Below, piece by piece: positions 1 through 64,000 of a stretch of DNA of 64,000 nucleotides; within the stretch, counting starts at the first letter, position 1; each line of letters starts with the position of its first letter. The notes beneath the pieces are model-generated. The model saw only the letters and a program-made list of their open reading frames with translations. It was not told where the DNA came from and did no database searches. This stretch comes from Lachnospiraceae bacterium (GTDB taxonomy: Bacteria > Bacillota > Clostridia > Lachnospirales > Lachnospiraceae). Position numbers and translations under genes: made by a program. The stretch covers positions 1-64,000 of the forward strand of contig JAJQCQ010000084.1 of the NCBI GenBank assembly GCA_021202635.1. Reading direction: 5' to 3'.

Positions 1-42
1 TATGTTAAAGACGCAGGGTATCGTATTGCCCTCACTACTAAG

Positions 43-264
43 TTAATGACATTGTAAAAAAGGTGCTGGTGTATCCGTAAGAGATTTGTAAAAAACAGGT
101 GAAAAATATGTGAACATTTCAGACAGATAAAGCCGGATGTCCTCGATATCGCGGTCGAAAGAACGCGGGATGCATCCGTTTTCCATACAGAAATCAATTT
201 TCCGTATCTGTCCGCCACTGATCAGTTTCGAGTACATTAATAAAATCCTTGTAATTTTATCCAT
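43..264 (-). pseudogene. N-terminal fragment of a WYL-type HTH regulator
   Basis: The 73-aa reading frame starts like the N-terminal winged HTH of WYL regulators: MDKITRILLMYSKLISGG, then an SFDRDIEDIRLYLSE segment that matches the usual 'recognise and divide into DNA-binding helices' pattern. It then runs into unrelated sequence and stops. Intact family members are about 300 aa and carry a C-terminal WYL ligand domain, which is absent here, so this looks like a truncated relic. An intact WYL regulator lies at 59449-60435, but the two share no obvious close identity. The fragment could be a short real protein; that cannot be excluded. Confidence 0.35.
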
Positions 265-333
265 TCCGCACCTATTGGGAGTATTATAGTGACTCGCTTC
301 GACATATTGTGTCGTTGTAATGAATTCGTTGTT

Positions 334-369
334 AAAAAACCTTCTGGCCCTATGCTATAGGCCAGAAGG
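334..369 (-). terminator. Rho-independent terminator after the Sel1 gene
   Basis: A perfect 10-bp inverted repeat (CCTTCTGGCC at 340-349, GGCCAGAAGG at 360-369) with a 10-nt loop is followed on the minus strand by TTTTTT. It lies 12 bp past the stop codon of the Sel1-repeat gene, so it probably ends that transcript. Confidence 0.85.
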
Positions 370-381
370 CTTTCCTTAATC

Positions 382-1296
382 TCATTCGTCAATATCCTGT
401 ATATTTTCAGGCACAATTCCATAAATCCCCAACTCACCCATTTGTCTAATCATTAGTAACGCCTCCGGGGTGCCATTCTCAGCTGCATGCTTAAAACAGA
501 GATAAGCTTTATCTTCATCTGGTTCGCAACCTCTTCCTGACAAGTACAATGTACCCAGCACAAATTCAGAGGATGTGTCGCCGCAATCAGCCGCATATTT
601 ACAATAATTGAATGCTTTTTCATAGTTATGGTTTTCTGGCATTTGGTATAATAGAGCTAAATGCGCTGCTGATAATACATGTCCTTGCTTTGCCGCCATT
701 TCAAAATAATCAATTGAAAGTGTGATATTTTTTTCCACATGTCCATAGAAATACATATAGCCAAGCATATATTGAGCATTGGGGTCCCCGTTTTTGGCAG
801 CAATGTGGAAATACCTTTGAGCCTTCATAAAATCTTTTTTAAATGAACCGGTCGGGTTAAAGTAGAGCGTACCTAATTCAAACGCAGCCATAGTAAAACC
901 ATTATCAAGTGCCATTTGAAAATACATAGCAGCTTTAGTATAGTCCGGCATAAAAGGCGTACTCAATACCCCTCGTTTGTATAAAAGCCCTAATTGATAA
1001 GCAGCATTTGGATAGGAATCTGCCATTTTTTTATATATATTCGCTGCCTTTTTAAACTCTCCATGTTCGATATAGAACTTACACAGTGTATCCTTGCGCG
1101 GATTGTCCAGTGAATCTAAAATAGAAAGAAAATAGGCTTCAGATTGATCGTAGTCGTAAACGCATCCGCTTCCTATACTCCTCATAAAACCGACCTGCCC
1201 AGCTGAATACGAATCACCACGGGAGGCTTTAACATGATATTCATAACTTTTCTCATATGACTGATTTTCAAGCGGCATACTGCCCGCATAATACAT
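382..1296 (-). CDS. Sel1-like repeat (TPR-type) protein
   Basis: At least five Sel1-like repeats of about 36 residues can be read, each with the LGxLYxxG...A..YFxxAAxxG signature (for example AQYMLGYMYFYGHVEKN and SEFVLGTLYLSGRGCE). Such alpha-solenoid proteins are protein-protein scaffolds; the partner here is unknown. There is no signal peptide. The first ATG (1296) has no convincing ribosome binding site and lies only 55 bp from a duplicated nitroreductase fragment, so the true 5' end may have been lost in the rearrangement that placed that fragment; an inner ATG at 1278 is an alternative. The gene is AT-richer than the core genes of this window and has its own terminator, in keeping with an acquired gene. 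Confidence 0.85.
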   Translation of the reverse strand: MYYAGSMPLENQSYEKSYEYHVKASRGDSYSAGQVGFMRSIGSGCVYDYDQSEAYFLSILDSLDNPRKDTLCKFYIEHGEFKKAANIYKKMADSYPNAAYQLGLLYKRGVLSTPFMPDYTKAAMYFQMALDNGFTMAAFELGTLYFNPTGSFKKDFMKAQRYFHIAAKNGDPNAQYMLGYMYFYGHVEKNITLSIDYFEMAAKQGHVLSAAHLALLYQMPENHNYEKAFNYCKYAADCGDTSSEFVLGTLYLSGRGCEPDEDKAYLCFKHAAENGTPEALLMIRQMGELGIYGIVPENIQDIDE

Positions 1297-1350
1297 GCAG
1301 GAACGTATACAGGGAAGACGTGCTCCTGTAAAACCTGGACTTGGTACAGT

Positions 1351-1524
1351 TTTTGCACAGTCTTCATCCGTATTAAGGACAAGGATATACTACGGCTGGG
1401 CATTGGTAGCAGTCGGAGCAAGCTGACCGGCACGCAGTATGATATCAAGGTCAGATTATTTCAAATGTTCGGGTTTAAATTTGCGGCAGGAATACCGCCC
1501 TGAAGCGAGTGTTAAAAAATCCAT
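1351..1524 (-). pseudogene. Duplicated 5' fragment of the nitroreductase gene
   Basis: This 174-bp stretch aligns without gaps to 4214-4387, the first 58 codons of the intact nitroreductase, with 7 mismatches (about 96% identity), in the same orientation. Translation begins MDFLTLASGRYSCRKFKPEHLK and then hits TAA where the intact copy has CAA (Gln), with a second stop (TAG for CAG) further on. The rest of the gene is missing. A possible ribosome binding site (GGAGGC) precedes the ATG. It is a dead partial copy. Confidence 0.92.
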
Positions 1525-1574
1525 AATAGCCTCCTTTGTGCTTGCACTTTATCGTTTCCAGTGCTTTTTCTACA

Positions 1575-2465
1575 TTATTGAAAAAAGTATTGATACTTTC
1601 CCGCCTGATAGCGCAGGACTTCCTCCACACGATGAAGCTCTTCAGCAGAATACGCTTCATCTGGAATTTTCTGGTATTCCTCTGCCATTTTCTCCCGATC
1701 GGCCGGATTTTGCTCATTCCCTGCCATCTGCCCAAGGGCATCCATCAGAATTTTTACTGTTTTACTTCCTGGGAAGTCGAACTGAAGAAAGGTACCATAC
1801 AATTCCTCCGCTGCATCCATCTGTTCATCGAAGTCCATCGAAAACGGCTTCGCTTTTATTTTTTCCCGGCAATCGGCGAACGTGCCCGAGAGCGGATAAT
1901 CTTCCCTGATATCGGAAAAAAACGAAAGTCCCATATCAAAAAACGGACAAAGCCGATAAGTTTTTTCCTCCCGATCATAGAGGACCGCGATATTATTCGT
2001 ATGACGATCTTCGTTCAAAAAAAATGCGTCTATTTCCAGCATTTTCGTGAGATATTCCCCAAAATCCCGGATGCCGGTCACATTGCGCACCAGCTCTTCT
2101 GTATAGAGAATCCGTTCCCTGTATACAGAGATTCTGGATAATTCCCGCGCCAGTCCGAAACCGGAAAAAATACGCGACAGACGTTCCAAAGGCACCAGTT
2201 CCTCCGACTCCTTGCGAAAATTCCGGCTGCGGCATCCGCGATATATCCTGCCCTTATATTGAATCATGACTGGCTCATACCGGGCAAAATTCCGAATGCT
2301 CGAGTGCTCCAGCAAAATGGAAGCAGCACTCTCCGCAAGGCTTTCATATCCAAGCCCGTCTGCTTTATACCACCAGCCATCCTGAAACCATTTCAGCTGA
2401 TTTCCTTTGGAAGAATGCCCGGGTCCGGTCTGCACTGTCTCTGTGTGGATTTCTATCATGCGCAT
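1575..2465 (-). CDS. HipA-like (CtkA-type) Ser/Thr kinase domain protein
   Basis: Visible kinase features are an N-terminal nucleotide-loop region (GPGHSSKGNQLKWFQDGWWYKAD), a catalytic-loop motif NEDRHTNN (Asp153 and Asn158 from this start) and a metal-binding FDMGLSF (Asp177), the arrangement of HipA/CtkA-fold kinases. HipA-type kinases phosphorylate proteins such as aminoacyl-tRNA synthetases and act as toxins paired with an HTH antitoxin; the target here is unknown. Start: ATG 2465 has GGGAGAGG 8 nt upstream; ATG 2486 instead overlaps the stop of the upstream HTH gene as ATGA. Either way the two genes are translationally coupled. At 296 aa it is shorter than E. coli HipA (440 aa) and lacks its N-subdomain 1, like the compact clostridial versions. 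Confidence 0.7.
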   Translation of the reverse strand: MRMIEIHTETVQTGPGHSSKGNQLKWFQDGWWYKADGLGYESLAESAASILLEHSSIRNFARYEPVMIQYKGRIYRGCRSRNFRKESEELVPLERLSRIFSGFGLARELSRISVYRERILYTEELVRNVTGIRDFGEYLTKMLEIDAFFLNEDRHTNNIAVLYDREEKTYRLCPFFDMGLSFFSDIREDYPLSGTFADCREKIKAKPFSMDFDEQMDAAEELYGTFLQFDFPGSKTVKILMDALGQMAGNEQNPADREKMAEEYQKIPDEAYSAEELHRVEEVLRYQAGKYQYFFQ

Positions 2466-2482
2466 GTAAATTCCCTCTCCCG

Positions 2483-3214
2483 TCATTCTGCCAGAATATT
2501 TCCGTTCTGCTCCGGTTGAAAATACCAGATCCGAATCCATTGCTGATCTTCCGCCATTCTCCCCTGCGTTTTTTCAATAATCGCTAAAGGATCATAAAAA
2601 TCCAAACCAAGATCCGAAAGCACCAGGTGAAGCTGAAAGCGGGTTTTCGGAAAGCAGCGATCCTCCAAAAGCTCCTCAAAATCCGTCCAATCCGGTTTTT
2701 CTATGATTCCAAATGCCCGGTGAATCACATCCATCGTCAGATTTCGGATCAGAATCTCCCGATCACGGAAGTTAATCAGAATCACCGTACAAAGCTCTTC
2801 TGCGCACATATACTCCATGCGCATCGAATACCTCTCAAGATGATCAGAAACAAATTCGCGATTCAGCCTTGCCCATTTCCCAGGCAACCGGATCACATTC
2901 TCATCCTCTTGACATGTATTCAGATAACCGGACAGCGTCTGACGGGAAATCCCATACTCCTTTGCCAGCTCGGTAATCGTTCGCCCTTCCGTACGCGCCT
3001 GCCGGATCTGCTCCAGCTGCTCCGGTGAAAGACAGCGCTTACGTCCCGCGCCTCTTGGATTGTCGGAAGCATTTCCAGAGGAATACCTGTATTTTTTTTG
3101 AAAATCATTCTCGCAGTTGTTCTCAAAGTCACCCATTCTTTGCATATCACCATCCCCGGCATACAAATGAGTCCTGCAGGCAACACTGTCTGTCACGCAG
3201 GCGGTACGCTGCAT
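2483..3214 (-). CDS. HTH protein paired with the HipA-like kinase
   Basis: Residues about 55-100 hold a resolvase/Hin-type HTH (LSPEQLEQIRQARTEG, then ITELAKEYGISRQTLSGYLN). The C-terminal 140 residues (for example DPLAIIEKTQGRMAEDQQW) belong to a conserved clostridial segment that I recognise only as a companion of HipA-like kinases, not as a named domain. Its stop overlaps or abuts the start of the kinase gene, so the pair is one transcription unit, with this gene first. Inference: antitoxin-like partner and autorepressor binding the palindrome at 3253-3286. The start is uncertain: ATG 3214 has only a weak AGGA upstream and ATG 3145 is possible; the first 50 residues have no domain character. 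Confidence 0.6.
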   Translation of the reverse strand: MQRTACVTDSVACRTHLYAGDGDMQRMGDFENNCENDFQKKYRYSSGNASDNPRGAGRKRCLSPEQLEQIRQARTEGRTITELAKEYGISRQTLSGYLNTCQEDENVIRLPGKWARLNREFVSDHLERYSMRMEYMCAEELCTVILINFRDREILIRNLTMDVIHRAFGIIEKPDWTDFEELLEDRCFPKTRFQLHLVLSDLGLDFYDPLAIIEKTQGRMAEDQQWIRIWYFQPEQNGNILAE

Positions 3215-3234
3215 CTACAATTCCTGTTTTACTT

Positions 3235-3286
3235 AGCATACCGCCTTTGAGGAAAAATGTCAAGAAATTAATTTCTTGACATTTTT
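3235..3286 (-). promoter_or_regulatory. Promoter with overlapping 34-bp perfect palindrome
   Basis: Positions 3253-3286 form a perfect 34-bp palindrome (each arm AAAAATGTCAAGAAATT or its complement). On the minus strand it contains TTGACA (3263-3258), followed after exactly 17 bp by TATGCT (3240-3235), a good sigma-A promoter for the HTH/HipA-like pair. A symmetric site covering the -35 box is what an autorepressor needs; the same inverted repeat ending in T-runs on both strands could also terminate transcription. Confidence 0.75.
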
Positions 3287-3325
3287 CTGCCGTTCTGAAC
3301 GTGTGCTACTGGCACGAAGGACCGT

Positions 3326-3730
3326 TCAGCACCCCGAAATCCGAAAAAATTCTGCCTTTGCCTTCTTTTCGCTGATACATGGATACAATGTACTGCACCG
3401 GCACAAGCATTCCTCCTGCGCGGAAGAGCCCCTCCGCACCCCGCCTCCCGGGTTTGTAGCAGATGCAAAATTAAGCACACAGACTTTCTGTGCCTTGTAG
3501 GCAGCCGAGGCCTCAAAGCTCTTCTTCTTCGACACGATGATTTCAGCTTTTTCCGCAAAGAGTTCTTTCCTCGAAACAGAAATTTCTGTATCCTCCCGGA
3601 TTACCTGCTGCCCAACAACCGATTTCTGTATGGCCGTTCTTAAGTGTTCGTTTTCCCTGCACAGAGCCATCGTATCCTGGAATACCGCTATTCTCTCATT
3701 TTTTTCATCCCAGCCCATATGATCCCCCAT
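3326..3730 (-). pseudogene. Truncated TIGR02452-type poly(ADP-ribose) glycohydrolase-like gene
   Basis: The 134 residues carry the N-terminal half of the microbial PARG family: NFASATNPGGGVRRGSSAQE (the glycine-rich ADP-ribose-binding loop) followed by ECLCRCSTLYPCISE. Full members are about 270 aa; here the frame ends after FFRISGC, and no continuation is seen in other frames before the palindrome at 3286. The catalytic macrodomain is therefore incomplete and the gene is probably dead. The family removes ADP-ribose from proteins or nucleic acids. It is the second ADP-ribose-related gene in this segment (see the NADAR gene at 7748). Confidence 0.75.
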
Positions 3731-3868
3731 CCTTTCTCAAATACGCGTCCCATTTGCTTATCTTTTCTTCGCTTATACGGCAAAATCAAAATACAATGCA
3801 GCCTGCCGAATATTAATAGCTGCTATCCGTGAAAAAAAATGGGAGCGGTGAAAGATACCTATATCGAA

Positions 3869-4387
3869 TTAAAAAGAACCATAGGAAACCGTTTCTTCCA
3901 GAGCAAGCCTGTCTGTATGCCGTGGTGCAGGTGCTGCATCTTCTGCCGGATACCCCATCATCAGAAAAGCAACCGGTTCGTATTCATCCGGAAGATTGAA
4001 AGCGATACGCGTTTTCTCCGGGTCAAAGGACATGACCCATACAGAACCCACCCCGATCTCGGCAGCAGCAAGCATCATATGGGTGGTAATGATAGCGGCA
4101 TCCACCTCTCCGCTCTTCTTTCCATCATAAGAACGCGTCCAGCATTTCGTTTTATCATAGCAGACAAGCATCGCTGCTGGAGCGTGGCTTTGCGAGGCAG
4201 AGCATTCTTTCAATTTTGCACAGTCTTCATCCGTATTAAGGACAAGGATATGCTGCGGCTGGGCATTGGTAGCTGTCGGAGCAAGCTGACCGGCACGCAG
4301 TATGATAGCAAGGTCAGATTGTTTCAAATGTTCGGGTTTAAATTTGCGGCAGGAATACCGCACTGAAGCGAGTGTTAAAAATTCCAT
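3869..4387 (-). CDS. Nitroreductase family FMN-dependent oxidoreductase
   Basis: The 172-aa protein has the nitroreductase N-terminal pattern (YSCRKFKPE, then LRAGQLAPTATNAQPQ for FMN binding) and the later IGVGSVWVMSF...FNLPDEYEPVAFLMMGYPAE block. Members reduce nitro compounds, quinones or related electrophiles with NAD(P)H; the natural substrate is unknown. The start ATG 4387 follows GGAGGAACATT. The first 174 bp is duplicated at 1351-1524 as a broken copy. A promoter 320 bp upstream (4708-4736) points toward it, giving an unusually long leader. Confidence 0.9.
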   Translation of the reverse strand: MEFLTLASVRYSCRKFKPEHLKQSDLAIILRAGQLAPTATNAQPQHILVLNTDEDCAKLKECSASQSHAPAAMLVCYDKTKCWTRSYDGKKSGEVDAAIITTHMMLAAAEIGVGSVWVMSFDPEKTRIAFNLPDEYEPVAFLMMGYPAEDAAPAPRHTDRLALEETVSYGSF

Positions 4388-4426
4388 AATGTTCCTCCAA
4401 TTCTAATGCTTATAAATAGATTTTCC

Positions 4427-4453
4427 GTAACTATGAAGGTACTGAACAGTTAC
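4427..4453 (+). repeat. 27-nt dispersed hairpin repeat, copy 1
   Basis: The 27-nt element GTAACTATGAAGG...ACAGTTAC has complementary ends (GTAACTRT/ACAGTTAC). It matches 34685-34711 in opposite orientation at 26 of 27 positions. Both copies are intergenic. Short mobile-like palindromes of this sort are common in clostridial genomes; function unknown. Confidence 0.7.
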
Positions 4454-4707
4454 AATATCTTTTGTTTTAATATAAAAGCAAACGGAATAGAAGCAAAACA
4501 ACCTGCCAAGGCGCCTGATCCATCACAGAATGCGACTTCACATACAGTTACAGGTCACACCACTCCGACTAGATTTGCATTATGTAACCCCTGCATTTTC
4601 GCCCCTGGCCACGCAGCAAGTGCGTGATCGAGGAGAGAACAGTAATCAAATACATTTTCCAAACCCGAAAGAAAAATTACCTCTCCAGCATCCGTCTATG
4701 CTTGTAT

Positions 4708-4755
4708 AGTATAATCGAATTGTTGTTCATTTTCAATAAAATTGTTTAACAATTT
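4708..4755 (-). promoter_or_regulatory. Promoter and palindromic operator upstream of the nitroreductase
   Basis: On the minus strand TTGAAA (4736-4731), a 17-bp spacer and TATACT (4713-4708) form a good sigma-A promoter. Directly upstream is the perfect palindrome AAATTGTTTAACAATTT (4739-4755), a likely regulator-binding site. The nearest downstream gene is the nitroreductase. Confidence 0.55.
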
Positions 4756-4944
4756 CATTTCATACTGATCACTTGTCACAGGTCATACCCCTGCACCAAT
4801 AACAGCTAAAGCAACAGCGTCTATATTGTAATAAACTGCTACCAATCCCCGGGCAACTCCATCAGAGGTGCAAGAATAAGGTATGTATGGGACTTCTTCT
4901 TAGCCTTTGCTTTTTTTATCTGGAAGTGCCAGCTCTCTCACTGC

Positions 4945-5826
4945 TTAATCCAGAAAATCCACCACTCCTGTCCTGATATCATACAGTGCCCCGACAATAT
5001 CCGCTTCTGGCAATTCCTCATTTTTGAAAAACACTTCCCGGATGTCCGATATCGTGCTCCGAATATTTAAGATGCTGGCCCTGTCCGGGTCTGTTTCCGA
5101 CCGGATTGCTCTCGCGATTTTCTCTGTAATGCACCTAACATATCCCCCGTTTTCTCCAGCTATGGCGGCCCCTACTGCCCCGCAGCCTGTATGCCCAAGT
5201 ACGATAATAAACGGGCACCCCAGATGTTCCACCGCATACTCGATACTGCCAAGAACAGTATCATCCACAATATTTCCCGCAGTCCGGATCACAAACAGTT
5301 CTCCGATTCCGCAGGAGAAAATTGCCTCCGGGATCACCCGGGAATCTGAGCAGGTCAGGATAATTGCAAACGGATGCTGGCCGTTATCCGCCGTTTCTTT
5401 CCTGATATTCTCAGATATGTCCCCCATCTGATCCCTGCTATGTAAATAACATTCATTTCCAGCCTTCAGCCGATCAATACATCCGTATATTGGTCTTTTA
5501 AAACGCGGTTTTTCCTGAGGCTTTTTCTGATATTTTTTCCCATATTTCCGTATTTCCTGCGGCGTGGCTTCTTTTGCAGGCGCATTTCCGCCGCACTTCG
5601 GACAGAATTCCTCCAGGTCATCCATCAGACAGGTCATCCATTTATGTCCGCAGTTTTCGCAGATATGCATCCGTTCGACCGGCATAGGCCCGTAAATGCA
5701 CGCGTAGTCAGGGGAAGCAAATTTTGCTCTGCGTTTCTTTGCCCCGCAGTATCTGCAGTAGCGCTCACCGATGATCCATTTTTCGCCGCACTCCGGGCAG
5801 ACCGGCACTTTCAGTTCAAATTTCAT
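4945..5826 (-). CDS. Beta-class carbonic anhydrase with N-terminal double zinc ribbon
   Basis: The C-terminal 190 residues are a beta-carbonic anhydrase: zinc ligands in CSDSR and HTGCGA, plus FVIRTAGNIVDDTVLGSIEYAV. It interconverts CO2 and bicarbonate. Ahead of it are two zinc-ribbon units, CPECG...CRYCG (residues 9-28) and CENCG...CPKCG (about 56-79), joined by a basic linker (KYGKKYQKKPQEKPRFKRP). Most beta-enzymes are about 190-220 aa without such an extension, so the 293-aa length comes from the fusion. Zinc ribbons suggest nucleic-acid or protein binding, zinc sensing, or simply metal handling. Start ATG 5826 follows AGGAGGAAATTGTT. It is the last gene of a four-gene same-strand run (8647 to 4945). 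Confidence 0.9.
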   Translation of the reverse strand: MKFELKVPVCPECGEKWIIGERYCRYCGAKKRRAKFASPDYACIYGPMPVERMHICENCGHKWMTCLMDDLEEFCPKCGGNAPAKEATPQEIRKYGKKYQKKPQEKPRFKRPIYGCIDRLKAGNECYLHSRDQMGDISENIRKETADNGQHPFAIILTCSDSRVIPEAIFSCGIGELFVIRTAGNIVDDTVLGSIEYAVEHLGCPFIIVLGHTGCGAVGAAIAGENGGYVRCITEKIARAIRSETDPDRASILNIRSTISDIREVFFKNEELPEADIVGALYDIRTGVVDFLD

Positions 5827-5876
5827 AACAATTTCCTCCTGATGTCTTATAGATGTGTAAAAACGACTTATGTCGT

Positions 5877-6959
5877 TTACGATAATACTTTCTTCATGTA
5901 GATCATCGGTTCATTCCTGTCATAATCCCATGTATGTGCAGAATCGCCTGCACAGAAAAGCCTGTCCGGGCAGCCGGCACATTGGCTGCTGAGGTCGGAT
6001 CGATCATTCCGGAAGAATGAAAAACCATTTTCCCAGGTTTCCCAGAAATCATTTTTCCGGATATTGCCCTGGACGAGTTCCGGCCGCCTCTCAATATCGA
6101 GGCAGGCAATGATATCTCCGTTGCAGGCGATACTTGCCACCTGCAGGCCTGCCATACAGGTAAAGCAGTACGGACGTACCATCCGCTCATATTGTGTAGT
6201 AAGGTAATGGGAGCAGCCATAGCTGACTTCCATTGCTGTGGAGTCAAAATGCTTCTCCCTGATAAACTCGAACATCCTTCTGTATTCATCCGGGGATAAC
6301 ATCAGGCCTGCATTCTGCCGCGCCCTTCCGATCGGTTCCATATTTACGATACGCCAGGAACGGATTCCGGTGTCAGAGAGCCGCTTATATAGTTCTTCCA
6401 GTTCAGATAGATTCCGCCTGCTGACCACGGTAATCACATCCACCCTCGCATGGTCCGGGACGTGCTTCAGTAGCGCCCGCAACCCTTTATTTGCCAGGAC
6501 ATAGGAGCCAGGTGTATTCCGGAACCAGTCATGGGATTTCTCAAGGCCGTCTATGCTGACTGTCACAGAAGCAAGACCCGCTTCATATAAGGAGCATGCT
6601 TTTTCATCATCAATCCGTGTGGCATTCGTCGTCATTCCCCAGAGGAAACCGCAGTCTGCCGCATATGACATGACTTTTATCAGATCCTTATAAAGAAGCG
6701 GTTCGCCACCTGTTATACACAGCATGGGTTTCTCTGAATGGCACCCATTTTCGACGGATTCCAGTACCCTGGTAATATAATCCGTCGGCATGTCGCTGCC
6801 ATTCCAGGCAGTACAGGAACTCCCACAGTGCAGACAGGAAAGATTGCACCGGGTTGTGACCTCAAAGAAAAGGTATTTTAATTCCGGATGGAGCCGGAAC
6901 CCGTCCCTCTCCCGGGCGTTCTTTTCCAGGATTCCCCGCATAATATTGTCTCTGTCCAT
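5877..6959 (-). CDS. Radical SAM protein with SPASM domain
   Basis: The CNLSCLHC motif (residues about 38-45) binds the radical-SAM 4Fe-4S cluster; ITGGEPLLYKD is the SAM-binding GGEP motif. The C-terminus holds SPASM-type auxiliary-cluster cysteines (CFTC...CNGDIIACLD and CAGCPDRLFCAGD). Such enzymes usually modify ribosomal peptides or mature proteins, or act in cofactor synthesis. No short precursor peptide was seen next to it; the candidate partner is the acidic protein just upstream (31-bp gap). Start ATG 6959 follows GGAGAGAATATAAATAT, with an inner ATG six codons on. Substrate unknown. Confidence 0.88.
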   Translation of the reverse strand: MDRDNIMRGILEKNARERDGFRLHPELKYLFFEVTTRCNLSCLHCGSSCTAWNGSDMPTDYITRVLESVENGCHSEKPMLCITGGEPLLYKDLIKVMSYAADCGFLWGMTTNATRIDDEKACSLYEAGLASVTVSIDGLEKSHDWFRNTPGSYVLANKGLRALLKHVPDHARVDVITVVSRRNLSELEELYKRLSDTGIRSWRIVNMEPIGRARQNAGLMLSPDEYRRMFEFIREKHFDSTAMEVSYGCSHYLTTQYERMVRPYCFTCMAGLQVASIACNGDIIACLDIERRPELVQGNIRKNDFWETWENGFSFFRNDRSDLSSQCAGCPDRLFCAGDSAHTWDYDRNEPMIYMKKVLS

Positions 6960-6990
6960 ATATTTATATTCTCTCCGTCATTTTTGCATT

Positions 6991-7704
6991 TCAGATCCCT
7001 GTTCCGTAATGGTGCTTCATCCGCAGGACTGCCGAAATCGCATCCTCAATACGGTCATACATGCCGCAATTACCCGGCGTCTGGAAAATCTCCGGCTGAT
7101 CTTCTTCAGGTCCGTCTTCATTTTCCGCCTGGACAGGTATTTCCCTGCAGGAGCCATACCTTGCTTTTTCTTCCAAAGACGGAATCTTCCCATACTCCGA
7201 CTCGAAGTAATAATAGTTTTCCTCGTCTGAAAAGATATCCTGTTCCAGGAAGACAGGTCCGTAATTCTCCGTCATGTATTTATCCAGTTTTTCCAGGATT
7301 TCCCATCGTTCCATATTGTACACGGTTCGTATGGCGGTATATCTTTCTCCGTATACCAGTTCTTCCGTCTTCGGGTCATAATCATCATCACTATCCATGA
7401 TCATACACAGATAATTCAGATTACAGGAGCGCTCATTGTCTGCCATCAGAAACCATTCCGCCAGTTCCGCAACAGGAGTATGGCCTGTACCTTTATAAAG
7501 CTTTAAAACACTTACAGTGTCCGCATTTATTGATTTGTCAATAGGTATCTGTCCTGTCAGACCGGACAGTTCTTTGCTTATACCCAGATACTCAAAAACA
7601 CAATTCCAGATCTCCCTTATCTGTTCATTCGGTATATCAATGTACCATCCGTCTTTCATCCTCATTTTTACCTTCCGTATCACAGAAGAAAGCGTTGTTC
7701 CCAT
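6991..7704 (-). CDS. Acidic protein of unknown function in the radical-SAM cluster
   Basis: I do not recognise a family. The 237-aa protein is rich in Asp, Glu and Tyr (MIMDSDDDYDPKTEE, DIFSDEENYYYFESEYG, QAENEDGPEEDQPE), has no signal peptide or membrane segment, and ends in a basic ISAVLRMKHHYGTGI. The start at ATG 7704 is chosen because AAAGGAG lies 5 nt upstream; the open frame extends further but without coding character. It sits 31 bp before the radical-SAM gene and 43 bp after the NADAR gene, so it is probably co-transcribed. It could be the substrate or partner of the radical-SAM enzyme (inference only). Confidence 0.65.
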   Translation of the reverse strand: MGTTLSSVIRKVKMRMKDGWYIDIPNEQIREIWNCVFEYLGISKELSGLTGQIPIDKSINADTVSVLKLYKGTGHTPVAELAEWFLMADNERSCNLNYLCMIMDSDDDYDPKTEELVYGERYTAIRTVYNMERWEILEKLDKYMTENYGPVFLEQDIFSDEENYYYFESEYGKIPSLEEKARYGSCREIPVQAENEDGPEEDQPEIFQTPGNCGMYDRIEDAISAVLRMKHHYGTGI

Positions 7705-7747
7705 ATTTTCTCCTTTAGCACAGGATCCGGCGGATCCAGAGTTTTTT

Positions 7748-8647
7748 TTATTCCGTATCTTCAAACCCGCAATTTGCAAGGCACCACTTTCGCCCCAGTT
7801 CCTTTTCACCAACATCCGGAAACCGGATGACCAGGGAAGAAGCATCTGCCTTTACTACCAGGCCCTTTCCAAACTTTTTATGTATCACAAATGTGCCAGG
7901 CCTTATGTCTGGTTCCGCCATCTGTGCGAATTTTTTCTCCGGTATATGCTCAGCAATATGTTCTCTGTTGCTAAAGGCAGGCGTTACCATTCCCCCGGTA
8001 TTCTCCCCATGATACAGGAACAGAAATGAATCCGGGTCTTTTACCTTTTCAGCCAGCCCCATTCTGGAAAGGGAAACAAAAGCAGCCGCAGCCTTCGCCT
8101 GGCAGTTTATGCTGGCGTTCGGATTAAACTCAATATCCGTAAAAGCATCATACTGCAATGCAGCCTGAGCCAGTATCTCATTTTCAAAAAGGGCGTTTAT
8201 GTAAATATAATCATAGAAAAAAGTCTTTGGCACCAGTGGGAAATCCCGGCCATCAAACATAAACCGAACCAGCGGGCCGCTCGTCTTCAGCCGCTCATCC
8301 TTCTTCGCTTCCCTGGGTGTCACAAGCATCAGGTCTTTATATGGACCGCCATTTCTGAAAACCTTCCCGGACTGGAACACACACTCCACCGGTACGCTTT
8401 TCCCCAGCTCCGGCACGTATTTAGGGAGGAAAAAGGCGCTCAGTGCCTCGCCGTATTCCTGCATGGATTTGCTGGAAATCTCCAGCACCTTTTTGCCAGG
8501 ACACCTGTTCCTGAATCCCTCATGCAAAGCCCGGATGTTCTTCTGCTTCTGTGTTTTTGCAAATCCGCCATTCCACTCGAAATCCACCTCAATCATTTCA
8601 AAAAAGGGGAACTTTTCCTTTGCCATATAAACCGGTCTTGCCGCCAT
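7748..8647 (-). CDS. NADAR (DarT1-antitoxin-type) protein with C-terminal Tudor-like domain
   Basis: Residues about 4-207 match the DarT1-associated NADAR family: RPVYMAK, then VDFEWNGGFAKTQKQKNI, LEISSKSMQEYGEALSAFFL, VECVFQSGKVF and GGPYKDLM. NADAR proteins are known to remove ADP-ribose from guanine and to act as antitoxins to DarT1 ADP-ribosyltransferases. Residues about 248-290 (GTFVIHKKFGKGLVVK...LVIRFPDVGEKEL) resemble the Tudor-like tail of PcrA/UvrD helicases, which binds nucleic acid or RNA polymerase. No DarT-like toxin gene is in the window, so it is an orphan here. Start ATG 8647 follows AGGAGG; two earlier in-frame ATGs lack it. It is first in a run with the unknown, radical-SAM and carbonic anhydrase genes. 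Confidence 0.75.
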   Translation of the reverse strand: MAARPVYMAKEKFPFFEMIEVDFEWNGGFAKTQKQKNIRALHEGFRNRCPGKKVLEISSKSMQEYGEALSAFFLPKYVPELGKSVPVECVFQSGKVFRNGGPYKDLMLVTPREAKKDERLKTSGPLVRFMFDGRDFPLVPKTFFYDYIYINALFENEILAQAALQYDAFTDIEFNPNASINCQAKAAAAFVSLSRMGLAEKVKDPDSFLFLYHGENTGGMVTPAFSNREHIAEHIPEKKFAQMAEPDIRPGTFVIHKKFGKGLVVKADASSLVIRFPDVGEKELGRKWCLANCGFEDTE

Positions 8648-8933
8648 AACTCTCTTCCTCCTTTGCATCATTGCCGTCCTTCCCGGCTATTGCCTTTTGC
8701 AGTTAAGCAATTGATAAACAGGGAAACTCCATACGTTGTAACCCCGATCTATACGATACACAAAAACAACCACTATTACAATAACCCTTATTTACTATCT
8801 TTCATGAAACTTTCACTGGAAAATACATCCGGAATATTATTGACGGAAAAGCAGACTGGGAATTCATAAGAACTTCTATTTTCAATAAAAGAGGCGGCCA
8901 TGCAGAGGGACAGCTTCCATTTTTCATCCGGCG
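8648..8933. other. 286-bp AT-rich intergenic gap
   Basis: This holds the upstream region of the NADAR gene (minus strand) and the end of the TrmH-type gene. No recognised gene, repeat array or RNA was seen. A 61-aa minus-strand frame overlapping the end of the methyltransferase gene (8788-8973) has no ribosome binding site or family resemblance. Confidence 0.5.
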
Positions 8934-9758
8934 TCATCCGGAAAAACGCGTCCCGCTTCTGCACAGCTGCCAAAAGGCGACCGCACTTGCAGCAGCCACA
9001 TTCAGGGAATCTACTCCATTTGACATCGGAATCCGCACCGTGTAATCACATTGAGCAATCGTCGAAGATTTCAGTCCATCTCCTTCTGTCCCCAGTACAA
9101 CCGCCAGCTGCGCGATCTCATTCAGAATCGGATCATCCAAAGGCAGAGACTTTTCACACAATGCCATAGCTGCCGTAAGAAACCCGCAGGAATGCAGCTG
9201 CGACACCCAGTCGTCTGTATCCAGCCATGCCCATGGAACCTGGAACACCGTCCCCATACTGACACGTGCTGACCGGCGATAAAGCGGGTCGCTGCACCCT
9301 CTGGTCAGCAATACCGCCTCCACTCCCAGCGCCGCAGCCGAGCGAAAAATTGCGCCGACATTCGTCGGATTCATCACATCCTCCAACACAGCAATCCGAT
9401 GCATCCGTCGGCAAAGCTCTTCCGCATCCGGCAGGGGGTTCCGCTGCATCAGGCACAGAACCCCTCGTGTCATAGAATATCCTGTAATCGTCTCAAGCAC
9501 ATCTTTGCCGGACGTGTATACCGGAATATCCGGATATCCCGCCAGCACCTCAGCCATCACTCCCTGGCACTGCGTCTTCTCCATCAGGAAAGACACTGGG
9601 ACATAGCCCGCTTCCAGTGCCCGCTTTATGACATTGGGACTTTCCGCAACAAAAAGCCCTAGCTCTGGTTCCTTATAATGAAGCAGCTGTCTCTCAGAGA
9701 GCTGTGAATAAGGAAGCAGCTCCGGCAGATCCAGATCGGTAATTTCCCTTGTTTTCAT
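8934..9758 (-). CDS. TrmH/SpoU-family RNA 2'-O-methyltransferase
   Basis: The SPOUT signature blocks are clear: NPTNVGAIFRSAAALGV (motif 1), VVLGTEGDGL (motif 2) and IPMSNGVDSLNVAAASAVAF (motif 3), together building the knotted SAM site. The N-terminal region (LFVAESPNVIKRALEAGY) is the substrate-binding domain of 23S rRNA-type members. It methylates a ribose in rRNA or tRNA; the target nucleotide cannot be told. Length (274 aa) is normal. It follows the alpha/beta hydrolase gene by 9 bp on the same strand, so they are probably co-transcribed. Confidence 0.9.
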   Translation of the reverse strand: MKTREITDLDLPELLPYSQLSERQLLHYKEPELGLFVAESPNVIKRALEAGYVPVSFLMEKTQCQGVMAEVLAGYPDIPVYTSGKDVLETITGYSMTRGVLCLMQRNPLPDAEELCRRMHRIAVLEDVMNPTNVGAIFRSAAALGVEAVLLTRGCSDPLYRRSARVSMGTVFQVPWAWLDTDDWVSQLHSCGFLTAAMALCEKSLPLDDPILNEIAQLAVVLGTEGDGLKSSTIAQCDYTVRIPMSNGVDSLNVAAASAVAFWQLCRSGTRFSG

Positions 9759-9767
9759 ACGTCTTTG

Positions 9768-10544
9768 TCATACTTCTTTCTTCAAAAAGTGTTCGACTGC
9801 CTCCAGTGCAATCTTTTCATGTTCTTTTGAAAATCCATGTTTCCCATCCGGAATGATTACAAGCTCTGCATTCTGATAGGCTTCCGCTGCCTTTTGTGCA
9901 TAGCTGCAATCGACGATTTCATCTTTTGAACCATGCACAATGATCACGGGACCAGGATAAGAACGAATCGCTTCGATTGCATCTACATCCAGAACAGACT
10001 GGGCATACGCTTTTCCAAGTTTCATCGGCCCACAATGAATGATTTCCGGAATATCGTCCGGATCAAATTCCGCAAACATCATCTTGCCGGCCCTTGCATC
10101 ATCTGGAATACATAATGCAGGATAAAACAGAATCAGCCGTGTGATCTTTTTTCCGAGTTCTGCCCCGACCAGTGCAGACACAAATCCGCCCTGGCTGCAG
10201 CCCATCAGGGTAATATTGTCTCTATCCACAAAAGGAAGCTTCCTTGTATAAGCAATGACTGCTTTCAGATCTTCTTTTTCTGTAAAAACAGTCATTTTCG
10301 TTGTATCATTATCACTCTTTCCATGAATGCAGCCGCCGTTAAAGTCAAAGCAAAATGCCGCAAAACCCTGTCCGGCAAGAAATTCAGCGTAATCTTCCGT
10401 GGTTTTGTAATTTGCCATAAAGCCGTGGCTGACAATCGCAATCGGAAGCTTTTCTCCATCCGGAATAAAAGCAAGGCCCTGAATTGTCATTCCATCACGT
10501 CTGCATAAAAATCTCTTCTTGGAAATCTTCATCTTTGCCACCAT
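9768..10544 (-). CDS. Alpha/beta hydrolase (cinnamoyl esterase-like)
   Basis: The protein has the alpha/beta-hydrolase core: oxyanion region IVSHGFMANYKTT, nucleophile elbow GCSQGGF (Ser), acid in VIIVHGSKDEIVD and catalytic His in DGKHGFSKEHE. The arrangement fits serine esterases of the cinnamoyl-esterase/LJ0536 type that act on small esters; the substrate is not known. The start ATG 10544 directly follows the TAA of a 24-codon remnant frame (TAAATG), with a second possible ATG four codons on. It has no signal peptide, so it is cytoplasmic. Confidence 0.88.
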   Translation of the reverse strand: MVAKMKISKKRFLCRRDGMTIQGLAFIPDGEKLPIAIVSHGFMANYKTTEDYAEFLAGQGFAAFCFDFNGGCIHGKSDNDTTKMTVFTEKEDLKAVIAYTRKLPFVDRDNITLMGCSQGGFVSALVGAELGKKITRLILFYPALCIPDDARAGKMMFAEFDPDDIPEIIHCGPMKLGKAYAQSVLDVDAIEAIRSYPGPVIIVHGSKDEIVDCSYAQKAAEAYQNAELVIIPDGKHGFSKEHEKIALEAVEHFLKKEV

Positions 10545-10619
10545 TTAACCTTTCATTTTCCCCAGCGCTTCCTCCTGCACCTCGATCACACCTGTTCCTC
10601 CGATCAATAATGCTTTCAT
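10545..10619 (-). pseudogene. Residual 24-codon leader frame, NAD-epimerase-like remnant
   Basis: The frame begins MKALLIGGTGVI, the exact look of an NAD-dependent epimerase/isoflavone-reductase N-terminus (Rossmann GGTG), after GGGAGG with a 9-nt gap to the ATG. It then runs EVQEEALGKMKG and stops, as though the N- and C-termini of a ~300-aa gene had been joined by an internal deletion. The stop touches the hydrolase ATG (TAAATG), so translation of the remnant may now serve to feed ribosomes to the hydrolase. Confidence 0.45.
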
Positions 10620-10705
10620 AAAATTAAAACCTCCCGTATTCTTCAAAGATAACTGCTCTTTCAAAGTATATCCGAAAAACCCTCTTAAAGCAACCGGAAA
10701 GTTAC

Positions 10706-10735
10706 TTGTATATCCCCCTTCTTTTGTGCTATACT
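10706..10735 (+). promoter_or_regulatory. Promoter of the zinc-ribbon gene
   Basis: TTGTAT (10706-10711), an 18-bp spacer and TATACT (10730-10735) lie 35 bp ahead of the ATG at 10771. The -10 box is good; the -35 is moderate. Confidence 0.5.
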
Positions 10736-10770
10736 CTGTAAGCAAAAAAGAAAGGCAAGGGATAATTGTT

Positions 10771-11130
10771 ATGTTTGTAATCATAGGGACTCAGCTGAAA
10801 AAAGAAGAGCTCGGTATCCTCCCGCAGGCGCAGACTTGCCCGCGCTGTCAGATGGATGTTCACTTTCAGGCCTTTCTGGAACAGAAATGGTTCACTGTTT
10901 TCTGGACGTCGGTTTTTCCCATGGAAAGCCACTATTACTTTCAATGTCCCTGCTGCGGCCTGAGATATCAGATGAGTAAGGATCAAATGATGGATCTTTT
11001 ATACAGTCAAAAAGCGGTCACGGACGATTGTGGTTCGGAGCAGGAGCTTACGATTCTTGATAAAGGTGCCAGACAGGCCGGACGATGGTATGCGCGTGCC
11101 AGAAAATACCTGCACGACCAGGGGGAATAA
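10771..11130 (+). CDS. Small protein with a four-cysteine zinc ribbon
   Basis: The 119-aa product has CPRC (residues about 23-26) and CPCC (about 60-63), a likely single zinc-ribbon site with a hydrophobic segment between them (FWTSVFPMESHYYFQ). The C-terminal half is helical and charged. Start ATG 10771 follows AAAGGCAAGGGATAA. No family recognised beyond 'zinc-ribbon domain protein'. It has its own promoter and is divergent from the hydrolase gene. Confidence 0.7.
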   Translation: MFVIIGTQLKKEELGILPQAQTCPRCQMDVHFQAFLEQKWFTVFWTSVFPMESHYYFQCPCCGLRYQMSKDQMMDLLYSQKAVTDDCGSEQELTILDKGARQAGRWYARARKYLHDQGE

Positions 11131-11230
11131 TTGTTACGCTTCACATCTGTAATGGTCAGTATCTCACATACCGGGACATGGTTTGGCCTGCAGCAAATGA
11201 TTACAACAGACCAGGAAAGAAGGACAAAAG

Positions 11231-13021
11231 ATGATTCAGGAGAGAATTGCCGCGCTTCGAGCGCGCATGGCAGAGGAAAAGGTAGACGCGTATCTGGTTC
11301 CGACGGATGATTTTCACGCATCCGAATACGTGGGAGATTATTTTAAATGCCGGAAGTATATCACGGGCTTTACCGGATCCGCAGGCACTGCTGTCATTAT
11401 GCAGGATATGGCCGGATTGTGGACAGATGGCCGCTATTTCATTCAGGCGGCGGCACAGCTGGATGGCAGCGGTGTAACGCTGTTTAAGATCGGGGAGCCG
11501 CAGGTACCGACCGTACATGAGTTTCTGGAGCAAAAGCTGAGCGCAGGTATGTGCCTCGGCTGTGATGGACGCACGGTCAGCTCGGAGGAAGCAGCGCAGC
11601 TCTCCTCTCTTCTGGATAAAAAAGGCGCTTCCATCCGATACGACCTGGACCTGATCGGCGATATCTGGAAGGATCGTCCGCCGCTTTCCTGTGAGCCGGT
11701 GATGGAACTGGATGTGAAATGGACAGGGGAAGCCCGCGCCTCGAAGATCGGGCGCATTCGCAGGTCGGTAGAAGAAAAGGGCGCGGATCTGTTTGTACTG
11801 ACTTCACTCGATGATATCGCATGGCTTTTGAATATCCGCGGCGGTGACATCCACTGCTGTCCGGTTGTGCTGTCTTATCTGGTTATGTCTGCGGATGAGG
11901 TTCTCCTGTTTGCAAATGAAAAGGCATTTCCAGATGAGCTGAAGCTCGCACTAAAAGCGGATGGCGTACGTATCTGCCCGTACAATGATGTGTATCGCTA
12001 TGTTTCGGAGATTCCCGCCGGCAGGAAGGTTCTCCTTTGCCGCGAAAAGGTGAACAGCCGTCTGACCGCATCGATTCCGGAGGGTGTCACAGTGCTGAAT
12101 CAGAAGAATCCGACGCTGCTTGCGAAGGCAGTCAAGAATCCGACCGAAGTGGAAAATGAACGCATAGCCCATATCAAAGACGGCGTAGCTCTGACAAAAT
12201 TTATCTATTGGCTGAAAACAAATGTCGGAAAGCTTCCAATGACAGAGCTGAGTGTGGAGGAAAAATTGTTTGCGTTCCGCCAGGAGCAGGAGCACTTCAT
12301 GGGGAACAGCTTTGACCCCATTATTTCCTATGGAGCTCATGCGGCGATGAATCACTATTCCGCTACCCCGGAAACAGATATCCCGATCAAATCGAAAGGC
12401 CTGCTTCTCGCAGATACAGGCGGACATTATCTGGAAGGGACGACGGATACTACACGAACGATTGCGATGGGACCGCTCACAGACGAACAGAAGCTGTATT
12501 TCACAGCCGTGCTGCGCGGTACGCTCAGACTTGCCAACGCAAAATTCCGCTATGGCACCACTGGTCTGAACCTGGATTACCTGGCGCGCAGTCCGCTCTG
12601 GGAGCTTGGAAAAGACTTCAATCATGGCACCGGACACGGCGTCGGCTATTTTCTGAACGTCCACGAAGGTCCAAACAGTTTCAACTGGAAGACAACCTCA
12701 ACACGCAAAGCGGACACCGTCTTCGAAGAGGGAATGATCACCTCCGATGAGCCCGGCTACTATGTAGAAGGCGGCTATGGCATCCGCCATGAAAATATGA
12801 TCGTCTGCGTAAAGGATAAAAAGACAGAATTTGGTCAGTTTATGCGGTTTGAACACCTCACCATGGTGCCGTTCGACCTCGACGCAATTGTTCCGGAGCA
12901 GATGTCTGAGCCGGAGCGGAAACTGCTGAACAGTTACCATGCGCAGGTTTATGAAAAGATCGCCCCGCACCTCAATGAGGAAGAAGCTGCGTGGCTGAAG
13001 ACCGCGACAAGAGAAATATAA
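11231..13021 (+). CDS. Aminopeptidase P family (M24B Xaa-Pro peptidase)
   Basis: At 596 aa it is the long, three-domain form of aminopeptidase P. Two creatinase-like N-terminal domains (VDAYLVPTDDFHASEYVGDY...FTGSAGTAVI, and RRSVEEKGADLFVLTSLDDIAWLLNIRG) precede the M24 pita-bread domain with metal ligands in LLADTGGHYLEGTTDTTRT, HGTGHGVGYFLNVHEGP, SDEPGYY and RHENM. It removes an N-terminal residue when proline is second, using two divalent metals, in the cytoplasm. Start ATG 11231 has GAAAGAAGGA upstream. Confidence 0.96.
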   Translation: MIQERIAALRARMAEEKVDAYLVPTDDFHASEYVGDYFKCRKYITGFTGSAGTAVIMQDMAGLWTDGRYFIQAAAQLDGSGVTLFKIGEPQVPTVHEFLEQKLSAGMCLGCDGRTVSSEEAAQLSSLLDKKGASIRYDLDLIGDIWKDRPPLSCEPVMELDVKWTGEARASKIGRIRRSVEEKGADLFVLTSLDDIAWLLNIRGGDIHCCPVVLSYLVMSADEVLLFANEKAFPDELKLALKADGVRICPYNDVYRYVSEIPAGRKVLLCREKVNSRLTASIPEGVTVLNQKNPTLLAKAVKNPTEVENERIAHIKDGVALTKFIYWLKTNVGKLPMTELSVEEKLFAFRQEQEHFMGNSFDPIISYGAHAAMNHYSATPETDIPIKSKGLLLADTGGHYLEGTTDTTRTIAMGPLTDEQKLYFTAVLRGTLRLANAKFRYGTTGLNLDYLARSPLWELGKDFNHGTGHGVGYFLNVHEGPNSFNWKTTSTRKADTVFEEGMITSDEPGYYVEGGYGIRHENMIVCVKDKKTEFGQFMRFEHLTMVPFDLDAIVPEQMSEPERKLLNSYHAQVYEKIAPHLNEEEAAWLKTATREI

Positions 13022-13126
13022 AGCAAAGATCGATCAGGCAGGCGGCCGTCTGCCTCCTGCTCGCCCGCGCGGGCCGGGTGCGGCATAAGCCGCAAAACTC
13101 CCTGCCCGGCCGTGCGCATGAAACAA

Positions 13127-13158
13127 GCAGGCGGCGCCGACCACTCAGCGCCGCCTGC
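13127..13158. terminator. GC-rich hairpin between convergent genes
   Basis: A perfect 11-bp inverted repeat, GCAGGCGGCGC (13127-13137) and GCGCCGCCTGC (13148-13158), with a 10-nt loop. It lies between the convergent aminopeptidase P and pgsA genes. There is no T-run on either side, so termination may be weak or factor-aided. Confidence 0.5.
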
Positions 13159-13192
13159 TGCACAGACGATATGACTATTTACCACGAATCCT

Positions 13193-13729
13193 TCACATCT
13201 GCCCATCCATAACGCCCCAGTTTTTACGCAGATAATCCACAAGGGAAATCACCGTCAGAAGCAGGGCGATCCAGACCACGATCTCTGACAGCGTATTCCA
13301 GACGGTTCCAAAATCATAGAGCAGCATCACAATCATGATCATCTGAAAGACCGTCTTGAATTTTCCCCAGTAGCTGGCTGCAATCACGGTTCCCTTATCG
13401 GAAGCCACCAGCCGGAAGCCACTGATGATAAACTCACGCCCAATAATGATAATCACCATCCACGCCGCCAGCTTCTGCTGCGCGACCAGACAGATCATGG
13501 CCGAGCAGACCAGGAGCTTATCCGCGATGGGATCCATAAATTTTCCAAAATCCGTCACCAGATTATTTTTTCTGGCAATATGACCGTCAAGCGCGTCCGT
13601 TGCGCTCGCAAGAATGAAAAGAATTCCCGCCCAGATATTTCCATAAGGAATACCGTCGACGAGCATCAGGACAACGAAAACCGGCACCAGGCATACACGA
13701 AGCATGGTCAGTTTATTCGGTAGATTCAT
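13193..13729 (-). CDS. pgsA: CDP-diacylglycerol-glycerol-3-phosphate 3-phosphatidyltransferase
   Basis: The CDP-alcohol phosphotransferase motif (D-G-x2-A-R-x8-G-x3-D-x3-D) is present as DALDGHIARKNNLVTDFGKF followed by MDPIADK, after the family start MNLPNKLTMLRVCLVPVFV. Several membrane helices follow. It makes phosphatidylglycerol-phosphate, the first committed step to PG and cardiolipin, in the cytoplasmic membrane. Length (178 aa) is usual. It overlaps the end of rimO by 17 bp, so the two are coupled in one operon with the DUF308 gene. Confidence 0.96.
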   Translation of the reverse strand: MNLPNKLTMLRVCLVPVFVVLMLVDGIPYGNIWAGILFILASATDALDGHIARKNNLVTDFGKFMDPIADKLLVCSAMICLVAQQKLAAWMVIIIIGREFIISGFRLVASDKGTVIAASYWGKFKTVFQMIMIVMLLYDFGTVWNTLSEIVVWIALLLTVISLVDYLRKNWGVMDGQM

Positions 13730-15050
13730 CCGCTATCTCTCCTATCAAATCATATTCCTGTGCGCCGGTGATGACCACCCGCGCAAAATCACCGGACATC
13801 AGTGTCTCTGAGGTATTAATAAACAAAAGACCGTCTACATTCGGTGCATCTCCGTAGGTCCGCGCTACATAAACATGGTCATCCGGAAGCTCTCCTTCCA
13901 CCATCGCGGTAACCGTACGCCCGACCATCCTCTGGGCACAGTCAAATGCAATCTCCTGCTGCAGCTCCATCAGATCCTCCTGCCAGGAAAGCTTTGTCTC
14001 CTCGTCATGCTGATCCGGCATAGCTGCCGCCGCAGTATCCTCCTCCTGAGAATAAGGAAACACACCGAGACGCTCAAATTCCATCTCATCAATGAAATCC
14101 ATCAATTCCTCATGCTGCTCCCTGGTCTCGCCCGGAAATCCGGCAATCAGAGTTGTGCGCAGCACAATATCGGGGATTTTCTCCCGCAGATTTTGAATGA
14201 TCTCTGTCAGGTCCGCGCGCGTCGTGCGCCGCCCCATCCGCTTTAATACCGCATCAGAGGCATGCTGGATCGGCAGGTCCAGATAATGGCAAATCTTCGG
14301 TTCACGGCGCATCACCTCAATCAGCTCATCATAAATTTCTTCCGGATAACAGTATAAAATCCGAATCCAGCGAATTCCGCTGATTTTGCAGAGTGCTTCC
14401 AGCAAAAGGTGAAGACATTTGCGCCCGTACAGATCCGTCCCATACAGAGTCGTCTCCTGCGCGACAAGGATCAACTCCTTCACCCCCTGCCCAGCCAGCG
14501 TCTCCGCCTGAGCAATCAGACGCTCCATCGGCACACTGCGGTAAGGTCCCCGCAGCTTCGGGATAATGCAATATGTGCAATGCTTGTCACACCCTTCCGC
14601 AATCTTCAGGTAAACGTAATGTCCGCCAGTCGTTACCACACGGCCCTCTCGCGGCTGCGGAAGCCGGTCAAGCGGCTCAACCTCCATGCGGCGCTCCCCC
14701 GCAAGCGCTGCCTCAATCGCGGAAACAATGTTTTCGTACGCGGTCGTGCCAAGCACCGCGTCCACCTCCGGCAGCTCATCGAGAATCTCCTGACGATAGC
14801 GCTGTGCCATACAGCCGGTCACCAGCAACGCCTTACAACTGCCGGCTTTCCGGTATTCTGCCATCTCCAGAATCGCCTGGACACTCTCGTCCTTTGCGTC
14901 ATTGATGAAACAGCAGGTGTTAATAATAATGATATCCGCCTCTGTCTCGTCATCGGTAATCTCATAGCCATGCGCAGTCAGAAGACCAAGCATTTCCTCC
15001 GAGTCAACCAGGTTTTTATCACAGCCCAGAGAAAGAAAAAGTATTTTCAT
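13713..15050 (-). CDS. rimO: Ribosomal protein S12 methylthiotransferase RimO
   Basis: An N-terminal MTTase domain with three cluster cysteines (SLGCDKNLVDSE, NTCCFINDAKDES, VTGCMAQRY) is followed by the radical-SAM motif CDKHCTYC and, at the C-terminus, a TRAM RNA/protein-binding domain (VEGELPDDHVYVARTYGDAP). The stretch KLRGPYRS and 445-aa length are typical of RimO rather than MiaB. It adds a methylthio group to a conserved aspartate of S12. Its ATG overlaps the stop of the DUF308 gene as ATGA, showing translational coupling. Confidence 0.96.
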   Translation of the reverse strand: MKILFLSLGCDKNLVDSEEMLGLLTAHGYEITDDETEADIIIINTCCFINDAKDESVQAILEMAEYRKAGSCKALLVTGCMAQRYRQEILDELPEVDAVLGTTAYENIVSAIEAALAGERRMEVEPLDRLPQPREGRVVTTGGHYVYLKIAEGCDKHCTYCIIPKLRGPYRSVPMERLIAQAETLAGQGVKELILVAQETTLYGTDLYGRKCLHLLLEALCKISGIRWIRILYCYPEEIYDELIEVMRREPKICHYLDLPIQHASDAVLKRMGRRTTRADLTEIIQNLREKIPDIVLRTTLIAGFPGETREQHEELMDFIDEMEFERLGVFPYSQEEDTAAAAMPDQHDEETKLSWQEDLMELQQEIAFDCAQRMVGRTVTAMVEGELPDDHVYVARTYGDAPNVDGLLFINTSETLMSGDFARVVITGAQEYDLIGEIADESTE

Positions 15051-15856
15051 AGCTGCGCCTCCCTGGCTGTCACTTCTATTTGACTCTCCTCAGGCAGACT
15101 GACCTGTACGGATTCCGCTTCCACGATATCATTCTCCCCGTCTTCCCTCTTCGATGTGACTTCCTCGCCATCCACCACGACTTCCTTATTTTTCTGCGCC
15201 TTCTTCTCCTGTTTTCTGGCTTTCTTCTCCGCTTTGGCGGCGTCAGAGCGATCCCACTCATTCCTGACAAGGACCGCGATATCTGTCTCAGGGTGATCCT
15301 TCTGCATCTTATTCAGCTTTTTCGTCCGGAGCTGAATGCAAAGCAGGCCAAGCAGGTTTGTCACCCCATCCAGAATCAGGCAGACACCGATATAGAGAAG
15401 CATCTGCGGATCACTTGCAAACGGGTAAACCAGCAACACAATCCCCAGAGCAATAATCAGCAGCGCAGCGATCAGTCCAATATACCAGCGCCTTACCAGA
15501 AGCTTTTTCATGCTGATGGTACTTTGAATCTTGACAATCGCGCCAAGAAGAAGCACCGTTGCCATGGCAAATGGCAAAACCATACTTAAAAATTCCGGCG
15601 TCAGCAAAATAAAGACTCCCAGCGCCACACAAACGACAGCAATCACAAGCTCCACCTGAAGGAATCCTTCCTGCCGCTTATCTCTGGTAAAATAAATCAC
15701 TCCGTAAGTGGCTCCAAGAACAATCAGGATAATTCCCAGCCCTTTGCCAATCATCTCAAGGGACAGCGATGGCCACAAAAGAAGCACAATTCCAATCGCT
15801 ACATAGAGAAACGAAAGGAAAATATAGCTCTTGCTGAATTCCCTTATTTTTTTCAA
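15047..15856 (-). CDS. DUF308 (HdeD-like) membrane protein
   Basis: Six hydrophobic segments in three pairs fill residues about 10-180 (for example YIFLSFLYVAIGIVLLLWPS and IGLIAALLIIALGIVLLVYP), the repeated layout of DUF308/HdeD proteins. A charged cytoplasmic tail with KAEKKARKQEKKAQKNKE and a Glu-rich end follows. The start codon is TTG at 15856, with GGAGGG 6 nt ahead. The function of the family in Firmicutes is unknown. It heads the run to rimO and pgsA. Confidence 0.85.
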   Translation of the reverse strand: MKKIREFSKSYIFLSFLYVAIGIVLLLWPSLSLEMIGKGLGIILIVLGATYGVIYFTRDKRQEGFLQVELVIAVVCVALGVFILLTPEFLSMVLPFAMATVLLLGAIVKIQSTISMKKLLVRRWYIGLIAALLIIALGIVLLVYPFASDPQMLLYIGVCLILDGVTNLLGLLCIQLRTKKLNKMQKDHPETDIAVLVRNEWDRSDAAKAEKKARKQEKKAQKNKEVVVDGEEVTSKREDGENDIVEAESVQVSLPEESQIEVTAREAQL

Positions 15857-15878
15857 AAGTATCCCTCCGTCTTAACTC

Positions 15879-15905
15879 GTTACAGGTCGCCCCGACTGAT
15901 TCACG
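15879..15905 (+). repeat. GTTAC-type dispersed intergenic repeat, copy
   Basis: GTTACAGGTCGCCCCGACTG, followed by ATTCACG, belongs to a loose family of intergenic elements with GTTAC(A/T)GGTC at one end (also at 4547, 27513 and 46574). It lies upstream of the DUF308 gene and after rpoZ. Confidence 0.4.
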
Positions 15906-15938
15906 TTATCTCAGTCACGATAAATGTGAACAGCAGCC

Positions 15939-16202
15939 TCAATTCTCCTGATCCGCCGTCTCTCCTCCCGGCAGAATCTTGAGCTGACCGGTGTACAGCT
16001 CTTCTACCGCCTTCGAGAGTGGTTTGGAAACAGAGAACGCTTTCATATCCTCACCGGCCCTGGACTGGCGCGCAATAATCTGACGCGCACGCTTAGACGT
16101 AGCCATCACAATCGAATAGCGGCTGTTCACAACCGGCGTATCGCCCTCCTCTACCTCACTGTTCACTACATTCATTAAATCTGAATACGATGGATGAAGC
16201 AT
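15939..16202 (-). CDS. rpoZ: RNA polymerase omega subunit
   Basis: The 87-aa protein has the omega signature: MLHPSYSDLMNVVN, then SRYSIVMATSKRARQI and KPLSKAVEELYTGQL. Omega helps assemble and stabilise the beta' subunit and is part of the (p)ppGpp site in some bacteria. It follows gmk on the same strand, the usual gmk-rpoZ order; AAAGGAG precedes its ATG. Confidence 0.95.
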   Translation of the reverse strand: MLHPSYSDLMNVVNSEVEEGDTPVVNSRYSIVMATSKRARQIIARQSRAGEDMKAFSVSKPLSKAVEELYTGQLKILPGGETADQEN

Positions 16203-16220
16203 AATTTTATTCTCCTTTCT

Positions 16221-16847
16221 TTATCCCACCAAATCCTTCAGTTCCGTCTGAATCTGCTTTGCAAAATCCAGATTTCTGTTTATCATATTATGCTGGCTCT
16301 CAATCAGATGATGTACTTCCTCCACCGCCTGATCCAGATCCGCATTTACTACCATATAATCATAGCGATCCACATATTTCGATTCTTCGAGGGCCTGTGT
16401 CAGCCGCTGGCGGATCACTTCCTCGCTTTCCGTATCTCTGCCCCGCAGCCGTTCCACGAGGGTCTGTGCATCGGGCGGCATCACAAAAAGCATCAGTACA
16501 TCCGTATCCTTCGCTTTTACCTTGAGCGCCCCCTGCTGCTCAATCTCCAGGATCACATCCCGTCCCTGTGAGAGCTGCTCTTCCACATAATCCTTCGGTG
16601 TGCCATAATAATGATCACAGTAACGCGCATACTCAATCAGGCGCCCCTGTCCGATCATTTCCTCAAATTCTTCTTCTGTTTTAAAAAAATATTCCCGGCC
16701 ATCTGCTTCTCCCTCCCGCGGCTCTCTCGTCGTCGCGGAAACCGACAGCGCGTACTGGCCATAACGCGCCGTCAGTTCTTTCATCAATGTACCTTTTCCT
16801 ACTCCGGAATATCCGGACACAACAACCAGGATTCCCTTCCTGTCCAT
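16221..16847 (-). CDS. gmk: Guanylate kinase
   Basis: The P-loop is GYSGVGKGTL (residues 9-18), followed by SVSATTREPREGEADGREYFF, the GMP-binding segment, and the lid with RLRGRDTESEEVIRQRL. The enzyme converts GMP and ATP to GDP and ADP. Length 208 aa is normal. It starts one base after the remA stop (TGATATG), so the genes are tightly coupled: yicC-remA-gmk-rpoZ, an order common in Firmicutes. Confidence 0.97.
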   Translation of the reverse strand: MDRKGILVVVSGYSGVGKGTLMKELTARYGQYALSVSATTREPREGEADGREYFFKTEEEFEEMIGQGRLIEYARYCDHYYGTPKDYVEEQLSQGRDVILEIEQQGALKVKAKDTDVLMLFVMPPDAQTLVERLRGRDTESEEVIRQRLTQALEESKYVDRYDYMVVNADLDQAVEEVHHLIESQHNMINRNLDFAKQIQTELKDLVG

Positions 16848-16848
16848 A

Positions 16849-17121
16849 TCATTCTCCCTTCGGTGTGCGCCTGGAAAGTACCGCTCCCTCTGTCATTCGC
16901 CGGGCGATCGTATCCGGCTGAACGGCGGAGAGCACAATCTGCTCCGTCTCCAGGACAATCACTGCCTTCGTCCGCCTGCCCTGTGTCGCGTCTACAATAT
17001 GCTGCTGCTCCTTTGCGTTCTGCACCATGCGCTTAATCGGCGCCGCATCCGGATTCACCACAGCAACTATTTTCTCGGTATTTACGAGATTTCCAAAGCC
17101 AATGTTAATGAAATCTGCCAT
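16849..17121 (-). CDS. remA: RemA/DUF370 family DNA-binding regulator
   Basis: The sequence MADFINIGFGNLVNTEKIVA...PIKRMVQNAKEQQHIVDATQGRRTKAVIV is the DUF370/RemA core. In Bacillus RemA is a ring-forming DNA-binding activator of biofilm matrix genes. Start ATG 17121 is set by GAGGAG 4 nt upstream and by the conserved N-terminus; a longer frame exists but is not supported. It lies between yicC and gmk. Confidence 0.93.
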   Translation of the reverse strand: MADFINIGFGNLVNTEKIVAVVNPDAAPIKRMVQNAKEQQHIVDATQGRRTKAVIVLETEQIVLSAVQPDTIARRMTEGAVLSRRTPKGE

Positions 17122-17207
17122 AGCGCTCCTCTGACTTTCCGCTTCCTGTCGCAATCCTGCCTGAAGCACCCGTTTTCCTGTACTCCCTGCATTTTATCGG
17201 TCCTTCT

Positions 17208-18086
17208 TCATTCGATATTCTGTATCTGTTCGCGCACTTTCTCAATGTCAGTCTTCAGATCAATCGCGATGTTCGATGTCGCAAGGTCATTTGCCTTGGA
17301 AAGAATCGTATTCGCCTCCCGGTTCATCTCCTGCGCAATGAAATCCAGCTTCCGCCCGACAGCGCCTCCTTTCAGCAGCTCTCCCTGCATCGTGTGAATA
17401 TGGCTGCGCAGACGCACAGTCTCTTCGTCCGTGCAGATCTTGTCCGCGTAAATCACAACCTCCGAAGCAATGCGCTGCTCTTCGATCTGGGTATCGGCCA
17501 AAAGCTCTTTCACCTTATCCTCCAGCTTCGCGCGGTATTCCGCTACAATCCGCGGATAGCGCTCTTCTATGAGAGTTACATTTTCGTCCATTCTCGCCAA
17601 TTTGTCAAGAATGTCTGCCTTTAAGGATTCCCCTTCCTTTTCCCGGGAGGCCGACAGCTGCTCACACGCCCCCTGCAGAGCCGGGAGAAGGCTCGCCCAC
17701 AGCTCCTCCTCATCCACGTCCTGCTCTTCCATGGAAAACACTTCCGGACAGCGGCCCAGGCCGGTCGCCGTAATATCATCCTTCACAGAAAAATGCTCCG
17801 ACATCTGACGGAAATACTTCAGATACTCCGCTGCCAGTTCTTCATTAAAATGCAGAGACACCGCCTGCTCCGCATAGTCCTCATAGGTCACATACAGGTC
17901 AATCTTGCCGCGCTGCACATAGGCTTTCAGTTCATTGCGGATCGCGGACTCAAAAGGACTGAATTTCTTCGGCATTTTAATATTGACGTCAAAATAGCGG
18001 TGGTTCACCGCTTTGATTTCCACTGTAAACTTCTTATTGCTATGGAGATGTTCACATCTGCCAAAGCCTGTCATACTCTTAATCAT
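17208..18086 (-). CDS. YicC family endoribonuclease-like protein
   Basis: It begins MIKSMTGFGR and continues VEIKAVNHRYFDVNIKMPKK, the YicC hallmark, and ends with the DUF1732 block (RKLDFIAQEMNREANTILSK and LKTDIEKVREQIQNIE). YicC proteins are reported to act as endoribonucleases linked to sRNA turnover. Start ATG 18086 has GGAAGG upstream; an upstream in-frame ATG is not supported. First gene of the yicC-remA-gmk-rpoZ run. Confidence 0.92.
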   Translation of the reverse strand: MIKSMTGFGRCEHLHSNKKFTVEIKAVNHRYFDVNIKMPKKFSPFESAIRNELKAYVQRGKIDLYVTYEDYAEQAVSLHFNEELAAEYLKYFRQMSEHFSVKDDITATGLGRCPEVFSMEEQDVDEEELWASLLPALQGACEQLSASREKEGESLKADILDKLARMDENVTLIEERYPRIVAEYRAKLEDKVKELLADTQIEEQRIASEVVIYADKICTDEETVRLRSHIHTMQGELLKGGAVGRKLDFIAQEMNREANTILSKANDLATSNIAIDLKTDIEKVREQIQNIE

Positions 18087-18243
18087 TGCTTTTCCTTCCC
18101 GGCAACCATGAACCGCCAATTGCTCTTCTGGCTATTATACGTTATCGAATTCTGGCAGTCAACGGATTTCTTCGAATTAATACGCGCCTTCCCCTGTCTT
18201 CGCAGGGAATGCATGGCACTGTCCGGAAGCATTCCTGGCTCTA

Positions 18244-21200
18244 TTATTTTCCATCCAGCAGTTCCAGCAGGTCCTCCCTGGTCATGCCGCTAAGCTGTCC
18301 GGTTTCTCCGCTGATGACCTGATCGGCAAGCTCACGCTTGTCCTCCTGCAGCTTCAGAATTTTTTCTTCAATCGAATTCTTTGCAATCAGCTTGTACACC
18401 GTCACTTTTTTCGTCTGTCCAATGCGGTGCGCACGATCCGTTGCCTGGTTCTGCGCGGCAACGTTCCACCATGGATCGTAATGGATCACCACATCCGCGC
18501 CGGTCAGATTCAGACCAACGCCGCCCGCTTTCAGGGAAATCAGGAAGACCGGCGTATCGCCGGCATTGAACTGCTTCACCAGCTCCAGACGCTTCTGTTT
18601 TGATGTGGCACCCGTAATTGTATAATACGGAATCTGATCCGCATCCAGACGGTTCTGTAAAATCTCCAGCATAGAAGTAAACTGAGAAAACAGCAGCATT
18701 CGGTGTCCGCCGTCAATCGCGCTGTGAATCAGCTCCAGACAGGCGTCTGCCTTGGAGGATTCGCCGCGGTAGCCTTCCAGACACAGGCTGGGATCACAGC
18801 AAATCTGGCGCAGGCGCATGAGCTCCGTCAGAATCACCAGCTTGTTCTTATTGAACTCAGCCGCGTCCTGTCCGGCGATTGTATCTCGCATATGGATCAC
18901 CTGGCCGTCATAAAGCTGCTGCTGCTCTTTCGCAAGGCGCACATAACGAACCTCCTCGAGCTTATCCGGCAGGTCCTTCAGCACTTCCTCCTTCAGCCTG
19001 CGCAGGATAAAAGGCCCCGTCATTTTCTGCAAACGCTTCATGGCCTGCTCATCCTGATACTTCACTGCCGGAGTCTCGATTTCCCGCTTAAATACATCAT
19101 AGGAATATAAAAATCCCGGCATCAGATAGTCAAAAATACTCCAGAGCTCACTTAGCCGATTCTCAATCGGTGTACCCGTCAGTGCATAACGATAACGGCT
19201 TTTGACCACCTTCACCGCTTTCGCCGCGGCTGTCGTATGGTTTTTAATATACTGTGCCTCATCAATGATCTCATATGTAAACGAGATCCCTTCATAGTGA
19301 TGGATGTCCCGCTTCAGCAAATCATAAGAGGTCACCAGCACATCATAGGCCCGATACGCGCCAATCTTCGTCTGACGCTCCTCCTGTCCTCCTGTGATCA
19401 GTTCCACCCGCAGAGACGGGGCAAAGCGGGCAAACTCCTCTCCCCAGTTGAAAACAAGCGAGGCAGGCGCAACAATCAGAGAAACCGGTACACCCTCCGG
19501 CTTCTTCTTACCGGCTGTCTCTTTCTCATACCGCTCTTTTGCGGAAAGCAGCAGCGCGATCGCCTGCAGCGTCTTCCCCAGGCCCATATCATCAGCCAGA
19601 ATGCCGCCAAACTGCCACGTTTCCAGCGTCCGCAGCCATTTATATCCATCCTTCTGGTACTGACGCATGATCTTCGACAGACTCTGAGGGACATCAAAAT
19701 CCGCATCGTTCACCGTCTTGAATTCCTTGACCATCTCGCGGAAACGGCTGTCACGTTCACTGTAAACACGGTCATTGTCTTCAAGCATCTTATTCAGATA
19801 CAGGGTACGGTAAAGCGGCAGATGCATCTTTCCCTGCACAAACTCCTTCGGCTTCAGATGCATGGAATCCATCATCTCCGCAAGCAGCTCCAGCGACTGA
19901 TCGTTCAGATTTACATAAGAACCATCCTTCAGGCGGTAATAGCTTTTCTTTTCCCGATAGCTGTTCAGAATATCAAGCAGCTCGTCCTGCGGTACATCCT
20001 CTGTCGTAATGTCCAGATCCAGAAGACCGCTCGATACCGAGACGCCGACCGATACCTTGACCTGGCGAATCGTCCTGCGGGCACGAAAACGGTTTGTACA
20101 CTGCACTTCCCCAAGCGCCAGCAGCTCATCAATCCCCTCTGACATCACCCGGTAAATCCGGTCTTCATCCCCGCCGCAGTTCAGTTCTTTCCGTGTCATG
20201 TCAATCTGCGGCAGCCAGGTCATCACCTGATACAGGGTCTCCTGTTCCGCTGCACTGTCGCGGTACACCTGCGTATGATTTTCCGAATCCGCTTCCACCG
20301 AATCCAGCAGGGAACATTCCTTCCCCTCATATCGTGCAAATGGAGCGCAGGTCACATCGCCCTCACGCGCGTCCAGGTAAAACACAAAGCTGACCTGCGG
20401 CGGCAGGAAGGAGTGAATCCGATCCGCATCCTTCTCCACGATCTCCACGACATCCCGCAGGGTAGGCAGCACCTGATAATAAAATTCGGACATGCTGTTG
20501 CGTCCGATCCGAAACGAAAAGGTTTCATGGCCGCCTGCGAGTCGGATCAGATCTTCAATCTTTTCCTGAAAACCCGGTTCTGAGCGGCGAAGGGTATCCT
20601 GATCCACATAATATGCACTGCTCATACCGAAAAACAGTTCCGGAAAACTCCCTTTCACCTGAATTCCATGAAACTCCTTCTGGCTCGATTTTTCAGAAAA
20701 AATCTGGTCGATCCAGCTTTGCTGCTCCTTTTTTTTCGGCAGCTCGGCTTCCTCAATCTCCATGGTCACACGGGGATTTCCTTCTCCCCGGCGAAGCATC
20801 TGCTTTTTGGTTTTTTCCGCGTCTCGATCCTCATATTCCACCGTGCCGTCGCCGAGTTCATTGTATAATTCATCCAGCCGCCAGCCAAACAGATTCAGAG
20901 AACCGCCCACACTGGCCGAGATATGATAAAAATAGCGGTTGCGTGTCGCATGCTCCAGGCGCTGTCCAAACTCCTCCTCTTCCTGCACAATCCGTTCAAT
21001 AAACCGCAACCATTTCAGGCTCTCGCCCGTAAAATTGCTCCGCCGGTGATTGATCTCCGTATTCGAACCATAGGTCGCGGAGGATGCATTGCGCACATGC
21101 TCACAGAATTCATCCAGCTGCTTGATTACAAACAGCTTTCCCATCCCTATTTTAAAAGAAACCGTCAGCTGAGAATTCTTCTTCACCAGACGGGGCTTCA

Positions 21201-21810
21201 GCGTCAGACTCTGTTCCTTTGCTGTTTTATCCGCAACCAGCTGGTTGGTCCGCTTCAGCCGGTAGGTGTTCATGAGGATACAGGCTTCCCGGTCCGTCGC
21301 GTCTCCCACATTATGTGTTTTCAGATACTCGCGCAGGCCAAAAAGAACCGCCGCCACATACTCACACTTTGAAATTCCCCCATAATACCAGCCATAATCC
21401 CCGAACTTTTTCCTGCACTTCGGGCAGCCGCACTGGGCTTTGCTTACAGAAGCGCGCGTAAACATCACGGTCGTCTGAAACTGCGTACGGCCAATCTTTG
21501 CGTTCCATATCACCTCGCCAACCATCTCGCTGCTCTGTCCATGGCGCTCATAGCCTGTGGTAACCTCCATATCATCGACCAGTCCCTGCCTGTACAGCTT
21601 CTCGCCCATCCTGCGCGCATCCGCCGGCAAATTCAGTGATCGAATCATCTCAGCGCCGTCAAAATAGCTGTAATGCTCCAGCTCTGAAAAGCTTCCGCTT
21701 CCCGACACACCATCCAGACTCTCCCGTGAGGCATCCCCCAGAAAGGTATACTCCTCCCCCTGGGCAGAATCCTCTTTCCGGCTATTTGTTTGAAAATCTT
21801 CCACAGCCAT
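18244..21810 (-). CDS. SNF2-family helicase with SWIM zinc finger
   Basis: An N-terminal SWIM-type zinc site (CGCPKCRKKFGDYGWYYGG...CEYVAAVLF), a SNF2-associated middle domain, and a C-terminal Swi2/Snf2 motor: Walker A ADDMGLGKT, DEAQ box IIDEAQYIKN, LTGTPIENRLSELWSIFDYL, and motifs V-VI with NQATDRAHRIGQTKKV. Such proteins move along double-stranded DNA or displace bound proteins; bacterial roles are poorly known. All motor motifs are intact and the length (1188 aa) is full. The start at ATG 21810 is preferred because the promoter (-35 TTGCGT 21880-21875, -10 TATACT 21857-21852) leaves too little leader for the GTG at 21843. Confidence 0.93.
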   Translation of the reverse strand: MAVEDFQTNSRKEDSAQGEEYTFLGDASRESLDGVSGSGSFSELEHYSYFDGAEMIRSLNLPADARRMGEKLYRQGLVDDMEVTTGYERHGQSSEMVGEVIWNAKIGRTQFQTTVMFTRASVSKAQCGCPKCRKKFGDYGWYYGGISKCEYVAAVLFGLREYLKTHNVGDATDREACILMNTYRLKRTNQLVADKTAKEQSLTLKPRLVKKNSQLTVSFKIGMGKLFVIKQLDEFCEHVRNASSATYGSNTEINHRRSNFTGESLKWLRFIERIVQEEEEFGQRLEHATRNRYFYHISASVGGSLNLFGWRLDELYNELGDGTVEYEDRDAEKTKKQMLRRGEGNPRVTMEIEEAELPKKKEQQSWIDQIFSEKSSQKEFHGIQVKGSFPELFFGMSSAYYVDQDTLRRSEPGFQEKIEDLIRLAGGHETFSFRIGRNSMSEFYYQVLPTLRDVVEIVEKDADRIHSFLPPQVSFVFYLDAREGDVTCAPFARYEGKECSLLDSVEADSENHTQVYRDSAAEQETLYQVMTWLPQIDMTRKELNCGGDEDRIYRVMSEGIDELLALGEVQCTNRFRARRTIRQVKVSVGVSVSSGLLDLDITTEDVPQDELLDILNSYREKKSYYRLKDGSYVNLNDQSLELLAEMMDSMHLKPKEFVQGKMHLPLYRTLYLNKMLEDNDRVYSERDSRFREMVKEFKTVNDADFDVPQSLSKIMRQYQKDGYKWLRTLETWQFGGILADDMGLGKTLQAIALLLSAKERYEKETAGKKKPEGVPVSLIVAPASLVFNWGEEFARFAPSLRVELITGGQEERQTKIGAYRAYDVLVTSYDLLKRDIHHYEGISFTYEIIDEAQYIKNHTTAAAKAVKVVKSRYRYALTGTPIENRLSELWSIFDYLMPGFLYSYDVFKREIETPAVKYQDEQAMKRLQKMTGPFILRRLKEEVLKDLPDKLEEVRYVRLAKEQQQLYDGQVIHMRDTIAGQDAAEFNKNKLVILTELMRLRQICCDPSLCLEGYRGESSKADACLELIHSAIDGGHRMLLFSQFTSMLEILQNRLDADQIPYYTITGATSKQKRLELVKQFNAGDTPVFLISLKAGGVGLNLTGADVVIHYDPWWNVAAQNQATDRAHRIGQTKKVTVYKLIAKNSIEEKILKLQEDKRELADQVISGETGQLSGMTREDLLELLDGK

Positions 21811-21851
21811 TCTCCTCTTAAAAGCTTCATTCTTTTCTTTCACTATACAGC

Positions 21852-21880
21852 AGTATACCCTGTTTTCCCGGAAAACGCAA
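21852..21880 (-). promoter_or_regulatory. Promoter of the SNF2/SWIM helicase gene
   Basis: TTGCGT (21880-21875), 17-bp spacer and TATACT (21857-21852) on the minus strand, divergent from the rqcH promoter about 20 bp away. Confidence 0.6.
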
Positions 21881-21898
21881 TTCCTATTTCTGTTCCGG

Positions 21899-21927
21899 TT
21901 GTTTTTTGGGGATAAATCTGCTATGAT
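21899..21927 (+). promoter_or_regulatory. Promoter of rqcH
   Basis: TTGTTT (21899-21904), 17-bp spacer and TATGAT (21922-21927), 32 bp ahead of the rqcH ATG, which follows GAGGAGG. Confidence 0.65.
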
Positions 21928-21959
21928 GAACGCCGAACAAACATGAGGAGGAATAGCAA

Positions 21960-23813
21960 ATGGCCCTTGACGGGATTGTTATAGCAAATATTACAGCAGA
22001 GCTATCCGCGAAGCTGACCGGAGCCCGCGTCAGCAAAATCGCGCAGCCCGAGAACGATGAGCTGCTGCTCACCTTAAAAAACACCTCCGGGCAATACCGG
22101 CTGCTGCTCTCTGCGAGCGCCAGCCTGCCGCTGATCTATCTGACCAACACAAATAAGCCCTCACCCATGACCGCTCCTAATTTCTGCATGCTGCTGCGCA
22201 AACACATTGCGAATGGCAGAATTCTGCGGATCTGGCAGCCTGGCCTGGAACGCATTATCCATTTTGAGATTGAACACTACGATGAAATGGGCGATCTGTG
22301 CCGCAAGGACCTGATCATTGAGCTGATGGGCAAACACAGCAACCTGATTTTCTGCGATGACACCGGCATAATCATTGACAGCATCAAGCATGTCGGCTCC
22401 ATGACCAGCTCGGTTCGCGAGGTTTTGCCCGGACGTCCGTATTTTATCGCGGTAACCCAGTCCAAATGCAACCCGCTTGCGACCTCGCAGGAAGAATTCT
22501 GTCTGACCGTGTTTTCAAAACCAATGCCCCTCGCAAAGGCAATCTACACCTCCTATACCGGCATCAGTCCTCTGATCGCAGAGGAGCTCTGTTTCCGCGC
22601 CAGCGCAGAATCCACACAGAGTGCCAACTCTTTCGATGCGATTGCTCAGCTCCATCTCTATCATATGTTTGAGCTTATGATGGAAGATGTAAAAGAAAAA
22701 AACTTTTCGCCTTCCATTATTTATGAATATGCAGGCCAGATGCGCGGCACTTCTCCGTCCGATGACACCGACAGTCGCCAGAACCCGGCGAAGAACGGGG
22801 TTTCCGCCGCTGCAGGAGCCACGCCGGTGGAATTTTCTTCCCTCCCGCTTACCATGTACGGGAATCACAGCGGCATCCAGGCACAGATATCCTATGAGAT
22901 CCGCCCCTTTGCTTCCCCTTCCGAAATGCTGGAGCAATATTACGCCATGAAAAACACGGTCACCCGGATCCGCCAGAAGTCATCCGATCTGCGCCGCATC
23001 GCCACGACCGCACTGGAACGCTGCCGCAAAAAATACGAGCTTCAGCGAAAACAGCTGGCAGATACGGAAAAACGCGAAAAATACCGCATCTATGGCGAAT
23101 TGATCCACACCTATGGCTACGGCGTGGAGCCGGGAGCAAAAAGCTTTGACGCACTGAATTATTATACAAATGAAATGATAACGATCCCGCTTGACGCGAC
23201 GCTGACCGCGCAGGAAAACGCGCAAAAGTATTTCGACAAATATGGCAAGCTCAAGCGAACCTATGAGGCTCTGAGTGAGCTCACGAAAGAGACAAAAGCG
23301 GAGATTGACCATCTCGAATCGGTCTGTACCTTCATGGACATGGCGCTCTCTGAGGAGGATCTCGTGCAGGTAAAGGAGGAGCTGACGGACGCAGGCTACA
23401 TCCGCCGGCATCATACCGGTAAAAAGGTAAAGATCACCTCGCGTCCGTATCATTACATCTCCTCGGACGGGTATGATCTATATGTTGGTAAAAACAATTA
23501 TCAGAACGACGAGCTGACCTTCCGTCTCGCTTCCGGCAGCGACTGGTGGTTTCACGCCAAAGGGGCGCCCGGCTCTCACGTCATTCTGAAGGCCAATGGG
23601 CAGATGCCCCCGGATCGCGCCTTTGAGGACGCCGCGCGGCTTGCAGCCTGGTACTCCCAGAATCGCGGCGCCCAGAAGGTCGAAATCGACTACGTAGAAA
23701 AAAAACACGTCAAAAAGCCAAATGGGGCGAAACCCGGCTTTGTGGTCTACTATACCAACTACTCCATGGTGATTGACTGTGACATCTCATCCCTTCATCT
23801 GGCATCGGGCTGA
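21960..23813 (+). CDS. rqcH: Rqc2/NEMF homologue RqcH (NFACT protein)
   Basis: The NFACT-N domain (MALDGIVIANITAELSAKL...ARVSKIAQPENDELLL), a long coiled coil (SSDLRRIATTALERCRKKYE onward) and the C-terminal NFACT-R block (DGYDLYVGKNNYQNDELTF, SDWWFHAKGAPGSHVIL) give the full RqcH layout. RqcH binds obstructed 50S subunits with peptidyl-tRNA and adds C-terminal alanine tails for degradation. It used to be annotated as fibronectin-binding protein. Length 617 aa is slightly long because of an insert at residues about 255-290 (TSPSDDTDSRQNPAKNGVS). It overlaps a convergent small ORF by 19 bp. Confidence 0.95.
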   Translation: MALDGIVIANITAELSAKLTGARVSKIAQPENDELLLTLKNTSGQYRLLLSASASLPLIYLTNTNKPSPMTAPNFCMLLRKHIANGRILRIWQPGLERIIHFEIEHYDEMGDLCRKDLIIELMGKHSNLIFCDDTGIIIDSIKHVGSMTSSVREVLPGRPYFIAVTQSKCNPLATSQEEFCLTVFSKPMPLAKAIYTSYTGISPLIAEELCFRASAESTQSANSFDAIAQLHLYHMFELMMEDVKEKNFSPSIIYEYAGQMRGTSPSDDTDSRQNPAKNGVSAAAGATPVEFSSLPLTMYGNHSGIQAQISYEIRPFASPSEMLEQYYAMKNTVTRIRQKSSDLRRIATTALERCRKKYELQRKQLADTEKREKYRIYGELIHTYGYGVEPGAKSFDALNYYTNEMITIPLDATLTAQENAQKYFDKYGKLKRTYEALSELTKETKAEIDHLESVCTFMDMALSEEDLVQVKEELTDAGYIRRHHTGKKVKITSRPYHYISSDGYDLYVGKNNYQNDELTFRLASGSDWWFHAKGAPGSHVILKANGQMPPDRAFEDAARLAAWYSQNRGAQKVEIDYVEKKHVKKPNGAKPGFVVYYTNYSMVIDCDISSLHLASG

Positions 23814-23974
23814 TGCCGGCGGCCTGCTGTCGGGAAGCTTTGCCTTCCCGGCACTTTTTCTGCCTCCGGAATATTTTCATCTTTCTGACCCTGTTTTCTG
23901 TCCTCCCATTTCTTCAGACATTCCTCGTCAATCTCATAAAAAGCATTGCCTTCTTTCACTATACGCGTGGACAT
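23795..23974 (-). CDS. Small conserved-looking protein (59 aa)
   Basis: Reading the minus strand gives MSTRIVKEGNAFYEIDEECL, continuing with a charged KKWEDRKQGQKDENIPE and ending GRRHQPDAR. The ATG at 23974 has a strong GGAGAGGAGG 7 nt upstream. The opening 'RIVKEGNAFYEIDEEC' looks like a small uncharacterised Lachnospiraceae protein I recall, but this needs a search. Its 3' end overlaps the end of rqcH by 19 bp (convergent), and the rqcH terminator hairpin falls inside its coding sequence. Confidence 0.6.
   Translation of the reverse strand: MSTRIVKEGNAFYEIDEECLKKWEDRKQGQKDENIPEAEKVPGRQSFPTAGRRHQPDAR
23831..23858 (+). terminator. Terminator of rqcH
   Basis: CGGGAAG (23831-23837) and CTTCCCG (23844-23850) form a stem with a 6-nt loop, then a T-run at 23854-23858. 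It lies 18 bp past the rqcH stop. Confidence 0.7.
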
Positions 23975-24240
23975 CCAAATGCCTCCTCTCCCTGTTCCTT
24001 TTCCTGCAGACTCTTACATGTTATGAGGCATCCCTGCCCTTTTCAATATATGCCGCGGCAGCTCAAACCGTTTCATGGAATGCATTTCCCACGTTTTCAG
24101 AGAATCCTTAAAAAAATATTTCCGGCTGCGTTTTTTTCTCCGGATATCCAGGTCTATTTTTCTTCTTTTTCTCATAATAGTGATAGCAGGTGCCAACAGG
24201 AGCCGGGATCACGCACAGGAGCAGGAAGGAGGCGGAGCCC

Positions 24241-24672
24241 TTGCAGACAAAACTGGATCAGATTGCCAATCAGCATCACATGCAGCTGCTGAAAGCACTT
24301 CTTCCCCATCTCCCGATGAACCGTCAGAGAAGCTTTTCCATCCTGATCAAGGCCATCGAAATACGAAACGTTGTCGATTATTATAATCACGCTGCCGATG
24401 TTATCCGTCGCAGCACCGATACAGATAGCGAGTCCAACATGCAGGCGGACGAAGGCTTTCAGGAATGCGCCATACAGGAAAAACTGACGGAAAATACTCC
24501 GGGAGGCGGAGCCGAAGAATCCGCAGGAGGGGAAAATCCGTCAGCTCTCCTTGACATCCTTGCAGATATCCGCCAGTACTGTGACGAGGAGGATCGGGAA
24601 ATGATCGATCAGGTACTGCAAATGATAAGCATGATTGAACTGTACAAGGTCTGTGCGGAATCCGCTTCCTAA
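24241..24672 (+). CDS. Hypothetical protein, helical, acidic C-terminus
   Basis: No family recognised. The start is set at TTG 24241 because GGAGG lies 8 nt upstream and coding character begins there (LQTKLDQIANQHHMQLLKAL). The 143-aa product has an N-terminal helical region resembling an 'LLKALLPHLPMNRQRSFSIL' core, a low-complexity Gly/Glu linker (NTPGGGAEESAGGENPS) and a helical end (IDQVLQMISMIELYK). It is followed 35 bp later by another small helical gene, so they are probably an operon. An ATG start at 24190 is possible but lacks a ribosome binding site. Confidence 0.6.
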   Translation: MQTKLDQIANQHHMQLLKALLPHLPMNRQRSFSILIKAIEIRNVVDYYNHAADVIRRSTDTDSESNMQADEGFQECAIQEKLTENTPGGGAEESAGGENPSALLDILADIRQYCDEEDREMIDQVLQMISMIELYKVCAESAS

Positions 24673-24707
24673 TCATCTTATTTCATTCTCAACAGAAAGG
24701 AAATGCT

Positions 24708-24983
24708 ATGAGTGATAACAGTTGGATGAAAAATCCTGCCCTCGGAGGCATTGACCCGGCCAAATTGGAAATGCTTTCTTCTCTCGCGGAACAGGCGCAG
24801 GGAAAAAAACAAAATGAGCTGCTGCCTTTTCTGATGGCCGCAGCCCAGTCCGATTCCGGCGGGATGAGCTTTGATTCTGCGGAGACAGAGGCCATTATCA
24901 ATGTCCTCAAGGTCGGCAAAACGCCACAGGAAATTCAGAAAATTGATCGGATTCTCTCAATTATGAAAACGATGAGAAAATGA
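24708..24983 (+). CDS. Hypothetical small helical protein (91 aa)
   Basis: The product (MSDNSWMKNPALGGIDPAKL, then LSSLAEQAQGKKQNELLPFL, ending KIDRILSIMKTMRK) is helical with no membrane segment. The GIDPAKLEML...LPFLMAA pattern echoes the LLKALLPHLP region of the upstream partner, hinting that the two are related or form a complex (inference). AGAAAGGAAA precedes the ATG. It is convergent with comEC, 29 bp apart. Confidence 0.65.
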   Translation: MSDNSWMKNPALGGIDPAKLEMLSSLAEQAQGKKQNELLPFLMAAAQSDSGGMSFDSAETEAIINVLKVGKTPQEIQKIDRILSIMKTMRK

Positions 24984-25012
24984 TTCGTACCTTCCCAATT
25001 TCTGCCAGGCGC

Positions 25013-27430
25013 TTATGCCGTGTATTCCTCCGTTGTGATGTAACCCGATATCCGGTACGTACTTCCGTTGCTGCGTATCGTCACTGCTCCGCAGTCCATC
25101 GTTGTGTAAAGCGTGATTCCGGCTGCACGCAAACGCTCCACAGCTGCGGCTGCGGGATGGCCGTAGCTGTTATCCTCGCCGCAGGAAATCACACCAAAGG
25201 CTGGCGAGGCGGCCGCCAGAAAAGCTTCAGAGGATGCCCCCTTTGAGCCATGGTGTCCCACCTTTAAGACATCACAGGTAAGCTCCACACCGGAGGAGGC
25301 GAGAGCCAGCTCTGACTCCCCCTCCAGATCCCCGGTAAAAAGCATGCGGAAAGCCCCGTATTGGAGAAGCAATACCATAGAGTCCTCATTCTTATCTCCG
25401 GACAAAGCCAGGGAATCGGGCGCCAGGCACGTAAGGGACCAGGAGGATGTACTTCCCAATGCCGCTCCCGCTTCCATACCGAATACAGGAATCCCCAGCT
25501 TTTCTGCATATGCCCTCAGATCAGCAAAGTCCTCCGCATCTGCCGTTGGCGGAAGAATGAGATTTTTCAACGTAATTCCATGCGCATTGCTTCCCGCAAA
25601 GCCAGGCAGATAGTCTTCGAGGTATTCTTCTATCCCACTGATGTGATCGCTGTCCGCATGAGACAGAAAAACATAATCAAGTCTGCTGATCCCATAGTAT
25701 TTCACCACCTGACTGATCCGATATTCCCAAAGTCCGCTCACAGAGCTGCTCCCGCCATCAATCAGACAATTCGTTCCGTCCGGAAACCGGATGAGCGCAC
25801 CATCTCCCTGACCCACATCGATACAGGTCACGGTCAGATCACTGCGTGGATGAAATCCCATCAGGCAGAGGCCCCCTGCGATTGCGCAAATCCACACCAG
25901 CCCTCCCATCCTTTGTTTTCTCGCGTTCACACGCTGGCGCCTTCTGCTTTTTCCCGTCAATAAAAGATGCGTGACACCTGCCGCGGCAAGCAGCAAACCA
26001 TAGTAAAGCATGACCTTCCACACCCCCGGACAGCCCGCGACCCAGAGCGCGCCCGGCATCTGCTGCTCAGCCACACAAAGCTCTTCAAACAGGCCCAGCA
26101 GATAATACACAGGAGCAGCCAGAAAGGTGCCCGCCGGGATACTGACCAGACCCGCCAGACAGGAAATCAGGGCAGAGCCCATCAGAGCCGACATCAGCGG
26201 AATCACAGCCAGATTGACTATCACGCTCCATGGAGCCGTCTGATAAAAGAACCAGAGTGTAATAGGTAATGTACCAGACCAGACACCCACGCCCTGGCAC
26301 AGCACATCCCATATCTGCCCGCCTGTTTCTGACAGTTTTTCTCCCTGTTTCCGCCTTTTTGCCTGCCCTGGATTCTCTTTTTCCCGCTCTGCTCCTCTTC
26401 TTTGATTTTCCGGTCGGGATTCGATTCTTCCCGTCTTTTCTTTTTTCACACGAAATGGATTGACTTCCTGGAGCTGCGGCACGAGCAGCGCGATTGACAG
26501 GATTGCGCCGAATGACAGAAGAAAAGAAGAGCTTCCGGCGGCACGTCCATCCTGAGACAGTATCAGAGCAGCCGCAACGCCAGCGGCGGTCAGGGTGTCA
26601 TTTTTCCGGCCCACAATCTGCGATCCAAGCCAGAGCAGAAACATGATGCAGGCGCGCACAGCAGATACGCCAAAACCAGCCATCAGGGCATACAGTACCA
26701 CCACAGCTGCCGACGGCAGCGCAGCCAGAATAAATGGCAGGCGCATGCGGCGCAGCAATTGATAGATACACATCCCGATCATACTGATATGAAGACCGCT
26801 GATGGAAATAATATGCGCAATGCCGCCTTCCTGGTATAGCTGCTTCCATTCCTGCTCCATATAGCTTTTCTCGCCAAGACTGATCGCAGAAACAGTGCGC
26901 GCTGCTTTTTCCTCCAGAATCTGAAGATAGGAATTGCGCAGGGCGCGGCGAAACCGTGCAAGCATACGGGGCAGAGAAAAACTCCCTTCCAGCACAGCTG
27001 TGACATTCGCGCCAGTGAGCCATCCTACCGTATTTTTCGCAAAATAATACTCCCTGAAATCAAACTGGCCGGGATTCTGCGCAGCGGAAAATGGCATCCA
27101 GGTGCCCGTCAGACGAACCCGGTCACCAGGCAGCAGACTGTCTGTTTCAATTGTACAATAAATTTTTAATTCGGAAGATAAAGAACCATTCGATTTGTCA
27201 TTTGTAGAAAGAACCACTTGATTTACAGAAAGGCGTATGCCTTCAGATACCGCGCTGACCTCTGACACAGTGCCTTCCACTGTCAGCGCATTGCCCGAAC
27301 CTGCGGTCCTGGTCAGATATTCCTGTACCTCCAGGAGTGCCTCATCCCTTGCGGAACCACGTATGCATCCTGTTATGCCAAAAAAGATCGCGACCACAAG
27401 ACACAGCAGAGCCAGCGGCCGTCTTCTCAT
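25013..27430 (-). CDS. comEC: DNA internalisation competence protein ComEC/Rec2
   Basis: The 805-aa protein has the three ComEC parts: an N-terminal OB-like DUF4131 region after a membrane anchor, the multi-helix Competence domain (HIISISGLHISMIGMCIYQL is its hallmark), and a C-terminal metallo-beta-lactamase domain (IDVGQGDGALIRFPDGTNCL, then LSHADSDHISGIEEYL and KVGHHGSKGASSEAF). It forms the channel for incoming single-stranded DNA and may degrade the other strand. It ends a same-strand run beginning with comEA. Complete motifs suggest it is functional. A charged insert (KEKTGRIESRPENQRRGAER) sits between helices. Confidence 0.95.
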   Translation of the reverse strand: MRRRPLALLCLVVAIFFGITGCIRGSARDEALLEVQEYLTRTAGSGNALTVEGTVSEVSAVSEGIRLSVNQVVLSTNDKSNGSLSSELKIYCTIETDSLLPGDRVRLTGTWMPFSAAQNPGQFDFREYYFAKNTVGWLTGANVTAVLEGSFSLPRMLARFRRALRNSYLQILEEKAARTVSAISLGEKSYMEQEWKQLYQEGGIAHIISISGLHISMIGMCIYQLLRRMRLPFILAALPSAAVVVLYALMAGFGVSAVRACIMFLLWLGSQIVGRKNDTLTAAGVAAALILSQDGRAAGSSSFLLSFGAILSIALLVPQLQEVNPFRVKKEKTGRIESRPENQRRGAEREKENPGQAKRRKQGEKLSETGGQIWDVLCQGVGVWSGTLPITLWFFYQTAPWSVIVNLAVIPLMSALMGSALISCLAGLVSIPAGTFLAAPVYYLLGLFEELCVAEQQMPGALWVAGCPGVWKVMLYYGLLLAAAGVTHLLLTGKSRRRQRVNARKQRMGGLVWICAIAGGLCLMGFHPRSDLTVTCIDVGQGDGALIRFPDGTNCLIDGGSSSVSGLWEYRISQVVKYYGISRLDYVFLSHADSDHISGIEEYLEDYLPGFAGSNAHGITLKNLILPPTADAEDFADLRAYAEKLGIPVFGMEAGAALGSTSSWSLTCLAPDSLALSGDKNEDSMVLLLQYGAFRMLFTGDLEGESELALASSGVELTCDVLKVGHHGSKGASSEAFLAAASPAFGVISCGEDNSYGHPAAAAVERLRAAGITLYTTMDCGAVTIRSNGSTYRISGYITTEEYTA

Positions 27431-27512
27431 TGCTCCACCCTCTCTCCCGTATATGCTTTCTCCGGCTGAACGCGTCTCTCCTTTTGCATTCAGCCGGAAC
27501 AGATATCTTTTC

Positions 27513-27550
27513 GTTACTGGTCACAGCCCGACCACGCACTTGCTGTGGGG
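27513..27550 (+). repeat. GTTAC-type dispersed intergenic repeat, copy
   Basis: GTTACTGGTCACAGCCCGAC at 27513, then CACGCACTTGCTGTGGGG. The 12-mer ACGCACTTGCTG also occurs in the 4.6-kb intergenic region on the other strand. It lies between the GerMN gene and comEC, next to a 9-bp inverted repeat CCGGCTGAA/TTCAGCCGG (27472-27480 and 27489-27497). Confidence 0.45.
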
Positions 27551-27598
27551 ATAGGGTTGAAAACAAAGTAGTTGCAAGCATCTCTCTCTTTTTCCCTG

Positions 27599-28807
27599 CT
27601 ACTCCGTCTGGATTTCAGCGGACACATCCGCATCTGTCACTCCGGCGATCGCGCCATCTGCACCCGCGGCGGAACTGTCCTCATCCGCAGCGTAACCATC
27701 CGCACCCGCGATAATGGCATCTGACGTGCTCGAATCCGCCAGGTCTTTTGCTGTTTCCAGATCACTCTCATCCGCCTCAGAGGAAAGTGCAGCATCTTCA
27801 CTCCCGTCCAGCTCCGGTTCCCCTTCTGCCTCATTTCCTTCCACAGCGGCCTCTTCCGTCTCGGACTCCAGACTCTCCACCTCAATCAGGCTTTCATTTA
27901 ACAGGAATACTTCGTTCAGCTCTATCTCATCCCAGAACAGGACATTCGAAGAACCTTCGATTGTAATTCTCACTCCGTCAACGTCATCGGCAGTCTCGCA
28001 GATAGAATTTACGATCGCGTACAAAGCCGTCGTGGCAGAGGGCGGATTCTCCGTCGGCTGCTGGTTAAATTCCTCACTGAAATTGATCGTGCAGACCCCG
28101 TTTTTTGTCGAGATATCCAGAATTTCCGTCGACGCATTCATCACTGTCCTGCGGTCTGAATAATCAGAGCCTTCCATCAGCTGTTCCAGAATCACACGAA
28201 CGAGTACCATATTACTCGAATAATCTACATTTCGAACCTCTTTTAACAGTTTTGTCCCATCCTCATTCGGAAAATACAAAACGAGGGAGGTCGTCTGATA
28301 AGAGTTAATCCCGCCATTTTTCGTATCAATAAAGTTTTCCGCATCCATCGCCGCTACCAGCTCGCCATTCGCGTCCACCAGCTGCTCCGAATCTACAGTC
28401 AGAATGATTTTCGTCACACCAGGGATCTGGCAAATCGTCTTTACCACAGCAGCGCGCAAAAGAACCTCCGTGATGTTGTCCATCTCATAGTATGCGTCTG
28501 AAAAGTCAATCCGAAGTGCGTCGATCCCGCGCTCATAGCCCTGATACAATACCGTCTCCGGAATCACACTGGTATAGACCGCATCCTCCGGCACGGTCGA
28601 CATCTGCGCCATAAGCTCTGTCATCATTTCATCAAACGTCTCTGCGGCAGGCGAATAGCTCATTTCATAAAGGCTTGTACCGGATGAATTTTTATAATAA
28701 ATCGTATAGCTGGTACTGTCTTCCTTCTTCCCGCAGCCGCCGGAAAGAAGCAGTGCGGCAGCCAGAAGCAACAGCACACAAAAAGAAACGCTTCTTTTTT
28801 TCTTCAC
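27599..28807 (-). CDS. GerMN-domain lipoprotein
   Basis: A lipoprotein signal (VSFCVLLLLAAALLLSGGC; lipobox LSGGC, Cys25) is followed by two GerMN-type domains (YQGYERGIDALRIDFSDAYY and later TKNGVCTINFSEEFNQQP) and an Ala/Glu/Asp/Ser-rich tail of about 90 residues. GerMN domains occur in spore germination and cortex proteins. The start is GTG at 28807 with GGAGGG 6 nt upstream. It follows the histidine kinase gene by 140 bp, so it may be the extracytoplasmic partner of the two-component system, as YycH/YycI are for WalK (analogy only). Confidence 0.85.
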   Translation of the reverse strand: MKKKRSVSFCVLLLLAAALLLSGGCGKKEDSTSYTIYYKNSSGTSLYEMSYSPAAETFDEMMTELMAQMSTVPEDAVYTSVIPETVLYQGYERGIDALRIDFSDAYYEMDNITEVLLRAAVVKTICQIPGVTKIILTVDSEQLVDANGELVAAMDAENFIDTKNGGINSYQTTSLVLYFPNEDGTKLLKEVRNVDYSSNMVLVRVILEQLMEGSDYSDRRTVMNASTEILDISTKNGVCTINFSEEFNQQPTENPPSATTALYAIVNSICETADDVDGVRITIEGSSNVLFWDEIELNEVFLLNESLIEVESLESETEEAAVEGNEAEGEPELDGSEDAALSSEADESDLETAKDLADSSTSDAIIAGADGYAADEDSSAAGADGAIAGVTDADVSAEIQTE

Positions 28808-28947
28808 GTAAATCCCTCCGCAGATGGTCTCGATTCACGGATGGAATCGAACACACAACTCTCTAAAATGATTTCTGATAGCCATTCAGAATCACAGCGG
28901 CACACAGACCTGCAGCCTGCTGTCTGGAATCGTTATGATTTCCATGA

Positions 28948-30408
28948 TCACGGCACATATTTCAGCGGAATCCGCACAGTGAAGGTCGTTCCTTCTCCCT
29001 CACGGCTATAGACCTTTATCGCGCCATGATGCATCAGAACCGCGCTTCTCGTGATTGCGAGTCCCAGTCCGGTACCGCCGATCTCCCGCGAATGCGATTT
29101 ATCTACGCGGTAAAAGCGCTCAAAAATATGCTCCTGAGATTCCTCCGGGATACCGATTCCGGAATCATCCACCCGGATGTAAAAATATTTACTGTCCACA
29201 TTAAGAGAAACATGTACCCATCCGCCGTCCCGGTTGTATTTGATCCCGTTTTCAATCAGATTGGAGATCGCGAGCGTCAGTTTTGTCTCATCTACCTCTG
29301 CGAGAATTGGTTTAAAGCTCTCCAGCACCAGATCGACGTTTTTCGTCCCTGCGATCGGACGCAGCCTTTTCAGTACCAGCTCGATCAGCTGATTGATATT
29401 CGTCTCTTCAATATGGACGTCCGAAGAACGCTTATCCATCTTCACGAGTGAAAGCAGGTCCGATATAATTTTATTTTCGCGGTCTACTTCCTCCGCGATG
29501 TCTCCCATAAACTCCCTGTAGAGTTCAACCGGCACGTCCTCCTGTGCCAGAAGGGAATCCGCCAGGACCTTCATCGAGGTAATCGGTGTTTTCAGTTCAT
29601 GTGAGACATTTGAGACGAACTCCTGCCGCGAATCCTCCTGTGCCTTCATACGCTTCAGCATACGGTTATATGCCTCAGCAAGAAGCTGCGTCTCCGTATA
29701 ATCCGGGATAGAGATTTCTTCATCATTTACACCCGCAACATCCTCCAGAGACTGTGTAATTTTTCCAAACGGACGCGTCAGAATCCGTGAAACGTAAAAG
29801 GCCACCCCCAGAATCAGGAGCGTCAGAATCGACTGCAGCTGCAGCACGATCCGGCTGATGCCTGCTTTTCCATTGGCGATATCTACCGTAGGAACACTGA
29901 TAATCATAATTCCTTCCGTTTCCCCGGAATCATCGTTTACGATCGGAATCGTCATTTCCAGGAACTGGTTGTCTTCGTCATAGTTCGTCGAATTCGTCCC
30001 CTGAAACGTCAGAAGCACTTCCTCTGAAATAATCACTTTATCTACATCAATGTCATAGGTGTCTTTGATAATACGAAAATTGCTGTTGACAAGAATCAAA
30101 CGCCCGGAATACAGGGATGCCATCTGGTCAATCAGCCGATCGACCTGATCGGAATCGTTCCCATGCATATATTCGGACTCTGAGATCTGCTCCAGAATCT
30201 GCTGGCACTGCCGCTCCAGCAGCTGTGCCTTCTGCTCAACTGCCTGCGACTCATAGTTCGTCAGAACCGCGTACCGCATCAGAAGAACAGGAATCACACC
30301 CACCAGAATGAAAAACAGGAAGATACGTGCCTGCAGGCTTTTTAAATATTTTTTAATGATTGGCTTAATGCTGGAAATAGTAACCCACTCCCCACTTCGT
30401 ATGTACAT
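28948..30408 (-). CDS. Membrane sensor histidine kinase (HAMP, WalK-like)
   Basis: Layout: TM1 (IFLFFILVGVIPVLLMRYAV), a 150-residue extracellular sensor, TM2 (LTLLILGVAFYVSRILTRPF), HAMP, the H-box FVSNVSHELKTPITSMKVLA with the phospho-His, N-box ISNLIENGIKYNRDGG, and G-boxes DSGIGIPEESQEHIFERFYR and GGTGLGLAI. It has no PAS domain, unlike full WalK. The start is uncertain: the frame runs back into the response regulator gene; ATG 30408 gives a 44-bp overlap but has a weak ribosome binding site, and no better ATG, GTG or TTG precedes the first helix. Confidence 0.88.
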   Translation of the reverse strand: MYIRSGEWVTISSIKPIIKKYLKSLQARIFLFFILVGVIPVLLMRYAVLTNYESQAVEQKAQLLERQCQQILEQISESEYMHGNDSDQVDRLIDQMASLYSGRLILVNSNFRIIKDTYDIDVDKVIISEEVLLTFQGTNSTNYDEDNQFLEMTIPIVNDDSGETEGIMIISVPTVDIANGKAGISRIVLQLQSILTLLILGVAFYVSRILTRPFGKITQSLEDVAGVNDEEISIPDYTETQLLAEAYNRMLKRMKAQEDSRQEFVSNVSHELKTPITSMKVLADSLLAQEDVPVELYREFMGDIAEEVDRENKIISDLLSLVKMDKRSSDVHIEETNINQLIELVLKRLRPIAGTKNVDLVLESFKPILAEVDETKLTLAISNLIENGIKYNRDGGWVHVSLNVDSKYFYIRVDDSGIGIPEESQEHIFERFYRVDKSHSREIGGTGLGLAITRSAVLMHHGAIKVYSREGEGTTFTVRIPLKYVP

Positions 30409-31054
30409 ATTTCGGTTCGCTCGGGTTCGCCTCAATTTTTTCGCGCAAACGACGGATATGCACATCCACTGTTCTCACATCCCCCGGATACTCGTAACCC
30501 CACACGGTATTTAAAAGACTCTCCCGGCTGTATACCTTATTTGGATTAAAAACAAGCAGCTCTAAAAGGTCAAATTCCTTTGTCGTCAGATTCACCTCTT
30601 TGCCGGCGACACTGACTCTCCTGCCATCGCAGTCCAGAACGAGATCGCCCACCTCCACGATCTTCCCCTTCGGCTCAGCCGCATTTTTCTGGGAAGTCCG
30701 TCGGATAATTGCTTTCAGCCTCGCCTTGACCTCAAGGATATTAAAGGGTTTCGTGATATAATCGTCTGCACCGTACTCCAGGCCCATGATCTTATCCATA
30801 TCGTCGCCCTTCGCCGTCAGCATAACAATCGGCACATCGGAGAATTCACGAATCTGCTGACATACCTGCAGGCCGTCCAGCTTCGGCAGCATCAGATCCA
30901 GAAGGATAATGTCGTATTTATTTTCCCTTGCCAGCCGCACTGCTTCCTCCCCATCGTAAGCGCAGTCCACGTCCATGTCATCCTGCTCCAGACTGAACCG
31001 GATGCCCTTAACGATCAACTTCTCATCATCCACTACCAAAACTCTTTTCGCCAT
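30365..31054 (-). CDS. OmpR/PhoB-type response regulator (WalR/VicR-like)
   Basis: The receiver domain has the acidic pair VDDE, phospho-acceptor Asp in IILLDLMLPKLDGL, and Lys in TKPFNILEVKARL; the C-terminal winged helix ends VDVHIRRLREKIEANPSEPK and WGVGYYF. At 229 aa it is normal for the family. It lies 19 bp after comEA and overlaps the kinase gene. WalR-type regulators control cell-wall turnover; the targets here are unknown. AAGGAG precedes the ATG by 6 nt. Confidence 0.95.
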   Translation of the reverse strand: MAKRVLVVDDEKLIVKGIRFSLEQDDMDVDCAYDGEEAVRLARENKYDIILLDLMLPKLDGLQVCQQIREFSDVPIVMLTAKGDDMDKIMGLEYGADDYITKPFNILEVKARLKAIIRRTSQKNAAEPKGKIVEVGDLVLDCDGRRVSVAGKEVNLTTKEFDLLELLVFNPNKVYSRESLLNTVWGYEYPGDVRTVDVHIRRLREKIEANPSEPKYVHTKWGVGYYFQH

Positions 31055-31073
31055 AATAATCTCCTTACAATAT

Positions 31074-31832
31074 CTATACGGTTATGAGGTCTTTGATCTT
31101 AGAGAAGACCCCGCTCTTGATTCCGGAAATATTCTGAATCTCCTCAATCGAAGCAAACGCTCCGTGCTCGCTTCGATACGCAAGAATCGCAGCGGCCTTT
31201 GCCTCGCCGATCCCGGGAAGCGTCATCAGTTCCTGGGCTGTCGCTGTATTCAGATTAACCTTACCGTCGGAAGTATCTGCTGCTTCCCCGCTCCCGGCCG
31301 ACACTGCCTCATCCGCAGTGGAGTTTCCTTCTGAGAGCATGCCCGCTGTTTCACTGCTCATCCCTTCCGCTGACGCGCCGGAAGCCTTCAGCAACGCTGT
31401 CTCTTCTGTCGAATAAACATAAAGCTTCTGTCCATCCCTGACTGCCGCCGCCTGATTCAGCCACTCCTCATCCGCTCCCAGGGAAAAACCGCCCGCCTGC
31501 GCAATCGCGTCACAGACACGCATATCGCCCCTGATCGGATACACGCCGGGTTCCTTCACTGCGCCGCAGACGTAAACATAACCAAGAATCGCCTCGGTTT
31601 CCGTCTCTGCCAAAGAGAGCCCACCTTCCTGTGCGGATTCTGTCTCTGCCAGAGAACGTGTATCCTCCTCTGCCGATTCTGTCTCTGCCGAAGAGAGCAG
31701 ATTTTCCGCTGTGGATTCCGTTTCCACGGTCAGTCCCGCCGTATAAAGCGTGCCGCGCTCTCCACAGCCTGACGCTCCGGTCAGGACAACGCATAACAGG
31801 GCTGTAGCCAGCCCTCTTTTTTTCCATAACAT
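31074..31832 (-). CDS. comEA: ComEA-type DNA-binding competence lipoprotein
   Basis: A lipoprotein-like leader (LATALLCVVLTGASGC) precedes an SLBB domain (YVYVCGAVKEPGVYPIRGDM) and a C-terminal helix-hairpin-helix DNA-binding domain (KVNLNTATAQELMTLPGIGE, then ILAYRSEHGAFASIEEI). ComEA binds incoming DNA at the cell surface and passes it to ComEC, which is encoded four genes downstream. Between leader and SLBB is a Glu/Ser/Thr spacer with three 13-residue repeats (SLAETESAQ type; 39-nt period at 31597-31713). ComEA usually has a plain membrane anchor; the Cys here suggests lipid anchoring (inference). Confidence 0.9.
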   Translation of the reverse strand: MLWKKRGLATALLCVVLTGASGCGERGTLYTAGLTVETESTAENLLSSAETESAEEDTRSLAETESAQEGGLSLAETETEAILGYVYVCGAVKEPGVYPIRGDMRVCDAIAQAGGFSLGADEEWLNQAAAVRDGQKLYVYSTEETALLKASGASAEGMSSETAGMLSEGNSTADEAVSAGSGEAADTSDGKVNLNTATAQELMTLPGIGEAKAAAILAYRSEHGAFASIEEIQNISGIKSGVFSKIKDLITV

Positions 31833-31876
31833 ATACCCATGCGGCCAAAGCCACTGTTTTCCCGTATACGTTCCTT

Positions 31877-31905
31877 ATTTTAACGAAAAATGAAATACTT
31901 TGCAA
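31877..31905 (-). promoter_or_regulatory. Promoter of the comEA-two-component-gerMN-comEC run
   Basis: TTGCAA (31905-31900), 17-bp spacer and TAAAAT (31882-31877) lie 45 bp upstream of the comEA ATG. This is the only clear sigma-A-type promoter I found ahead of the five-gene run. Confidence 0.6.
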
Positions 31906-31931
31906 CAGATTTTTTACAGATGAAAGAAAAT

Positions 31932-32360
31932 TTACCATTTAAATATTACAATTCCAATAACAGTTAAAAGCATACCAAAGACCTTCCGCCCTTCCAGCGG
32001 CTGCTTTTCTACTCCAAACAGTCCCAGCAGCTCAATCCCATACGAAACAATCAGCTGTGCAACAACAATCAGCATAGCTGCGCGCGCGGGACCCAGGCTT
32101 CCCATCGCCTTCACTACTGTTATGGTAATAAATGCGCCGATCACGCCGGAAAGAAGCATATATTTCGGCTCCACCAGCCACAGCCTGGCCACATTCGTCC
32201 GATCTGTGAACAGCCACGCCAGAATACAGACAAGCAAAGCGGTCAGCTGCACAAAAGCAGACGAGAGCCAGAGACTCGTCTGCTTTGTCATTTCCGTATT
32301 AAACACTCCCTGTATACTCATCAGCGCACCAGAAAGCAGCGCGATCAGAATTCCCCACAT
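31932..32360 (-). CDS. DMT-superfamily small transporter (DUF606/YdcZ type)
   Basis: The 142-aa protein has four or five hydrophobic helices with the DUF606 pattern (LLSGALMSIQGVFNTEMTKQ, then LLSGVIGAFITITVVKAMGS and ARAAMLIVVAQLIVSYGIEL). These EamA-like proteins are half-size drug/metabolite transporters; substrate unknown. Start ATG 32360 follows AGGAGG. It lies downstream of argD with 117 bp between; that gap has a 16-nt exact match to the arginine regulatory region (32463-32478). Confidence 0.88.
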   Translation of the reverse strand: MWGILIALLSGALMSIQGVFNTEMTKQTSLWLSSAFVQLTALLVCILAWLFTDRTNVARLWLVEPKYMLLSGVIGAFITITVVKAMGSLGPARAAMLIVVAQLIVSYGIELLGLFGVEKQPLEGRKVFGMLLTVIGIVIFKW

Positions 32361-32462
32361 AATTTCCTCCTGCATTCAGGCCGGCAACATGAGAAATCTC
32401 CATTATCTGTCACCGTCCCATATGATTGTTCTGGCAGGAGTATGCTCGGTTTTCCGAAAAAA

Positions 32463-32478
32463 TATACATGATTACTGT
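32463..32478 (-). promoter_or_regulatory. 16-nt match to the arginine operator region
   Basis: TATACATGATTACTGT here is identical to 37274-37289, which spans the centre of the ARG-box pair between argC and argG. It ends at the argD stop codon and lies upstream of the DMT transporter gene. Only part of each ARG box is included, so binding by ArgR is uncertain. Confidence 0.35.
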
Positions 32479-33701
32479 CAAAAGGACGTTTCCAGACGCA
32501 CCACCATCTCATCAATATCCTTTTTCTCAATCACCAGAGGCGGTACCAGACGCAGTACATTGCCTTCTGCGCTTAAAACCACCAGCCCGTTTTCGAGCGA
32601 TTTGCTCACAATCTCACCGACCGGGCGTCCCTCGACCAGCAGTCCCTGCATAAATCCTTTGCCCCGCCGTGCGGTCAGGAAATCATATTTTTCCACCAGC
32701 TCATCCAGTCTCTGTTCCAGATAAGGGGTTAACTCCCGCACATGATCGATCACGTGAAGCTTTTCAAAAAGATCAAATACCTTTGACACAGCAGCACAGG
32801 CAAATGGATTGCCGCCATAGGTCGTTCCGTGATCTCCCGGAACCAGAGAAGCCTTCGCCGTCTTTTCGTTCAGCAAAAATGCCCCCACCGGCACGCCGCA
32901 GCCAAGCGCCTTCGCGCAGGTCATAATGTCCGGCTGCACACCGTACTGCTGGCAGGCAAACCAGCTCCCGGTGCGCCCCATGCCGCACTGAATTTCATCC
33001 AGAATCAGCAGAATATCCTTTTCCTCGCACAGAGCGCGCACGCCGCGCAAAAACTCCGGTTCCGCAGGATAAATTCCCCCTTCGCCCTGTACCGTTTCCA
33101 GAATGATTGCGCAGGTGTGCGCCGTGATCTGTGCTTTCACGCTCTCCAGATCATTGAATTTCGCAAATCTCACCCCGCCCATCAGCGGACGAAATGCCTC
33201 CTGATAGTGCGGATTTCCCGTCACAGACAGTGCGCCGACGCTCCGGCCGTGAAAGGAATGCTCCATGGCGATAATCTCATAATTGGCCTCAGCAGTCTCA
33301 TCTTCCGCTGCGTTTTTCCCGGCCGCATTCTTTTTTAAATAGGCATATTTCCGTGCCGCCTTCAGCGCACCCTCAATCGCCTCTGTGCCGCTGTTGGTAA
33401 AAAATACCTTGTCCATGCCGCTCGCCTTCGCCAGCTTCGCAGCCGCCTCCGGAAGAGGCTCGTTGTAAAACAGATTCGAGGTATGGATCAGCTTATCAAT
33501 CTGCGTCTTCAGCGCTTCGTTATACGCCTGATTGCCGTATCCGAGCGCAAAAACCGCGATCCCGGCGCCAAAGTCCAGATAGTCCTTTCCGTCCACATCG
33601 GTCAGGTATACCCCTTCCCCTCTCTCAAACACCACCGGAAACCGATTGTACGTGTGAAGCACATGCTGCTCTGTCAAATCCATATATTCCTGACTGGTCA
33701 T
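32478..33701 (-). CDS. argD: Acetylornithine aminotransferase
   Basis: Class III PLP aminotransferase features: DVDGKDYLDFGAGIAVFALG, FFTNSGTEAIEGALKAARKY, LILDEIQCGMGRTGSWF, and the PLP lysine in TCAKALGCGVPVGAF. Context (argC-J-B-D) makes it N-acetylornithine 5-aminotransferase, which transfers an amino group from glutamate to N-acetylglutamate semialdehyde. Start ATG 33701 is chosen for GGAAGGAGA just upstream and the typical N-terminus (MTSQEYMDLTEQHVLHTYNR); the open frame extends 63 codons further without support. Confidence 0.95.
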   Translation of the reverse strand: MTSQEYMDLTEQHVLHTYNRFPVVFERGEGVYLTDVDGKDYLDFGAGIAVFALGYGNQAYNEALKTQIDKLIHTSNLFYNEPLPEAAAKLAKASGMDKVFFTNSGTEAIEGALKAARKYAYLKKNAAGKNAAEDETAEANYEIIAMEHSFHGRSVGALSVTGNPHYQEAFRPLMGGVRFAKFNDLESVKAQITAHTCAIILETVQGEGGIYPAEPEFLRGVRALCEEKDILLILDEIQCGMGRTGSWFACQQYGVQPDIMTCAKALGCGVPVGAFLLNEKTAKASLVPGDHGTTYGGNPFACAAVSKVFDLFEKLHVIDHVRELTPYLEQRLDELVEKYDFLTARRGKGFMQGLLVEGRPVGEIVSKSLENGLVVLSAEGNVLRLVPPLVIEKKDIDEMVVRLETSF

Positions 33702-33744
33702 TTTCTTCTCCTTCCATGCTGCCGGCGTTTTCTGCCCTGTCCCG

Positions 33745-34647
33745 TCAGCTCTCGTGATAGTAGCGCTCCTCCCGGTCGCCGATAATTGCGGTGCCGATTC
33801 CTTTGTTGGTGAAAAATTCCAGCAGCAGACAATGTTCAATTCTGCCATCCAGAATATGCACCCTCGATACGCCTCCCTCAATCGCCGCAATACAATTCTG
33901 AAGCTTTGGCAGCATACCGCCGCCGGCGTTTCCGCTTGCCAGAAAGGCTCTGGCCTCCGGAATGGTCAGCTCACTGATTAAAGAGGTGTGATCCAGCGGA
34001 TCCCGGTAAACCCCTTCTATATCTGTCAGGAACGCCAGCTTCGCTGCCCTGACCGCTTTCGCAATCGCACAGGCGGCATCATCCGCATTGATATTGTAAG
34101 AATGGTACTGGTCGTCCGAACCAATCGGGCAGATCACCGGAATAAAATCGTTGTCCAGCAAGGTGTCAAGGAGCTCAGTATTGACTTCCCTCACCTCACC
34201 GACATAGCCGATGTCTTTTCCGCCTGAGAGCTTTTTATCCACCCGCAGCACCGAGCCATCCTTCCCGCTGATACCGACCGCCTTCAGGCCAGTCTTTTCC
34301 ATCATCGACACAAGACCTTTATTGATCCGGTTCAGCACCATTTCCACGACCTCCATCGTGTCCTTATCTGTGACACGCAGTCCATTGACAAAACTTGTCT
34401 CCAGGCCCAGCTTATTAATCCATTTTGTAATCTCCTTGCCGCCTCCATGTACAATAATCGGCCGGAAGCCAACCAGCTTTAACAGCGCAACGTCACGAAT
34501 CACGCTCTTTTTCAGCTCATGATCCACCATTGCGCTTCCGCCATATTTCACGACAATGGTCTTCCCCTGAAAGCGCTGAATATAGGGCAGTGCCTCTATC
34601 AGGACACTTGCTTTCTGAAGCCAGAGCTCCATTTCTGTTGATTCCAT
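33745..34647 (-). CDS. argB: Acetylglutamate kinase
   Basis: Amino-acid-kinase fold: [10 protein letters not shown] (phosphate-binding Lys and Gly), [29 protein letters not shown], and [14 protein letters not shown] near the C-terminus. It phosphorylates N-acetylglutamate with ATP. The N-terminal extension before the first strand ([20 protein letters not shown]) is the helix seen in arginine-inhibited hexameric enzymes, so feedback by arginine is likely. Start ATG 34647 has GGAAAGGA upstream; another ATG 21 bp earlier is weaker. Confidence 0.96.
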
Positions 34648-34684
34648 GTTTACAGTCCTTTCCGTCATCCGAGATGAAACGCAC

Positions 34685-34711
34685 GTAACTGTTCAGTACC
34701 TTCACAGTTAC
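34685..34711 (-). repeat. 27-nt dispersed hairpin repeat, copy 2
   Basis: This element matches 4427-4453 in opposite orientation at 26 of 27 positions. Its ends GTAACTGT and ACAGTTAC can pair. It sits in the 74-bp gap between argJ and argB, so it would be transcribed within the arg operon and could form an RNA hairpin there. Confidence 0.7.
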
Positions 34712-34721
34712 AAACGCACAT

Positions 34722-35996
34722 TTAGCTGCGATAGTCCGCATTAATTTTGATATAGTCGTAGGTCAGATCGCATCCCCACGCCGTCGCTTCCGCATCACCC
34801 ATTTTGATGTCTGCGATCGCAGTCACGGCGCTCTCTGAGAGGATTCGGGTGGCCTCTTCCTCACTGTAATCGGTCGGTACGCCATTTTCGATGATCTTCT
34901 GTTTTCCCGCCGCACTTTCAAACCAGACATCTACTTTATCCGGGTCAAACTGTGCACCCGAATATCCCATTGCGCAGAGAATGCGCCCGCAATTCGCGTC
35001 GTGCCCATAAATCATGGCTTTCACAAGACTGGAGGAAACCACCGATTTACTGATTGTCACAGCCTGCTCCTTACTCTCGGCCCCGACAACCTTTACTTCA
35101 AACATTGCCGTCGCGCCCTCGCCATCCGCCGCCATCTTCTTTGCCAGGCAGGTATTTACCTCATTCAATGCTTCAAAAAACGCAGCGTAATCCGCATCCT
35201 CTTCTGTGATTTCCAGGTTTCCCGCCAGGCCATTTGCCAATACCAGGCAGGTATCGTTCGTCGATGTATCCCCGTCCACAGAAACCATATTGTAAGTGTC
35301 CGGTACGCTCGCGCTGAGCGCTTTCTGCAGCAGCTGCTGTGAAATATTCGCATCTGTTGTGATAAAGCTCAGCATGGTGCACATATTCGGATGTATCATG
35401 CCGCTGCCCTTACACATACCGCCCACTGTCACCGTTTTTCCGCCAAGCTCCAGCTGCACGGCAGCCTCTTTTCTCACCGTATCCGTAGTCATAATCGCTT
35501 CCGCCGCAAGGATACCGCCCTCCGCATCCCCCAAAAGGAGTGGCTTCATGGTGTCAATGCCCGCACAAATCTTTGTGATTGGCACCTGTTGTCCGATCAC
35601 GCCGGTCGAGGCAACCAGTACCTGATTTTCACGAATGCCAAACAACTCCGCCGCCTTCGCCGCTGTATCGCGGCAATAGCCATAACCTTCCGCTCCGGTG
35701 CAGGCATTTGCCACACCGCTGTTTACTACGACCGCATGAGCGGTTCGGTCATTGCAGGCCTCGCCCTCACTGACAGCGCTTCCAGCCGATTCTGTGACCG
35801 GCAGACCTTTTACGATACACTGATCCCACTTCACCGGGGCCGCCTTTACCAGATTGGTCGTAAAGGTTCCCGCCACGCGGCAGGCCGTCTCACTGTAAAC
35901 CATAGCCATATCCTTGCCGCTTTTTTTGATTCCGGCCGCAATGCCGGTTGCGCAAAATCCTTTTGCGGCTGTCACGCCGCCTGCTATCTTCTGCAT
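34722..35996 (-). CDS. argJ: Bifunctional ornithine acetyltransferase/N-acetylglutamate synthase
   Basis: ArgJ is recognised by GGVTAAKGFCATGIAAGIKK, ATGVIGQQVP, and the self-cleavage site in KGSGMIHPNMCTMLSFITTD (nucleophile Thr of CTML). Cleavage gives alpha and beta chains. The enzyme recycles the acetyl group from acetylornithine to glutamate, making the pathway cyclic; some members also use acetyl-CoA, and this cannot be told here. GGGAGGATATTC precedes ATG 35996. Confidence 0.96.
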   Translation of the reverse strand: MQKIAGGVTAAKGFCATGIAAGIKKSGKDMAMVYSETACRVAGTFTTNLVKAAPVKWDQCIVKGLPVTESAGSAVSEGEACNDRTAHAVVVNSGVANACTGAEGYGYCRDTAAKAAELFGIRENQVLVASTGVIGQQVPITKICAGIDTMKPLLLGDAEGGILAAEAIMTTDTVRKEAAVQLELGGKTVTVGGMCKGSGMIHPNMCTMLSFITTDANISQQLLQKALSASVPDTYNMVSVDGDTSTNDTCLVLANGLAGNLEITEEDADYAAFFEALNEVNTCLAKKMAADGEGATAMFEVKVVGAESKEQAVTISKSVVSSSLVKAMIYGHDANCGRILCAMGYSGAQFDPDKVDVWFESAAGKQKIIENGVPTDYSEEEATRILSESAVTAIADIKMGDAEATAWGCDLTYDYIKINADYRS

Positions 35997-36064
35997 GAAT
36001 ATCCTCCCATTTTTGCTGCCACTTCCGTATCCGGAATCCGGTAGTCTTCGCTCTGGCCTGTCGT

Positions 36065-37105
36065 TTACGGGAACATCGGCGCCAGCCGCAGTCCCTCTGC
36101 TTCATCCAGTCCAAACGCCAGATTCATATTCTGTACAGCCTGTCCTGCCGCGCCCTTTACCAGATTGTCCATCGCTCCCATCATGATGATCCGGTTTGTC
36201 CGCGGATCAATTTTAAAATTGACGTCTACAAAATTACTGCCCTCTACCCACTTCGTCTGCGGGCAGATATCCTTCTCCAGAACACGCACAAAATATTCCT
36301 TATTATAATAACGATCGTAGACGGCTTTCACTTCTTCGTACGTGACCGCCTTCGTCAGAGAAGCATACGCGGTAATCAGAATGCCCCGATTCATCGGTAC
36401 CAGATGCGGAGTAAAATTCAGTACAACAGGCTTTCCCGCCGCATAGCCAAGCTGTTCCTCAATCTCCGGCGTATGCCGATGGGTCGCCACCCCATAGGCT
36501 TTGATATTTTCATTTACCTCACAGTAAAGATTATCTGTCTTCGTCCCACGTCCCGCGCCGGATGTGCCGGATTTCGCGTCAATAATAATCGTCGCCGGGT
36601 CGATCAGTCCCTCCTTTACCAGCGGGTAGATCGAAAGGGTGCTGCAGGTCGGATAACAGCCCGGATTGGCGATCAGCCGCGCGTTCCGTACCTGCTCCCG
36701 GTTGATCTCGCAAAGGCCATACACCGCCTCATCGATAAACTGCGGCGCCTTATGCGTCATCCCATACCATTTCTCATATATTTTTACGTCCTTCAGCCGA
36801 AAATCCGCGCTCAGGTCGATCACCTTTGCCCGTGAGAGAATCCCCTCATTGACCAGAGACGCGCACAGTCCCTGCGGCGTCGCGGTAAAAATCACATCGG
36901 CCTGATCCGCCAGCTCCTCCATATTATCATCCATGCATTTCGCATCCACAAGCTGAAACATATTCTGATAGATGGACGCATATTTCTGATCCACATAACT
37001 GTGCGAACCGTACCAGACAATTTGCGCATCCGGGTGTCCAAGAAGAAGGCGTACCAGCTCGCCCCCCGCATATCCGGTTGCTCCGATAATACCTGCTTTT
37101 ATCAT
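36065..37105 (-). CDS. argC: N-acetyl-gamma-glutamyl-phosphate reductase
   Basis: Rossmann start IKAGIIGATGYAGGELVRLL, catalytic Cys in IANPGCYPTCSTL, and KSGTSGAGRGTK. The NADPH-dependent enzyme reduces N-acetylglutamyl phosphate to the semialdehyde. Length is 346 aa from ATG 37105, which follows AAGGAG; ATG 37123 overlaps that site. It is the first gene of argC-J-B-D, transcribed from the promoter at 37252-37224. Confidence 0.96.
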   Translation of the reverse strand: MIKAGIIGATGYAGGELVRLLLGHPDAQIVWYGSHSYVDQKYASIYQNMFQLVDAKCMDDNMEELADQADVIFTATPQGLCASLVNEGILSRAKVIDLSADFRLKDVKIYEKWYGMTHKAPQFIDEAVYGLCEINREQVRNARLIANPGCYPTCSTLSIYPLVKEGLIDPATIIIDAKSGTSGAGRGTKTDNLYCEVNENIKAYGVATHRHTPEIEEQLGYAAGKPVVLNFTPHLVPMNRGILITAYASLTKAVTYEEVKAVYDRYYNKEYFVRVLEKDICPQTKWVEGSNFVDVNFKIDPRTNRIIMMGAMDNLVKGAAGQAVQNMNLAFGLDEAEGLRLAPMFP

Positions 37106-37223
37106 TTTCACAGACTCCTTCATAACAACATCTAAAAATCCTCTTCAACGCCAATCGTTTCTGAAGCATACCCTGACCGCGCAGAAAATGCGTAATCAGA
37201 ATAGGAGCAGAAACCGCCAGTAC

Positions 37224-37252
37224 ACTATACTCCCGTGCTGAAAAAATGTAAA
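37224..37252 (-). promoter_or_regulatory. Promoter of argCJBD
   Basis: TTTACA (37252-37247), 17-bp spacer and TATAGT (37229-37224) on the minus strand, 119 bp upstream of the argC start. The ARG-box pair begins 12 bp upstream of the -35. Confidence 0.7.
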
Positions 37253-37263
37253 GCGTTTTTGAG

Positions 37264-37302
37264 ATTGCATAATTATACATGATTACTGTATATTATGCAA
37301 TA
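37264..37302. promoter_or_regulatory. Pair of ARG boxes (ArgR operators) between argC and argG
   Basis: ATTGCATAATTATACAT (37264-37280) and TGTATATTATGCAATA (37287-37302) are two imperfect palindromes of the AT-rich ARG-box type, themselves arranged as an inverted repeat with 6 bp between. ArgR hexamers bind such tandem sites with arginine as co-repressor. The pair lies beside the argC promoter and about 83 bp from that of argG, so both may be controlled. No argR gene is in the window. Confidence 0.75.
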
Positions 37303-37384
37303 CTTTTTTCACTTTTTCTTGGGAAAATCACCTGTATTTTTTTGTATATTATTCATTTTTTTATGTTTCAATGCATTTTCCCGC

Positions 37385-37413
37385 TTGCATAATCTTCTCA
37401 GTTGCGGTATAGT
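37385..37413 (+). promoter_or_regulatory. Promoter of argG
   Basis: TTGCAT (37385-37390), 17-bp spacer and TATAGT (37408-37413), 59 bp before the argG ATG, which follows GAGGAGG. Confidence 0.7.
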
Positions 37414-37472
37414 ACACAAAGGAAACAGGATTGCTTCGTTTCCCGTAAACACCTGTGAGGAGGAATTGTATT

Positions 37473-38696
37473 ATGAAAGAAAAAGTAGTTCTCGCGTATT
37501 CCGGCGGTCTGGACACCACTGCCATTATCCCATGGCTGAAAGAAAATTTTGATTACGATGTCGTCTGCTGCTGCATTGATGTCGGACAGGGGAATGAGCT
37601 GGATGGCCTGGACGAGCGTGCGAAGCTCTCCGGTGCGTCCAAATTATATATTGAAAACATCGTTGATGAGTTCTGCGATGACTTTGTGATGCCCTGCGTC
37701 AAGGCCGGCGCGGTATACGAACACAAATATCTGCTTGGCACTTCGATGGCCCGTCCCGCAATCGCGAAAAAGCTGGTAGAGATCGCGCGCAAGGAAAATG
37801 CGGTGGCGATCTGTCATGGCGCGACCGGCAAGGGCAATGACCAGATTCGCTTTGAACTCGGGATCAAGGCACTCGCCCCGGATATCAAAATCATTGCTCC
37901 GTGGAGAATGACGGATGTGTGGACGATGCAGTCCCGCGAGGACGAGATTGCTTACTGTGAGCAGCACGGCATTCATCTTCCGTTTGCCGCAGATTCCAGC
38001 TACAGCCGCGACCGCAACCTCTGGCACATCAGCCATGAAGGTCTGGAGCTTGAGGATCCGGCAAATGAGCCAAACTACGACCATATGCTGGTGCTCGGTG
38101 TGACACCGGAGAAGGCGCCGGAGCAGGGCGAGTATGTCACTATGACATTTGAGGCCGGCATTCCGAAAACACTGAATGGCCGCGAAATGAAAGTATCCGA
38201 GATCATCAAAGAGCTGAACGCGCTCGGCGGCAAGCACGGCATTGGCATCGTTGATATTGTGGAGAACCGCGTAGTCGGTATGAAGTCCCGTGGCGTATAT
38301 GAGACGCCAGGCGGCACAATCCTCATGGCCGCGCATGAGCAGCTGGAAGAGCTGATTCTCGACCGTGAAACGCTTGAGACGAAGAAAAAACTTGGCAGCC
38401 AGTTCGCGCAGGTCGTATACGAAGGCAAGTGGTTTACCCCGCTGCGTGAGGCGATCCAGGCGTTCGTCGATGTGACGCAGAAGGATGTGACCGGTGAAGT
38501 GAAATTTAAGCTCTATAAGGGCAATATCATCAAAGCCGGAACGACCTCTCCGTACTCCCTCTACAACGAATCCCTGGCCTCCTTTACCACTGGTGATCTG
38601 TATGACCATCATGACGCGAGCGGATTCATCACTCTGTTCGGCCTGCCTTTAAAGGTACGCGCAATGAAAAAAGCAGAACTGGAGAACAAAAAATAA
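37473..38696 (+). CDS. argG: Argininosuccinate synthase
   Basis: The ATP-pyrophosphatase P-loop [15 protein letters not shown] is at residues 8-22, with [15 protein letters not shown] and [20 protein letters not shown] downstream. It joins citrulline and aspartate using ATP. Start ATG 37473 has GTGAGGAGGAA upstream. Length 407 aa is normal. argH and argF are not in the window. Its stop is two bases from the nrdG-like ATG. Confidence 0.97.
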
Positions 38697-38698
38697 GC

Positions 38699-39457
38699 AT
38701 GAAGATTTATGGTTTACAGAAATTGACATTACTGGATTACCCCGGTAAAGTCGCCTGCACAGTCTTTCTGGGCGGGTGTGATTTCTGTTGCCCTTTCTGT
38801 CACAACAGTGAGCTGATCGGGAGCTACTCCTGCAAGGGTTCTGACTTTGCAGGAGCCGTTCCCGGAATCAATGAGAATAAGCTGTCGCGAACGATTCCTC
38901 CCGAAGCAATCTCCGCGGCAGATTTCTTTTCTTTTCTGAAAAAACGCCGTGGATTGCTTGACGGTGTAGCTGTCACCGGCGGAGAACCCACGCTGCATCG
39001 TGACCTGCCAGAGTTTCTGGCGCAAATCCATGAATTGGGATTTTCCATCAAGCTGGACACAAACGGAAACCATCCCGACCTGCTTTCCTCGCTTCTGGAA
39101 ATGGGGCTGGTTGACTATGTGGCGATGGATATCAAAAATGCCCCCTCGCGATACAGCAAGACCATTGGCAAACCAGGTTTTGACCTTTCCAACGTTCGCC
39201 GAAGCGCTTCTCTTCTCATGAACGGAACGGTTGACTACGAATTTCGCACTACCGTAGTAGCAGAATTCCATGACGACGCGGTTTTTCCCGAAATCGGTCA
39301 ATGGATTTGTGGCGCAAAGCGCTATTTCTTACAATGCTTTGTTGACCGGGATACGGTTTTAAGAACGGGTCTTCACGCCCCCGGGGAAGAAGATCTGCGC
39401 CATTATGCAGCGCTGATGCAGCCTTACGTGCGGGAGGTAGCGCTGCGCGGTGTATGA
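38699..39457 (+). CDS. nrdG: Anaerobic ribonucleotide reductase activating protein (radical SAM)
   Basis: The radical-SAM cysteines are in GGCDFCCPFCHN (C-x3-C-x2-C), with AVTGGEPTLHRDLPEF as the SAM-binding motif and LDTNGNHPDLL further on. It generates the glycyl radical on NrdD using SAM and reduced flavodoxin or ferredoxin. At 252 aa it is the longer form typical of clostridia. It starts 2 bp after argG with no strong ribosome binding site between, so it likely depends on readthrough from argG, while nrdD downstream has its own promoter. Confidence 0.92.
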   Translation: MKIYGLQKLTLLDYPGKVACTVFLGGCDFCCPFCHNSELIGSYSCKGSDFAGAVPGINENKLSRTIPPEAISAADFFSFLKKRRGLLDGVAVTGGEPTLHRDLPEFLAQIHELGFSIKLDTNGNHPDLLSSLLEMGLVDYVAMDIKNAPSRYSKTIGKPGFDLSNVRRSASLLMNGTVDYEFRTTVVAEFHDDAVFPEIGQWICGAKRYFLQCFVDRDTVLRTGLHAPGEEDLRHYAALMQPYVREVALRGV

Positions 39458-39620
39458 CAGCGCATTTTCCCTCGCGGCAGAAACAGGATACTCGTTTTCA
39501 TATGCCCTCGGCAGCAGGAACAAAAACATGTTCTGAATCAGTCCTCAGAATCCCCCCGACAGCGGCAGCAACCCCCATCCACCACATTTTGTATACACAT
39601 TCAATCGTCTCAACTAGATA

Positions 39621-39649
39621 TTGATTTTCTTTTTCATATGTGCTACAAT
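39621..39649 (+). promoter_or_regulatory. Promoter of nrdD
   Basis: TTGATT (39621-39626), 17-bp spacer and TACAAT (39644-39649), 97 bp upstream of the nrdD ATG. The rest of the 39458-39746 gap shows no gene and no clear NrdR box. Confidence 0.7.
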
Positions 39650-39746
39650 GCATTTGCTCGCGCTGAAAACGACCGCATCCCTGTACGGCAATTTTCAGCT
39701 TCAGGCATTTGTGAATCTTTCATTCGTTTCAAACATGGAGGTTTTT

Positions 39747-42140
39747 ATGTACCAGGTAAAAAAACGTGACGGCTCAATCGCCGAATTCCATATTCATAAA
39801 ATCAGTGTGGCGATCACCAAAGCCTTTGACGCCGAAGGGAAGCAGTATCACCCCAGCATCATCGATATGCTGTCTCTGCGCACCACTGCCGATTTTGAAG
39901 AGAAAATAAAGGACGGCTACATTTCTGTCGAAGACATTCAGGACAGCGTGGAGAAAGTCCTGTCAGAAGCAGGCTATGCCGATGTGGCCAAATCCTATAT
40001 TTTATATCGCAAGCAGCGCGAAAAGCTGCGCAACATCAATTCCACCATGCTCAATTACAAAGACCTGGTGGATGACTATCTCCAGATCAACGACTGGCGC
40101 GTAAAAGAAAATTCCACGGTCACCTATTCCGTGGGCGGACTGATTTTGTCCAACTCCGGCGCGATCACAGCCAACTACTGGCTGAGTGAAGTCTATGACA
40201 AAGAAATCGCCGACGCGCACCGCTCTGCTGAGATTCATCTGCACGACCTGTCCATGCTGACCGGCTATTGTGCAGGATGGAGTCTCAAACAGCTTATTCA
40301 GGAAGGTCTCGGCGGGGTTCCCGGAAAAATTACCTCTTCCCCCGCGAGCCACCTGAGTACACTTTGCAATCAGATGGTGAATTTCCTCGGTATCATGCAG
40401 AATGAATGGGCCGGCGCCCAGGCATTCTCTTCTTTTGATACTTATCTGGCACCGTTTGTGCGCACCGATCATCTGTCACAGAAGGATGTCAAGCAGTGCG
40501 TCCAGTCCTTTGTCTATGGCGTCAATACGCCTTCCCGCTGGGGCACTCAGGCGCCGTTCTCCAACATCACGCTGGACTGGACGGTTCCAAATGACCTTAA
40601 GCATCTGCCCGCGATCGTCGGCGGCAAAGAACAGGATTTCACCTACGGCGACTGCCAGAAGGAAATGGACATGATCAACAAAGCTTTTATCGAGATCATG
40701 ATTGAAGGTGACGCCAACGGCCGCGGATTCCAGTATCCGATTCCGACCTATTCCATTACAAAAGACTTCGACTGGAGTGAGACGGAAAACAATCGCCTCC
40801 TCTTTGAAATGACTGCCAAATACGGCACCCCGTATTTTTCTAACTATATTAATTCTGATATGGAGCCGAGTGATGTCCGCTCTATGTGCTGCCGCCTGCG
40901 CCTGGATCTGCGCGAACTGCGCAAAAAATCCGGCGGCTTCTTCGGTTCCGGCGAATCGACCGGTTCGGTCGGTGTTGTCACCATCAATCTGCCCCGCATT
41001 GCTTACCTGGCCACGGACGAAGCTGATTTCTATACCCGTCTGGACAGGCTGATGGACATAGCCGCGCGCAGCTTAAAGACAAAGCGTACCGTCATCACAA
41101 AGCTTCTGGACGCAGGACTGTATCCTTACACCAAACGTTACCTCGGCAGCTTTGACAATCACTTTTCCACCATCGGCCTCATCGGCATGAATGAAGCCGG
41201 GCTGAACGCAAAGTGGCTGCGTCAGGATCTGACCCACGCAAAGACACAGGCCTTCGCCAAGGACGTGCTGAACCATATGCGTACTCGCCTTTCTGATTAT
41301 CAGGAGCAGTATGGCGACCTCTACAATCTGGAAGCGACGCCCGCGGAATCCACGACTTATCGTTTCGCAAAACATGATAAAGAAGAATTCCCGGACATTA
41401 TCACCGCAAACGAGAATGGTACGCCCTACTACACGAACTCCAGTCATCTTCCGGTCGGCTATACGGAAGATATTTTTTCAGCATTGGATGTGCAGGACGA
41501 GCTGCAGACGCTCTACACCTCCGGCACCGTATTTCATGCGTTCCTGGGTGAAAAGCTGCCTGACTGGAAAGCGGCCGCCTCTCTGGTACACAAGATTGCG
41601 GAAAATTATAAACTTCCCTACTACACCATCAGCCCGACTTACTCCGTATGCAGTGAGCACGGTTATCTTCCTGGCGAGGTTTATGTCTGCCCGCACTGCG
41701 GCAAAAAGACAGAGGTCTACAGCCGCATCACCGGCTACTACCGCCCGGTGCAGAATTGGAATGACGGGAAATCACAGGAGTTCAAAGACCGTAAAACATA
41801 CAACATCGGTGCCTCCCGACTGGAGAGAAAAGCGACTGACCAGACAGCATTTGCAGCAACAGCGTCCGCCCCGGCCGATACAGCTGCGGCAGCAGATGCG
41901 CCAATGCCAAAAACACTGCTCTTTGTCAGCTCCTCCTGCCCAAACTGCAAAGCAGCTGTTTCTCTGCTGGATCAGAATGCCGTCTCCTATGTGAAGCTGA
42001 CCGCCGATGACAACATCTCCCTGGTCAACAAATATGGTATCCGGCAGGCACCGACGCTCGTGCTGGTACACGGTGACAATTATGAGAAATTCAAAGGCCT
42101 GTCCGATATAAATGGCTATCTAAAGGCAGCAAAAGGCTGA
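39747..42140 (+). CDS. nrdD: Anaerobic ribonucleoside-triphosphate reductase with fused thioredoxin-like domain
   Basis: An ATP-cone comes first (YQVKKRDGSIAEFHIHKISV, residues 1-90), then the class III catalytic barrel, a C-terminal zinc site (CSEHGYLPGEVYVCPHCGKK) and the glycyl-radical loop RITGYYRPVQNWN (Gly663 from this start). After an Ala-rich linker (about 695-720) is an extra 76-residue thioredoxin/glutaredoxin-fold domain with CPNC (Cys731, Cys734), absent from E. coli NrdD, which uses formate. This points to an intramolecular dithiol reductant. The start at ATG 39747 is set by GGAGG 5 nt upstream and the ATP-cone N-terminus. Confidence 0.94.
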   Translation: MYQVKKRDGSIAEFHIHKISVAITKAFDAEGKQYHPSIIDMLSLRTTADFEEKIKDGYISVEDIQDSVEKVLSEAGYADVAKSYILYRKQREKLRNINSTMLNYKDLVDDYLQINDWRVKENSTVTYSVGGLILSNSGAITANYWLSEVYDKEIADAHRSAEIHLHDLSMLTGYCAGWSLKQLIQEGLGGVPGKITSSPASHLSTLCNQMVNFLGIMQNEWAGAQAFSSFDTYLAPFVRTDHLSQKDVKQCVQSFVYGVNTPSRWGTQAPFSNITLDWTVPNDLKHLPAIVGGKEQDFTYGDCQKEMDMINKAFIEIMIEGDANGRGFQYPIPTYSITKDFDWSETENNRLLFEMTAKYGTPYFSNYINSDMEPSDVRSMCCRLRLDLRELRKKSGGFFGSGESTGSVGVVTINLPRIAYLATDEADFYTRLDRLMDIAARSLKTKRTVITKLLDAGLYPYTKRYLGSFDNHFSTIGLIGMNEAGLNAKWLRQDLTHAKTQAFAKDVLNHMRTRLSDYQEQYGDLYNLEATPAESTTYRFAKHDKEEFPDIITANENGTPYYTNSSHLPVGYTEDIFSALDVQDELQTLYTSGTVFHAFLGEKLPDWKAAASLVHKIAENYKLPYYTISPTYSVCSEHGYLPGEVYVCPHCGKKTEVYSRITGYYRPVQNWNDGKSQEFKDRKTYNIGASRLERKATDQTAFAATASAPADTAAAADAPMPKTLLFVSSSCPNCKAAVSLLDQNAVSYVKLTADDNISLVNKYGIRQAPTLVLVHGDNYEKFKGLSDINGYLKAAKG

Positions 42141-42165
42141 TCTGAAAGCCTCCTCCATCATTCCT

Positions 42166-42208
42166 GGCCAGGCAGACACATTCTTTTCTGCAATGTGTCT
42201 GCCTGGCC
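42166..42208 (+). terminator. Terminator of nrdD
   Basis: A 16-bp perfect stem, GGCCAGGCAGACACAT (42166-42181) and ATGTGTCTGCCTGGCC (42193-42208), with an 11-nt loop, followed by GTTTT. Confidence 0.85.
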
Positions 42209-42355
42209 GTTTTCAGATTATGCCGTGCTCAGGTTGTGAACAGGAACCAGTTTACAAAACAGTTTACAAAAAGGTAAGAATCTGGCGGTTCCAAACCGCT
42301 TGCAAAATAAATGTGAGCGAGCTATACTGTAAGAAAATTTATGCGAGGTGATTTT

Positions 42356-42829
42356 ATGGCACATGATAAATATATGGCATCAAACTGGCTTTATTGCCCG
42401 AAATGCGGTCTGCTCCAGGCCGGTCCTCTGCCGCGCACCTGGACCTGCCCGCACTGTGGTCATACGGAATGCAAAGAGATTGACTCCTCCTACGGCATCA
42501 CAAGCGCCAAAAGAGAAGAATTCCAGAAAAAACAGACCAGTGGTGAGCTTACGGAAGAACAGTTTTTTCATCAGTGGGAAGACTACTGTCAGCCCTTTAT
42601 CGACGAGGTAGTGAAAAAAGACCCTGCCTTTGACTGGGACTCTTATCGCACCACCTCGATTTATGCAGAAGAAAACCGACGGCTCATGGGGCAGAACCCC
42701 TCGATGCCGCCGGTCATCCGCTGTCCCTGGTGCGGCTCCTACGGCACACAGAAAATCCGCAGAAAGCTCTTCGCCAAAAAAGACAAAATCAATAAGTATC
42801 ACTGTGAACAGTGCGGGAAGGACTTCTAG
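42356..42829 (+). CDS. Protein with two zinc ribbons
   Basis: Two zinc-binding cysteine sets flank a charged helical middle: CPKCG...CPHCG (residues 14-35) and CPWCG...CEQCG (about 125-153). The middle (SAKREEFQKKQTSGELTEEQ) looks like a helical linker. 157 aa from ATG 42356, which follows GAGGTG. It may bind DNA, RNA or a protein; nothing more specific can be said. Its last 4 bp overlap the convergent oxidoreductase gene. Confidence 0.75.
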   Translation: MAHDKYMASNWLYCPKCGLLQAGPLPRTWTCPHCGHTECKEIDSSYGITSAKREEFQKKQTSGELTEEQFFHQWEDYCQPFIDEVVKKDPAFDWDSYRTTSIYAEENRRLMGQNPSMPPVIRCPWCGSYGTQKIRRKLFAKKDKINKYHCEQCGKDF

Positions 42830-45455
42830 CAGGTAGCGCCGCCCTTCACCGTCTTTTGCAGGATGGCTGTCTTGTCAATCTTGCCCTCCAGCAGCTTCTC
42901 GCTGACTACGTCGAAGCCAAGTCTGGTCACCGTGTCAGCGAAGCGCTCTCCGGTCTGCCCCTCGTCACGGAACAGCAGAATCGCCTTTTCGACGACCTCC
43001 ACCACCTCATCCTCAGAGGTGAAAATCCGTGGCAGCGGCTCACCGTGTGCAATCTTTTTGCCCCAGCGCCCGCCGATATATACACGGTATCCATCCTGAT
43101 ACTCCAGCGCTCCAAATACACATTTATCCTTGCAGCGGCCACAGTTGTTGCAGACATTCGGGTCAATCTGAATCTTGCCATCCACCACTTTCGCATGATG
43201 AATCGGACAGGAAGCCTCCACCTTACACTTCTTGCAGCCTCGGCATTTGCTGTAATCTACCATCGGCACTCTCTGCCCGACAATTCCCAGGTCGTTCAGA
43301 TTCGGCTTCACACAGTTGTTCGGGCAACCGCCAACCGCAATCTTAAACTTATGCGGCAGTGTAACGCCGTGATATCCCACATAGAACTTCTCATGCAGAC
43401 GCTCAGAAAGTCCAAAGGTATCAATCAGGCCATACTGACAGGTCGTACCTTTACAGGAGACAACCGGACGCACCAGAGAACCCGTCCCGCCGGTGGCAAG
43501 TCCATGCTCGTTCAAAAAGTCAATCAGCGGCTGAATATTCGCATACTTCACGCCCTGAATTTCCAGGGTCAGACGGGTCGTCATCGTCACTGCACCGGAG
43601 CCGAAGCGTTCCGCAGCCTCCGCAATCACCCGGTGTTCTTCCGAAGTGATCTTCCCGTTGTGCGTAATTACGCGGACATTAAACATATCCGGGTAACGCT
43701 TATCCTGCAGACAGCCAAGCCCTTTCACCCGCTTGATCTCTTCCGGCGGCAGCGTGCCGACGAACTCCACCTTTACAGTATTTACAAAAGCGCCGCCTTC
43801 CAGTGCGCGCGTATTCGTATAACCCAAAGCTTTCAGACGGTTCTGAAGGAAATAGCCACGCTTTCCCTTCGCACAGACCAGGAGCAGCTTCTCATCCTTT
43901 GCAATCCCTTCAAGTCCTTTTACAATTTCGGTATTTCCATCCTTCTGCTCTGCCTCGTTATCGATATCCACCGTGTCTGCTTTGCCGACAGGTTCGCCAA
44001 CTTCCGAGAGATTTACCCACTTAGCACCGGGGATGGTCGGAGCCGGGTGAACATCAATCACACGGTATCCCTTTGCCTTTCCTGCGGCGTATTCCGCCGG
44101 TGTGAAGCTTTCATACACTCCATTGATCTTATTTTCCAGGATATAGCAGGCCTGTACAAATGGGTGGATGGCAGTTGAAAAAGGCGGCGCATAAGCAAAG
44201 TCCAGTGTGTCAAACTCCTCCAGCTTCAGACCTGCGGAAATGCCGGTAACCGCGATATCTACCATTTTGTCCACTGCACCCGCACCGAGCACCTGGATGC
44301 CCAGCAGCGCGTGAGTCGTTTTGTCCGCAACCAGCTTCGTGACAAAGACTGAGGCGCTCGGGTAATAATGTGCCTTGTCATCTGTAACACAGGTAGCCGT
44401 AATAACATCATACCCTGCATCCTTTGCCTGTGCTTCTGTAAGTCCCGTCCGCCCTGCGTTCAAATCATCTGCCAGCCGCACAACCCCGGTGCCAAGACAA
44501 CCGCCATAAGCTGCCTTTGTGCCCGTCAGATTCCTGGCCAGCGCACGGCCGGTGATATTGGCCGTAGATCCCATCGCGGACCACTGTGGCTTTCCGGTCA
44601 GACGGTTGAATACCTGTGCGCAGTCGCCAACCGCGTAGACATCCTTCCGGTTTGTCTGCTGGTACTGATCCACAACACAATCGTCCCTCGATTTCTCTCA
44701 ATCCCGGAATCAGCGAGAAATTCCGTCGCCGGACGGACACCGATCGCCAATACAACCAGATCTCCGTCAAAGCTGCCAACACTCGTGCGGACACCCACTG
44801 CCTTTTCCTGTCCTGACACAGCCTCGATTCCTGCGCCTGTGACAATACGCATTCCCTTCTCCTGCAGCTTCCGACGTATGTACGCGGCCATCTCCTGATC
44901 AAACAGATTCGGCATGACCTGAGACGCCATATCCACAACCGTGACTCTCAATCCCTTGGCCATCAGATTTTCCGCAATCTCTAATCCGATAAACCCGGCT
45001 CCCACAACCACCGCACTGCGGCAGCCATTTTTCTCTACATAATCGCGAAGACCAATCGCATCATCCGGGCTGCGCATCGTAAACACACCCGGCAGCTCTC
45101 TGCCCGGAACGTTCGGTACAAAAGGTACCGCACCCGTAGCAATCACCAGCTTATCGTACGACACAATCTCACCATTTGCGAAGGCAACGGTTTTCTCATC
45201 CGCATTGACCGAAACCGCCTCCATCCCGGTGCGCACTTTTACGCCTGTCAGCCCTGTAAAACTCGACGGCGTATTCACGATCAGTTCCTCCCGCGTCTCA
45301 ATACCGCCGCCCACATAATAGGGCAGGCCACAGCCCGCATAGGAGATATCCTCGCTCTTCGTGTAAACAGTCACTTTCGCACTGCGATCCTCACGCATCA
45401 GCTTAGCGGCAGTCTTTGTTCCGGCGGCTACGCCGCCAATCACTATAACGTTCAT
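42826..45455 (-). pseudogene. CoA-disulfide-reductase/rhodanese/sulfite-reductase-like/ferredoxin fusion, frameshifted
   Basis: Four modules: an FAD/NAD(P) disulfide oxidoreductase (GGVAAGTKTAAKLM; active Cys in SYAGCGLPYY, as in CoA-disulfide reductase and Npsr) with dimerisation domain; a rhodanese (LLVCAKGKRGYFLQNRLKAL, Cys nucleophile); a nitrite/sulfite-reductase half domain with siroheme/4Fe-4S ligands (CKGTTC and GGCPNNC); and two 4Fe-4S ferredoxin motifs (CRGCKKCKVEASCP, CNNCGRCKDKC). Together they suggest electron flow from NAD(P)H to persulfide, polysulfide or sulfite. The frame breaks at about 44671-44680: a 2-bp GT excess in GTGTTGTG shifts ...RNRGTIV away from VDQYQQTNRKDVYAVGDC. 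Without it the product is about 875 aa. It may be real decay or a sequence error. LysR regulator divergent. Confidence 0.85.
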
Positions 45456-45625
45456 CCTCCTGACTCCTTTTCCTGCTGAAGATTCCGCTCTGTCTGTACT
45501 GCAAAGGCCTATGGCTCATACCCCGCCGTTATTACTTGCAAACCGAACACATACTTGCTGCCTGTTCAGGGTATGATCTGCAATAGCCCCATGCCTGTCA
45601 ATACAGAATCACCTGAGTTAACAGC

Positions 45626-45654
45626 TTGATTATATACCTTCTCTATGATAAAAT
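45626..45654 (+). promoter_or_regulatory. Promoter of the LysR gene
   Basis: TTGATT (45626-45631), 17-bp spacer and TAAAAT (45649-45654), 55 bp ahead of the LysR ATG. AT-rich sequence between -10 and ATG (TTATCAATTAGATA) is a possible LysR-binding site. Confidence 0.5.
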
Positions 45655-45709
45655 CCATTTAACAATCTTTATTTATCAATTAGATATTTTTATCAAAGGA
45701 GCATGTGCC

Positions 45710-46573
45710 ATGCTGGATTATCGGATCGAAACCTTTTTGACATTATGCGAATGCGGAAGCTACCATCAGGCTGCAGAAATCCTGCACCTTACGCAGCCCG
45801 CCATCACCCAGCAGATCCATCATCTGGAGCAGGAATACGGATGCAAGCTGTTCCGCTACGCCAATCGAAAGCTGGAAAAGACAGATGCCGCCAGTCTGCT
45901 GGAAACACACGCCCGCGCAGTACGCCAGCAGGAACAGATTCTGCGCGAAAAGCTTCAAAAACAGGGGGCTGTATGTTCCCTGCGAATCGGTGCTACAAAA
46001 ACCATTGGCGACTACGTGCTTACCGAACACCTTCATCGTTTTTTAAATGACGCAAACCACTCCCTGGAATTTCTCGTAGACAACACAGACCATCTTCTGC
46101 GAGAATTAGAAGAAAACCGGCTGGATTTCGCCGTAATCGAAGGGTTCTTTGACAAAGAACGCTTTGATTCTATTCTCTTCTGCAGAGAACCTTTTGTCGG
46201 AATCTGCCACAAAAAGCATCCTTTCGCAGACCAAACAGTTTCTATCGAAACGCTTCTCGATGAGACGATCATCCACCGCGAAGCCGGCTCCGGCACACGC
46301 GCCATTCTCGAACAGGAGCTGAGAAGCTACAATGAATCGCTCAATCGTTTCCGGCACCGCATCTGCATCTCCAGCTTCAAAGTCATCCTGGATCTGGTCC
46401 GTGAAGGATACGGCATTTCCTTCGTATACAATGTGCTCGCGGATAAGGATCCTTCACTTGGCAAATTCTATCTGCAGGGCGGTCAGATGGTACGTGAATT
46501 CAACATCGTCTATCTGAAAGGTACCGATCAAAAAGAAAAAATCAAAGTTTTTTTCGGAGAAACGTTCTTCTGA
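45710..46573 (+). CDS. LysR-family transcriptional regulator
   Basis: N-terminal winged HTH of LysR type (MLDYRIETFLTLCECGSYHQ, then ILHLTQPAITQQIHHLEQEY) and a C-terminal substrate-binding domain (LRIGATKTIGDYVLTEHLHR). 287 aa from ATG 45710, set by AAAGGAGC upstream. It is divergent from the fused oxidoreductase gene with 254 bp between, the classic LysR arrangement, so that gene is its most likely target. The SBD resembles CysL/CysB-type sensors, but the ligand is unknown. Confidence 0.92.
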   Translation: MLDYRIETFLTLCECGSYHQAAEILHLTQPAITQQIHHLEQEYGCKLFRYANRKLEKTDAASLLETHARAVRQQEQILREKLQKQGAVCSLRIGATKTIGDYVLTEHLHRFLNDANHSLEFLVDNTDHLLRELEENRLDFAVIEGFFDKERFDSILFCREPFVGICHKKHPFADQTVSIETLLDETIIHREAGSGTRAILEQELRSYNESLNRFRHRICISSFKVILDLVREGYGISFVYNVLADKDPSLGKFYLQGGQMVREFNIVYLKGTDQKEKIKVFFGETFF

Positions 46574-46635
46574 TGTTACAGAGTCATACCCTGACCCATT
46601 CACGTTATTCAACCACTACAGGTCTGACCAGTAAC
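46574..46635. repeat. GTTAC-type dispersed repeat with inverted ends
   Basis: The 62-bp element starts GTTACAGAGTCATACCCTG and ends GGTCTGACCAGTAAC; its ends are inverted repeats (GTTAC...GTAAC with TCA/TGA next to them). It contains ATTCACGTTAT, also in the copy at 15879. It lies directly after the lysR stop and could act as a hairpin terminator. Confidence 0.5.
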
Positions 46636-46645
46636 CTTCTGCTTT

Positions 46646-47005
46646 CTAATGCCTGCTTTCCATGTGCTTTTCCTCTGGACGCGGCGTCTTCTCCCGCAGA
46701 ATCAGCATCTCTTCCATAGGAGTATGAAACAGTCTGCTTAACGCGAAAAAGTTATTCAGTGTAGGCAGACTTTTTCCATTAAACCATTCATATACGGCCT
46801 GATTCGATGCCAGACCGAGACAGTGCTGTATCTCCTGTACAGAGATATTCTTCTTTCGGCTCAGATATCGAAGGCGCTTCCCTGTTCCTGCGGTGTCAAT
46901 CTGCGGATATCCACAGCCATTACTTACACACTGGGATTGCCGGATGCTGTCCGCAGCCATTCCTCTTTCCTGGTTTTTATCGTCATCTCCGATAACGAAA
47001 TCCAT
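46646..47005 (-). CDS. XRE-family HTH regulator
   Basis: HTH_3-type helix-turn-helix at residues about 45-100 (GKRLRYLSRKKNISVQEIQH, then ASNQAVYEWFNGKSLPTLNN). The N-terminal 40 residues and basic tail (KTPRPEEKHMESRH) have no known domain. ATG 47005 follows AAGGAGGAAT; the start overlaps the YkgJ gene end by 23 bp, so the two are co-translated. Target unknown. Confidence 0.82.
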   Translation of the reverse strand: MDFVIGDDDKNQERGMAADSIRQSQCVSNGCGYPQIDTAGTGKRLRYLSRKKNISVQEIQHCLGLASNQAVYEWFNGKSLPTLNNFFALSRLFHTPMEEMLILREKTPRPEEKHMESRH

Positions 47006-47495
47006 ATTCCTCCTTCAGCCTCTCCCATATTTCAAATGCAACCGGACAGACACTCACCACATCCAGCACACTGTACAGACTGCCCCACCGATCCGGTTGA
47101 TTCGTATAGGGGAAATTCTTACAATTCTCCGGCTTGCACTCCCCGAGAATACATTCTCCCTTCTCATTTAAAAAATCACAGGGAACATGCAGGGTCTCAT
47201 AATTCCCTTCCCAGTCCGCTTCCGGCTTCAGATAGGATCTGATAAACCCCTTTACGCTTCGCCCAAGCTTTGCCGCATCCTGCCTCAGGTCTTCCTCAGG
47301 AATTGTCCCCGCATATTTCGTACAGCAATTGCGGCACTTGCTGCAATCATAATTTCGAAACAATTCATTATGCAATGTCAGAAACTGCTTATCCAGTCGC
47401 TCATCATTTGCATGAATCTTCAGATACGTTCGAAACGCAAGATTCTCATTTTCCTTTTTCTTTGCCTGAAATTCCACTTCTCTTGGCCGTAACAT
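46983..47495 (-). CDS. YkgJ-family cysteine-cluster protein
   Basis: Conserved cysteines CSKCRNCCTKY (residues about 54-62), then CDFLNEKGECILGECKPENC, match the zinc/iron-chelating YkgJ family of unknown biochemical role. 170 aa from ATG 47495, set by GGTGAGGAT. It is followed by the overlapping XRE gene. Confidence 0.85.
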   Translation of the reverse strand: MLRPREVEFQAKKKENENLAFRTYLKIHANDERLDKQFLTLHNELFRNYDCSKCRNCCTKYAGTIPEEDLRQDAAKLGRSVKGFIRSYLKPEADWEGNYETLHVPCDFLNEKGECILGECKPENCKNFPYTNQPDRWGSLYSVLDVVSVCPVAFEIWERLKEEYGFRYRR

Positions 47496-47565
47496 ATCCT
47501 CACCCCACTCATTGATCCCTTTCCTCGGCCGAAGACCGCATATGTCCCAATACATAAAAGCTGTT

Positions 47566-48234
47566 TCAGGATGCTTTTGCCTGCTTCAGGCAACGATAGA
47601 TATTCGTTCCGTCCACCTTCCCAAATCGCTTCAATGAACCAAGATACAGATCCTTCGGTTTTTTCTCCGTCTCCGTCAGTTCAAATATTCCTGCTACTGC
47701 CTCCTCATACTCTGTGCCCGTAAAAAGGTTCTCTATCTTTTTCTTCAGATGCTCTCTCTCCTGGTATTTCGCGTATTCCTTACCAATACTGACCTGCGCG
47801 GTCGCCGCAGAAATCAGTTTTCGCCGGACACTGTTCTCATTTGTTGCAATGATGCCATCCTTCACGGTAGATTTCAGCAGAATACACTGACTGTCAATTC
47901 CCCGGTCCAGCCAGTAATCTTTCATCGCGGCATATCCTTTATCCTTGCTCACTACGACAACCTTTCCCGAAAATCCCGCTCCAAACAGTTCGCCGATCAT
48001 AGAGACAATATAAAAATCCAAAGCATTTTTCCCCGTCTTTTTCAATCGAACAGCCTGAAAACGGCAGCCGGATTTCAGTATATAGTCCATGGCCTTTTTC
48101 GATATCTTCTCACAGGAAGCACTGTAAAAAAACACCACCGCATCCGTCACATACAGATGCTCCATCCCATCAAGCCCTGCCTCACCGACATTTTCGTAAT
48201 CAATCAGGAAATACAGGTCTTCCTTCCCATCCAT
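47566..48234 (-). CDS. PIN/NYN-like nuclease-fold protein
   Basis: The N-terminus LYFLIDYENVGEAGLDGMEH gives the acidic pair of NYN/PIN nucleases, with later acidic residues in LKKTGKNALDFYIVSMIGEL and VVVVSKDKGYAAMKDYWLDR. Catalytic-type aspartates are present, so an RNase role is plausible. The C-terminal 80 residues are helical and unassigned. Start ATG 48234 follows GGAAGG; the GTG six bases upstream is an alternative. Confidence 0.7.
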   Translation of the reverse strand: MDGKEDLYFLIDYENVGEAGLDGMEHLYVTDAVVFFYSASCEKISKKAMDYILKSGCRFQAVRLKKTGKNALDFYIVSMIGELFGAGFSGKVVVVSKDKGYAAMKDYWLDRGIDSQCILLKSTVKDGIIATNENSVRRKLISAATAQVSIGKEYAKYQEREHLKKKIENLFTGTEYEEAVAGIFELTETEKKPKDLYLGSLKRFGKVDGTNIYRCLKQAKAS

Positions 48235-48457
48235 AAGCACCCTTCCTTCCTCTTAGAACCTTCATCGGCAATACTCACCATCGCTCTTTCAATCGTCAAC
48301 ATAGCTGCACAGTTTCAATCAATGCACCTCCAGTCATTGGCTGAAACCTGTGTAAAACCGTTCTGTGTATAGATTATATACTATCAGTATATTTTTAGCA
48401 AGACATTTTCTCAAATTTTTGCCAGTTTTTTCTCTGCAACGCCGCGTAAAAGGCTCT

Positions 48458-49093
48458 TTAAAAACGCCTCGTGTCCGCTTCCATCAGTTCCTTCAGTCTC
48501 TCCAACACATGACCCAGTACATAATAGGTCGTCTCATAGCGCAAAAATTCCAGCGTATTTTCATCCCACATAAATTTCAGGCTCGCTGAAAATTCATCAT
48601 CCGACTCCCAAAACTGCAACATCAATGGTAGAAAGGAAAACGGATGCAGCAGATAAGACACGTCTCCGATCTTCTGCTTTTCTCCACCCAGAATCTCACA
48701 TGCCTTTCTAAGCTCTGGCAGCCTTCTATCGAAATATTCCGCGTATTTTCCATACATATCATTTCCAAGGCCGGATGAACGAACTGTTCCTTTCAAGTCA
48801 TTGACTTTCACAAACCTTCCGGACAAATGGCAGCCTTTTTTCGAGTCACACAGGACATCGCAAATGGCAAGCACCTCGTTAAAACCCGCATGTTCCACAT
48901 GCAAGAATCCATCCATTGTCCATTCTGTTCGGCCGGAGCTGCGATTGATGCGGTAATCCCGTCCCACAAACTCTATGTACAGATATTGTTCGTCGTATTT
49001 CAAGTGAAACTTTTCGATCATGTTCTCCTGATCATAATTCAGAAAGCGTCGTTCTGCATTGTCTCTTGTCGTATTATAATTGGATAATGCCAT
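48458..49093 (-). CDS. DUF3786-domain protein
   Basis: The sequence MALSNYNTTRDNAERRFLNY...YIEFVGRDYRINRSSG, then LHVEHAGFNEVLAICDVLCD and FSFLPLMLQFWESDDEFSAS, follows the DUF3786 pattern seen in anaerobes, often beside corrinoid or metal-dependent proteins. Function unknown. ATG 49093 is preferred, with GAGGTTGAG upstream; it lies next to a yoeB-like remnant. Confidence 0.7.
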   Translation of the reverse strand: MALSNYNTTRDNAERRFLNYDQENMIEKFHLKYDEQYLYIEFVGRDYRINRSSGRTEWTMDGFLHVEHAGFNEVLAICDVLCDSKKGCHLSGRFVKVNDLKGTVRSSGLGNDMYGKYAEYFDRRLPELRKACEILGGEKQKIGDVSYLLHPFSFLPLMLQFWESDDEFSASLKFMWDENTLEFLRYETTYYVLGHVLERLKELMEADTRRF

Positions 49094-49098
49094 GTTTC

Positions 49099-49190
49099 TC
49101 AACCTCGCTTATTTCTGTAATGTGTACTGCACCGGACGATTTTCATGACATCGCCCTCATCTCACACAATAAATCTATCAAGAATCATCA
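49099..49190 (-). pseudogene. 3' remnant of a yoeB/txe-type toxin gene
   Basis: The minus strand reads (E)GDVMKIVRCSTHYRNK, close to the C-terminus of the intact YoeB at 63530 (GDVMKIVQCGSHYRDK), with a stop in the preceding FIV*DEGD region. Nucleotide similarity is visible over about 50 bp (for example TTTTCATGACATC in both). The rest of the gene and the antitoxin are missing. Confidence 0.7.
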
Positions 49191-49249
49191 TTCGAATTTA
49201 CCGTGTCTATCGCCAAACTCATTCCAAATAAGAGTTTAATAAATCCTTT

Positions 49250-50113
49250 TCACCGTGTCTGTTGTCTAACTAGCAAGAACCAAAGGAACTCCAGATCCAA
49301 CATTTCCGGATTCTTCTTTGCAATTTCCTTTATAAAAAAGCTGGCCAAGTCCGGATTCAAATCAAACAGATAGCCCATATTACCATTTCCGTCTTTATCA
49401 AATGGTGCATACTTCACATTGCAATACTTCAAGATTTCTTCCTTGTAATCACCGTGCTTTAACGGGAGATGTAGCGTATGATAATCGCAATCTACCCGAC
49501 GACCAGTTTTCTCCCACTGATCCCAATTCCCTGTAGACAGGTCTGGTCTAGCACTTTCCTGGCAAGGTCCCTTTGCTCTGCTTACAGCCTTAATATATCC
49601 ATCTGAACTGTGGAAAATAACATCTCCTTCCTGAATATCCATCAGGCGATCCCAGTGATGCATCGTACCACCGGCTTTAGAATACTTTGGAGCCCAGATA
49701 AACTGGCCTTGCATCTCCTCATTATAAGTATCTCCCCGGAAAACCAGATAGATAAGGGCTTGACCTGGCACACGAGATGCCGGAACATAAACTTTTTCAA
49801 TACTTTGTTTTTTACTCGACTGTGATTTGCTCTTTAATTCCTCCATCCTTTTTTGCTCTTCTTCATCTCTCTTGGTAGCTTTCTCAGCTTTCTTAGCCGC
49901 TTCTGCTTCTTTTGCCAGCTTTATCTTATTGACAACCTGTTCCTGCAGATTAGAATCCTCCAGCACAAGAAATTTTTCAAATGCCATTGGATAGCTGAAT
50001 TTGCTTGTCTTATTTTCAAATTCTACAGTAATATATCTTTCTTCCTGTGCGATGATAGTGCCGGTTCCCAAAATACCGGTATGTCTCACTCTCTTTTGCA
50101 ATAAATCAATCAT
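49250..50113 (-). CDS. PUA/EVE-like domain protein at the end of the restriction island
   Basis: N-terminal ~55 residues (LLQKRVRHTGILGTGTIIAQ, then YITVEFENKTSKFSYPMAFE) form a small beta domain that I have seen ahead of nuclease or restriction-linked proteins. A charged coiled coil follows (about 57-105, KLAKEAEAAKKAEKATKRDE). The C-terminal part (GQFIWAPKYSKAGGTMHHWD, then LMDIQEGDVIFHSSDGYIKA and VSRAKGPC) looks like an EVE/PUA-type domain that reads modified bases. It lies 88 bp after the res remnant on the same strand. Role as a modified-base reader is inference. Confidence 0.55.
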   Translation of the reverse strand: MIDLLQKRVRHTGILGTGTIIAQEERYITVEFENKTSKFSYPMAFEKFLVLEDSNLQEQVVNKIKLAKEAEAAKKAEKATKRDEEEQKRMEELKSKSQSSKKQSIEKVYVPASRVPGQALIYLVFRGDTYNEEMQGQFIWAPKYSKAGGTMHHWDRLMDIQEGDVIFHSSDGYIKAVSRAKGPCQESARPDLSTGNWDQWEKTGRRVDCDYHTLHLPLKHGDYKEEILKYCNVKYAPFDKDGNGNMGYLFDLNPDLASFFIKEIAKKNPEMLDLEFLWFLLVRQQTR

Positions 50114-50201
50114 GATGAACCCCTCTGTTATCTATTTTTTCGTATAGTTATTGGTGAATTCTGCACTACAATGAACATCCCGCCGGCGCCACACGTTCCA
50201 T

Positions 50202-52209
50202 CTATTTCATTACCTTATCCATCAATGACTGACAACTATCCACTACATCATAGACAACATTGTCGCCTGAAATAGCTTTAAAGTGTTCTCTGGCGCAGTG
50301 GATTTTGGATTCTTCAATCAGCCGAAGCTGCATACTGCTCATGGAGCCTTTGGTCTCTGCCACGAAATAAATGTGTTTCACGGTTCCCTCATAGAATGCG
50401 ATTGCCCAGTCCGGATTGTAATGTCCGACAGGAGTGGAGATGTAGAAACCACTCGGCAGCTTCACATACACGACAACATCTGTATTTGCATCCAACTCCA
50501 TTGCGAACTTCCGCTCGTTTGTGGAGTATAAACGATATGGTCATACAGGTGCTTATTTGCCTTCATCGCATTTACACCGAGTTTTCCTTTGATGGTGACA
50601 TCTGTGAAGATATCCGTGTCGTAGCTCTCATCCATGATATTGTAGGTAATATGCTCGATGATAGCGGTAGCCTTCTCGACATTGATAAGAGAAGCAGCTT
50701 TCACGATAAATTCCTCTGGGTTGTTTTTGAACTGGTCAAAAACGGCAGGCTTGATTCCAGTAAGAATTGCGATGATCGCCTTTCTGGTCAGGCCGGTTTC
50801 TTCTACGAGTTTTCCGACTAAATCATACTTCACATTGGAATTCACAGTGATGGTGGCTCCGTAGCTGTTTTCTTTTTCTTTGACGAAAGAAGCTCCACTG
50901 TACAAATCCTCCTTGGATTTGATTTCATCCATTGCTCCGGTCTCCACACGGAAGTAGAGTTTGGAAACGCGCAGTTTCTTGTCAAGGGCAGCGATGGATT
51001 TCCGTATCAGCTCCTCTGTATCAAAATCGACCACATAGACAGATTTTGCGTTAATCCGGCTCCAGAGATTTTTGAATTCCGGCATAGCAAGATTTTCTTC
51101 GTCTACCATGAGTTCCACGTTATTACTGCGGGCATCTTCCGGTTGCATTGCACGTTCATCATAGATGGAGTCGATGATGTCTATGATATCAGAAGCAGAG
51201 TCTGCGACTTCTTCCGCAAATTTCATCTGACCGTTGTTCTTGTCCTCGTAATACTTATCATTCAAGACTCCCTTCTTGTCAATGTAGCGATTGACCGCCA
51301 TATCGAACCAGATCGCGTGGGCAGTGTCGCTATCGATTACTTGTTCGTTGCCGGTTGCGTCTTTAATCACCCGGCCGATAAACAAATCAGCAGTTACCGC
51401 ACGCGGACGGCTCGCAACAGCGTCTGCAATTTCAGTCTGTAGTCCTTTCGCAAAGCTGTCGTAGCTCTCACTGGCGATTACAGTCAGAACATTTACATTG
51501 TGCACATCGTTACCCAGCACGTTCGTATCCATGCGCTCGCCGTCCTGGTTGACACAGAGACGTAAGCCACGGCCAACCTCCTGACGTTTGCGCACATCTG
51601 AGGAGCTCTGCTTCAACGTGCAAATCTGGAATACGTTCGGGTTGTCCCAGCCTTCGCGCAAGGCAGAATGAGAAAAGATGAAACGCACCGGAGATTTCTT
51701 CGGGGCTCGGTCGAGCAGAAGCTCCTTGTTTTTCATAATCAAGTCATAAGCGTCAATACCATCAGAGGTAGTCTCTTTCCGAGCCACTTTACTGTTAATC
51801 ATCTTACCTTTTTTATCCACAGAAAAATATCCGCATAGATTCCGTTGTATGGCTGTCTGGAAGCGTCGTACTGTTTATACTTCGCGACTTCATCAATGAA
51901 GAACAGGGAGAGAACCTTGATTCCTTTATAGAACAGCTGACGTTCTCTCTGTATATGGGACAGTATAGTCTCTCGAATCTGGATGCGACGCAGCTGATTC
52001 TCATCCACCTTGCCGATGACGTCTCCGACATACAGCTTTATGCCGTTTAAGAATTCCAGAGAATTATCGCGGCCATCAATGAATTTCACGACAAAACCGT
52101 TCCGGTACTCCTCCAAGTAGTCAGATTTATCGTAAAGGTTGTCTCCGATATTGACAATAGCCTTCGCCGCATCTGCCTGAAATTTTTGATGTTTGAATTG
52201 CAACTTCAT
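50202..52209 (-). pseudogene. Type III restriction endonuclease Res, deleted and frameshifted
   Basis: Pieces in order: an N-terminus MKLQFKHQKFQADAAKAIV joined directly to what is normally a position several hundred residues later (IGDNLYDKSDYLEEY), so motor motifs I-III (Walker A, DEAD box) are missing; helicase C-terminal domain (FSHSALREGWDNPNVFQICT, then QEVGRGLRLCV); and the endonuclease PD-ExK block ([20 protein letters not shown] then ETKG). Two apparent 1-nt G deletions break the frame, near 51831 (YA|GYFSVDKKGK) and 50527 (VY(D)[11 protein letters not shown]). Intact Res is about 950-1000 aa. The ATG overlaps the upstream gene's stop (ATGA). It cannot make an active ATP-dependent nuclease. 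Confidence 0.9.
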
Positions 52210-53987
52210 TCGGTCACATCCTCCTCCGTGATAAATCTATATCTGCCATTGCCATGGCCGGTGACGGGAACGATCAGCATGGCATCTTTCAGTTTATTTA
52301 TTAGATTTCCTGCAGCCGTTCCGGATATTCGAAGCAGTTTACTAATATCTGTTCTGTTAAAAGTATCATCTGTTAGGGCTCTTTTCAGTAATCGTATGTT
52401 CTCTCTGGTTCGTTCCTTTACTTCCATACGTATAAGGACCTCTTCAAACGAAACCTTTTCGATTGAAACAAAACTTTCCCCATTACCATAAGTTGCGCTT
52501 AGAGCTGAAACGCAACTTTTTTCTCGTTCAAAAGTTGCGTTTGGGGGTGAAACGCAACTTTTCTCTTGCCCAAAAGTTGCGTTTGAAGATGAAACGTTTA
52601 CTTTATGAGCTGAATCGATACTTTTTTTATTATCAATCGTTGCTGTTTTCTTTGAGCGGACGGATTTCTCGCTTTCAACGAGCGGATTCCCTTCGGAAAC
52701 TATCATGGCATCATCCACTCCTAAAAAATCTGGATGTATCGGTATCTCAACCGTTACTGCCCGACGATCTTCGTCCGTATAAAACCTTGCTGCAGGAGAA
52801 CCGTTATTGCGCAATTCCTCCTGTATCGTTGGAATGCCCGTACATTTACCTTCGGATAAATCCAGCTCTTTTAAGAATTCACCAAGCCGTTTATTGCGAT
52901 AGTATCTCGTGGAAAATCGTTCACCGGCTTCAATATCTCTCATCGGAATCGAGCGATCAATTCCCGGATAGCTGATAATCCGAATCAGTTCCGGCTCAAT
53001 CTCGATAATAATAGACTGATAGGACATATAATCCCGGTGATAAAACGCATTCACCACAGCTTCTTCCAAGGCCTGGTAGGGATAGCTAAAACGTCGGATT
53101 GCCTCCATCTGGTAATTCACCTTAGTCACTTTTTCCAGGACCACCATATCCTGCAATTTCTGCATTGTCCGGTTAATCATTTCCGGAACAGAGCCCTTAA
53201 TCACCGGCACTTCGATAAAGTTGTTTGGATTGCGAATGCTGCCTTCCGGAAACTTCGTAATCTCTACCTGCGTGTATGGGAAAAACTGATCCAGATGGTC
53301 GCAGAACATCATCAGTGCGACATTCGTAATAAATGGCTACTCCGGCGGTCCTGCCAGAAGCTGCATATCTCCGAGTACATCCATCACGCCACGTTGTAAC
53401 ACCTGTCTCGACAGTCTGCTTTTCGTCTTTTTCAAATGTTCAATCAGCAGCAGAACCGAGATATCGTCCTCTGTTGCCTTGAAATTGGGCTTCATATCAA
53501 AAGGCATGTAATCTGTCATGCTCAGTAATTCCCTCTCCTGCTCCGCATTGGCGCGAATAGAGCTGGATGCGTAACGAATATAATAATAAAGCTTTTTTTC
53601 CTTCTTTGAAGTTACATGTTCCGGTGCCTTATAAGGTCTCCCAGCACCCGTCGTCACCCACAAGACCAGAATGCATTTTCCGTCCACTTCCTCATCTATC
53701 ACTTTCAGAAAGCAGGCGGGTACCATTGTATTATTATATCCAATCATTTCCTTCTTGATAGCGTCAATCTCATATTCCTGAATCCCTTTTACCGGGCGAA
53801 CAGCAATCCCGTTCTTTTCTTCTACTCCAATCATAATATAACCACCGCCGACATTATCAAAATCATTCGCGAATGCACAAATGCTGCGGTAAGTGTCGTC
53901 CGGATTCCACGAGGCTTTAAACTCAATTCGGTCGGATTCGATTCTTCTTTTGTTCAGGAGATCTTCAATATTAATCTCAAGTTCCAT
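52206..53987 (-). pseudogene. AlbA_2/Schlafen-type ATP-binding protein with in-frame TAG
   Basis: The N-terminal AlbA_2 domain (ESDRIEFKASWNPDDTYRSI, then GGGYIMIGVEEKNG), a middle HATPase_c_4-like region (YPYQALEEAVVNAFYHRDYM) and a C-terminal winged helix (NRTDISKLLRISGTAAGNLI) give a 593-codon frame. It is interrupted by TAG at 53337-53339 between QLLAGPPE and PFITNVALMM, with the same frame continuing. One substitution is enough to explain it. Between ATPase and winged helix lie three 42-nt tandem repeats (52465-52590). It sits between mod and res, and overlaps res by ATGA. These proteins recur in phage-defence islands. Confidence 0.85.
52465..52590 (-). repeat. Three 42-nt tandem repeats within the AlbA_2 gene
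   Basis: Exact 42-bp period (52465, 52507, 52549). Each unit contains an inverted repeat AAACGCAACTTTT/AAAAGTTGCGTTT and encodes a 14-residue motif of the type NATFEREKSCVS. The first unit is diverged (SATYGNGESFVS). Units keep the reading frame, so copy number could change without loss of function. Confidence 0.9.
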
Positions 53988-54081
53988 CGCTACCTCCCTG
54001 TACAGATTGTTTGCATTTCTGGCACATAGTCAGAAAATATCTGACCATGTGAATTGTATAAATTATATTTTTTTAGAGTTA

Positions 54082-56046
54082 TCAAATAACTTTTATCCTC
54101 GTGTCAGGTGCCAACAGTTTGAATATCTCACCCACATTAATCTTGGCAGGACTTCCTTCGAAACTGCTGTCGCGGAATACAGCGCGGAGCGGCTGTCTTT
54201 TCGCAATAGTCTTAGTCACACTATCCGGGATATTCTCATCAAAGCAGGCAATCAGGTCGCCAGCATTATAAGTATGTACTGTGCAGCCGTCAATCTTCTC
54301 GGAGGTGTAGGGGAGAGAGAGTGGCAGTCCCCAGTCTAACAGGCAACCGAAGAACAAATCGAGGTCGGTGCGGTCTTCCTTGATGTTGGATTCCAGACCA
54401 GCAAGCATACTTTGACTATATTCTCCGGCAGAATAGTAGACATCCTTCATGTTAGAATCGTCCAGTTTGAAGACACGGAAACCAACATCAAGGTCCTGTG
54501 TGACCAGCGGACTTTCTTTCTTGATTTTCTCCCCGGCACAGCGAATACGTTCCTTAGCGATGCTGCATATTGTGGGTTCATAGCCATGATCTGTTAAATA
54601 CTTCATTGTTGTAGTAATGTTAGCTTTCAATCGTGCATCCAATCCAGGACGAGAGATTGCCTCATTTAAATCCTCAGGTAATTGCACCATAATGAATTTT
54701 CTATTGCCACCATCTTCCGCATTCAGTTTCATTACAGCGTGAGCTGTTGTTCCCGAACCCGAAAAAAAATCTAACACGATAGCATTCTTGTCATTTGCGG
54801 TGCCTGCAAAAACAGAGTCATATACAGTGTATAGACTTTTAGGAAATGAAAACCCTCCTCCGGGAACAAGCTCACTTACAAGCTTTGTCCCATATTCGTT
54901 GGCATCATATTTTTTGTCATCCCAGACGGTTTTTTGTATGCCAAATGTTTTTCCAATCTCAATATCATATCCAGAAACTATCTTTTTAGGGCGAAGCATA
55001 TCGCAGATGCTTTCTACCGTCTGTCGAGCATATCTCCATTTTCGCTCTACACCTTGTCGGTCAATCGGGTACACATAATATATATCACCATCTTTTTCAG
55101 TTTGTTTAGGATGATAATCATCCGGAGATACATCTCCAAAGCCAATAATTTTATCATCTTTTACGAGTATAGGATAAAAACAGTTTTTTGCATCTGTGCG
55201 TTCAGATTCGCTGCCCCAATTCCTCAAAGGAGACCAATCAACATCTTCATCATCAATTTTTCTGTCTGCAATAACTTTTAGTGCCTTTGGAAAAACAAAT
55301 ATAGCGTATTCATTTGTATAAGAGAAGTTTTTCCCTTGCTGTCCACGAGGGTTGTGAACGACTGTTACACAAACATGGTCATATGTTCCTTCTCCAAAAA
55401 TTTCTTTTAACACTGCACCTAATGAAAATATTTCGTTTTCATCAATAGCACATACTAATATACCATCATCAGACAAAAGATTCCTTGCTATGAGCAGGCG
55501 TGAATATATCATCGAAATCCAATCAGAATGGTAGCGTGCTGAGCCAACTGGGTTTGATACAAGTTTTGCCCCTTCGTCATCAATTATTCCTGCTTGTTCA
55601 TCGTAATCTTCCTTATCAAGAGAAAAATCGTTTCTGTAAATATAATTTCTCCCAGTATTGTATGGAGGATCAATATAAATCATCTTGACCTTGCCCAGAT
55701 AGCTTTCCTGTAAGAGTTTGAGAACCTCCAAATTATCTCCCTCAATATAAAGATTTTCGGTAGTGTCCCAGTCTTTGCTTTCTTCTGGACAAGGGCGCAG
55801 TGTCTTGCGGATAGGCTTATTGGCTTCCACGATAGACGCTTTTTTGCCTACCCAAGTAAATTCGTATGCTTCGTCACCTTCCACAACATCGCCCGAAAGC
55901 ATCTGACGGAGTAGGTCAAAGTTGATGGCTTTCTTCGGTTTGCCGTCATCGTCCATAGTTTCAGTGATGCAATTAGGAAACAACACACCTATTTTCTCAA
56001 TGTTTTGAGCCGTCATATCAACAGACTCTATTTTCATTTTATCCAT
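54082..56046 (-). CDS. Type III DNA adenine methyltransferase (Mod)
   Basis: Beta-class amino-methyltransferase: catalytic motif IV DPPYNTG (in KVKMIYIDPPYNTGRNYIYR), SAM-binding motif I later in LDFFSGSGTTAHAV, and a target-recognition region between. N-terminal GKKASIVEANKPIRKTLRPC and the ENLYIEGDNLEVLKLLQESY block are typical of type III Mod. It makes N6-methyladenine at an asymmetric site not predictable here. All 654 residues are open with intact motifs. ATG 56046 follows GGGAGG. Without a working Res it would act as an orphan methyltransferase. Confidence 0.95.
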   Translation of the reverse strand: MDKMKIESVDMTAQNIEKIGVLFPNCITETMDDDGKPKKAINFDLLRQMLSGDVVEGDEAYEFTWVGKKASIVEANKPIRKTLRPCPEESKDWDTTENLYIEGDNLEVLKLLQESYLGKVKMIYIDPPYNTGRNYIYRNDFSLDKEDYDEQAGIIDDEGAKLVSNPVGSARYHSDWISMIYSRLLIARNLLSDDGILVCAIDENEIFSLGAVLKEIFGEGTYDHVCVTVVHNPRGQQGKNFSYTNEYAIFVFPKALKVIADRKIDDEDVDWSPLRNWGSESERTDAKNCFYPILVKDDKIIGFGDVSPDDYHPKQTEKDGDIYYVYPIDRQGVERKWRYARQTVESICDMLRPKKIVSGYDIEIGKTFGIQKTVWDDKKYDANEYGTKLVSELVPGGGFSFPKSLYTVYDSVFAGTANDKNAIVLDFFSGSGTTAHAVMKLNAEDGGNRKFIMVQLPEDLNEAISRPGLDARLKANITTTMKYLTDHGYEPTICSIAKERIRCAGEKIKKESPLVTQDLDVGFRVFKLDDSNMKDVYYSAGEYSQSMLAGLESNIKEDRTDLDLFFGCLLDWGLPLSLPYTSEKIDGCTVHTYNAGDLIACFDENIPDSVTKTIAKRQPLRAVFRDSSFEGSPAKINVGEIFKLLAPDTRIKVI

Positions 56047-56154
56047 GTTAGTGTTCCTCCCTATTGTGGCAGCATGGTTACTACCATATTATAGATTGTC
56101 GTAGCCCATCCAACCAACTTGATAATAGAGTCGACGGTTTCTACGGAGTTTTTC

Positions 56155-56295
56155 CTACATTTGTTGGTTTATAACCTCGCAATCGAATATAGGATAAGCT
56201 GGTGCCAAGTTGGAAATATCAAGACCTTTGAGCTTTTCCATCATTTGTCCAAACGGACTGTCTGGGGAAATTGGCACAAATTTATCGTCCATCAT
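56155..56295 (-). CDS. 46-aa ORF coupled to the DUF4391 gene
   Basis: The minus strand reads MMDDKFVPISPDSPFGQMME, then KLKGLDISNLAPAYPIF and ends DCEVINQQM. Its ATG (56295) overlaps the DUF4391 stop as ATGA, and GGAG lies 5 nt ahead. The tight coupling and position between DUF4391 and mod suggest a real small subunit or regulator, but no family is recognised and it could be a truncated relic. Confidence 0.5.
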   Translation of the reverse strand: MMDDKFVPISPDSPFGQMMEKLKGLDISNLAPAYPIFDCEVINQQM

Positions 56296-56789
56296 AGTAC
56301 CTCCAATTCTTTCTTCAGCTTCTTCAATTCCACATTCATCTGCATTTGCTTGTTTAGCTGTTTTTCCTTCCGAATTTTTGCTTGTAAAGCATCAATCTGC
56401 TTCTGCAACTGTTTCCGCTTCTCAGAGCGGGTAACCTTGAATGCGCTATTGCCAGATTGCGAGGCCTCCTTATACCTAATCCATGCCTGATATTTCCCTT
56501 CGTACTCTAGCAGGAACAGGATATGATACGGGATTTCTTTATCAATCTGACGCAGTACCGCTTCGTCCAGATTCCCTGTGTTTAGCTTGATTTCAAACAC
56601 TTCCAGCTCCGTGACGGTTGTCCCAGGTGCCAGATTCATGGTGGTGACAGCAATTTTGTTTCGCCAGTATATGACCTTAATCTGTTCTTTGAAAGCGGTT
56701 TTGAGTGCCGGAGTAACAGTCAGGTTCTCATAAAATTTCTGTTTTGGAATTCGTTTATTGAATTCCGTTGACTTTGGTAAACCGATCAT
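56292..56789 (-). CDS. DUF4391-domain protein
   Basis: The sequence MIGLPKSTEFNKRIPKQKFY, ITVTPALKT..., IKVIYWRNKIAVTTMNLAPG and EIPYHILFLLEYEGKYQAWI match DUF4391, a family often next to SNF2-type helicases and type III Mod/Res genes. The C-terminus is a Lys/Gln/Glu coiled coil (residues about 125-165). The ATG at 56789 overlaps the helicase stop (TAATG). Likely a partner of the helicase; biochemical role unknown. Confidence 0.82.
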   Translation of the reverse strand: MIGLPKSTEFNKRIPKQKFYENLTVTPALKTAFKEQIKVIYWRNKIAVTTMNLAPGTTVTELEVFEIKLNTGNLDEAVLRQIDKEIPYHILFLLEYEGKYQAWIRYKEASQSGNSAFKVTRSEKRKQLQKQIDALQAKIRKEKQLNKQMQMNVELKKLKKELEVL

Positions 56790-59432
56790 TATTGTGCATC
56801 CTCCTGTTTTACGACAAGGAAGCAAATCAACTCGAAATCATCCAGGCCGGAGACGTTTGACATCAGGGCAGTCGTGCCTCCAGCGAAAAAAAGGCTGTCA
56901 ATGTCGCTTTCTTCTTTGGCATCGATGATGGAATCAATCGCAAAGCTTAACAATTCAGACATTTCTGCCATGTTCCGTCCATCATCAGTTTCTTTATTGA
57001 GCTTTGTGTAGACGCTCCGTATCGGCTCATCTTTGCCGCGACAAAGCAGCCGGACACCATCCAGAAGCTTTTTCGGGTTCAAGTAGTCGCAGACCACTTT
57101 GCCATCCTCCCCGATGTAAACCATATAAAATGGGTGGATGCGGTTCCGGTTATCTATATTCACGCTGTTATTTACATTCCGCAGGACAAAAATTGCACCT
57201 TCTGGGAATTCCTTGGTAGCCGGAGCCACAGCGTGAAGACCACGGGGTTTTTTGTTCACGTCCGGATGCGTTTTCATATATTCCAGCAGGTCCAGCCGGA
57301 ATTCATTTAAGCCTAAATCCATGATGGAAATGCCCTCGGACATATCCTCTATGTCGACTACCTCCTCCTGCAGACGTTTTAACTGGCTCCGCCGGTATTC
57401 CAGGTCACCTTTTTCTTCGGAGTTAATCAGGTCATCATCGCCGGTAGAGGTCATGACGGAAATCTTCATGCGAGTTTCAACTCTGGCTTTCAGGTTGATA
57501 TATTCGTCTAAATCCATATCCGGTCAGAAATTCACCAGCTGGATATAAGCATTCCTGCTGCCGATACGGTCGATTCTGCCGAAACGCTGGATAATCCTCA
57601 CCGGGTTCCAGTGGATATCGTAGTTTACCAGAAAATCGCAGTCCTGCAGGTTCTGATCTTCTGAAATACAGTCTGTGGCAATCAGGATGTCGATATTATA
57701 ATTGTTATTCAGCATCAGCACGCCCTTGCTCTTCGAGATTGGAGAAAAACATGTCAATACATTGTTCAGCGTGGCCTTCAATCCTTTGATGGTGGATTTG
57801 CCATCGACATTTCCCGTAATCAACGCGGTGTCCAGACCATACTTGTCTTTCACGAAAACGCTTACATTATTGTACAGATATTCTGCTGTATCGGATCAGG
57901 CTCGGTCGAAGCGATATCGGCTTCCGACGCTCTGGGAAATTGCCAATTTCTGCAGTATTATAATATTTCTCGATATGTTTCCGGGAGCGGGCAATGGTCA
58001 CGCTGTCCAGAACCTCGAAAAAATCAAAATCCAGAGTACGCAGCAAAGCATCAGTTGTGCGTTCTTCTGGATCCAACTTGCTCCATGCATTAAATGCTTT
58101 CTGCGCCTGACGGAAAATTTCGTCAATTGGCTTCTTTGTGTTCAGTTTCTCATCGATGTTTGCCGCGTCGCCTTCGTAGGCAATCGCCAGCTGGTTTCGT
58201 AAATCGTTAAACCTGTTGTTGACTGGCGTAGCAGAGAACATCAACACTTTCGTCTTAACTCCAGCATGGATAACCTTGTCCATCAATTTCACATAACGGT
58301 TTTCTGTCGTGTTGGCATGGGTACCGGCACCGTTGCGAAAGTTGTGGGATTCATCGATGACCACAAGATCATAATTCCCCCATTTCCACCTGTTCAGATC
58401 AAGACCGTTTGAGGTGCCGCCATTTCTGGACAAATCCGTATGGAAAAGCACATCATAATTCAACCGGTCAGCCGCTACCGGATTGTTTACGTAGTTGTCC
58501 TTATATGTATTCCAGTTTTCTGCCAGTTTCTTGGGGCAGAGCACAAGAACGGATTTATTCCGGTTCTCATAATATTTTATTACAGCCAGCGCAGTGAAAG
58601 TCTTATCGAGACCTACACTGTCTGCGAGGATGTAGCCGTTGTATTTTTCCAGTTTATTAATAATAGCAAGCGCGGCATCTTTCTGAAAATCAAAGAGCAT
58701 ATTCCAGATTTTGCTTTGCTTGAAGCCTGTGCTTTCATTCGGCAGGACATCCTCCGACACATTATCCAGAAATTCGTAGAACACATAGAACAACGTCATA
58801 AAATAGATGAACTCAGGTGAATTCTCACTATAAGCGGAAGTGATGTTTTCAATAACTACATCTGTGACATCCTGCATCTTTTCCCGGTCGTTCCAGATGG
58901 TGTCAAATAGCTGCATATACTGTATGGAGAAAGGGGCCTCCATGCGGTTCGTCATGTTGTAGCTGTTGTTACCGCGTTCACAGCCGATATCAACTGTGGT
59001 AAATCCGGCCATTGGCATATAAGCCACCTGTTCCGACTTATTGTCGACCGTCATGAACCCGGCCATATTCTCTCCAGTAATGTTGGACTTAAAAGTGTCC
59101 TTCCGGCGAATCCAGTCTGCACATTCCCTGGCGATAGCTTTCTGAGTCATTTCGTTACGCAGCTTAATTTCAAATTCTGTACCGTAAAGGCTGTTCTCAC
59201 GGCTCATCCGTGGGATATAGAATTCCCGCTTTTCCTTGGAAGCCTTCTCTGTGGTGAACGTAGGGGAGGTGAAAATAAAACGAAATTCATTCACTCCTTC
59301 CAGCTGTTTCTTAAGCTCCTTGTACGCATACATTGAAAAACACTCTGCCGCGATGGAAACTTTGCTTCCCTTCGTAATCGTCATAGCCATGTCATCACGT
59401 ACAATTTCAGAAATATTGTCAAATATTTTCAT
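56789..59432 (-). pseudogene. SNF2-type helicase of the defence island, disrupted
   Basis: Three pieces in order. 59432-57867: N-terminal PLD-like region and first RecA domain with Walker A written ADSVGLDKT (normally GLGKT, a G-to-D change from one base) and DESH box VVIDESHNFRNG. 57853-57524: second RecA domain (ILIATDCISEDQNLQDCDFL, then IHWNPVRIIQRFGRIDRIGS). 57517-56789: C-terminal extension. The first junction (CTGATC|CGATACAGC, near 57900) lacks about 200 residues of the usual linker and is out of frame; the second break is TGA where NFWPDMDLDEY expects TGG. Start ATG 59432 follows GGAGG. The protein must be inactive as a motor. Confidence 0.88.
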
Positions 59433-59448
59433 GAATGTACCTCCAGCC

Positions 59449-60435
59449 TTATACCTGTCCCATTAGTTCTTCTATTCGATTCCTCTGCTCCTTAACAACT
59501 ATTTCTGGCGATATCACCCGCATCTGTTTTCCAAACCGGAACAGCCAGCCCCAGAAAGTGGATGAAATTTGCACGTCTACGGTTGCCGCAACCTTGTCTA
59601 TTCCAGCGGGCATCATACTGATTTTCTCTCCAAACCGGTCATACACCGTACCGATAAGTTTGATGTCGAATTCCAGTATAATTGTCTGTAGCTCGCCGCC
59701 GTACATCTTAATCGCCTGTTCTGTATATTTGCCTACGCTGTCTCTGAGTGCCAATGTCTTTTCTGAAATATCCTCATCTATCACCTCGACATTATCCATA
59801 CGGTCAACCCGGTAGTTTGCCGTGTTATTATGTCTGGAACTGTAGACCACAGCATAGTAATTGTCTTCATTATATACAAGCGCCACCGGTTCCACAACGT
59901 AATGATGACCGTCACGCCGATAGGCACGTTTACCTTTCATGTTCAACTCATAGTATTGAAAGATAATTTTCTTTCTGCGCTGTATGGCGTCCTCAATAGC
60001 GTCGACATTATAATAAATACTCTCGTTCGTATGCTTCCGCGTGTTAAAATGCGCAAGATTGCTTTTGAGTATCGTTGCCCTGTTTGTTCCTCCCTGACTG
60101 GCAATCTTGTTCACTAGCTCCTTGGTTTTCTTTTCAGTGATAAAACTGGCTGCCTGTACCGAATCAATCAGAATCTTCAGCTCTGGGACAGAGAAATTTC
60201 GGTCTTCAATATAGTATCCTTTTCCTTTCCCTACCCATGTCCAGAGCACCTCTATTCCGTTATCATTCAGAAGCTCTATGTCCTTGCTCAGGATACGCCG
60301 GTCACAGGGAATATCCATTTCTTTTAATCGCTCACAAATCTGAGCAGTGGTCAGGGGATGCTGTTCATCCGTCTCTTGCCGCAACAAATCAACAAGCTTC
60401 AGCAATTTAATTTTCTGCCAGTTCTCTTTCGGCAT
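59449..60435 (-). CDS. WYL-domain transcriptional regulator heading the island
   Basis: N-terminal winged HTH (PLTTAQICERLKEMDIPCDR, then LSKDIELLNDNGIEV) followed by a WYL domain (YHYVVEPVALVYNEDNYYAVV type) and WCX tail (SSTFWGWLFRFGKQMRVISP). WYL regulators of the BrxR/CapW/PafBC class bind DNA and sense nucleic acid or nucleotides; several repress defence operons. 328 aa from ATG 60435, set by GGAGGGG. It is the first gene of the whole minus-strand run to 49250 and lies 16 bp ahead of the helicase gene. It appears intact. Confidence 0.9.
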   Translation of the reverse strand: MPKENWQKIKLLKLVDLLRQETDEQHPLTTAQICERLKEMDIPCDRRILSKDIELLNDNGIEVLWTWVGKGKGYYIEDRNFSVPELKILIDSVQAASFITEKKTKELVNKIASQGGTNRATILKSNLAHFNTRKHTNESIYYNVDAIEDAIQRRKKIIFQYYELNMKGKRAYRRDGHHYVVEPVALVYNEDNYYAVVYSSRHNNTANYRVDRMDNVEVIDEDISEKTLALRDSVGKYTEQAIKMYGGELQTIILEFDIKLIGTVYDRFGEKISMMPAGIDKVAATVDVQISSTFWGWLFRFGKQMRVISPEIVVKEQRNRIEELMGQV

Positions 60436-60482
60436 AGATTTCCCCTCCAATGGCTCGATAAGAATGTAAAAAATCATGTATT

Positions 60483-60511
60483 ATTATACCAAACCCCCAT
60501 CTTATTTGCAA
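60483..60511 (-). promoter_or_regulatory. Promoter of the defence island
   Basis: TTGCAA (60511-60506), 17-bp spacer and extended -10 TGGTATAAT (TATAAT 60488-60483), 47 bp before the WYL ATG. A very good sigma-A promoter; the only strong one found ahead of the island. Confidence 0.8.
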
Positions 60512-60652
60512 CAAAGTATTAGTATTTTCGCCAATTTTACTGTCTTGCTTTTGAGACAACTACTCATATCGTTTTCAAGATTGATTTTTCCATCATCTAT
60601 CTCAAATCAGGGACATCTGACCGCATAATGGAAAAATCTGCTATTTTTCTCA

Positions 60653-60704
60653 TTGCAAACATATATTCTGTTTGTATAATACACTTGTCTGGGACATTTA
60701 TCCC
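60653..60704 (+). promoter_or_regulatory. Promoter and inverted-repeat site ahead of the LexA-like remnant
   Basis: TTGCAA (60653-60658), 16-bp spacer and TATAAT (60675-60680), followed by GGGACATTTATCCC (60691-60704), whose ends GGGA/TCCC are inverted; a related GGGACATCTGACC lies at about 60610. They look like operator sites kept after the regulator gene decayed. Confidence 0.6.
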
Positions 60705-60727
60705 GGCGCAATGAAAGGAGAATCGCG

Positions 60728-60927
60728 ATGCATACAAAGAAAGCGGAGTACTTCAAGCTGATTGAAGACTTCATCAATGACTACCAGGAATCGAACGGAA
60801 TCACACCCACAATCCGCGAGATCTCAACATTCCCAAAACCACGGTGGGACGTTACCTCGCTTATATGTGTGAACACGGTATCCAATACATTTCAGAATAT
60901 CCTCTCCATTTTCCTGTACGATTTTGA
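60728..60927 (+). pseudogene. LexA/SOS-type repressor N-terminal remnant
   Basis: The frame begins MHTKKAEYFKLIEDFINDYQ and ESNGITPTIREIS, the LexA-type winged HTH, after AAAGGAG. The recognition part continues in another frame as NIPKTTVGRYLAYMCEHGIQ, so a short deletion/frameshift lies near 60822. The autocleavage/dimerisation domain is missing. It has its own promoter and faces a toxin-like remnant. Confidence 0.7.
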
Positions 60928-60930
60928 CTT

Positions 60931-61200
60931 TTACATAAAATGTATGCCATCAATACTCTTTTTGAGTTCCCATATGTTTCCAGGACGATTAGGAGCAATA
61001 TCCCGTTTAGAACCTTTGTAGTAATCACTGACAACAAGCCCTAAAATCTCATTCTTTGCATCTTTGATAGTAAAACCACGTTGCGCCAATGTCTGCATAT
61101 TTTTTTCTTGAAACAAAATCGTATTTTTCTGCGGACAACAGCCTCTTAATATTATAATAAGATATGTCCAACGTGCTCGCTTGATTACTTCCTCAGTCAA
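60931..61200 (-). pseudogene. MqsR/YgiT-partner-like toxin remnant
   Basis: The stretch FTIKDAKNEILGLVVSDYYK, then IWELKKSIDGIHF, resembles small MqsR-like toxins (xxKNEILxL..DYxxGP...WxFxKxIxGxxxYIKLK). After HF the frame ends; the expected YVKVKIVQENG follows in another frame (a 1-nt shift near 60933), overlapping the LexA-like remnant. No antitoxin gene follows. Identification is tentative. Confidence 0.4.
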
Positions 61201-61543
61201 CTCTGTGTACTTTATATTATACTCAAGTATCCTAGAAAGCCAAGAAAAACACGGTCAAATGACCGCACTATTCTTGGCTATTTCATATGCATGGAGATAA
61301 ACTCCATCTCTTACCCTCTCTAATTCACCATTTCATCAAGATTCATAGCTTCCATTCCCGTTTCAACACCCATATATTACCAAATCTTCCATCTTAATAT
61401 AATGATGTCATATAGTATCATCCAAAAAAGAGGAAATACTTCCGCGCCTGAGGGATTTCCCATTATCACTCTTTTATTTGCTGATGTATACTTTATTCTT
61501 CCTTATTAAAAACACCTTCCGTTCTGTCTTATTTTCTTTTCTA
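61201..61543. other. 343-bp AT-rich intergenic gap
   Basis: Apart from a hairpin at 61238-61279 no gene or repeat was recognised. The Nudix gene ends at 61544. Confidence 0.5.
61238..61279 (+). terminator. Nested hairpin, probable terminator
   Basis: AGCCAAGAA (61238-61246) pairs with TTCTTGGCT (61271-61279), and an inner GGTCA/TGACC pair sits in the loop. ATTTC follows. It could end a plus-strand transcript from the LexA-like remnant. Confidence 0.6.
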
Positions 61544-61951
61544 TCAATAATCTTTTTCTGTGTTATTTAGGGAATTCTCAATCTTCCCAATCAATTCCAC
61601 GTCCGCCGGAAGCCATTCCACGCTATACAATTCATCCTTCGCAAGCCATTTAGCAGCCTCATGCTCCCTCAATACCAAATTCCCCGAAGCAACCTCTGCC
61701 CAAAAACAATCCATAGACAAATGAAATGCAGGATAATCATACTCAATCCTCGCGATCCGATCTTTCACTTTAATATTCGTTTCCAGTTCCTCGCGTATCT
61801 CACGCACAAGAGCTTCTTGCGGTGTCTCTCCCGGTTCAATCTTCCCACCTGGAAATTCCCAGCCATCTTTAAATTCTCCATATCCACGTTGAGTAGCAAA
61901 TATTTTGTCCTCCTGTCGAATAACTGCAGCCACTACCTTTATCGTATTCAT
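61544..61951 (-). CDS. Nudix hydrolase, MutT/CTP pyrophosphohydrolase-like
   Basis: The Nudix box G-x5-E-x7-REUxEE-x-U is complete: GGKIEPGETPQEALV followed by REIREEL. It opens with IKVVAAVIRQEDKIFATQRG, and FPGGKIE and WLPADVELI are typical of the 130-aa (d)NTP pyrophosphatases that clean oxidised or unusual nucleotides (NudG/MutT type). ATG 61951 has AGGAGA upstream. It is a single gene with AT-rich flanks. Confidence 0.93.
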   Translation of the reverse strand: MNTIKVVAAVIRQEDKIFATQRGYGEFKDGWEFPGGKIEPGETPQEALVREIREELETNIKVKDRIARIEYDYPAFHLSMDCFWAEVASGNLVLREHEAAKWLAKDELYSVEWLPADVELIGKIENSLNNTEKDY

Positions 61952-62088
61952 CTATATTATCTCCTGTTCTATCATGAGAAAATATTCCCATTTTGCCATC
62001 AGGAACTCCTCTTGGGTCTATTATATGCGGTATCGTATTTGATGTCAATTTTCACTATCTTTTTTAATATATCTACAAATCAGTAAAA

Positions 62089-62165
62089 TTAACGATAAAC
62101 ATAAAAAAAGTATTGACAAGCATTGTTTTCTAGTATATAATACAGCTTAGTTTAACGATAAACAT
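62089..62165 (+). promoter_or_regulatory. Promoter between two exact 14-bp repeats
   Basis: TTAACGATAAACAT occurs at 62089-62102 and again at 62152-62165 in the same orientation. Between them are TTGACA (62113-62118), a 17-bp spacer and TATAAT (62136-62141), a consensus sigma-A promoter. The repeats flank the RNA polymerase site and are likely operators, probably for the XRE regulator encoded two genes on. Confidence 0.85.
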
Positions 62166-62195
62166 TAATTTTTTAATGAAAAGGAGTTATGTGTC

Positions 62196-62711
62196 ATGAA
62201 CAAGAAGACTGAGCGTACAAACAATGAGCTGGAAAAAATGAAGAAATGGGGACAAACGCTAGACAAAATAGCTCAAATTGCTGAAAAGATCATGTATGTG
62301 TTTTGTATCCTTGGAGGAGTACTGATTTTAGCAAATAATTTCGGTTTTTTTAATACGATGGGACTCACCGTAGACCTGACTTGCTTTGGCAATACTATTC
62401 ATTTTCAAGAGCTTTCACATCCTTTGCAAATAACGGTAAGTTTATTAATGATTGCAATGCTGGTTATAACATGTGTCATGGTTCGTGCATTAGTTCATGC
62501 GTTAAGAAGTATATTTCAATCAATAGCAAATGGCAGACCATTTGAGAATAGTGCTATTACCGGTTTTCGCAAAGCAGCTCTTTGGATAGCAATTATTAGT
62601 GTAGGCAATGGAAAAATCTGGGGACTTATTATTGCTGTGTTATGTCTGTTCCTCTCATATGTATTTCATTACGGAATGCTTTTGCAGCAGGAATCAGATG
62701 AGACCTTATAA
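62196..62711 (+). CDS. DUF2975 membrane protein
   Basis: Four hydrophobic segments (ITVSLLMIAMLVITCVMVRA is one) and the DUF2975 motif SIFQSIANGRPFENSAITGFRKAALW are present. These proteins are regularly paired with a small YozG-like XRE regulator, as here (15-bp gap). Function unknown. AAAAGGAG precedes ATG 62196. Confidence 0.88.
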   Translation: MNKKTERTNNELEKMKKWGQTLDKIAQIAEKIMYVFCILGGVLILANNFGFFNTMGLTVDLTCFGNTIHFQELSHPLQITVSLLMIAMLVITCVMVRALVHALRSIFQSIANGRPFENSAITGFRKAALWIAIISVGNGKIWGLIIAVLCLFLSYVFHYGMLLQQESDETL

Positions 62712-62726
62712 GGAGATGATTTACAC

Positions 62727-62942
62727 ATGGGGAAAATAATATTGCGGCTGGATCGCGTCATGGCGGACAGAAAAATGTCACTAAAAGAACTATCAGCTAT
62801 CGTCGGAGTATCGAACGTAAACTTATCCAAGATAAAAACAGGTAAAATCAGTGCAATAAGATTTTCGACATTAGAAGCTATTTGCGATGCGTTAGACTGC
62901 CAGCCAGGAGATATTTTAGAATATAAAAAAGACGAGGAATAG
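62727..62942 (+). CDS. YozG-like XRE regulator
   Basis: The 71-aa protein is a single HTH: MADRKMSLKELSAIVGVSNV, then LSKIKTGKISAIRFSTLEAI and CDALDCQPGDILEY. This is the stand-alone Cro/CI type that accompanies DUF2975. It probably autoregulates the operon via the 14-bp repeats at 62089 and 62152. Confidence 0.9.
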   Translation: MGKIILRLDRVMADRKMSLKELSAIVGVSNVNLSKIKTGKISAIRFSTLEAICDALDCQPGDILEYKKDEE

Positions 62943-62945
62943 GAA

Positions 62946-63260
62946 ATGAAACGAATTGCCAAAATTGCGCTACAGATTTTTGCAATTCTATTATTTGTGA
63001 TACTTTGTCAATTACCAGGCAGCATTTGGGCAAGCGTTACTGTTCATGCGTTATATAATGGCATCGGGACATTAGTTCCAGTGGATATCACAAGCACAAA
63101 CGACTGGCCAATCGCTTTCGTCTTAAACAGCAAAAGCCAGTTACTGACCGGCGGAGATTATGGATTTGACTGCGCGATTACAACCATGATCGGATTTATT
63201 ATAATAACCGTTTTTATCCTACATCGTGAATGTAAAAAAACAACTCACAATAACTTCTAA
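62946..63260 (+). CDS. Small membrane protein of the DUF2975 operon
   Basis: Two predicted transmembrane segments (IALQIFAILLFVILCQLPGS and AITTMIGFIIITVFILHREC) around a 60-residue loop. It begins 3 bp after the XRE stop, so it is in the operon. No family recognised. Confidence 0.7.
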   Translation: MKRIAKIALQIFAILLFVILCQLPGSIWASVTVHALYNGIGTLVPVDITSTNDWPIAFVLNSKSQLLTGGDYGFDCAITTMIGFIIITVFILHRECKKTTHNNF

Positions 63261-63529
63261 TGGCAATTCTATTTCTCATTACAATTTAGATTCTTAAACA
63301 TCTCCCGAAAGGTACGGAACAGTCATCTGTTCCGCACCCAGATCACACTACAAACGCGGCTAACCTCTGCAATTCCGTATCACTCGAACTCGCAAACTAA
63401 AATCGAGTTCTATACATTTTTGTATCGGTCATCTGTCTCCATTTGATTTCATTTGTTCTCAGCTGTCCACTCTCTATGGTCTGCTCAGACTGATGTTATC
63501 ATTTTGTTATCACAAAAATGTTATCAACC
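63261..63529. other. 269-bp intergenic gap with a short hairpin
   Basis: CGGAACAG and CTGTTCCG (about 63315-63334, inside GGT...ACC) form a hairpin that could end the DUF2975 operon; no T-run follows. The rest shows no gene. Confidence 0.45.
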
Positions 63530-63793
63530 TCACTTATCCCTGTAATGGGAACCGCACTGGACAATTTTCATGACATCCCCTTCAATACGATACACAATAC
63601 GGTTTGCATCGTCAATCCGGCGGCTCCAATATGTTGACAGATCACCGCTCAATCGTTCCGGCTTTCCAATCCAATCATATCCATTGCGTTCAATATCTTT
63701 AAGCAGCTGCAATATCCTCTTCAGAGTCTTTTTATCCTGCTTCATCCAGTACTCAAAGTCTTCCCACGCTTCATCGGACCATGCTTTAATCAT
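63530..63793 (-). CDS. yoeB: Txe/YoeB-family toxin (mRNA endonuclease)
   Basis: The 87-aa protein is a full YoeB: WSDEAWEDFEYWMKQDKKTL, then GKPERLSGDLSTYWSRRID and NRIVYRIEGDVMKIVQCGSHY. Catalytic-type Glu, Arg, His and Tyr residues are present. YoeB toxins cut mRNA in the ribosome A site. It overlaps the upstream antitoxin by 8 bp, and its C-terminus matches the remnant at 49099-49190. Confidence 0.93.
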   Translation of the reverse strand: MIKAWSDEAWEDFEYWMKQDKKTLKRILQLLKDIERNGYDWIGKPERLSGDLSTYWSRRIDDANRIVYRIEGDVMKIVQCGSHYRDK

Positions 63794-64000
63794 CCAGGTT
63801 TACCTCGTGTACTGTGCCTCCGGTTGCTTCCATCTGTGCTACAGAGCGACGAAGGCGCTGCATATTGGCATCTGAATAAAAAGGATCAGCAGATACTTCA
63901 AACGGAATCCGTTTCTCTCTGCCAAGCTTCTTCAGGTATACATTGATTGCCGCAGACAAAGACAGACCAATATCAGCGCAGGCCTCCTCTGCCATTTTCT
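63786..64000 (-). CDS. RelB/DinJ-type antitoxin, cut by the window end
   Basis: The visible 69 residues (MAEEACADIGLSLSAAINVY...GREKRIPFEVSADPFYSDAN) match the ribbon-helix-helix RelB/DinJ family after the first strand. The typical N-terminus (VNIRM...) would lie past base 64000, so the ATG at 63995 is probably internal. It pairs with the YoeB toxin just downstream and normally represses the operon. Confidence 0.85.
   Translation of the reverse strand, partial: KMAEEACADIGLSLSAAINVYLKKLGREKRIPFEVSADPFYSDANMQRLRRSVAQMEATGGTVHEVNLDD

Follow-up and report, generated by a model that had tools for sequence, protein, structure and literature searches.

A stretch of 64,000 nucleotides from a Lachnospiraceae bacterium, here called the window, carries a row of minus-strand genes that the initial annotation took for one multi-part defence system. 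The question raised by this locus is which of the genes belong together as a system, and whether the system could still work in the window. We consider it probable that the locus is the recently decayed remainder of a type III restriction-modification system of four genes that is widespread elsewhere, with cargo genes flanking Mod, placed behind a portable defence head. The features are listed below.

49250..50113, minus strand: EVE-domain protein, 287 aa, open (phmmer to PDB 6yex, E=3.6e-19)
50202..52209, minus strand: Res, in three pieces (136, 452 and 99 aa), the C-terminal nuclease part lying in the last piece
52206..53987, minus strand: SLFN_AlbA_2 and HATPase_c_4 protein, frames of 216 and 368 aa parted by one TAG at 53337
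54082..56046, minus strand: Mod, type III DNA methyltransferase, 654 aa, open and full length (Pfam N6_N4_Mtase)
56064..56307, minus strand: cargo stub of slot 1, consisting of an N-terminus (56155-56295, the "46-aa ORF") and the last 29 residues (56150-56064)
56292..56789, minus strand: DUF4391 protein, internally deleted (Pfam DUF4391, 1.6e-42; tblastn with L092); the ORF finder places its start at 56825, the feature as given here ends at 56789
56789..57895, minus strand: C-terminal part of the SNF2-type helicase (HEL), residues ~714-1077, with an in-frame stop at 57524 (tblastn, HEL of L065 as query)
57867..59432, minus strand: N-terminal part of HEL, 521 aa, equivalent to HEL residues 1-512 (Pfam, tblastn)
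59449..60477, minus strand: HTH-WYL-WCX regulator, 342 aa, open (Pfam WYL, 8.2e-12)
60483..60511, minus strand: promoter-like site TTGCAA-17-TATAAT with extended TG
60541..60615, no strand: two candidate operator palindromes TGTC-N10-GACA (60541-60558 and 60598-60615)
60728..61021, plus strand: remnant of a divergent LexA-like repressor (HTH and Peptidase_S24 family), only the N-terminus recognisable

The gene order proposed at the outset, WYL, SNF2-type helicase, DUF4391, Mod, SLFN_AlbA_2/HATPase_c_4, Res and EVE-domain protein on the minus strand, was recovered with Pfam, PADLOC and phmmer. The promoter ahead of the operon is likewise present (60511-60483) and is also conserved in the relative G001, and the couplings can be read in the sequence, TAATG between helicase and DUF4391, and ATGA both between DUF4391 and the 46-aa frame and between AlbA_2 and Res. 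What does not hold is that the genes are whole, as the helicase, DUF4391, AlbA_2 and Res genes bear deletions, stops or frameshifts, with WYL, Mod and EVE open.

The lesions are observed directly in the assembly. Compared with HEL of L065 (tblastn), the helicase gene has lost residues ~513-713 of 1086 and changed frame, and DUF4391 lacks profile positions 125-188. Deletion junctions are placed near 57896, 56430, 56150, 52150 and 51825. The three pieces of Res correspond to positions 320-431, 468-874 and 887-987 of the 989 in PADLOC REase_III. By eye, approximately the first 19 residues are kept, followed by a jump to residue ~345-366 of the relatives, from which it follows that the motor domain is absent; a further ~30-40 residues are lost, together with the frame, near 50520. 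The window copy thus lacks the combination of motor and nuclease domains of a type III Res, which is found as ResIII and RE_endonuc domains in the intact Res of the relative L016. The two frames of the AlbA_2 protein match Pfam SLFN_AlbA_2 (2e-14) and HATPase_c_4 (1.1e-6). Mod, on the other hand, is open and matches PADLOC MTase_III over its full length (4.5e-182, 605 bits, positions 2-621 of 621), as expected of a type III methyltransferase. With its core genes broken, the copy in the window is incapable of acting as a restriction system, which largely refutes a multi-part defence working at this site.

A type III enzyme is described as a machine of two subunits. Judged by gene order in relatives, the SNF2-type helicase, DUF4391, Mod and Res together form a conserved type III system of four genes. 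Among the closest 80 of 579 confirmed loci found through HEL in the GTDB sample, DUF4391 lies no more than three genes from HEL in 67 of the 68 loci with at least 1.5 kb downstream, and DUF4391, Mod and Res follow in order on the same strand in 51 of the 53 with at least 9.5 kb. These loci (the same best 80 of 579) span ten phyla by record title, and such conservation of order and strand is not accounted for by chance adjacency. Among IMG/VR loci with enough sequence, DUF4391 is near HEL in 51 of 58 cases and the ordered full set is present in 33 of 44, leaving 11 of 44 without it. Four-gene copies also occur on plasmids, where 103 records match HEL, and in E. coli, so that the extra parts are testable in a laboratory host; the intact operon of E. 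coli H6 (L252) consists of HEL, DUF4391, a nuclease gene, DUF2130, Mod and Res. The initial annotation would have been refuted by relatives in which the genes never travel together; helicase, DUF4391, Mod and Res do travel together, and its view that the locus is more than a Mod/Res pair, with the helicase as a system component, is borne out. A form of type III system with a second motor and DUF4391 is accordingly spread over ten phyla (GTDB, best 80 of 579), plasmids and E. coli. Among the papers listed in the literature searches, no description of the four-gene system was seen besides PMC8259958, and DUF4391 turned up in one paper, as an incidental mention.

HEL itself is predicted to be a SNF2-family ATPase with a PLD-like N-terminal domain without nuclease motif. 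It resembles PADLOC C3a139 "HKD+Snf2" in both its N-terminal (2.6e-57) and C-terminal part (5.1e-15). The HKD motif (HxKxxxxD) is missing from the first 300 residues in 168 of 171 relatives of at least 1000 aa, and in all 25 relatives of the first set, so that an active HKD nuclease is unsupported. DUF4391 gave no PDB sequence match, the best E being 0.73.

Two slots, 5' and 3' of Mod, hold swap-in genes of AlbA_2, Fic, RhuM, YhcG and Abi types. Of the 120 loci that have the ordered core, with Res >250 aa, 63 carry a slot-1 or slot-2 gene of at least 80 aa, a count that excludes slot-2 genes matching one of our own profiles, such as AbiJ. The scans of slots and upstream regions refer to genes of at least 80 aa, with tallies over the first 25 families; they covered 61 of 66 slot-1 proteins, 52 of 54 slot-2 proteins plus AbiJ of L016 and the two window pieces, and 61 of 65 upstream proteins, with 49 genes downstream of Res listed outside the family scans. 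AlbA_2 is the commonest slot-2 family; a 457-aa gene of L292, a candidate AlbA_2, had one weak PDB match, to an uncharacterized protein. The Schlafen-type AlbA_2 protein, originally counted as part of the system, is therefore swap-in cargo, one of many slot-2 alternatives. Nor does the 46-aa ORF survive as a gene: the ends of the slot-1 stub, recognisable on either side of the deletion, match the corresponding ends of a protein of 163 aa in L136 at 52% and 79-82% identity, and the short frame is the start of the deleted slot gene. Candidate anti-phage genes can be sought among the contents of these slots.

The reading of the last gene as PUA/EVE-like is upheld as to identity and fails as to membership. 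Residues 124-270 of the protein align to residues 6-152 of the 6yex chain, the EVE part of an EVE-HNH endonuclease; no Pfam match reached the gathering score. Among 47 genomes of the genus the gene was found in the window's own and, apart from it, as one weak partial match, and a single-sequence profile gave no match in the 195 other loci scanned. A fixed system part is rejected on these counts, and the EVE gene, on this distribution, is a neighbour outside the conserved system.

A defence-associated WYL regulator does stand at the head of the operon, as was claimed. Its WYL domain scores 45.4 bits (cut-off 21.8) and its WCX domain 21 bits, under the cut-off of 23.9, compared with 28.3 bits for the WCX domain of the L094 protein; the gene thus has the WYL and WCX domains of the BrxR/CapW family, with WCX below cut-off in the window. 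Its dN/dS against two relatives is 0.065-0.066. In the genus, 14 WYL loci, the window included, are at least 65% identical, and 13 of these 14 (identities 65-93%) head defence genes: BREX, DISARM (L295), CRISPR I-C, type I, II and III systems, and AlbA_2-like genes. The sole one heading no defence gene is G452. Members of the genus of the G026 or G451 type hold several such heads. Since WYL genes 65-92% identical head quite other systems, the regulator is not specific to the type III system, contrary to the initial reading. A WYL fixed in the system is rejected also because G026 has a HEL piece 94% identical in nucleotides and no WYL gene on its 4.7-kb contig, and because WYL accounts for just 3 of 61 genes upstream of sampled loci. 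The idea that Proteobacterial copies share the window's regulator was rejected as well, as three of their WYL proteins, all with a WYL domain, had no alignable similarity to it.

The divergent LexA-like gene, or a fragment of it, is present in 11 of 17 loci. The remnant in the window has no Pfam match alone and is recognised by phmmer (E=1.4e-10) through a 201-aa LexA-like protein of L290; Peptidase_S24 is present in the copies of L290 and L294. The relative L094 combines head and system, with LexA-like gene, WYL (68% identical), YhcG, HEL, DUF4391, DUF4365, Mod, YhcG and Res, all four core genes being open. WYL is, as the shared gene neighbourhoods indicate, part of a portable head comprising the LexA-like gene, the TGTC-N10-GACA palindromes and the promoter. 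A palindrome with at most one mismatch occurs in 13 of 13 upstream regions (shuffles: mean 1.35, maximum 5 of 500), the sample being 13 rather than 14 because L293 yielded no upstream region; as the palindromes are located in related sequences, this conservation is partly due to common descent. In the window's own genome a wider operator regulon is unsupported, with 31 sites versus 39 for the reversed pattern. Promoter-like sites across the region are not in excess (31 versus 26.1 in shuffles, sd 5.8). The position of the palindromes fits an activator as well as, or better than, a repressor. At E≤0.1, phmmer matched the WYL protein to only five WYL-type PDB chains, whose names are WYL domain-containing protein or DeoR-family regulator, none being called BrxR or CapW; among them is 7tzv, the complex of DriD with ssDNA (PMC12340889), and the match to DriD is weak (E 0.008-0.03). 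Taken with the position of the palindromes, this match hints at a damage-sensing activator, not a repressor. Among the papers listed in the literature searches, no description of a single WYL/LexA-like head common to many systems was seen.

How the window copy came to its present state can be read in more than one way. The operon might be intact in the organism, with the deletions representing collapsed variants in a draft assembly: the genome consists of 106 contigs, the pieces of HEL and DUF4391 appear under strong purifying selection (dN/dS 0.02-0.06 versus G026 and G001), and the deletions in DUF4391 and the first one in Res preserve the frame. We consider this improbable, as five genes carry eight distinct lesions of various types, two of them plain stops (nine lesions in six genes if the LexA-like remnant is counted), WYL, Mod and EVE are clean, and G001, also a draft genome, shows a different deletion in the same system, with HEL fused to DUF4391. 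The low dN/dS of the pieces instead indicates recent decay. It is rather unlikely that, once the restriction half had gone, selection retained Mod together with WYL as an orphan methyltransferase under regulation, serving as an epigenetic regulator. Neither gene is damaged, whereas Res and HEL are broken, and the dN/dS of WYL is low, but the broken pieces show equally low values and the decay is too recent, so that selection and chance are indistinguishable; no close full-length relative of Mod was found (the best in the genus is 44% identical over the full length), and dN/dS for Mod is uninformative, dS being saturated at one end.

The composition of the system has also been open to opposite readings. 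That WYL repressor, helicase, DUF4391, Mod, Schlafen-type protein, Res and EVE base reader cooperate here is highly improbable and, for the window copy, largely refuted already by its lesions; it draws on the common direction and tight couplings of these genes and on the open core genes of the WYL-led relative L094, and against it stand the broken core, the many alternatives to AlbA_2 in its slot, the finding of EVE, among 47 genomes of the genus, only in the window's own and as one weak partial match, and the related WYL genes heading other systems. At the other extreme, the locus could be an ordinary type III system with chance neighbours, in which neither HEL nor DUF4391 contributes to restriction. 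Mod/Res pairs without HEL do exist (three E. coli type III loci inspected), and the extra helicase of PMC8259958 is dispensable for methylation according to the available part of that paper, but order and strand kept across ten phyla make this reading quite unlikely.

We thus return to the decayed four-gene system behind a portable head. In type III enzymes, Mod methylates an asymmetric site on one of its strands and unmethylated DNA is cut by Mod-Res; the intact relatives would do the same. HEL may translocate on or remodel DNA, or displace bound protein, and so aid or gate Mod-Res, with DUF4391 coupling HEL to Mod-Res, and the cargo genes (AlbA_2, Fic, RhuM, YhcG and Abi-type) are probably backup effectors carried in the operon. 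The palindromes, which lie upstream of the -35 element, are the probable binding sites of the WYL protein, which, by analogy with DriD, probably turns transcription on upon ssDNA or DNA damage. In the window only WYL and Mod could still act, as an orphan methyltransferase under WYL control. It is possible, if somewhat doubtful, that the locus represents both a distinct four-component class of type III systems, where Mod-Res is gated or powered by DUF4391 and a nuclease-dead PLD/SNF2 ATPase beside two abortive-infection cargo bays, and a client of a genus-wide damage or ssDNA regulon in which one portable WYL/LexA-like head turns on BREX, DISARM, CRISPR, restriction-modification and other systems together. 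The shared head would let one ask if a single damage-sensing regulator switches many defence systems.

Compared with two-gene type III systems of the EcoP15I type, the locus has the same Mod and Res families in the same order and differs in having HEL and DUF4391 ahead of Mod, in its cargo slots, and in that the window Res is dead. A close description is that of Eco86II and BspHIV, where the parts available of a 2021 paper (PMC8259958) report an additional helicase-like ATPase 5' of mod, an SF2 helicase non-homologous to Res near mod/res in more than 500 genomes, and partial cutting of DNA by an Eco86II preparation without helicase peptides. An SF2 helicase upstream of mod and res is also what the HEL relatives carry and the window has in broken form, a likeness of description and gene position. 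Unlike our loci, the gap of ~140 bp in BspHIV leaves no room for DUF4391; the available main text is without the term "DUF", and cargo slots go unmentioned in it. The methylation it reports is m4C. HEL further matches DISARM_DrmD of class 1 DISARM (7.3e-43), although its 147 bits lie far under the family cut-off of 610.

The EVE neighbour recalls the EVE-HNH enzyme VcaM4I, whose EVE domain comprises residues 1-147 and for which the available text of PMC7897488 names 6yex: P, W and Y of the window protein align, by eye, with P24, W82 and Y130 of the VcaM4I base pocket, and no HNH domain was detected in the window protein. With DriD, a WYL transcription activator that binds ssDNA, the regulator shares the weak match of its WYL/WCX part to 7tzv and a pseudo-palindromic site, whereas the available part of PMC12340889 states no role of DriD in a defence operon. 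The head also recalls BrxR and CapW, HTH-WYL regulators found beside BREX, CBASS, restriction-modification and CRISPR systems (PMC9122601 and PMC9122588, as far as available). It differs from them in that one head, with WYL genes 65-93% identical, serves about eight system types in one genus, and in that it mostly adjoins a divergent LexA-like gene.

The minus-strand open reading frames in 49250–60511 follow the order the initial annotation had given them: WYL regulator, SNF2-type helicase (HEL), DUF4391, a 46-aa ORF, Mod, AlbA_2, Res and a 287-aa protein with an EVE domain. The sequence comes from a draft genome of 3.98 Mb in 106 contigs. When intact relatives are mapped onto the window, HEL falls into two parts, with a stop at 57524 within the second:

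59432–57897, minus strand: HEL residues 1–512
57895–56804, minus strand, in another frame than residues 1–512: HEL residues 714–1077

DUF4391 lacks profile positions 125–188, and one TAG breaks the AlbA_2 frame. Res has its own start at 52209 and, after some 19 residues (by eye), jumps to residue ~345–366 of its relatives; further on, another ~30–40 residues are gone and the frame changes near the end. The 46-aa ORF is a stub, because it and a 29-residue tail (56150–56064) correspond to opposite termini of a single 163-aa protein that fills this slot in a related locus, L136 (52% and 79–82% identity, respectively). The tally is 8 lesions in 5 genes, or 9 in 6 genes if an upstream LexA-like remnant is counted, while the frames of WYL, Mod and the EVE protein are uninterrupted. 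The window copy is dead as a restriction system. The HEL and DUF4391 pieces compared with those of two congeneric genomes (G026 and G001) have dN/dS of 0.02–0.06 at dS of 0.29–0.83, and the decay is therefore recent, or else an artefact of assembly. G001 carries another deletion, which fuses HEL, at residue ~117, with the end of DUF4391. The two distinct deletions (window 56426–56440 and the HEL–DUF4391 junction of L298 in G001) stop within a few bases of one point in DUF4391, just before SEKRKQLQ (by eye), possibly a hot spot for deletions.

DUF4391 is present in 32 of 393 genomes of the class, the window's own counted, and its neighbourhoods give the order HEL–DUF4391–[slot 1]–Mod–[slot 2]–Res, the slots being places for exchangeable cargo genes. 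HEL is on the contig in 30 of 38 loci of the class, picked via DUF4391 or HEL; some of the other eight are contig ends, and five (L070, L071, L073, L074 and L083) look like another context. The DUF4391 proteins of these five loci without HEL have 261–276 aa, and all carry genus label g104. A GTDB scan with the HEL alignment confirmed at least 579 relatives, the best 80 of which were used as loci. Among these best 80, the four genes occur in order in 10 phyla, which we assigned ourselves from organism names: Bacillota, Bacteroidota, Pseudomonadota, Verrucomicrobiota, Actinomycetota, Synergistota, Acidobacteriota, Campylobacterota, Desulfobacterota and that of Candidatus Ozemobacter. Planctomycetota and Fibrobacterota have HEL and DUF4391 only, on the stretches covered. 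In the same best 80 of at least 579, DUF4391 lies at most three genes from HEL in 67 of 68 loci with at least 1.5 kb downstream, and DUF4391, Mod and Res follow in order on the same strand in 51 of 53 loci with at least 9.5 kb. The corresponding counts for 75 IMG/VR loci are 51/58 (DUF4391 within three genes) and 33/44 (ordered DUF4391–Mod–Res). A Pseudomonas HEL has matches at E ≤ 1e-60 in 103 of 72,556 plasmid records. DNA matches to two different HEL genes were found in 68 and 88 of 5,426 E. coli genomes (10 and 23 of them with query coverage of 80% or more), and some genomes are in both sets.

Annotated Enterobacter and E. coli loci read WYL–HEL–DUF4391–cargo (one or two genes)–Mod–Res, with the WYL domain confirmed and a one-base overlap between WYL stop and HEL start; IS30 splits Mod in one of them. 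E. coli NCTC11023 differs in having, immediately ahead of HEL, a 54-aa HTH (L251:9172–9336) in place of WYL; its annotation is MAD1, a component of the MADS defence system. This HTH belongs to HTH_17, the most frequent family among upstream genes (8 of 61 scanned). Two Mod genes stand in tandem in L092, L108, L109 and L136, as if holding two specificities.

A gene of at least 80 aa occupies slot 1 in 43, slot 2 in 46 and either slot in 63 of 120 loci with the ordered core. The 55 slot-2 proteins scanned, which include two window pieces and the AbiJ of L016, comprise SLFN_AlbA_2 (9), HATPase_c_4 (8), RhuM (5), Fic (5), YhcG (3), Abi_C (2), zeta toxin (2) and single cases of AbiJ, Abi_2, AbiV, TIR and PIN. 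SLFN_AlbA_2 tops these counts, and the window AlbA_2 gene thus belongs to the commonest slot-2 family (8 of 53 once the window pieces are removed). Slot 1 (61 scanned) holds Bro-N (3), YhcG (2), AlbA_2 (2) and singles including TIR, Fic, GmrSD and reverse transcriptase.

The HEL alignment retains the SF2/SNF2 motifs ADSVGLGKT, VIDESHNFRN, SATP and QRFGR. Although PADLOC labels the protein 'HKD+Snf2', 168 of 171 relatives of at least 1000 aa lack HxKxxxxD in their first 300 residues. In NCBIfam HEL is nearest to DrmD, yet far under the cut-off. HEL is probably an ATPase/translocase without its own nuclease. A 1061-aa PLD-SNF2 helicase after another WYL head (L288:503–3688) matches Pfam PLDc_2 and, unlike HEL, has HxK and GSSN when read by eye, so that this relative may have nuclease activity.

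The PUA/EVE-like reader proposed as the last component holds as a domain assignment, though not, in our reading, as a part of the system. Residues 124–270 match 6yex chain residues 6–152 (E 3.6e-19), an entry named in excerpts of the VcaM4I paper (PMC7897488), according to which the EVE domain comprises residues 1–147 and takes up flipped 5mC/5hmC in a pocket made of P24, W82 and Y130. The window protein has P, W and Y at these places (alignment by eye). An 88-bp gap separates the gene from the Res remnant upstream of it. Among the 47 genus genomes searched, the others gave one weak partial match, and the EVE profile matched in none of the other scanned loci; we therefore do not regard it as a member of the type III system. 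It is followed on the same strand by a PIN7-domain gene and a DUF3786 gene (47566–48240 and 48458–49102).

The WYL gene recurs at ≥65% identity over most of its length in 14 loci of 11 of the 47 genus genomes, the window included. Seven of the 14 have one stop in the aligned stretch, yet on reading frames all are open for 326–368 aa except that of G452, which is shortened to 290 aa and has no defence gene behind it. The other 13 are followed by defence genes on the same strand.

Defence genes behind the WYL head, by genome (G) and contig (C)
Window and G001: this type III system, broken in both
G026 C223: two type II-like methyltransferases and a MutH-domain protein
G026 C53: BREX with BrxP, BrxC and PglZ, which we take to be type 4 from its BrxP
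G450 C225: BREX, from likeness of two partial genes, by eye
G032: CRISPR I-C
G030: PLD-SNF2 helicase
G008: type II/IIG-like methyltransferases
G000 (the window's own genome) C76, G014, G451 C88: 457-aa protein, AlbA_2-like by eye
G451 C15: class 1 DISARM with DrmD, DrmA and DrmB
G449: type I R-M

The 457-aa protein and the window AlbA_2 piece match the same PADLOC pAgo model. Outside the genus, an Oscillospiraceae MAG (L094) has LexA-like, WYL (68%), YhcG, HEL, DUF4391, DUF4365, Mod, YhcG and Res genes, all open, and G259 has WYL (63%) followed by genes resembling HsdM and HsdS by eye. Among 391 sampled genomes of the class, only G259 and the window's own matched WYL at E ≤ 1e-90. A divergent LexA-like gene or piece adjoins WYL in 11 of 17 loci (5 of the 11 under 150 aa, the window's included), with Peptidase_S24 in those scanned. 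The window's genome has a second WYL head (L292, G000:C76), before the AlbA_2-like gene, and a third (L308, G000:C68:64555–65022), cut by the contig end; each adjoins a LexA-like gene or piece.

All 13 of 13 regions upstream of WYL contain TGTC-N10-GACA with no more than one mismatch (shuffles: mean 1.35, maximum 5 in 500), and 7 contain it exactly (mean 0.06, maximum 2), counts that overstate independence because the regions are related sequences. Even so, two copies lie 57–59 bp apart in four heads and 48 bp apart in a fifth, with differing centres and similar arms. The nearer window palindrome (60541–60558) ends 29 bp before the -35, compared with 8 bp (by eye) in G000 C76; the difference of 21 bp is two helical turns, a placement that would suit WYL as an activator. 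With both strands included, the window has 5 occurrences of a stricter form against 0.68 expected, two of them at unrelated 25254; genome-wide it is not in excess (31 vs 39 in the control). GAAC-N4-GTTC, which resembles the Bacillus LexA box, is exact in 3 of the 13 regions and has one mismatch in 6 more, as raw counts.

Pfam finds WYL in the window regulator, with WCX under its cut-off, and its PDB matches at E ≤ 0.1 are five weak WYL-type chains (E 0.008–0.03), including 7tzv. Three enterobacterial regulators before HEL also have the WYL domain and show no alignable similarity to the window protein, which suggests that WYL proteins were probably recruited to the four-gene system more than once. 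In excerpts of PMC12340889, 7tzv is a complex of ssDNA with DriD, an activator whose binding site is a pseudo-palindrome of 20 bp. The known defence WYL regulators are BrxR and CapW; homologues of BrxR have been described next to R-M, BREX, CRISPR and further systems (PMC9122601, PMC9122588, excerpts).

In the open-licence literature available in part, we found no description of the four-gene unit with its two cargo slots, or of one WYL/LexA-like head common to about eight system types in one genus, and DUF4391 turns up in one paper, in an enrichment table. A 2021 report (PMC8259958) described an additional helicase encoded upstream of mod, at that time with no function assigned to it; in excerpts of that report it is not needed for methylation and was not detected in an Eco86II preparation giving partial cutting. 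HEL resembles this helicase in its position upstream of mod and may be its homologue.
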